A stretch of 22,858 bases of DNA from a virus: positions 1 to 22,858 of the IMG/VR virus record IMGVR_UViG_3300020202_000217; one strand, written 5' to 3'. The translations under genes and the position numbers were made by a program. Of the stretch, positions 1 to 22,858 are shown piece by piece. The stretch's first letter is position 1; each line of letters opens with the position of its first letter. A model generated the notes under the pieces. That model searched no databases and was not told the DNA's origin. It saw nothing but the letters and a program-made list of their open reading frames with translations.

Positions 1-558
1 CACCCGGTTCATCGCAGCCTGAATGGCGCTCGTGTCGTCGGCGATGCCGTTCCCGACGGCCCCGAAGTCCTTCACGCTGATCCAAACCTCGCGGATGAAG
101 TCCTGGATCAGCCTGGCCGTCGCCCCGCTCGACTCCTGATACTTCCCGTCTACCCCGCCCGTCGAAGCAAAGAGCCTCGTAAGTACCGCATCGAGGTTCG
201 TGACCCCTCCGGCCCCCTGGGAACCCGTGGACAGCGTTCCCGTCCAGCCGTCGTTCTCGACTTCGACTTGTGCCGCCGCGGTCTTGTTGAACCCCAGGAA
301 CGTGTCGACCGTGGTCCCCGAAGAATCGGCTATGACGACGTCAACCTCCCGGTCGACCCAAATCTTCACCTTCCCGGCCGAGTCGAGAGCAATTGCCCCG
401 CCCGAAGTGCTCCACGCTTCGGACAGCTCGTCGTCTTTGTATCCAGCAACGAGCGTGGTCGTCCCGGGGGCGTAGAGGAAAACCCTCCCCGAGGCATTGG
501 CGGTCCCGTCGGACTTGCGAGAGCCGGAGACGGCGAGGGCTCGGATAAGCGTTGCCAT
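1..558 (-). CDS. Tailspike / tail fibre protein, N-terminal part (cut by window edge)
   Basis: The ORF is open from an ATG at 558 to the left edge (186 codons seen, no stop), so only the N-terminal part is present. Residues about 5-100 resemble the head-binding part of many phage tail proteins, with GRVFLYAPGTTTLVAGYKDD followed by a short beta-rich stretch (KVKIWVDREVDVVIAD). At about residues 160-180 the frame reads VKDFGAVGNGIADDTSAIQ, the classic start of a pectate-lyase-3 / right-handed beta-helix domain found in phage depolymerase tailspikes. The product probably sits at the tail tip and binds or degrades surface polysaccharide; enzymatic activity is inferred from the fold only. The ATG overlaps the stop of the gp4-like gene (TAATG), so translation is probably coupled. 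A plain receptor-binding fibre without catalysis is also possible. Confidence 0.8.
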   Translation of the reverse strand, partial: MATLIRALAVSGSRKSDGTANASGRVFLYAPGTTTLVAGYKDDELSEAWSTSGGAIALDSAGKVKIWVDREVDVVIADSSGTTVDTFLGFNKTAAAQVEVENDGWTGTLSTGSQGAGGVTNLDAVLTRLFASTGGVDGKYQESSGATARLIQDFIREVWISVKDFGAVGNGIADDTSAIQAAMNRV

Positions 559-1241
559 TACCAGCCCCCTCCGTACGGGTCACGGGGAAGCTCAAGGCAA
601 AGGTCCCCTCTCTCGTTTTCCTGCCCCATCACCCTCCGCTCCTCTTCGTCGGCCATCGACTTAAGCTCGAGGCGCTTGGGGGCAGGGAGGTTGTTGGCGT
701 GGGCCAGCCAGTAGGCCAGCCTCCAGACGAGGGCTCCTAGCCACCGCTGGGTCAGGCCAGTGGTCGTAGAGCCAGAGGACATGTCGGGGAGCAACTTGAT
801 CGCCCTGAAGTTCCAGGTGTAAGTCCCGTTCGGGACGGGCCAGAACACCGCCCGGCAAACCGAGAGCTTCTCGACGTAGGCCCTGGTCGGAGTCCCGAGG
901 GTCGTCTTGTCGGAGATGACCCGGTAGTCCGCGTAGACCATCTTCTCCACCCAGTATTCCGAGGTCTCGCCGGACTTTGTCACCGTCGTCGGAAACTCCA
1001 CGTCGATGGTGTCAGCGTCGAGCGTGTAGCTGGCCGTCCCAGAGGAGAGCGTCTGGGTATCTGGCTCGGCCTGGGTCAAGGTCACGCCCCGGGCCTGAAG
1101 ACTCTTGAGAATGACGGAGAGCAGGTCTCTGGCGTCTGACAGTTGCTCGGCTTTCGGAGACCTTCCCAGGGGAACGAGGCCGCAGAGTTGGAGGGCCTGC
1201 TTGGCCATTTGGTCTGCGGTGAGGGTGAACGTCGTGGACAT
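558..1241 (-). CDS. P22 gp4-like head-to-tail adaptor / tail accessory protein
   Basis: 227 residues starting at ATG 1241, which overlaps the preceding stop as TGATG. The N-terminus (FTLTADQMAKQALQLCGLVP, then SDARDLLSVILKSLQARG) has the pattern of two short helices typical of P22 gp4-like head-completion proteins, in which a helix pair is followed by an extended beta segment and a C-terminal helix (here about 175-215, rich in Leu, Arg and Glu). In P22 this protein joins the portal to the tail and holds packaged DNA in the head. The size is slightly above P22 gp4 (about 166 residues). The place between capsid genes and tailspike fits. No catalytic motif is visible; in P22 gp4 a muramidase activity has been reported, but nothing here shows it. 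The assignment rests on pattern and context. Confidence 0.65.
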   Translation of the reverse strand: MSTTFTLTADQMAKQALQLCGLVPLGRSPKAEQLSDARDLLSVILKSLQARGVTLTQAEPDTQTLSSGTASYTLDADTIDVEFPTTVTKSGETSEYWVEKMVYADYRVISDKTTLGTPTRAYVEKLSVCRAVFWPVPNGTYTWNFRAIKLLPDMSSGSTTTGLTQRWLGALVWRLAYWLAHANNLPAPKRLELKSMADEEERRVMGQENERGDLCLELPRDPYGGGW

Positions 1242-2782
1242 CAGTTATCCAACTGCGGGTAGTTGCCCGGAGCCTGCCGATATGCCAGCGCCGTGCGGGC
1301 AGCGAAAGCCATGTTCTTCGTCGCGGTGGTTGCCGAAGAACGGACCTGGAAGTTGAGCCCTGACCGGCCATAGGGGCCCAGGTAGAGGCTGTTGATATCT
1401 CCTGTCAGAGATACCCGGCGGGGAGTTGACAGAGCGTCTTTGCTGCGCTTGAAGTTCGTCTGCGAAATTGTCGTGAGAATCGGCGAGAGGATTCCAAACG
1501 ACGCCCAGTCATAGAGAGTGCCCGTCGCCTCGGTAAACGGAGCCGACGCCGTCAGAGACACCGCGGGGCAGAGGGTCGCGTCGTAGGTGCCTTTGATCCC
1601 CAGGATTGCTTGCGACTCCGGCGTGGTGGCGGGAATGGCGTTCGCGGAGTTGGCTGAGAACGCCTGGAGCCACGAGATTATGGCCGACACGAGGCTCGTC
1701 ACGCCCTGGTGGGCGTAGATGCCTCGGAGAGCCCTGGCGAAATTCACGGTCGTGATGTTCGTCGGCACCGTCCAGGTTGCCGTGCCGGTGCCAAGACTGG
1801 TTGCCGCGACGTACGTCTCCCTGGGCGCCGTGGTCGATAGCGCGCTCTGAAGCTCGCCCGTCGTTGCGCTCCTGGCACCGGAGACGGCGAACGCCAGAAG
1901 CTCTGACATCATCGTCGTCAGGGTGGCCTGCGTCGGGCCCGAGTAGTGGGCCGTAGCAGCCGCGTCCCCGAAGGCCGTCTCCGCGCCAACAACGTCAGCC
2001 AACTCGCCGAGAAACCAGAGGGCGATGACGTCGGAGATGAGGTACGAGTGAACCATCACGGCGGTACCGGTGTTCACGCCGTTCGCCACGCCGCCGATGT
2101 GGTATGGGCTCCCGCCCACGGGGAAGACTGTTTGCGAGGCGATGTGCAGGTCACCGCACTGCATGTGACGGAGGAACGTCGCGCACCGCTTAGCGCCGTC
2201 CAGATACCGGCCTTCCCGCGTGACGCTGTAGGCCTTCACGAGCGCGGCCCCGCAAACGGCAACGACGCTCGACAGGTAGGCGGTGCTGCCGGTGAAGGCA
2301 ACCCCCCCGTACCTCGGGTCATCCACGGTTCCGCTGGGAGAGATACCGGTCGGCGATCCGAACTGCTGCGTCAGGATGAACGTACAGCACGTGTCGAGCA
2401 CATCCCTTGCCGTCTCGAGCCAGCGGGCCGGCCTGAGCCCCTGGCTGACGGTCTCAGCCATGTAAATGGCCGTCCACGCTGCCGCATCGGTCGACGTGTT
2501 CGCCGCTGCTTCTGTCAGGAGGTAGTTGAAAACATCCGCCTCCGCCCATTGGTACGTGGGGGTGTGGGCAAGCGGCTTCGGCCATCGGTTCGGCCGGACT
2601 CGAACAGGTTTCGCCTTGGCGTTGAACTTAGAAATCTGGAGAGCGGTTAGCCCGGGGGCGTCGTCCGGGCAGGCCCACTTGAGCTCGCCGATTGGACGGA
2701 GGGCAGAGAAGTGGAACCGATGCCCGCAGATATCGCAGATTCGGAGGTAATCACCCTTGGCGTAGCCCGTGTCCGTCGCCAT
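1241..2782 (-). CDS. Structural protein with N-terminal zinc ribbon and alpha-helical repeat domain
   Basis: 513 residues from ATG 2782, which overlaps the upstream stop (TGATG). A longer frame reaches 2944, but its extra 54 codons lie inside the upstream beta-helix gene and read as shadow sequence. Residues 14-42 hold CDICG..., a loop with SALRP, then WACPDD. This is the short phage zinc ribbon of the form CxxCG...L..vCxDD often found in structural gene clusters. Cysteines 16, 19 and 38 are visible; the fourth ligand is unclear (His21 or His24). From about residue 85 the protein consists of alternating helices with small side chains, e.g. WLETARDVLDTCCTFILTQQ and YLSSVVAVCGAALVKAY, suggesting paired hairpins as in alpha/alpha-toroid proteins. 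No catalytic residues were recognised. It is probably a virion or tail protein; the function is unknown. Confidence 0.7.
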   Translation of the reverse strand: MATDTGYAKGDYLRICDICGHRFHFSALRPIGELKWACPDDAPGLTALQISKFNAKAKPVRVRPNRWPKPLAHTPTYQWAEADVFNYLLTEAAANTSTDAAAWTAIYMAETVSQGLRPARWLETARDVLDTCCTFILTQQFGSPTGISPSGTVDDPRYGGVAFTGSTAYLSSVVAVCGAALVKAYSVTREGRYLDGAKRCATFLRHMQCGDLHIASQTVFPVGGSPYHIGGVANGVNTGTAVMVHSYLISDVIALWFLGELADVVGAETAFGDAAATAHYSGPTQATLTTMMSELLAFAVSGARSATTGELQSALSTTAPRETYVAATSLGTGTATWTVPTNITTVNFARALRGIYAHQGVTSLVSAIISWLQAFSANSANAIPATTPESQAILGIKGTYDATLCPAVSLTASAPFTEATGTLYDWASFGILSPILTTISQTNFKRSKDALSTPRRVSLTGDINSLYLGPYGRSGLNFQVRSSATTATKNMAFAARTALAYRQAPGNYPQLDN

Positions 2783-3579
2783 CACACCGCCCAATCCAGC
2801 CGTGAATCCCCGGTGGCGTCGGAAATCTGGACGACCCCCGTGCTCCCCGTGGGCAGAAGGATGTGAGAGCCGATGCGCTGGTAGATGTTCGTCGCGCGAA
2901 GGCGAGTGACCGCTGCCGTTCCCTTGAAGGCGTAGTCGGACCAAGGGAACGACCCTCCATCGAAGGTCACTTCGTCCATGGTCAGGCCAGCAAGGGCGTT
3001 GATCACCTCGACGGCTACGGCTGGCGTCGCGGCAGTGGCGGTGAAGGTCGACCCGGTCAGCCTGGCGTCGCTGGCTCCGGTGATATAGGAGACGGACCGG
3101 GTCGTGTCAGAGGCTCCGCAGTCGAAAACCAGGTTCTGGAGGATGGACCCTGCGGCGGCGATTCGGATTCTCGCCGTCGGGGCGGCGGTGGAGGCGGGGA
3201 AGCGGACGTTGTCCACGAGGACCCCGGCCGCCGTGACGTCGAGCATTGCAACGGCTCCGCCGCAGGTCAGGCGCGGAAGACTAGAACCAGAGCCTTCGCC
3301 GACGATGCTCAGGCCGGCCTTGTTGAGCGTGATGGCGCTGGAAATCGTCTCGGCGTGGCTCGCGAGGAGGACGATCGTGTCTCCGGCGGAGGCGTTCGTG
3401 TGGGCCTGGGAGAGTGTCAGGAGCGGCTTTGTGCGCTCGGTGCCGGCGTTCGAGTCCGAAGCTCCGGTGACAGCGTTCCCGACGTAGTAGTAGTTTCCGC
3501 TCTGGTAGGTGTTGTCTAAGATCGCCAGGTCCGCCCCGGTCGACCCGCCGGCTCCGTTGACGTAGGACTTGATTGCCAT
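2782..3579 (-). CDS. Right-handed beta-helix virion protein (paralogue 1)
   Basis: 265 residues from ATG 3579, preceded by the ribosome site AGGAG at good spacing. After a short N-terminal arm (about 1-50), the chain is a succession of short beta strands with Gly, Ala, Thr and Asn turns, typical of a pectin-lyase-like beta-helix. Residues about 85-125 read AGDTIVLLASHAETISSAIT followed by AGLSIVGEGSG, a motif seen in beta-helix proteins near phage capsid genes. The same motif occurs in the gene at 3681-4631, so the two look like diverged copies. No acidic catalytic cluster was recognised, so a structural or surface-binding role on the capsid or tail is more likely than hydrolysis. The gene is coupled to the downstream zinc-ribbon gene by a TGATG overlap. 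Confidence 0.7.
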   Translation of the reverse strand: MAIKSYVNGAGGSTGADLAILDNTYQSGNYYYVGNAVTGASDSNAGTERTKPLLTLSQAHTNASAGDTIVLLASHAETISSAITLNKAGLSIVGEGSGSSLPRLTCGGAVAMLDVTAAGVLVDNVRFPASTAAPTARIRIAAAGSILQNLVFDCGASDTTRSVSYITGASDARLTGSTFTATAATPAVAVEVINALAGLTMDEVTFDGGSFPWSDYAFKGTAAVTRLRATNIYQRIGSHILLPTGSTGVVQISDATGDSRLDWAV

Positions 3580-3601
3580 CCGGAGCTCCTAGTGAGAGAG
3601 A

Positions 3602-3647
3602 ACCGGGCGCCGACGATGGGAGGAGCGTGCCGTCGCCGACGCCCGGT
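3602..3647 (-). other. Imperfect hairpin between the two beta-helix genes
   Basis: In the 101-base gap between the beta-helix genes, ACCGGGCG (3602-3609) pairs with CGCCCGGT (3640-3647). An inner CGACG/CGTCG stem (3611-3615 with 3631-3635) stacks on it after an internal loop. No T-run follows on either strand, so it is not a standard intrinsic terminator. It could slow ribosomes, protect mRNA ends or attenuate readthrough; the role is not known. Confidence 0.4.
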
Positions 3648-3680
3648 GAGGCATCCTGAAACCCGCCTAGCTTCCTCCGG

Positions 3681-4631
3681 TCACACTGACACCGGGGTCA
3701 TCGCGGCGCCGTTCTCGCCGTTGTTGTTGACCGTGTAGCAGTCGTAGAACTGGATGTTCGCTGGGGTCGTGAAGCCTGCGAGGGTGGCGTTGTCCAGGAT
3801 TCCCCAGCCACACTGATGGACCTGGCCCGTGCAGCCAGCCAGGCCAGTGACCGCAGAGACAGAGCTGGCGAGCTGGTTCTGAATGACGTTCCGCCGCCAG
3901 TTGATGCCCAGAGATGCAGTGGTCAGGAACCGGACGATTCCGACGTTCACGCCCGAAGAAGCCCCGGAGATGAAGCAGTCCTCCATGGTCATGTAGTCCG
4001 CGCCAACGAGCTGCATGAACGTCGTTCCCGTCGCGGCAGCCACCTCAGCCCGGCAGTAGTTCCGGCGGAAGGAGAAGTCATCTCCAGCCGCCGTGGTGGT
4101 GATTCCGATGGTCACGTTTTGGTTGGCGGCGAAGCCGAAGAAAACGCGGCAGTCGGTAATCGAGCACCCGGCCGCGGAAACCGTGATGGGAGCAGCGACC
4201 GTCAGCGCCGTCCCAGCAGCGTGCGGACCGGCGAGATATAGGTTGCAGTTCCGAATCGCGAACGAGGCGACGTCCATGAGAATGGTCGAGGTAGCGGCCG
4301 TCCAGGTGAAGGTCGCCCGGTTGTCGCCAGTGCCCGTGCCGATGACCTCGACCCCGGCCTTGATGTTCGACCACTTGTCTGCCGCGTCGATGTTTTCGGC
4401 GTGCCCAGGTAGACACACGATTCTGTCGCCCCGGTTGGACCGACAGACGTTGAGAGCGGCGTTCACCGAAGTGAAGAACCCGCCCGGGGACGGCGAGTAC
4501 ATCCCCGGCGGCAGGTTCGACAAGGCCGCCGCCCCGGAGTGATGAACGTAGTGGATCATCCCCCCCGTTGGGACGATGACGAAACCGGGGAAGACCTCGG
4601 TCGGCCCCTGCGTGTTGTAGGACGTCAGCAT
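3681..4631 (-). CDS. Right-handed beta-helix virion protein (paralogue 2)
   Basis: 316 residues from ATG 4631, with AAGGAG five bases upstream. Residues about 67-100 read RGDRIVCLPGHAENIDAADK and then GVEVIGTGTGDNRATFTW, the same pattern as in the neighbouring 265-residue protein. The rest is a run of strands with regularly spaced Asn, Cys and Gly (RNCNLYLAG, TDCRVFFG, EDCFISG, YDCYTVNNNG), typical rungs of a beta-helix. It lies nine bases after the major capsid gene, so it may decorate the capsid or be part of the tail. Cysteines recur in the rungs, perhaps as a stacked ladder. No active-site motif was recognised. Confidence 0.7.
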   Translation of the reverse strand: MLTSYNTQGPTEVFPGFVIVPTGGMIHYVHHSGAAALSNLPPGMYSPSPGGFFTSVNAALNVCRSNRGDRIVCLPGHAENIDAADKWSNIKAGVEVIGTGTGDNRATFTWTAATSTILMDVASFAIRNCNLYLAGPHAAGTALTVAAPITVSAAGCSITDCRVFFGFAANQNVTIGITTTAAGDDFSFRRNYCRAEVAAATGTTFMQLVGADYMTMEDCFISGASSGVNVGIVRFLTTASLGINWRRNVIQNQLASSVSAVTGLAGCTGQVHQCGWGILDNATLAGFTTPANIQFYDCYTVNNNGENGAAMTPVSV

Positions 4632-4640
4632 GACCGCTCC

Positions 4641-5702
4641 TTACGACTGGTTGCCGATGAAGTAGCGCCAGTTGGACACGCCCTTCGTCCACCGAGCCGA
4701 GCCCGTGTGCTGTTCGGTCTCGTTCTCCTGCATGTTTCCGGCGCGAAAACGAGGCTTCCGTCGCCAGATGAACATCGCCCCCCGCTTCACGTCGGTGACG
4801 CCGAAGACGTTGGTGGTCGAGGACATGAACGGCACCGAGACCGGGGTCGAGGACAGCTCGCCCTTGAGCGCGTTGATCGTATGGTTCGAGGTGTCGTCCT
4901 TCTGCTCGCTCTTGAGAATCTCTTTGAACCGCCATTTCTGGTTCGTCGGGCAGACGATCTTGAGGAGCTTGATCGACCGGATGAACCCGTTGGTGCCGGG
5001 CATCTTCTCGGCCGCGATGAGCATCGACTGGACCATCGTGTTCGACGGGGCTACCGGCGGGTCGATGACGTTCGATACCGTCGCCCCACCACGGATGACG
5101 TGGGAGGTGCTGCACACCGCCACCTGGTCACCCGACAAACCGGCGTCCGTCGAGCCGGCGAAGGCATCGTTGAGGAGGCCGACCGCGTCGTAGTCCTGGG
5201 TCAGCGTGCAAGTATTCTGGAGCAGCCGGACGGCGTCGTAAATCTCCGGGTACTGCGAGTCCTCTTTGAGCTCCTCGGGGATGATGAGGCGCTTCGAGAA
5301 CTTCTTCGCCTCGTAGCGCTTGGTGATGCCCTCCCCGTAGTCGTCGAGGTCCAGGTCGGCGCCTTCGTCGGTCTCACCCCAGAGACCGGGCTCGACCAAC
5401 TCGACGTCGTCGTAGAACTTCTTGTTCGTCGACTTCTCTTGGAGGTACTGCTTCCAGACGGGCTCGTTCTTCGCAGCCTCATCGGTCCAAATGGCCCCCA
5501 GAATCTTGTGATAGACGCTGGGGAAGTTCCCGGTGTACACGCTTGCCAGGACACTGTCAGGAACGGCAATGGCGACGATGGCTGCGTACAGCCGAGGCCA
5601 GCGCTTGTAGATGAAACGCGCGACGGGCCTTGAAAGGACGGCGAGGGTCCCAATGAAGGTGACCGTTGCCAGGAGGAGGACGATTCCAAACAGAGTGTCC
5701 AT
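4641..5702 (-). CDS. Major capsid protein (HK97 fold, Mu gpT-like) with hydrophobic N-terminal extension
   Basis: 353 residues. From about residue 60 the pattern matches Mu gpT-like major head proteins: FPSVYHKIL, then FYDDVELVEPGLWGETDEG, then ITKRYEAKKFSKRLIIPEEL, an alpha-helical spine with NTCTLTQDYDAVGLLNDAF, and a C-terminal FIWRRKPRFRAGNM. In place of the usual short N-arm, residues 1-52 carry two hydrophobic stretches (about 4-23 and 38-48) separated by a basic loop (RPVARFIYKRWPR). The ATG at 5702 is the only good start: no other ATG lies in this frame before the capsid domain. The leader GGATCTGACCATGG closely matches the start-associated sequence of the plus-strand small genes. It lies two bases after the decoration-like gene. 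The protein would form the icosahedral shell; whether the N-terminal piece is cleaved is not visible. Confidence 0.85.
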   Translation of the reverse strand: MDTLFGIVLLLATVTFIGTLAVLSRPVARFIYKRWPRLYAAIVAIAVPDSVLASVYTGNFPSVYHKILGAIWTDEAAKNEPVWKQYLQEKSTNKKFYDDVELVEPGLWGETDEGADLDLDDYGEGITKRYEAKKFSKRLIIPEELKEDSQYPEIYDAVRLLQNTCTLTQDYDAVGLLNDAFAGSTDAGLSGDQVAVCSTSHVIRGGATVSNVIDPPVAPSNTMVQSMLIAAEKMPGTNGFIRSIKLLKIVCPTNQKWRFKEILKSEQKDDTSNHTINALKGELSSTPVSVPFMSSTTNVFGVTDVKRGAMFIWRRKPRFRAGNMQENETEQHTGSARWTKGVSNWRYFIGNQS

Positions 5703-5704
5703 GG

Positions 5705-6304
5705 TCAGATCCCCGTCAAGCTGGTGAAGACGTGGAAGCCTTCGTTGATCATGCAGGCCACCTGCGCGTTCGCGGTCGCCAGGTCATTGCTCGGAGTCCG
5801 GAGGACCTCGAGAATTCGGAACTGCGCCGAGCCGGCAATCGGGTTGCCGTCGAGTTGATGCGCGGAGCGCCCGTACACCGTCGAGCCAGCGTTCGCCACG
5901 ATGTCCATGTTGGACCCGACGGCAGCGTAGATTTTCGCGGCCGTGTCGGTGTTCGCGTGCGAGGCGAGGTTCGCCACGTACTCGATGCTGGGGTCGTCCC
6001 AGACGTAGACGTAGGTCGCGTTGGACGAGCCCCGAGCCGTTGGGGAGTAGGTCGTCGAGGCCGGAACGAACTGCCCGTAGACCCGCTTGTTGTTCGACAC
6101 GTAGCTGACGTGGGCAATGACGCCCAGAATCAGCGCCGCGCCGCCGGCCGAGCCCGCCTCGACCGTCCCGCCGGTCACGAGGGTGACCACGTCACCGGGG
6201 AAAAGCGCCGTGCCGTAGCCAGACGCGACTTCGTACCGACGGGGGTTCGGCGTCGCCTTGAGCCCCCTGCGCGGGTGAAACCCGCCCTTGAGCAGATTCG
6301 CCAT
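5705..6304 (-). CDS. Capsid decoration/cement-like head protein
   Basis: 199 residues from ATG 6304, three bases after the upstream stop, with AAAGG as ribosome site. The sequence is beta-rich and has the layout of head proteins encoded beside Mu gpT-type capsid genes: LFPGDVVTLVTGGTVEA, then ALILGVIAHVSYV, YGQFVPAS, YVYVWDDPSIEYVAN, a segment ending VYGRSAHQLDG, and AQFRILEVLRTP. Proteins of this pattern are usually annotated as unknown head or decoration proteins, and their position next to the capsid gene supports a role on the shell. No enzymatic motif is present. The decoration role is inferred. Confidence 0.6.
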   Translation of the reverse strand: MANLLKGGFHPRRGLKATPNPRRYEVASGYGTALFPGDVVTLVTGGTVEAGSAGGAALILGVIAHVSYVSNNKRVYGQFVPASTTYSPTARGSSNATYVYVWDDPSIEYVANLASHANTDTAAKIYAAVGSNMDIVANAGSTVYGRSAHQLDGNPIAGSAQFRILEVLRTPSNDLATANAQVACMINEGFHVFTSLTGI

Positions 6305-6307
6305 GGC

Positions 6308-6781
6308 TTACCTTTCCAAGCTCGCGGCCTCGGCCCGGACCGCGGCCATGTTCCGCAGGTCCGTGTCACGCTGCCGACGTTTGAACATCGTTTCGTTGTG
6401 CTTGAGTTGCTGGGCCCGCTCGTAGCGATTCCGCTTCTGCCAGAGCGCCTTGTCGCAGCTCATGAGGACGTGATCGCGCTTCGTGATCATCTCCCCCTCC
6501 ACGTGCTCCGCACGCATCCGAGCCTTCACCCCGTCGGGGTGGTAGTGCTCGATGCGGTACGGAACGATGGCGCCCTTGTAGTCGCCGATTCCGTCCGGGC
6601 TGTTGTGCGCCCAGACGTACTTGCGGTCCGACTCTTTGTCATCGAGGGCGAACTCGTTCGCCGGGTCGCCGTCGACGTCGGAAAAGTCCTCGTCGGGGTC
6701 GACTCTCTTGACCAGGCCGAACTGCTCGACGAAATCCGAATGAGGCTGCGCCTCTACCTTCGGAGCTGCTTTGCGGGCCAT
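6308..6781 (-). CDS. Conserved head-module protein of unknown function
   Basis: 157 residues from ATG 6781, with GGGAG six bases upstream. The N-terminus is Lys/Ala-rich and then acidic (VDPDEDFSDVDGDPANEF). The middle reads DRKYVWAHNSPDGIGDYKG, then GVKARMRAEHVEGEMITKRD and HVLMSCDKALWQKRNRYERA, and the C-terminus is a charged helix (about 105-157). Small proteins with a YVW...G...rgDhvLM pattern are common in phage head clusters between scaffold and capsid genes. It follows a 198-base gap after the scaffold gene, so it may be the first gene of a separately controlled capsid transcript. No function is known to me. Confidence 0.6.
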   Translation of the reverse strand: MARKAAPKVEAQPHSDFVEQFGLVKRVDPDEDFSDVDGDPANEFALDDKESDRKYVWAHNSPDGIGDYKGAIVPYRIEHYHPDGVKARMRAEHVEGEMITKRDHVLMSCDKALWQKRNRYERAQQLKHNETMFKRRQRDTDLRNMAAVRAEAASLER

Positions 6782-6979
6782 GCAAATCTCCCAGTGACCG
6801 CTTGAAATCGACCAGCCACTCGTACGCGTCGCGGAACCGCGCCAGGCCGTTCGCTTTCAGCCACTCTCACCGGGAGGTGCAGGCCGTCCTAACTTTTCAG
6901 GCAGCCACCCTTGGTCCGAAGACCACAGGCCGATACATAAGCTAGTCCATATAGCTTACGCGTAGTCAATAAAAATCGT
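6782..6979 (-). other. Gap inside the late operon, partly AT-rich
   Basis: This 198-base space separates scaffold and capsid genes in an otherwise tightly packed operon. Positions about 6930-6982 are AT-rich against a GC-rich background and contain a perfect dyad (6938-6958) and TTGACT on the minus strand (6964-6969). No convincing -10 box lies at 16-18 bases from TTGACT. Next to the capsid-side gene, codons at 6866-6783 read EWLKANGLARFRDAYEWL and ten more residues without a start codon, perhaps a gene remnant. Confidence 0.4.
6938..6958. promoter_or_regulatory. Perfect 7-bp inverted repeat, operator-like
   Basis: TAAGCTA (6938-6944) and TAGCTTA (6952-6958) are exact inverted copies around a 7-base spacer. 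The site lies in an AT-rich island upstream of the capsid-side genes and 21 bases downstream of the scaffold stop. It could be an operator for an internal promoter or a processing hairpin. The protein that would bind is not known. Confidence 0.4.
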
Positions 6980-7915
6980 TTATGACCTTCCGCTTCGCAC
7001 CGCGTCCCGCACCGCCGCCTTCAGGGTCTGCATGTCCAGGCCCGTCCCGTTGGCGAGCTGCGGAGGGATTTCGATCTCCGTCGGCCCTTCTCCACGGTAC
7101 GGAGCCCCCCTCGAGGGAGGAGCGGCGTATAGAGCCCTGGTCCGCTGGGATGGGGGCGCCGGCGGGGGATTCATCCCGTATTGCGGTCCCAGAGTCGCCG
7201 CGATGTGGGAGAGGGCTTCCCGGTCTGTGTCGATGGTGTCCGGACGCCCTTGGACCTCCACGAGGTAGTTCTTGTAGGTTCTGGCCTTCTGGGCCAACTG
7301 CGTATACCGCTGGTCGAGAACCCATGGGTACTCGGCCTCGATGATGGGTCGCCTCCCGCCCGCATACGGGTCATGCGGCTGATTTTGCTGCTGCCGGATC
7401 TCCTCCGCCCTCATCCGAGCATAATCCTGGGCGTTGACGATGCGCTGCTCTTGCCGACGAAGCTCGTTGTAGCGCTTGTATCCCCGCTTGTCGTCCTGCT
7501 CGATTAGCCGTAGCTCGGCCTCAAGCTGTTCCTCGATATCGGCCAGTTTCGCTTCGAACGGGTCCGCGGAATTTGGGTTGTGCTGGGGCTGGGAGCGGAG
7601 CCGCTCAACCTCCTGCTGCAACTGCTGGAATCGGCGGTCGGAGTCCTCCTGCATCCGGCGTATCCGGGCGTCGTATTCGGCCTTCTCTTGCTGCCAAGCC
7701 TTCGATTCCCGGTGCTCTTTCCCGCGGGCCGCTTTCTTTTCTCCCCACTTGCCGGTCTTCGGGTCGCGGGGCTGTTCGCCCTGGGGGCGTTCGGCAGGAG
7801 TTTCTTCCTGCTCGTCGTCTTCCTCGTCCAGGCGAACCCGAACGGGCTCCTCCTGCTCGGGTAGCTCGACGCGCTCTAGCTGCTCGGTCTCTTCGGGATT
7901 CTCTTCTTTGGGCAT
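6980..7915 (-). CDS. Capsid scaffolding-like protein
   Basis: 311 residues from ATG 7915, with AGGAGGAG just upstream. Residues 1-60 are very acidic (many Glu, Asp and Gln). Residues about 65-190 form long charged helices with coiled-coil character (RRFQQLQQEVERLRSQ, FEAKLADIEEQLEAELRLIE, YKRYNELRRQEQRIVNAQDY). A Pro-rich stretch follows, and the C-terminus is a short basic helix (MQTLKAAVRDAVRSGRS). This acidic-coil-basic-tail layout, between portal and capsid genes, is typical of phage scaffolding proteins, whose C-terminal basic helix binds the capsid subunit. No protease motif is seen. Identification is by composition and place, since scaffolds share little sequence. Confidence 0.7.
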   Translation of the reverse strand: MPKEENPEETEQLERVELPEQEEPVRVRLDEEDDEQEETPAERPQGEQPRDPKTGKWGEKKAARGKEHRESKAWQQEKAEYDARIRRMQEDSDRRFQQLQQEVERLRSQPQHNPNSADPFEAKLADIEEQLEAELRLIEQDDKRGYKRYNELRRQEQRIVNAQDYARMRAEEIRQQQNQPHDPYAGGRRPIIEAEYPWVLDQRYTQLAQKARTYKNYLVEVQGRPDTIDTDREALSHIAATLGPQYGMNPPPAPPSQRTRALYAAPPSRGAPYRGEGPTEIEIPPQLANGTGLDMQTLKAAVRDAVRSGRS

Positions 7916-7923
7916 GGCTCCTC

Positions 7924-8505
7924 CTATCGTTCCTGTGAGGCAATCCGGCGGGCGGTCTCGGCCTCCGCCGGGCTATTCGTACTGGCCGCGAGAGCAAGCA
8001 GCTTCTGCTTCCGCCCGTTCAAGAGCTTCTTCGAGAGACACCAACGCCCCGTCTTCTCGTCGAGGACGTACTTGGCGTTCCCCTTGGACAACTCGACCCG
8101 CAAATCGTCCGACCCGATGATGTCCCGGTCCTTGAGGATCAAGAATTCGCTCTTGAGCTCCTTGCTCGCCGTCTTGTCGGTGGACTCCCAGCCGGCGAAG
8201 CGGGCGAAGATCACAACGTCCCCCTCCTGGATTCCGTTCGAGTAGAGGACGTCCCTGGCTCTCGGCCCCATGGCCATCAGAATCCCCTTCACGTGCGGGC
8301 TCTGCGAGTCCTCGGGAACAATTAGCCCTCCCTTCGACACAGTCAGCGGAGGCAGTCTCCAGACGACGCAGTTGTTGTCCATCGGCTGAAAGGTCGGTGG
8401 CTCAACTCCGACCTCCTTGCACCGAAGTCGGAGCTTCTCCGTCGCGTAGTACGGCTTCGCTCGATAGAGCGACTCCATCGGGGAAAGTTGTAGCGCCTTA
8501 CTCAT
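7924..8505 (-). CDS. GroES-like (Cpn10) co-chaperonin with N- and C-terminal extensions
   Basis: 193 residues from ATG 8505, with AGGAG seven bases upstream. Residues about 40-131 match the Cpn10 plan: a first strand (NNCVVWRLPP), a mobile-loop region with the GroEL-contact tripeptide (SKGGLIVPEDSQSP, cf. GGIVL in GroES), VKGILMAMGPRAR, EGDVVIFARFAGWES and FLILKDRDIIGS, the last corresponding to the DIL end of GroES. It has an extra 40 residues at the N-terminus and about 60 at the C-terminus (basic, ending in a helix with AEAETARRIA). GroES proteins are about 97 residues, so this is a large variant. T4 gp31 is a known phage GroES analogue used for capsid protein folding; the location between portal and scaffold suggests the same job here with host GroEL. 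No GroEL gene is in the window. Confidence 0.85.
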   Translation of the reverse strand: MSKALQLSPMESLYRAKPYYATEKLRLRCKEVGVEPPTFQPMDNNCVVWRLPPLTVSKGGLIVPEDSQSPHVKGILMAMGPRARDVLYSNGIQEGDVVIFARFAGWESTDKTASKELKSEFLILKDRDIIGSDDLRVELSKGNAKYVLDEKTGRWCLSKKLLNGRKQKLLALAASTNSPAEAETARRIASQER

Positions 8506-8719
8506 CCTCTTGCTCCTTGGGGGTGATGTCCTTGATGAACTCTTCGAAGTCGGTGACCCGTTGCTCGGCCCTTCTCACGTCCTCAAGCTGGCCCTGACGG
8601 GACTGGGTTCGGAGGCGCACCTTGGCCGCCTCGAGTTTCCGGGCTAGGTGCAGGCGGAGCTTCTCCACCAGCGGGTCCTGGTCCCATTCCGGGACCTCGT
8701 CCTCCGTTAGCCATTCCAT
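8498..8719 (-). CDS. Small charged helical protein overlapping the portal gene
   Basis: 73 residues from ATG 8719, with a strong ribosome site AGGAG six bases upstream, inside the portal coding sequence. The first 137 bases overlap the portal 3' end in another frame; the end overlaps the GroES-like start by eight bases. The sequence (WLTEDEVPEWDQDP, then VEKLRLHLARKLEAAKVRLR, then AEQRVTDFEEFIKDI) is a plausible amphipathic two-helix protein. Small helical genes right after the portal are common in related head clusters. The function is unknown; it may be an assembly factor. Confidence 0.65.
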   Translation of the reverse strand: MEWLTEDEVPEWDQDPLVEKLRLHLARKLEAAKVRLRTQSRQGQLEDVRRAEQRVTDFEEFIKDITPKEQEDE

Positions 8720-10922
8720 TCTGCGCTCCTGTGATGTCTTCCCCAGACTGCGTCTCTTGCAGGTAGATAGCTGCGACGTGGGCTCGCTCGTGTCTGTCGA
8801 GCATCTGCTTCCCCGTCGAAGACATCTTTTCGAGGAACGGCGAGTTCCTGAACTCGACGATTTTCCCGAGGTGGAGCAAGTGGTCGTCGTCCGGCAATAC
8901 CGGATGGTCCTGTTCGTTCAGGAACCCCGCATTCTCGTTCTCCTGAGACATGGGAGACGGAGGGGGCGGAGGCTGGGGTGGTTGGCCCATGGCCGCGATG
9001 TAGTCCGGCTTCTCCGCGGCGACGAAAATCTGGGCGAAGGCGAAGTAAACCAGGAGCTGATTCTGAGCCAGCGGGGAATTCAGAATCATCGCCGCGAAGT
9101 CTTTCGCGTCGGCGATTCTCTCCGGCTTGGAAATCATCCGCGCGTCGGCGGTGAACTCCAAGTGGACGTCTTCGACGTAGTCGGCCCTGCCGACTTTCTC
9201 CTGGACGACCTGCTGCTGCCCTGGTTGCCCGGGGACATCCTCGGCGAACGGGAAATACTCGTACTCGTCGAGGTAGATGGAGTTGCCGTGGGCAATTAAC
9301 TTCAGCTCGTACTTTAGGGGGTCCAGGTAGATTCGGGTCATGACGCTGATGAGCGCCATGGCGTTCGAATTCCTGACCATCATCCCCTTAGCCGTCTCGT
9401 TCGAAGCTCCTCTTTCTCCTGAGAGAATGTCGGCGTTGGCGGCAATCTCCGAGTTCTGCTCCAGCTTCTCGACGACTTTCATCAACCCTTCGGAGGGGGG
9501 TTGCTTTTCAAGGACCTTGATGCCTTTGTCGAGAACCTCTGGGTCCAACTCCGTCTCGATGAACTTCCCGTGATTCATCTGGACGTCGCCGCGCTTCTCC
9601 TTCGTCCCTCGGGCGAGGAAGCCGCAGAACATGTTGTAGAACTTGGCCGAGAGCATGTACTCCGCGGCCAGGGTGTTCGCGAGCTCGTTCGACCCCTCGA
9701 GCAAGTACCCGACTCCCAGCCCGTAGAATCCAGAGGGGTTCGGGAAAAGGCGGAAGTGGATGATGTTGTGGAGCGTCTGCATCCGGACCGGACGCGGAGG
9801 TTTCGGAGGCTCGAGCGTCATTCCGGGAGGAAGAGTGGTCGTCATGGTCCCCGTGGACTTGACCGCAGCGTCGAAGGCCCGCATCTCCTCGTCGAAACGG
9901 GCTTTGTCTACCGGGTCCGGTTCCTCGCGAATCGTGACGGCGAGGGGCTTTCTGCTCTGCTTGTCGACCACCAAAATGACCGGCTTGGTTTTGTCGGCCA
10001 GGGGCTTGAGGGCGCCCTTTAGCTCCTTCGGGAACCGTAGCCGAGTGTGTTGCTCGTAGATTTCCCGTTTGGCGTTCTTGTCCTTCTGCTTCGGCGGCTC
10101 TACGCCTTGAATCAGATCTGCCGCCTCCCTGACCGGGCTCTGCTCGTCGAGGCTCTGAGAGGGAAGCGAATCCCCGTCAGTCGTCGACCCCTCTTCTTTT
10201 CCGTCCGGAGGGAAGATGGCTCCGAGATTCGAGTAGTGTCCGGTCTCTACGTACGCCTCCAGCTCCCACCTGGACATCCGGAGCACGCGGGTGATCCGTT
10301 CGACCGTCTTCATCTGGGGATGAACGTCGGTCTCGGTGTAGGAGACGATGATGTCGTCGATGGGGACGTGGTCTACGGCGTGAGTCCGGGCAATCGGGTC
10401 CCAGCGGTAGTGGCGGAAGGTCGAGCCCGCCATGAGCCACGCGAGGATCGAGACCTGATGAGAAGTCCCCCAGTCCGGCATCCGATACCGGAGCTGCCAG
10501 TTCATGTGCTTCTCTACCCTTTGAGCCCTGGGCAAATCCCGGGGGCCCAAGGGTTTGCCTTTGACGATATCTCCCTTGGCTGGAACGACCTGGTCGTAGA
10601 TGCGGGCCCACAGATGCAGGAGGGCCTTGCACATGATGGCGATGTGGGGGGCTTTTGCCCCCTGGGCTGGGTAGCCGAGGTTGGGGACGATGCCGGCGAA
10701 CAGCTTGAGCTGGTTCGCGTAGCGCTTCATGTAGTCGGCGCGACTCTCGTCGTCTTCCTTCGCGTTCGAGATGGCTTTCCTGGCTTCCTTGGCGATCCAA
10801 TCCGGAGCCTCTTGCATGAGGACCGGGAGGATGTTGATCGCATCCAGGGCGTCTTCCGACGGAAGAGACGGCTCTACTTCCTCGTCCGTGCTTGGGTCAG
10901 AACCGTTTCCGGTCTCTTCCAT
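8583..10922 (-). CDS. Portal protein (P22-like)
   Basis: 779 residues from ATG 10922, which overlaps the terminase stop (TGATG); GGAGG lies six bases upstream. A GTG at 10925 would add one residue but is too close to that ribosome site. Portal features include a helical N-terminal region with MKRYANQLKLFAGIV, WILxxG-like LAWLMAGSTFRHYRWDPI (about 161-178), VPIDDIIVSYTETDVHPQM, and the strongly conserved HFRLFPNPSGFYGLGVGYLL followed by EGSNELANTLAAEYMLSAKF (about 389-427). The C-terminus is Pro/Gly/Ala-rich and disordered, in the part that overlaps the next gene. It would form the dodecameric ring through which TerL pumps DNA. The length exceeds P22 gp1 (725) slightly. The module TerL-portal-scaffold-capsid supports the call. 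Confidence 0.9.
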   Translation of the reverse strand: MEETGNGSDPSTDEEVEPSLPSEDALDAINILPVLMQEAPDWIAKEARKAISNAKEDDESRADYMKRYANQLKLFAGIVPNLGYPAQGAKAPHIAIMCKALLHLWARIYDQVVPAKGDIVKGKPLGPRDLPRAQRVEKHMNWQLRYRMPDWGTSHQVSILAWLMAGSTFRHYRWDPIARTHAVDHVPIDDIIVSYTETDVHPQMKTVERITRVLRMSRWELEAYVETGHYSNLGAIFPPDGKEEGSTTDGDSLPSQSLDEQSPVREAADLIQGVEPPKQKDKNAKREIYEQHTRLRFPKELKGALKPLADKTKPVILVVDKQSRKPLAVTIREEPDPVDKARFDEEMRAFDAAVKSTGTMTTTLPPGMTLEPPKPPRPVRMQTLHNIIHFRLFPNPSGFYGLGVGYLLEGSNELANTLAAEYMLSAKFYNMFCGFLARGTKEKRGDVQMNHGKFIETELDPEVLDKGIKVLEKQPPSEGLMKVVEKLEQNSEIAANADILSGERGASNETAKGMMVRNSNAMALISVMTRIYLDPLKYELKLIAHGNSIYLDEYEYFPFAEDVPGQPGQQQVVQEKVGRADYVEDVHLEFTADARMISKPERIADAKDFAAMILNSPLAQNQLLVYFAFAQIFVAAEKPDYIAAMGQPPQPPPPPSPMSQENENAGFLNEQDHPVLPDDDHLLHLGKIVEFRNSPFLEKMSSTGKQMLDRHERAHVAAIYLQETQSGEDITGAQNGMANGGRGPGMGPGPAGGEAPPAPSPETRGGQGAPPNPVPSGPA

Positions 10923-12424
10923 CACCAGCCTCCAGGCGGAACGCCGAGGGCGGCAGTCCTGCCCCTGCGGTATTCGTTCAGGTCGATGACCTCATCGTCG
11001 TATTCGTCCTCGTCAGTCCGCTCTTGCTTGGGCAGGACCCTGTCGAGGCACGCGTACATCGTGTCGTCCCAGCAGTGGTCCTCACCCTTCGTGTCCACGT
11101 CGTTGGGGTCGTTCGGGTCCGTCCGGAGGACCGGAATCGTCTCGATGGGCGCCTTGCACCGCTCCATCCACCGCAAGGCCGGTCGGTCAGGCTCGCCGGG
11201 GTGCAGGGACTTCCTGCGGACGTTGAGGCGACGAACAATCTCAGACGCCCCGTTGAAGCGGTCTTTCCTAGATCGCTTCCAGCGAATCCCACAACTCGCC
11301 ATCACCTTCGCGTAGGACGGGCCGCCGGCCATGTTCTTGTTGAAGGCGTCTTCGTCCATCGGCCCGTTCAGGGTCGACACGTTCGCCTCCTCGTCCCACC
11401 AGCCATAGTGCATCTCTATCTCCCGGATGCGACCAGCGGTCATCTCTGCGTCGTGGTTCCTGACGTAGAGGTTGTGGATGCCGGTAAACCCACCGTCCGC
11501 ATCCACGTACCACCACGTCACTGACGTCGGCGCGGAAGGAGCCGGGTCACACGACCGAAAGACCTTGGCGTTCTTCGGAACGGCGTGATTCGGGACGACG
11601 TGGTACCGGGAGTCCCAGACGTTCGCCAGGAATGCCCCAGGGGTGATCCACCAGTTCCCGTTGAGAATCGCCTCCCGAACTTCAGGACGCTTGTTGAGGA
11701 GCGAAGCTTCGTAGGTTCCAGCAGCGTAGAGGACCGGGTTGTCCTCGAGCTTCGCGGGAATGAAGACCGAGTCGTAGTTGATGATTCTCCCGTCCCGGAG
11801 CTTGGTCTGAATCCGGTAGACGACTTCAGGCTCCCTGTTCTCGATGAACCGCTTTCGAACCCACAGAAGACCAGGCCCGTCCGGGTTCGATGCGGCGCAG
11901 ATTTGGAGCATGTCCTTGAGGACCGGGTCCGTCGTTCGGAGACGGGTATCCATGTACTCCCACTGCGTCTCTGAGAACTCGGTAAGCTCGTCGAAGAAGA
12001 CGTAGGTGTACTCGTTGGACTTGTATTTGTACTTGGAGTTCTCGTTCTCCATGTGGCCGAACTGAAATTTCGCGTCGCCACAGGCGGGAATCGTCCAGAT
12101 GTGATTGTTGACGTTGTAGGTAGCGTCCGGGTCGATGTCCTTGAAGAACTGATGAGAACGGTCGATGGCCTGCTGCAAGTCGGGCATCGTCCGGCGGAGA
12201 TAGAGCCCCCAGGCCTTCGAGGTGGTTATTTCTCCCTTCTCGAACCGGGCCCTCTCGACGGCGAGCTGTTGGCCGAACTTCCCCATCCCGCACAGAGATT
12301 TCCCACCGCCCCCAGCGCCGCCGTAGAAGACAATGCGCTGGGAGGCTTCGAAGAACTTGGTCTGCTGGCCCGGGAAGGGGCCAACAAACCGTCCGTCGTC
12401 CGCTATCTGAGCGGCTACGCTCAC
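10922..12424 (-). CDS. terL: Terminase large subunit (ATPase and nuclease)
   Basis: 500 residues from GTG 12424, which overlaps the preceding stop as GTGA; an AGGAG lies 11 bases upstream. A longer frame runs to 12808, but its first 128 codons lie within the preceding gene and look like shadow. The ATPase domain shows Walker A YGGAGGGGKS (34-43), Walker B YVFFDE (141-146) and the coupling motif ASNP (178-181). The nuclease domain shows acidic residues in SCDPAP (Asp293), NGPMDED (Asp357) and CWDDTMYA (Asp453/454), as in RNase H-like terminases. It would cut concatemeric DNA and power packaging through the portal encoded next. The C-terminal tail is acidic (DEDEYDDEVIDLNEY), a plausible portal-contact region. 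No frame damage is seen. Confidence 0.93.
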   Translation of the reverse strand: MSVAAQIADDGRFVGPFPGQQTKFFEASQRIVFYGGAGGGGKSLCGMGKFGQQLAVERARFEKGEITTSKAWGLYLRRTMPDLQQAIDRSHQFFKDIDPDATYNVNNHIWTIPACGDAKFQFGHMENENSKYKYKSNEYTYVFFDELTEFSETQWEYMDTRLRTTDPVLKDMLQICAASNPDGPGLLWVRKRFIENREPEVVYRIQTKLRDGRIINYDSVFIPAKLEDNPVLYAAGTYEASLLNKRPEVREAILNGNWWITPGAFLANVWDSRYHVVPNHAVPKNAKVFRSCDPAPSAPTSVTWWYVDADGGFTGIHNLYVRNHDAEMTAGRIREIEMHYGWWDEEANVSTLNGPMDEDAFNKNMAGGPSYAKVMASCGIRWKRSRKDRFNGASEIVRRLNVRRKSLHPGEPDRPALRWMERCKAPIETIPVLRTDPNDPNDVDTKGEDHCWDDTMYACLDRVLPKQERTDEDEYDDEVIDLNEYRRGRTAALGVPPGGW

Positions 12425-12747
12425 CCGAGCGTCATCTCCTGACCGAACACGCTCATGACGAGCGAGGTGGCGGCGGATGCGTGCGCCGCAAACACCTCGG
12501 CAGCGTCGAGTATCCAGTTGCCGTAGTGGTCGAGGACCGTGCCGGCCGGAATCGAGTAGGCATCGAAGAGCCTGGTTCCCGCCGCATCCGCTCCAATGCT
12601 CACCGTCAGAGTGACTGCTGAAGCCGTCGGATTTGAGACGTGGATGTGGACGATTCGCGTCTTGGTGAGAGCCGGAACCGTGTAGCGGGTGGCCGTCGTG
12701 TTCCCAAGCTGGGCCGGGCCGTAGAGTCGTTTCCAGGTGGTAGCCAT
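12421..12747 (-). CDS. Small beta-sandwich-like structural protein
   Basis: 108 residues from ATG 12747, with AAGGA seven bases upstream. The pattern MATTWKRLYGPAQLGNTTATR, then YTVPALTKTRIVHIHVSN, TLTVSIGADAAGTRLF, YSIPAGTVLDHYGNWILDA and a final SLVMSVFG is familiar from small phage virion-associated proteins found beside tail fibre genes. It is made almost only of predicted strands with an alternating polar pattern. It sits between the collagen-like fibre gene and TerL, so it may be a fibre-associated or head fibre protein. No enzymatic motif is present. Confidence 0.65.
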   Translation of the reverse strand: MATTWKRLYGPAQLGNTTATRYTVPALTKTRIVHIHVSNPTASAVTLTVSIGADAAGTRLFDAYSIPAGTVLDHYGNWILDAAEVFAAHASAATSLVMSVFGQEMTLG

Positions 12748-12759
12748 TGCGCGTTCCTT

Positions 12760-14133
12760 TCAGGCGGTAAACCGGCCAATCTCCTTCCAGGTCGTGGAGC
12801 CGTCGCATTTCAAGATGAGCCCGGCCCCGGCTGGCGCGGTCCAGTTGGTAGCCCCAGAGAGAGTGATTGCCCCATACCCGGCCGGCGGGGCGATGTTGTG
12901 TCTCACCGTCAGGCCTGAGGTGAAGGTCAGGATAACGACCGCTCCGTTGTGCCAGGCCACGCCACTCGTCTGAATGGCGATTGAATCGATGGTGGTTGTG
13001 CCCGTGATATCGAAGCTGTTGCCGTCGTATCCAAGCTCGATGTTCGTTGCGCTGGCGACGTTCGCACCCTGAGACGTCTCGTGTCGGCCCTGGAACCGAG
13101 ATAACCCGCTCGCGACATGCAGCGTAAACCCCGTAGCGGACGCTCCGTTGATGGTCGCCGGGTCGAGATAGAGGGTCACCGCCTCGGAAATCGCCCCCCC
13201 GCTTGACGTCGAGTAGTTCGCGCCTCGTATCCGCAGCCCCGCAATCAGGGGCACCGTCGCCGTCGTGACCGAAGTGTCTGCTGGGTCAATTGTGACCCAC
13301 TCTCTCGTCACGCCGTCGGTAGCCGTGATACCACCGACGCCAAGCCACACGCTGTCTCTCGTGGCGCTGGCACCGACGGTGAGCACATGACGGGTGCTGA
13401 TTGCGTCTGGCGTGGCCACGATACCCAGCCCAGCATTCGCCAGGAGCTGCACCCCTCGTACCGTCCCTCCGCCACTCGCGAACGAGCCAAAACGGAATAC
13501 GTTGCTACTCCACTCGAGCCTGACCCACTCGTCCCCGACGCCAGCGACGTTGTAAAACGTCTGCCACCAGCCGTTAGCCAGGAACAGCTCCGTGTTGGCG
13601 TTGGCGCCAAGCCCGGCGTTGGTTTTGACTCCCGCGGGTCCGTTTCCGTATGGCACGAGGTCAGGCGCGACGTAGAGCGGGAAGGCGAGCACCGGGTCTC
13701 CGCTGCCGTCGGTGCTTGGTCCGTCAATGTTCGGAGGCCCCATCGGCCCCGTCGCTCCGGTTGCACCTCTCGGCCCGGGAGGGCCTGGGAGAATCGACTC
13801 TTCCCCCGGCTCTCCGTCCATCCCCGGAAACCCACGTGGCCCGGTATCGCCGGTTGCTCCCCGGGGTCCAGGGATCAAAAGCGGCTCCTCGGCGATTCCG
13901 TCGTCCCCCGGCATCCCAGGAAGACCACGTTCACCCTGGGGCCCTCGAGCCCCCGGAGGACCGGGCCACATCATTTCGAAGTCGTCTTCAAAGACCTCGG
14001 TAAACGGAGAGCCCCTTGCCTCCGTGGCGATGCCAGCCGCAATCATCCGCTTTCGAAGGGCGTTGATGAGGGCGAAGACCTCTTTCTCGTCGGAGAGGTT
14101 TTCTTTGAGGGCAGGGGGAAGAGGAGCGACCAC
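12760..14133 (-). CDS. Collagen-like fibre protein
   Basis: 457 residues from GTG 14133, directly after the upstream TAG, with AGGAG upstream. Residues 1-55 are helical. Residues about 57-133 consist of Gly-X-Y triplets ([19 protein letters not shown], then [18 protein letters not shown] and [17 protein letters not shown]), broken twice by acidic or hydrophobic inserts (IAEEPLLI and EESIL). The remainder is beta-rich, and the C-terminus ([11 protein letters not shown]..., [26 protein letters not shown]) matches trimeric fibre tips of many phages. It would form a trimeric collagen-like stalk with a knob, on the tail or on the head. The location upstream of TerL, far from the other tail genes, is unusual. 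Confidence 0.85.
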
Positions 14134-14556
14134 CTACCTCTCCTCCGGCTCCACGATGACGACCTTTGCCTCGATGGCGGGCTTAGGAGCTGGGATGGAA
14201 ATCATGTTCAGGTTGAAGACCTGCCTCCCGGGGGCCTTGTCCTGCCGGCGAATCCGCATCCCCACCCGCTCGTGAGCGGCCTGCATCGCCGCTGGCCACT
14301 CCTTTTTCGGCATGGTCCCGTAGATGGCCATGCGGAGCTCCTTGCGAGACCTCCATCCAGCCGCCTTGAGCTCGTCGGGAGTCCCGGCAACGAGGAGGTC
14401 GATGAGCTTCTTTCTCTCTTCGGCCTCCGCCTCCGTTGGGACCTCGGAGAAGCGGTTCATGGCCGCGACGATGGTGAGGTCCTTTTCCTGGGCCTTCTCG
14501 TAGCGGTCCTTCAGACGCTCAAGCGGGGACTCTGGGCGTTTGATGAGGTCGCTCAC
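14134..14556 (-). CDS. Hypothetical protein, candidate small terminase-like role
   Basis: 140 residues from GTG 14556, overlapping the upstream stop as GTGA, with GGAGG four bases before. The first part is a long charged helix (LERLKDRYEKAQEKDLTIV and on to about residue 55). A second helical part reads GTPDELKAAGWRSRKELRMA then IYGTMPKKEWPAAMQAAHER, and the end is Ile/Val-rich (FNLNMISIPAPKP, AKVVIVEPEER). A helical body plus an extended beta-type C-terminus, upstream of TerL, fits a terminase small subunit, but no clear helix-turn-helix signature is visible, so this role is only a suggestion. Otherwise it is unknown. Confidence 0.5.
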   Translation of the reverse strand: MSDLIKRPESPLERLKDRYEKAQEKDLTIVAAMNRFSEVPTEAEAEERKKLIDLLVAGTPDELKAAGWRSRKELRMAIYGTMPKKEWPAAMQAAHERVGMRIRRQDKAPGRQVFNLNMISIPAPKPAIEAKVVIVEPEER

Positions 14557-14765
14557 TGCGCCTCCGGCAAGTCGGAGATGAACATCCGGCCGACATCGAC
14601 ACGCGGAATCCGCTCGCCGTCGGCCGACAAGACAATGACGCTGCGAATGGCACGAGCCGTGCCGTCGACCACAAATGCACGGACGACCATCGTGACCGGC
14701 ACCCCGCCAAGAGATGCCTTGAACCGGAAGGTCTTAGCCTCGCAGCGGACAACCTCGTCGCTCAA
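14553..14765 (-). CDS. Small hypothetical protein with TTG start
   Basis: 70 residues. The start is TTG at 14765, overlapping the upstream stop as TTGA, with GAGAAGG four bases before; its end overlaps the next GTG (GTGA). It is predicted to be mostly beta (KTFRFKASLGGVPVTMVVRA, then SVIVLSADG), ending with DVGRMFISDLP. I do not recognise the family. The tight coupling on both sides supports a real gene. Confidence 0.55.
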   Translation of the reverse strand: MSDEVVRCEAKTFRFKASLGGVPVTMVVRAFVVDGTARAIRSVIVLSADGERIPRVDVGRMFISDLPEAQ

Positions 14766-15169
14766 TGGACCTTCTCGGGGCTCTCTTTCGCAGCGAACGC
14801 CGCGTCCGCCCTCTTCCGCAGTTCCACCAGCGGAATCCGTAGGTGCTCCGAGTACCTAATGAACGCCGTGGGAACCTGCCGGGGGTCAGGCAGGAGCGGA
14901 GAAGGCCGGCCGAGAGAGGGCCGGTTGTAGACGACGTAGTCGAAGTACTCCGGCTGCTCCGTCGGGTTCCAATTCGGCACCGCCGTCCGCGGGTCCTGCC
15001 CCCTCGCCTCCGCCTCGTCGATGATGGCCTTCGCCTCGGCCAACTTCTCCTTGGTCAACTCAAGAACAGCCTCGAACTGGAACCCCAAAACCTCCGTCCC
15101 CTGCGGGAACTTCGGCACCGGCTGCGCTGCCATGATGGCGCGCGGGTTCCGATGGTGCTGTCCGGCCAT
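14762..15169 (-). CDS. Hypothetical protein, first gene of the late operon
   Basis: 135 residues from ATG 15169, with AGGAGG nine bases upstream and a candidate promoter with a large dyad just before it. Residues 15-60 contain VPKFPQGTEVLGFQFEAVLE and a charged helix (TKEKLAEAKAIIDEAEARGQ). The middle is Pro-rich (LGRPSPLLPDPRQVP), and the C-terminus is helical with VELRKRADAAFAAKESP. No family was recognised. As first gene after the control region it heads the collagen-fibre/terminase/head operon. Confidence 0.6.
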   Translation of the reverse strand: MAGQHHRNPRAIMAAQPVPKFPQGTEVLGFQFEAVLELTKEKLAEAKAIIDEAEARGQDPRTAVPNWNPTEQPEYFDYVVYNRPSLGRPSPLLPDPRQVPTAFIRYSEHLRIPLVELRKRADAAFAAKESPEKVH

Positions 15170-15183
15170 GGGCTCCCCTCCTG

Positions 15184-15227
15184 GAGCCCTACCATATCAG
15201 AAAATTGAGGCTGTCTCAGTTTTCTGA
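15184..15227 (-). promoter_or_regulatory. Candidate late promoter with overlapping 31-bp operator dyad
   Basis: On the minus strand, CTGAGA (15219-15214) and TATGGT (15196-15191) are spaced by exactly 17 bases, each matching the sigma-70 consensus at 4 of 6 positions. A dyad covers the -35 and spacer: TCAGAAAA (15197-15204) and TTTTCTGA (15220-15227), with inner TGAG/CTCA arms and a single T/G mismatch around a 5-base centre. The predicted transcript would start near 15184, about 15 bases before the first late gene. The overlap suggests control by a dimeric regulator. The short stem rich in A and T could also act as a weak terminator. Confidence 0.45.
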
Positions 15228-15302
15228 AGGCCAGACGACGGAAATCTGATAGGTGCCAGGTGTCCAGAAGGGCGCCTGGCCGCCCTATCCAGGAGCTGAC
15301 GG

Positions 15303-15331
15303 GGAGTCCCACCCCTCCCCTGCTGGACTCC
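15303..15331. other. Inverted repeat upstream of the late promoter
   Basis: GGAGTCC (15303-15309) and GGACTCC (15325-15331) are exact inverted copies around a 15-base pyrimidine-rich loop. It lies after the stop of the small minus-strand ORF at 15362-15520. There is no T-run after it, so termination is not certain. Confidence 0.3.
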
Positions 15332-15361
15332 AGGGGACCATTGCCCCGGAGGTTACCACGC

Positions 15362-15520
15362 CTACGGTACGGCGCGCCGCCTTCTCTTCCGCGTAGCCTG
15401 GGCCGTCTTTGGTCTCAGAGGCGGCACCGGACCTACCATGTCAGCCGGCAACCGGAACGGAGGCACGGGAGGTACCGGTGGCTCTGTAAACCTCTGCTGG
15501 TAGAACGGGTTGTCAGGCAC
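15362..15520 (-). CDS. Possible small basic Pro-rich protein
   Basis: A 52-codon frame starts with GTG at 15520 and ends with TAG at 15362-15364. It reads VPDNPFYQQRFTEPPVPPVP (first residue Met if used), then FRLPADMVGPVPPLRPKT and a very basic end (TRKRRRRAVP). A stop four codons upstream makes GTG the first possible start; the nearest ribosome-like GAGG is 12 bases away, which is weak. The protein-like composition (Pro-rich, then Arg cluster) and the gap otherwise empty of genes support it. The function is unknown; nucleic-acid binding would be compatible. Confidence 0.4.
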   Translation of the reverse strand: MPDNPFYQQRFTEPPVPPVPPFRLPADMVGPVPPLRPKTAQATRKRRRRAVP

Positions 15521-15529
15521 GCACCCAGT

Positions 15530-15679
15530 CTACCTCAGCCAAGCCGTAATAGGCTCTTCTTCTTGCGGGAAGGGGATATCTAGACCCTTTTCTCCCCCAC
15601 GACTTGGGGGGTACACCCCCTCTCGAATCCAGCCCCTCGACCCCCACGTTTGTTCCGAGCTCACCTCACGCCCATACAT
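15530..15679 (-). CDS. Possible small ORF of unknown function
   Basis: A 49-codon frame from ATG 15679 (or 63 codons from GTG 15721) ends nine bases before the next small ORF. It includes YGREVSSEQTWGSRGWIREG and ends LDIPFPQEEEPITAWLR. No ribosome site precedes the ATG, and the GTG is only two bases from an AGAGG. The region also contains GC hairpins, so this may be noncoding leader. Confidence 0.22.
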   Translation of the reverse strand: MYGREVSSEQTWGSRGWIREGVYPPSRGGEKGLDIPFPQEEEPITAWLR

Positions 15680-15738
15680 TAGATGTAGGCCCACGCTACC
15701 AAGCTCACCCCTCGAGCCCACGTCCTCTCGTGTACGCG

Positions 15739-15771
15739 CGTGGGATTCACTGAGGTAGCGTCGTGGGATTC
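15739..15771. repeat. Two direct repeats of CGTGGGATTC, 23 bases apart
   Basis: CGTGGGATTC occurs at 15739-15748 and 15762-15771, start to start 23 bases (roughly two helical turns). They lie just downstream of the HTH gene. They could be protein sites on one face of DNA; the binder is unknown. Confidence 0.35.
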
Positions 15772-15812
15772 GGGCTGTGAGCAGGGAGGGACGGAGGGGA
15801 GTAGCTTTCCGT

Positions 15813-16097
15813 CTATCTCCGAGTCTGCTGTAGGAACCTAACGACGTCCTCTAGCCGGTATCGGTGCAGGGTCACTCGTCCGGTCTCGGCCCAGGCTCGA
15901 ACCGTCCGGGGACTGCACCGGTAGACCTCCGCCACCTCCTTGGCCGTCAACACGTCCGGGTTGCGCACGCGCGCGCGTTGGGGCTTTCTCGGCTGGACGG
16001 AGGGCCTAGCTAGGCTCACGGGGAGCGGGTCGCCCAGGGCTAGGGCACGCTCTCGCCGCTTACGTTCGCGCTTCGTCACTTTTCGAGTGTATCCCAA
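15813..16097 (-). CDS. Excisionase/MerR-type helix-turn-helix DNA-binding protein
   Basis: 94 residues with TTG at 16097 as first start; no ribosome site is visible there, and GTG at codon 7 or codon 27 are alternatives. Residues 1-48 are basic (KRERKRRERA, QPRKPQRARVRN). Residues 49-90 are a helix-turn-helix of the HTH_17 / excisionase type: LTAKEVAEVYRCSPRTVRAW, then AETGRV...HRYRLEDVVRFLQ. Such proteins act as small transcriptional regulators or recombination directionality factors. No integrase is visible, so a regulator is more likely, perhaps acting on the dyads that flank it on both sides. A TTGACA box upstream may drive it. Confidence 0.7.
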   Translation of the reverse strand: MGYTRKVTKRERKRRERALALGDPLPVSLARPSVQPRKPQRARVRNPDVLTAKEVAEVYRCSPRTVRAWAETGRVTLHRYRLEDVVRFLQQTRR

Positions 16098-16121
16098 GGG
16101 GTGACGAGCGCAGCGAGTCTG

Positions 16122-16152
16122 ATAATGGACTCTCGTTGTCCCCAGATGTCAA
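16122..16152 (-). promoter_or_regulatory. Candidate promoter of the HTH gene
   Basis: On the minus strand a perfect -35 box TTGACA (16152-16147) is followed after 19 bases by CATTAT (16127-16122), 4 of 6 to the -10 consensus. The spacing is longer than optimal. It points to the HTH gene beginning at 16097. Confidence 0.3.
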
Positions 16153-16282
16153 GGAGCTGCCTTACACTTCTCCACCACATTCGCCCTGGCCCTGCGGATT
16201 CTCGCATAGCACCGTCTCAGATAGTTGAGATACCCTCGAAATACTGAGTCCTTGATTCAAGTGGGCTTTCCATTGGCGATGA

Positions 16283-16301
16283 CTCAGATTTCTGAGACAG
16301 C
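16283..16301 (+). promoter_or_regulatory. Operator-like site sharing CAGANNNCTGAGACAGC with the late promoter dyad
   Basis: CTCAGA-TT-TCTGAG is a perfect 14-base dyad. Read from 16285, CAGATTTCTGAGACAGC matches CAGAAAACTGAGACAGC on the minus strand at 15226-15210 in 14 of 17 bases. A third related site, CTGAGACGG, lies on the minus strand at 16212-16220. Confidence 0.45.
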
Positions 16302-16380
16302 GATTATTGGTTCGCCGTGATTACGTGCAGTTAGCGTGCATCGTGAGTTGGCATGAGGCGTGCTCTAGTTCTCTGCATCT

Positions 16381-16420
16381 CCGGCCTATCCAGCCGGGAA
16401 ACCAAAGGAGCTGACCATGG
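16381..16420 (+). promoter_or_regulatory. Hairpin and start-associated leader of the first plus-strand gene
   Basis: CCGGC (16381-16385) pairs with GCCGG (16393-16397) around seven bases. It is followed by AAAGGAGCTGACCATGG (16404-16420), which holds the ribosome site and start codon. The element GGAGMTGACCRTG recurs before other plus-strand genes. Confidence 0.5.
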
Positions 16421-16641
16421 TGAAAGCGATCGTAACGGGCATGCTGGCGTCCCTTGTCACCCTCGGAGTGGCCACGGCCTACGCCGGGGAGAAGGTCCAC
16501 GTGGCCACGTGCCGGGACGGGAAGGAGTACTACCACGAGACGGGGGAGCGGAGGGGGGCTTGCTCGGGGCACGGCGGGGTGGAACGGTGGGCGGACGGGA
16601 CGGTGCCGAAGAGCAAGAAGGGCCGGACGGAGTACCGGTAG
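16417..16641 (+). CDS. Small secreted DUF3761-like protein
   Basis: 74 residues from ATG 16417 with AGGAG seven bases upstream. Residues 1-23 are a good signal peptide (MVKAIVTGMLASLVTLGVAT followed by AYAG, cleavage probably after AYA). The mature part reads VATCRDGKEYYHETGERRGA then CSGHGGVERW, the pattern of DUF3761 proteins (CxDG...aCSgHGGVxxW). Two cysteines, 32 and 49, could form a disulphide in the periplasm. The family has no known function. A phage gene for a tiny exported protein suggests modification of the host envelope, but this is inference. It is the first gene of the plus-strand cluster. Confidence 0.75.
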   Translation: MVKAIVTGMLASLVTLGVATAYAGEKVHVATCRDGKEYYHETGERRGACSGHGGVERWADGTVPKSKKGRTEYR

Positions 16642-16652
16642 ACTAGGCCGAA

Positions 16653-16723
16653 ACCTCCCTCCGGGGAGGTCCGCCGGTAGGGCCGGCGCTGATGAGGCCA
16701 ACACGGACAAGGAGCTGACCATG
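16653..16723 (+). promoter_or_regulatory. Two hairpins, CTGATGAG and start-associated leader
   Basis: Hairpin one: ACCTCCC (16653-16659) and GGGAGGT (16664-16670) closed by TCCG, a UNCG-type tetraloop. Hairpin two: CGCCGG (16672-16677) with CCGGCG (16683-16688). Directly after it comes CTGATGAG (16689-16696), then ACAAGGAGCTGACCATG (16707-16723). No T-run follows, so these are probably not terminators but leader or mRNA-stabilising structures. Confidence 0.45.
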
Positions 16724-16939
16724 ATGAGCGGGGCCATGATGAGGACGATGACGACGGTGGATGACGTGATGTACGAGCTGCGCGAGCGAGTCGGTGACGT
16801 CGGTCCCGACTACATCGTGACGCAGGACAAAACCCGCGAGTGGGTCAACTCGCTCGAGCCGGCCCGGCGCTACGAGGAACTGACGGAGGAGGACATCGAC
16901 CGGGCCGCCGAGGCAATCCTCGCGGGACAGTGGACCTGA
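16721..16939 (+). CDS. Small acidic hypothetical protein
   Basis: 72 residues from ATG 16721. The start was chosen because of the conserved leader GGAGCTGACC immediately before it; a longer frame from 16454 overlaps the preceding gene and is shadow there. The N-terminus is Met-rich (MMSGAMMRTMTTVDDVMYEL), followed by VGDVGPDYIVTQDKTREWV and an acidic helical end (EELTEEDIDRAAEAILAGQW). I do not recognise the family. Size, charge and neighbours suggest a host-interaction or regulatory protein, without direct evidence. Confidence 0.6.
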   Translation: MMSGAMMRTMTTVDDVMYELRERVGDVGPDYIVTQDKTREWVNSLEPARRYEELTEEDIDRAAEAILAGQWT

Positions 16940-16970
16940 CGGCGAAACGAAGACACGAGAGGAGATCACC

Positions 16971-17288
16971 ATGGATACGACGAGGAGTGAGGCAGTCGAG
17001 ATCGACGGGGCGCTGCGCGCCGCGACCCCGAAGCTGAACGCTTACACGCCGGCCTCCGCCTACGCGGACGTGCCGACGCCGACGAGGCTGGCCGACGGCG
17101 GATACTACGTATGGGTCGACCGGGCCGCGCCGTCGAACGCCTCCGGCTGGAAGGTCGGGCACGGGCGAACGCCGACCGAGGCGCACCGGAGCGCGATGTA
17201 TTGGGCGAATCAGGCCCCCTGGGCCCGCTGCACGCCCGCTGGGCGGACGCCGCGCTGGGTAATTGAACAGTACGAGCGGGTCGGCTAG
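16971..17288 (+). CDS. Small hypothetical protein
   Basis: 105 residues from ATG 16971, preceded by ACGAGAGGAGATCACC. Residues 24-60 contain AYTPASAYADVPTPTRLADG and YYVWVDRAAPSNASGWKVGH; a helix follows (TPTEAHRSAMYWANQ), then a basic end (RTPRWVIEQYERVG). The strand-helix pattern with GRTPTEAH resembles small domains in which a Gly-rich strand is followed by an 'EA' helix, but I cannot name the family. The stop overlaps the GTG of the next gene by one base (TAGTG). Confidence 0.6.
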   Translation: MDTTRSEAVEIDGALRAATPKLNAYTPASAYADVPTPTRLADGGYYVWVDRAAPSNASGWKVGHGRTPTEAHRSAMYWANQAPWARCTPAGRTPRWVIEQYERVG

Positions 17289-17557
17289 TGCCCAAGCATC
17301 GCTCCAACGGTCGTGGCGACGTGCTCCGGACGGCGATCCGTCTGGTGCTCACGCTCCGGCGCGGACGCTGGACGATGTTCGAGCTTGCCGACGAGCTCGG
17401 GATCCTTTGGCGGACCGCCTACCGGCTGGTCAAGGACCTCGAGGCGGTGGGCGTCACCGTCGAGCGCTCGCGAGAAAAGGAGCACGTCGGGCGCGGTGGC
17501 GGGGCGGTCTACTACCGGATTCCCGCCGGGCCACTGAAGAAGTTGCTGAAGCTGTAG
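17288..17557 (+). CDS. Winged helix-turn-helix DNA-binding protein
   Basis: 89 residues from GTG 17288, overlapping the previous stop as TAGTG. The N-terminus is basic. Residues 13-55 (LRTAIRLVLTLRRGRWTMFE, then LADELGILWRTAYRLVKDLE) form the helix-turn-helix of a DeoR/HTH_11-type winged helix, and residues 56-78 (VGVTVER..., GGGAVYYRIPAG) the wing. The C-terminus is a short Leu/Lys helix. It is a likely transcription regulator of this cluster or of host genes. There is no effector domain. Its own ribosome site is weak, so expression probably depends on coupling to the upstream gene. Confidence 0.7.
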   Translation: MPKHRSNGRGDVLRTAIRLVLTLRRGRWTMFELADELGILWRTAYRLVKDLEAVGVTVERSREKEHVGRGGGAVYYRIPAGPLKKLLKL

Positions 17558-17568
17558 GAGGAATGCGT

Positions 17569-17625
17569 GTCCCGGGCTGGCATCCCGGGACTGATGAGCC
17601 TACCTACGAGAGGAGATGACCATGG
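17569..17625 (+). promoter_or_regulatory. Strong hairpin, CTGATGAG and start-associated leader
   Basis: GTCCCGGG (17569-17576) and CCCGGGAC (17584-17591) make a perfect 8-bp stem with a 7-base loop. CTGATGAG (17591-17598) follows directly, then ACGAGAGGAGATGACCATGG (17606-17625). The layout is the same as at 16672-16723, with unrelated stem sequence. It lies 12 bases after the winged-helix stop. Confidence 0.5.
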
Positions 17626-17912
17626 AGAGGACGACAGTTACGGTGTACCAGGATAGCGACGTTCTCAGCCTCGGACCCGAGGCGACACAGGAGGACCTGG
17701 ACGGGTTCTGCGCGAATCTGGCCGCACATCTCGCCGACAAATTCGGCGTTGCCGTCGAGGTAGAGCAGCGGCTTGGCGGCGAACTGGGGGGCCGAGTCTG
17801 CCCGGAGAACGACGAGATCGACGAGTACGTGCGGGAACTGGAGCGGGGCGACGGTTGGCTCAGCTTTTTGCCAGCGGTGGTTGACTACCGGTCGTCTCGC
17901 ACGGGTCGATAA
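17622..17912 (+). CDS. Small acidic hypothetical protein
   Basis: 96 residues from ATG 17622. An ATG six bases earlier is in frame but lies inside the conserved leader, where the other genes have CTGACC, so the second ATG was chosen. The N-terminus is TTVTVYQDSDVLSLGPEAT followed by a helix (EEDLDGF-like QEDLDGFCANLAAHLADKFG), a strand (AVEVEQRL), then NDEIDEYVRELERGDGWLSF. The composition is acidic, with an alpha/beta pattern. The family is unknown. It lies in the middle of the small-gene cluster and is likely co-transcribed with it. Confidence 0.6.
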   Translation: MERTTVTVYQDSDVLSLGPEATQEDLDGFCANLAAHLADKFGVAVEVEQRLGGELGGRVCPENDEIDEYVRELERGDGWLSFLPAVVDYRSSRTGR

Positions 17913-17936
17913 CGATGACGACGAGAGGAGCTGACC

Positions 17937-18101
17937 GTGGAGAAACCCGAACCTGACCTCGCCGCTGACCTCTCCCACGCCCTCGATATCCTCGAGAGGG
18001 CCGTGGGAGGGAGGGACGGCTTATGGTTGGACGACGCTAGGAAATTCCTCTTGGACCACGGACGCCAGGTCCCGCCAGCGGGTGGGCCGGCGGCGAGGTG
18101 A
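17937..18101 (+). CDS. Small hypothetical protein with GTG start
   Basis: 54 residues from GTG 17937, placed exactly at the end of ACGAGAGGAGCTGACC, the same leader as its neighbours. It reads MEKPEPDLAADLSHALDILE, then RAVGGRDGLWLDDARKFLLD and a Pro/Gly-rich end. It is probably two helices. The shared leader is the main reason to trust the start. No function was recognised. Confidence 0.5.
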   Translation: MEKPEPDLAADLSHALDILERAVGGRDGLWLDDARKFLLDHGRQVPPAGGPAAR

Positions 18102-18104
18102 CGA

Positions 18105-18311
18105 TTGCCCCAACGCTCCCCCAGAGGCCGCCTAGCCCCCCAGCTCCCACCTATCCGGCTCTCTAAGCCCGAGATGGAGTGGCTTAGGTCTAGAGCTCTG
18201 GCCTGTGGGGAGTCCCTTACAGCCCATGCCAGACGCAAGCTATTGGCTGGTATGCCGCCTTCGGCGGCCGTCAGCGACTCCACTATTGCCGGAGACAAAC
18301 GCCCCGCATAG
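18105..18311 (+). CDS. Ribbon-helix-helix-like small protein
   Basis: 68 residues from TTG 18105, with GAGGTGA just upstream and three bases after the previous stop. After a basic, Pro-rich start, residues 16-49 read PIRLSKPEMEWLRSRALACG then ESLTAHARRKLLAGM, which fits a ribbon-helix-helix fold (strand PIRLS, helix 1, turn with G-E-S, helix 2 with Arg-Lys). This fold occurs in Arc-like repressors and MobC-like accessory proteins. The C-terminal PPSAAVSDSTIAGDK is encoded by a hairpin repeat (18254-18281) that also occurs in the minus-strand zinc-finger gene, so the natural end may have been altered by repeat insertion. Confidence 0.5.
   Translation: MPQRSPRGRLAPQLPPIRLSKPEMEWLRSRALACGESLTAHARRKLLAGMPPSAAVSDSTIAGDKRPA
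18254..18281 (-). repeat. Dispersed GAA-triloop hairpin repeat, copy 1
   Basis: Plus strand: GCCGCC-TTC-GGCGGC (18254-18268) followed by CGTCAGCGACTCC. The orientation of the unit is the same as in the copies inside the zinc-finger gene; read on the minus strand it would encode VESLTAAEGG. Here it forms the 3' end of the RHH-like gene in the opposite orientation. Confidence 0.55.
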
Positions 18312-18591
18312 GCCTTGCACCGCTACCTGGTCGGTGTACTATCGACCTTGTCGAAGGAACGACGTGACGGGCGCGCTGAGAGCGCGAACTGGGCATGTCA
18401 ATCGGAGGCCCTTAGACGGCGCCCAGTGCTCCGTCGAGGGCCTTTCGATTTATGGAAAGGTCAGACCCGGCAGCTTGCCAGGGGTCGATTCTCTCGGCCG
18501 GGGAACGCCTTGGCCAGGGAGGTTTCCCCTATAGGGCGATTTGGGATTTGGGGCTGGTCGGGCTATGGAGCTGTACCCCGTGGGGGTGTTT
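18312..18591 (+). other. Gap between convergent genes with multiple hairpins, possible structured RNA
   Basis: No convincing gene. A promoter-like pair lies at its left end: TTGCAC (18315-18320), 16 bases, TACTAT (18337-18342). Predicted stems include CGCGCT-GAG-AGCGCG (about 18371-18385), CCTTTC/GAAAGG (18441-18446 with 18455-18460) and a two-part hairpin GACCC-GGCA/TGCC-GGGTC (18464-18486). A 5-bp hairpin follows near the right end. It could be a small RNA or simply a GC-rich spacer; GC-rich DNA forms stems by chance. Confidence 0.3.
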
Positions 18592-18593
18592 CT
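18575..18593 (+). terminator. Weak terminator-like hairpin at the end of the plus-strand region
   Basis: ACCCC (18575-18579) and GGGGT (18583-18587) around GTG, then GTTTCT. The stem is short and the T-run interrupted. The place, between convergent transcription units, is where a terminator is expected. Confidence 0.3.
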
Positions 18594-18921
18594 AGGGCAG
18601 CTCCCTCAGGAGGGCTGCTAGCTCGCAGTCGGGCTTGTGCTCGCGCTTTCGGTTCGGATGGCAGTCGTCGCAGACCGGGCAGCCTGCACCTGACACGTCG
18701 CCCCCACTCCACTCCAGCTCCCTGAGCATCTGAGCCATCTCCGGGGCTTTCACGATTAGCTTGGCGTCCTCGTCTTCAGGCGGCGTCCCGGAAATCCGCT
18801 CATGCCATGAGTCGCGCCCGAAGTCGCAGACGGTTTCCCCGGCTATGTCAACCAGCTTCGGATGCCCCAAGAACTCGCCATCATCCACCCATCTCCATGG
18901 ACCAGGGGAGTGTTTGCCCAT
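18592..18921 (-). CDS. Phage protein with N-terminal PGPW motif and C-terminal Cys/His cluster
   Basis: 109 residues from ATG 18921, chosen because GAGGAG lies seven bases upstream and because related proteins begin close to HSPGPW; a GTG at 18945 would add eight residues. It reads MGKHSPGPWRWVDDGEFLGH, then DIAGETVCDFGRD, then DEDAKLIVKAPEMAQMLREL, the layout of a widespread family of small phage proteins in which the AxLIxxAPEM helix follows a beta sheet. Residues about 80-101 contain CPVCDDCHPNRKREHKPDCE, a likely zinc site. The function is unknown. The gene ends RELP because of a junction sequence shared with two neighbours. Confidence 0.65.
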   Translation of the reverse strand: MGKHSPGPWRWVDDGEFLGHPKLVDIAGETVCDFGRDSWHERISGTPPEDEDAKLIVKAPEMAQMLRELEWSGGDVSGAGCPVCDDCHPNRKREHKPDCELAALLRELP

Positions 18922-18941
18922 CTCTCGTTTCTCCTCGGGCT

Positions 18942-19244
18942 TCACGGTTGGGCCTTGGGTGGGGAGGCGAATTCCTGATCTGCCAACTCGCCGCGGTTAA
19001 CCCCGATTCGCTGAAATCGCCTTCGCCACGACAGCCACCCGCGGATGATGCCAGTGGCGTCCTCTCGCATTGCGACGTTGTCCCCGTCTACCTCGAACAC
19101 CGTCAGGGTTGGACAACACATGTACATCAGGTCGTAGGGCATAACGACGACCATCCCAACCTCAGGCGTAACCTCGGCCGGAACGGGCCAAATAACATGC
19201 CCGTCCGCACCCGAATGCCCGCCTGCCACCCGCACGTCGCTCAC
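18942..19244 (-). CDS. Hypothetical protein
   Basis: 100 residues from GTG 19244, overlapping the preceding stop as GTGA, with GAGGAG five bases before. It includes VIWPVPAEVTPEVGMVVVMP, then MCCPTLTVFEVDGDNVAMRE and IIRGWLSWRRRFQRIGVNRG. The last 25 residues are basic. Predicted strands dominate the middle. No family was recognised. It is part of the early-type minus-strand block. Confidence 0.5.
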   Translation of the reverse strand: MSDVRVAGGHSGADGHVIWPVPAEVTPEVGMVVVMPYDLMYMCCPTLTVFEVDGDNVAMREDATGIIRGWLSWRRRFQRIGVNRGELADQEFASPPKAQP

Positions 19245-19435
19245 GGCAGCTCCTCGGCCTTGGGTGGGAAGGAAAGATGAGTCCCAGTGGAGTAGGCGCG
19301 TGCCGGCGCCTCGTTCTTAAGCCCCCGCTCCGGCGTTGATTCGCGACCTTGGCTATTGTCCGTCGCCCGAAAGCGGGTTTCCCCCAGCGGCAACCTGCGG
19401 AGGCCTCCACTGGAACCCAAATCCGAATATAGCAT
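19241..19435 (-). CDS. Small hypothetical protein
   Basis: 64 residues from ATG 19435, overlapping the stop of the zinc-finger gene (TGATG), with GGGAG eight bases upstream. A start five codons earlier (19450) would lie within the upstream gene. The sequence is polar (GLRRLPLGETRFRATDNSQG, then RESTPERGLKNEAPARAYST) and looks disordered; it may be only a linker between ribosome sites. It ends KAEELP, where GAGGAGCTGCCGTGA serves as ribosome site for the next gene. Confidence 0.4.
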   Translation of the reverse strand: MLYSDLGSSGGLRRLPLGETRFRATDNSQGRESTPERGLKNEAPARAYSTGTHLSFPPKAEELP

Positions 19436-20997
19436 CACGGCAGCTCCCACGGCCTGTTGGGACTCCCGACCTCCTGGGAGGGCCTAGGAGCCTCGTTCTC
19501 GTCTCGGAGGGCCCAGGTGCCCCCGAAGCCGGAGAGGCTACGAGATTGGAGCCTGGGAGGTTTGGGGGCCGCTGGCGCAGCGGTCAGCGATTCCACCTTG
19601 TCCGTGAGGCCCCTCGTTACTTTATCTTCCAGGTGTCGCCATTCTTGGTTTGGCTTGCAGGATGCGAACTCCGTCTGATTTGTACGCTCAGTCCCGCAAT
19701 TGGCGCACAGACGATAGAGTCGGGAGTTCTCCACCCGCACTACGTATTTGTCGCTGAAGTCATGGGGGACGTGCTTACGCTTGGGGGATTCCTTGTCGCG
19801 TTGCATGTGCCGGTCGCACAGCCACCAGTGAATCGGGCTCTCGCCCTGGCGCCCGCCTTCCTCCCAGCATTCCGAGCACTGCGCCCTCCCCATGACTATC
19901 GGCTCTGTCTTCTCTGTGCCTACTAGCTCCGGGGTTTGAATGCGCCCTTCGGGCGCGGTCAGCGAGTCCTCCGTGGCGAAGTTCCGTCCTTGAGTCATGG
20001 CCCCGCAAACGATGCACGGCCTCGGAATGGCCACGGCCGTTATGTATGCGCTGCGAGTATACGCGCAGATTGGACACAGTGGAGGTCCCGCCTCTCCGTG
20101 GTCTCGCTGTCCGCCGGGCTCTGCCCGGCCCCCTGCTGAAGCGATCGCGCTGCCTCCTGCGATTTCAGCAGGTTGCACGGGGCGCCAGCCGTCCCGCACC
20201 AGCCACTTGTCCCATAGGCACGGGGCGCCAGCCTGGTGGTGTCGGGCGCTGATGGTTGTGGCGCCGACGTCGGTGATGGTAGCCGCGTAGCCGCTGCCGG
20301 CGTGCTTGATAACATCCCCCCGCCTCAGATTGTCCACCCAGTCTTGTGGTCGCTGTCCGCCAGGCCCTGCCAGGCGCGTGTGCTCCTCCAGCACCTTCCC
20401 CCCTGGGGAGAGGAGGCGCCGGTGGGCAGCGGTGCATTCGCCAGGGAACCGACAGCGATACCACTCGCCCTCGGGCTTGTCGCGGCACTCCCAGGTGTTC
20501 CCTGAGGGTTTAGAAAGTGCCGGCTCTTCGGCTCCACGGCCGGCGCGTGGTGGCGGTGACACCAACGGACCGGGCCGGCAGGATGCGCGGCCCTTGACGC
20601 ACGGAGCGCCCGGTTCGTTGGTCGAGTCGGTGGCCGAAGTCTTCGGAGCTTTATCGCGGCCTTCGGCCGCCGTCTGGTTGGACTCGACGAGGACAGATGG
20701 CCAGGAGTCGTGGACGAGGAGCCCATCCACGTCGGTGCGCCAGATGTGTTCTCCGTATTCACTGATCAGTGTGTACTCGGTCTCGGGCCCGCGCAGCTGG
20801 TAATTCGCGCCCAGCTGGTAATTCGGGCCTGGCGCGACGTTCTGGTAAATCGGCCCCCGCCGCCGCTGGCCAACCTTCCATTTCTCCGGCTTCGTGGGTC
20901 CGCTGTGTTGGGTCGCGCCCGACGTAACGTAATCCTGCGCCTTTGAGACAGCGCGCTTCAGCGCCTCGGCAGCCTTCTTTTCCATCTCTGACCTCAC
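19435..20997 (-). CDS. Multi-zinc-finger mosaic protein
   Basis: 520 residues from GTG 20997, overlapping the upstream stop as GTGA; ATG 20985, with GAGG six bases before, is equally possible. Order of parts: N-terminal helix (1-24); an 18-bp tandem repeat giving NYQLGANYQLRG (about 59-70); a W-rich segment (76-101); linker ESNQTAAEGRDKAP (105-118); a Cys-rich part with CRDKPEGEWYRCRFPGEC (171-188); an SH3/KOW-like segment RRGDVIKHAGSGYAATITDV and on to DGWRPV (225-274); zinc site CPIC...CIVC (308-331); linker EDSLTAPEGRIQTPE (343-357); CSEC...CDRH (374-397); CANC...C (431-447); linker VESLTAAPAAPKP (468-480). The linkers are encoded by a dispersed hairpin repeat. A nucleic-acid or protein-binding role is likely, but no family match is known to me. 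Confidence 0.6.
   Translation of the reverse strand: MRSEMEKKAAEALKRAVSKAQDYVTSGATQHSGPTKPEKWKVGQRRRGPIYQNVAPGPNYQLGANYQLRGPETEYTLISEYGEHIWRTDVDGLLVHDSWPSVLVESNQTAAEGRDKAPKTSATDSTNEPGAPCVKGRASCRPGPLVSPPPRAGRGAEEPALSKPSGNTWECRDKPEGEWYRCRFPGECTAAHRRLLSPGGKVLEEHTRLAGPGGQRPQDWVDNLRRGDVIKHAGSGYAATITDVGATTISARHHQAGAPCLWDKWLVRDGWRPVQPAEIAGGSAIASAGGRAEPGGQRDHGEAGPPLCPICAYTRSAYITAVAIPRPCIVCGAMTQGRNFATEDSLTAPEGRIQTPELVGTEKTEPIVMGRAQCSECWEEGGRQGESPIHWWLCDRHMQRDKESPKRKHVPHDFSDKYVVRVENSRLYRLCANCGTERTNQTEFASCKPNQEWRHLEDKVTRGLTDKVESLTAAPAAPKPPRLQSRSLSGFGGTWALRDENEAPRPSQEVGSPNRPWELP
19569..19594 (-). repeat. Dispersed hairpin repeat, copy 2 (variant)
   Basis: Plus strand: CCGCT-GGCGC-AGCGG followed by TCAGCGATTCC. 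The flank matches copies 1 and 3; the hairpin differs, with a 5-base loop. It encodes VESLTAAPAAPK in the zinc-finger gene. Confidence 0.45.
19942..19969 (-). repeat. Dispersed GAA-triloop hairpin repeat, copy 3
   Basis: Plus strand: GCGCCC-TTC-GGGCGC followed by GGTCAGCGAGTCC. It encodes EDSLTAPEGRI between two zinc-finger modules. Confidence 0.55.
20113..20129 (-). repeat. Related 3-base-loop hairpin, copy 5 (weak)
   Basis: Plus strand: GCCGGGC-TCT-GCCCGGC, a 7-bp stem with a 3-base loop. The flank (CTGCTGAAGCGATCGC) is only loosely like the other copies. It encodes a Gly-rich linker (AGGRAEPGGQ) just before the first CPIC zinc site. Confidence 0.3.
20656..20685 (-). repeat. Dispersed GAA-triloop hairpin repeat, copy 4
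   Basis: Plus strand: GCGGCC-TTC-GGCCGC followed by CGTC and, after a diverged middle, GGACTC. It encodes ESNQTAAEGRDKAP in the N-terminal third of the zinc-finger protein. Confidence 0.5.
20794..20825 (-). repeat. 18-bp tandem repeat in the zinc-finger gene
   Basis: CAGCTGGTAATTCG occurs at 20794-20807 and 20812-20825. The period of 18 keeps frame and gives two copies of NYQL in the protein, a small slippage or duplication event. Confidence 0.6.
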
Positions 20998-21392
20998 AAT
21001 GCCACCCTCTTGGCAGCGTAGTAGTAAATATTCGGCAGGCAGGACTCACAGGGGAGAGCCAGCCCACACCGGCACCTCGGCACGTTCGTCTCCTCCACCT
21101 CGAAGGGGTTTTGGGCCCGCTGGTAGGCGTTGATCTTCCTCGCACACCCCCGGCACCTCGCCGTCCCCTTCGTCGGCCTCGAGCACGCCACGCACAGGCC
21201 CTTGGTCTTCCGCTCGGCGTATAGCTTTCGGTTGAACTTGGCCTTGACGGCTAGGCTCTTGGCGTAACAAGGAGGACACCGGGTCTTGCCGTCTGGGTTC
21301 GGCTTGCCGCAGGTGACGCACTCCTGGTTTGCGCGACGCCTCCAGTACCAGACCTTGCAGTAGCCCCGGTTCTGCTCTGGGGTGATTCGCAT
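20994..21392 (-). CDS. Triple zinc-ribbon protein
   Basis: 132 residues from ATG 21392, three bases after the SSB stop; its ribosome site is weak. Three Cys4 clusters can be seen: CVTCGKPNPDGKTRCPPC (Cys 25, 28, 39, 42), CVACSRPTKGTARCRGC (67, 70, 80, 83) and CRCGLALPCESC (107, 109, 115, 118). A basic linker with RKLYAERKTKG lies between the first two. The first two ribbons look like internal duplicates. The arrangement suggests nucleic-acid binding, possibly in replication or transcription next to SSB. There is no endonuclease VII or HNH signature. The gene overlaps the mosaic zinc-finger gene as GTGA. Confidence 0.65.
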   Translation of the reverse strand: MRITPEQNRGYCKVWYWRRRANQECVTCGKPNPDGKTRCPPCYAKSLAVKAKFNRKLYAERKTKGLCVACSRPTKGTARCRGCARKINAYQRAQNPFEVEETNVPRCRCGLALPCESCLPNIYYYAAKRVAL

Positions 21393-21395
21393 GGC

Positions 21396-21770
21396 CTAGA
21401 AGTCCGGGATGTCGTCGCCCTCGAAGTCCTGGGCGCCTGGGTTGATGTCCCTAGCCCGGGTCTTCGTCTCTGCCTCCCCCCTCGGCCGCGGCGCCTTCTG
21501 ATTGTCCCCTGGCTTGAGCTCCCTCGCCACGAGCTGGAGCTTCCAGTCCTTCTCCCCGTCCCTAGGCTTCCGCATCTGGAGCTCACCCAGGATAGTCACC
21601 GGGTCACCTTGCTTGAGGCCATGTCTCTCGTCGGTGAAGGCCACGACTTCGAAGTAGGATGGGAACTTCCCGGCCATGCAGATCACGTTGGCGAAGCTGA
21701 CCTTGTCGTGGTGCTTCACCCGGGCGATGCGGGCGTTCTCCAGCTTGAACCGTGCGTCTTGTCGCTCCAT
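21396..21770 (-). CDS. ssb: Single-stranded DNA-binding protein (OB fold)
   Basis: 124 residues from ATG 21770, chosen because AAGGA lies six bases before; a GTG at 21785 would add five residues without a ribosome site. The OB-fold pattern is present: FKLENARIARVKHH, VSFANVICMAGKFPSYFEVV, FTDERHGLKQGDPVTILGEL, then DWKLQLVARELKPG. A disordered Pro/Arg/Lys-rich linker leads to an acidic tip (DFEGDDIPDF), as in SSB proteins that recruit partners with DDDIPF. It would coat ssDNA in phage replication or recombination. It is shorter than E. coli SSB (178), but phage versions vary. Neighbours support a replication block. Confidence 0.75.
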   Translation of the reverse strand: MERQDARFKLENARIARVKHHDKVSFANVICMAGKFPSYFEVVAFTDERHGLKQGDPVTILGELQMRKPRDGEKDWKLQLVARELKPGDNQKAPRPRGEAETKTRARDINPGAQDFEGDDIPDF

Positions 21771-21785
21771 GGGCCGTCCTTTCAC

Positions 21786-22379
21786 TCAAAAGGGAACTGC
21801 ACTCGATACGTCGTCGTCTTCGCCGGGCTCGCGTTTCTGTGGCTCGGCCTGCCAGCCGTTCCTGGCTTTCCACTCCTCGAGCTGCTGCGCGATTCGCCGC
21901 TTCGCCTCGTTCGCCTCCTCGTCGGTCTGCTCTAGAGGCTCGAGCTGTTTCCCGTCGGCGAGCACCTTGACCACGCCTTCGCGGTTCGGCTTCCACGTCG
22001 GCAGCTTGCCTTCGATGGCCTTCCCCGCGTACTCGCGCCAATGCTGAAGTTCCGAGCGGGCACGGTCGTAATCCCCCTTCACGGTCATCACCGCGGCGAT
22101 CCACTGGGACCGCAATTCCTTGTCGACGCTCGCCAGGACGTCGCGGTCCAGGAGGCCGTCTAGCTTCGCCTCCTCCAGCCTCCGGGCCGTTGCCTTGACG
22201 TTCCGCTTCGCCTCCTCGATGTTCTCCAGCATCGAGGCCACGAGCTCGTCCTTCGTGGCCGGCTTGGCTGCCAGCGCCTTGGCCTCCTCCATCGTGATCC
22301 GGTCCTCCCGCCGGATGAAGCGGTGAAAGTGGGACACCGCGTACCGGGCGATCGTCGCCTTGGCCTCTGCCGTGTTCAC
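21786..22379 (-). CDS. Helical protein with SSB-like acidic C-terminal tip
   Basis: 197 residues from GTG 22379, overlapping the previous stop as GTGA, with GGAGG six bases before. It is almost all helix: AEAKATIARYAVSHFHRFIR, then MEEAKALAAKPATKDELVAS, IEEAKRNVKATARRLEEAK and QWIAAVMTVKGDYDRARSEL. The last residues are GEDDDVSSAVPF, close to the acidic SSB tip, directly upstream of the real SSB gene. It may bind SSB partners or compete for them. No enzymatic motif was seen. The N-terminal SHFHRF...RRED recalls metal-ion or nucleic-acid contacts but is not conclusive. Confidence 0.6.
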   Translation of the reverse strand: MNTAEAKATIARYAVSHFHRFIRREDRITMEEAKALAAKPATKDELVASMLENIEEAKRNVKATARRLEEAKLDGLLDRDVLASVDKELRSQWIAAVMTVKGDYDRARSELQHWREYAGKAIEGKLPTWKPNREGVVKVLADGKQLEPLEQTDEEANEAKRRIAQQLEEWKARNGWQAEPQKREPGEDDDVSSAVPF

Positions 22380-22858
22380 CGGGAGCCTCCGAGGATTGCG
22401 TCAATGCCGTCCATCGCTTCGAACGCGCGGTCCAGGCTCGCCTGGTCGTGCCTATCTTGCCGCTCTCTCTCGGCCCTCACGGCGTAGCTCTCCTGCCTGC
22501 GAATCGGCACCGGAACGCCGTTGCTCGGCGTCGGTCGCTTAGCCTCGCCGGTGAACTCGTTCACGTTCCCGACCAGGAGCGAGAGCGAGTGCCGAGCGTC
22601 GACGTAGTAGGCCTTGGGGCTCGCCAAATACCGCTTCACAGTGCTGCGCCAGCCAGCCATGTCTGCGGCGAACGTCCCGGCCTTGACCAGCAGCGCGACC
22701 TGGCCGGCGTCCTTCGGCGAGACTGTGTATTTCTCCCCCGGATAAACAGCCGGGTACTCTGCGCAAAATACCGCAATCATTGCGTTTGCAGACACAGCGG
22801 CCAACGGCTGCTGTCTGGGGGGTTGGGATAGGGGTGTATTTTCTTTAGGGGGATTGTT
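22376..22858 (-). CDS. Probable replication-type protein, N-terminal part beyond window edge
   Basis: The frame is open to the right edge, so the start is probably outside; if a start in the window is used, TTG 22804, GTG 22795 or ATG 22780 are options, none with a good ribosome site. The edge codons read NNPPKENTPLSQPPRQQPL, a polar Pro-rich linker. Then AVFCAEYPAVYPGEKYTVSP, KDAGQVALLVKAGTFAADMA, GWRSTVKRYLASP and VDARHSLSLLVGNVNEF resemble the C-terminal domain of phage replication proteins that follow such a linker. The end is charged (RAERERQDRHDQASLDRAFE). The role in replication rests on pattern and on the SSB nearby. Confidence 0.5.
   Translation of the reverse strand, partial: NNPPKENTPLSQPPRQQPLAAVSANAMIAVFCAEYPAVYPGEKYTVSPKDAGQVALLVKAGTFAADMAGWRSTVKRYLASPKAYYVDARHSLSLLVGNVNEFTGEAKRPTPSNGVPVPIRRQESYAVRAERERQDRHDQASLDRAFEAMDGIDAILGGSR

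Follow-up and report, generated by a model that had tools for sequence, protein, structure and literature searches.

Two phage Cpn10 proteins, gp31 of T4 and CocO of RB49, are known from the literature to act with the host GroEL on the capsid protein. The mobile loop of gp31 is 22 residues long, against 16 in the ordinary GroES loop, and its roof loops are missing (PMC6318259); the longer loop and the missing roof give it a larger cage, and its client, gp23, is of approximately 56 kDa (PMC6318259, PMC3012670). In pelagiphages of the HTVC023P type, GroES is a core gene (PMC9599517).

The DNA analyzed here, a viral stretch of 22,858 nucleotides (hereafter, the window), encodes a GroES-type protein of 193 amino acids that resembles gp31 and CocO by analogy. 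It shares with bacterial and mitochondrial GroES/Cpn10 the length of the core, the length of the mobile loop, and the GG-hydrophobic contact motif, but those proteins, of about 95–115 amino acids, have a canonical roof hairpin and lack the arms that flank the core in the window.

The GroES gene and its predicted fold

The gene and its parts are as follows.

7924..8505, minus strand: phage GroES-type co-chaperonin, 193 amino acids, with N- and C-terminal extensions; ATG start, 193 codons
8513..8518, minus strand: Shine-Dalgarno-like AAGGAG, 7 nt 5' of the GroES ATG, read from the sequence
8392..8505, minus strand: N-terminal extension, residues 1–38, with a variable arm (1–22) and a conserved helix (23–32); net charge +3; from alignment and model
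8113..8391, minus strand: Cpn10 core, residues 39–131; exactly 93 aligned residues in 11 of 11 relatives
8299..8346, minus strand: mobile loop, residues 54–69, containing the KGG-hydrophobic triplet; modeled with low confidence
8239..8265, minus strand: predicted helix, residues 81–89, replacing the GroES roof hairpin; the region has 3 residues fewer than its counterpart in Thermus Cpn10
8017..8112, minus strand: C-terminal extension, part 1, residues 132–163, with a helix (133–141) and a beta-hairpin (144–159); from alignment and model
7927..8016, minus strand: C-terminal extension, part 2, residues 164–193; DUF2786-like helical hairpin

The start codon overlaps the stop codon of a preceding gene of 73 amino acids. 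Residues 39–131 match the Pfam Cpn10 profile over positions 2–91 of its 93 (E = 3e-9; 37.2 bits, with a cut-off of 21.1), and the same residues match PHROG 3188, "co-chaperonin GroES" (E = 9e-10). The Cpn10 identity of the ORF is far above chance, and every relative tested, like the window, scores above the curated cut-off. The loop carries the motif SKGGLIVPE; in all 11 aligned homologues the GG is invariant and is followed by a largely hydrophobic triplet. The intact Cpn10 domain with a GGLIVPE contact that the original prediction described is confirmed by these matches, and the extensions, put there at about 40 residues in front and 60 behind, measure 38 and 62 by the Cpn10 boundaries. The loop aligns without gaps to the Cpn10 of Thermus and M. 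leprae and is of ordinary GroES length, not lengthened as in gp31. The roof segment is a few residues shorter than that of Thermus Cpn10 and is helical in the predicted model.

An AlphaFold model built with 11 homologues (pLDDT 78.7, pTM 0.66) replaced an earlier, weaker one built with seven (pLDDT 65). It is a model of the monomer, and its structural comparison concerns mainly residues 31–139; the low confidence of the mobile loop is as expected for a flexible loop. Solved Cpn10 chains are matched with Foldseek E values down to 1.6e-5 and VIA Z up to 9.4, several solved GroES chains superposing at 2.4–2.8 Å over 85–87 residues. T4 gp31 (2cgt) is among the matches (VIA Z 8.1, rmsd 2.2 Å, 77 residues), whereas the next class, the GroES-like folds of alcohol dehydrogenases and similar proteins, reaches a Z of 4.9 or less, well below the Cpn10 matches. 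The predicted monomer has the Cpn10 barrel. By family and by predicted fold, the protein is a genuine Cpn10/GroES. It has the same fold as gp31, the roof region being altered in gp31 and perhaps also here, but gp31 (about 111 residues) has the longer mobile loop, lacks a tail of the window type, and serves a much larger client. The viral structure library is rich in phage GroES, most of those listed being of 83–158 residues.

N- and C-terminal extensions

The end of the C-terminal extension matches DUF2786 (PF10979), residues 167–190 aligning with model positions 7–30 of 40 (E = 8e-5). The score is 22.9 bits in an hmmscan of the whole protein, where the cut-off is 23.9, and 24.9 bits in a DNA search. 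The match recurs in six of seven GroES homologues, with a best E value of 1.3e-7, and exceeds the curated cut-off in five of the eight members with the tail. Across 18 phage records, DUF2786 occurs only in the eight whose GroES is tailed, always at the GroES gene; as background, the search gave a match in one of 14 control genomes. Residues 167–190 are predicted to form a helical hairpin, and what sets this example of DUF2786 apart is its place at the tail end of a GroES. Neither this match nor the minus strand of the gene had been part of the original prediction.

The protein is built in layers. Eleven members share the core, an N-terminal helix, and a short tail; eight have the DUF2786 hairpin, and some have a longer N-terminal arm. 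The distant homologues L041–L043 have the core, the helix, and the short tail, and the profile search found no DUF2786 in them. Within the eight related contigs the arms are about as conserved as the core: compared with the window, L001 is identical at 78 of 93 core and 25 of 30 tail positions, and L014 at 67 of 93 and 21 of 30. Whole-gene dN/dS (Nei-Gojobori) against five relatives is 0.07–0.34, values that are only rough because synonymous sites are close to saturation. Each of the eight tailed members combines a core of net negative charge with two arms of net positive charge. Judged from these sequence comparisons, the arms look functional.

Used alone, the 62-residue tail had no convincing relative among annotated phages. 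The literature on DUF2786, seen at the level of abstracts, is nearly empty and gives no function, and no GroES-DUF2786 fusion is described in the literature surveyed by title, abstract, and term, a survey whose scope lay largely outside the subscription journals. The phage GroES itself is ordinary; what is new is its conserved fusion to DUF2786.

The head operon and its counterparts in other phages

The gene lies in a head operon that reads terminase large subunit, portal, small protein, GroES, presumed scaffold, a 157-amino-acid protein, a 199-amino-acid protein, and major capsid protein, and the same order is seen in the relatives over whatever part of it their contigs cover. The features characterized are as follows.

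10922..12808, minus strand: terminase large subunit, ORF as listed; similarity to relatives starts at about residue 130–140
8583..10922, minus strand: portal (head-to-tail connecting) protein; matched by tblastn (E = 5e-21) with a protein annotated as "head to tail connecting protein"; pI 5.4
8498..8719, minus strand: small acidic protein of 73 amino acids, pI 4.7; start/stop overlap with GroES; weak PHROG 4004 match
6980..7915, minus strand: acidic 311-amino-acid protein, pI 5.2; presumed scaffold, from position and composition
4641..5702, minus strand: major capsid protein; conserved part 301 amino acids, 33.6 kDa; 39.3 kDa from the first ATG

Since the aligned part of the terminase begins only at about residue 130–140, its true start is probably well inside the ORF; distant terminase matches were found in L010 and L011. 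The original prediction placed GroES between portal and scaffold. The portal is supported by tblastn; for the 311-amino-acid protein, which has no family match in Pfam or PHROG, the role of scaffold is deduced from its position and composition. In four relatives a homologue of the 73-amino-acid protein is encoded directly before GroES, and short ORFs occupy the same position in several annotated phages; the protein is a possible partner of the lid. Among the genes of the head operon, GroES is one of the best conserved, behind the capsid protein.

Elsewhere in the window, two genes that follow the capsid gene (2782–3579 and 3681–4631, minus strand) encode proteins partly alike by eye, possibly related to each other and serving as decoration or tail proteins; L001, L028, and L043 also have a similar pair behind their capsid gene. 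A 457-amino-acid protein with collagen-like Gly-X-Y repeats (12760–14133, minus strand) is probably a tail or fiber protein, and a 129-amino-acid ORF (21396–21785, minus strand) resembles, by eye, a single-strand DNA-binding protein.

No match to the window GroES was returned by tblastn against annotated phages, which were linked to the window through similarity of the portal and capsid proteins. Sixteen annotated phages were picked for the similarity of their portal, not by GroES, and every one of them carries a GroES; each of 15 records has exactly one Cpn10. Among the head regions inspected, six have GroES between the portal and capsid genes (those of HTVC023P, ct2os315, the Alcaligenes and Planktothrix phages, DSL-LC04, and Caulobacter phage RW); the exception is Roseobacter phage CRP-901, where it lies elsewhere, at 37.6 kb. 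The proteins of HTVC023P-type pelagiphages (gp36 in HTVC023P), DSL-LC04, Caulobacter phage RW, Planktothrix Pag-Yong1, and Alcaligenes vB_Af_QDWS535 resemble that of the window in having a single-copy Cpn10 core, in their place between portal and pre-capsid genes, in N-terminal extensions in some, and in that no phage GroEL was found alongside them. They differ in their length (about 111–150 amino acids) and low identity to the window protein, and DUF2786 was matched nowhere in their records. The GroES of the Alcaligenes phage (L019, 3528–3869) has a different loop, without the usual GG-hydrophobic motif; to judge from this sequence, GroEL binding may differ there. A search of genome contigs yielded no relative of the window GroES and so no clue to a prophage or host.

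From the 16 of 16 phages, the shared gene order, and the published core gene (PMC9599517), a GroES in the head operon is known biology. The portal-GroES-capsid placement is old, familiar from related aquatic phages, conserved over a broad phage group, and not particular to the window phage.

Candidate roles of the lid and its arms

A search for Cpn60 that gave a match in each of 14 control genomes found none in 14 phage records; this absence counts for six complete genomes and weighs little for the eight metagenomic records, which are fragments. The window too is a fragment, of 22.9 kb, and its phage could carry a GroEL elsewhere. With no phage GroEL found in the 14 records, the host GroEL is the expected partner. 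Given the intact Cpn10 domain, the contact motif, the place in the head operon, and the lack of a detectable phage GroEL, a dedicated lid for host GroEL comparable to gp31, as originally proposed, is the best reading by analogy. We put the probability at about 0.7 that this GroES is a lid on host GroEL that helps to fold head proteins and bears conserved docking arms.

Under this hypothesis, the Cpn10 core would form a lid, presumably heptameric, on host GroEL in late infection and would help to fold head proteins, the major capsid protein being the most likely client. Because GroES is translated within the head operon, the lid would be produced alongside its clients. Two conserved docking arms would stand outside the barrel, one formed by the N-terminal helix and the other by the basic C-terminal tail with its beta-hairpin and DUF2786 hairpin. 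As a guess from charge, their most likely targets would be acidic proteins of the head (scaffold, portal, capsid, or the small protein encoded upstream) or the exterior of GroEL. The arms are basic, whereas the pI is 5.2 for the presumed scaffold, 5.4 for the portal, and 4.7 for the small protein; this contrast makes docking plausible, although charge is weak evidence. That the N-terminal helix and the DUF2786 tail act as a built-in adaptor, tethering GroEL to the scaffold, portal, or capsid protein of the nascent head so that capsid subunits pass straight from cage to procapsid, is a doubtful further step.

The extensions had also been suggested to bind scaffold, which is possible, or to enlarge the chamber. 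In its full form, the idea of enlargement would make the protein a specialized lid of the gp31 kind, in which the extensions, together with a changed roof, give the chamber another shape or a greater volume for a client beyond the reach of host GroES. The short helix modeled in place of the roof hairpin, in a protein that counts gp31, itself without roof loops (PMC6318259), among its structural matches, is consistent with such a lid, but the mobile loop has the ordinary GroES length and not the 22 residues of gp31 (PMC6318259), the roof segment is shortened and not extended, the capsid protein is of only 34–39 kDa and would fit a normal cage, unlike gp23, and a monomer model cannot place the arms in the ring. 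Chamber enlargement was rejected as the leading idea on loop length and capsid protein size, and we regard the specialized lid as rather unlikely; the comparison with gp31 appears to hold for function and not for an enlarged cage.

The position between portal and presumed scaffold, the tight linkage to portal and capsid genes, and the added arms could also suggest that the barrel has been taken over as a ring-forming element of the procapsid, for instance an adaptor between portal and scaffold, and has ceased to work with GroEL. A ring that no longer met GroEL would need neither the hydrophobic triplet that follows the GG in nearly all relatives nor a core fixed at exactly 93 residues, which makes a purely structural role quite unlikely. 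Host GroES would face competition from any protein that mimics it, and the window protein might displace it and shut down host folding instead of aiding that of the phage; a late head operon and conservation together with the capsid genes fit a folding helper better, and we consider regulation or inhibition of host GroEL very improbable.

The preferred reading, a lid on host GroEL with docking arms, leaves the need for a private lid unexplained, the capsid protein being small enough for host GroES. GroES is already known as a core gene in an abundant marine phage group, and a lid whose fusion to another domain is conserved is rarer than the known phage GroES genes. The DUF2786 fusion offers a handle on two questions: why phages with small capsid proteins retain a lid of their own, and to what DUF2786 binds.
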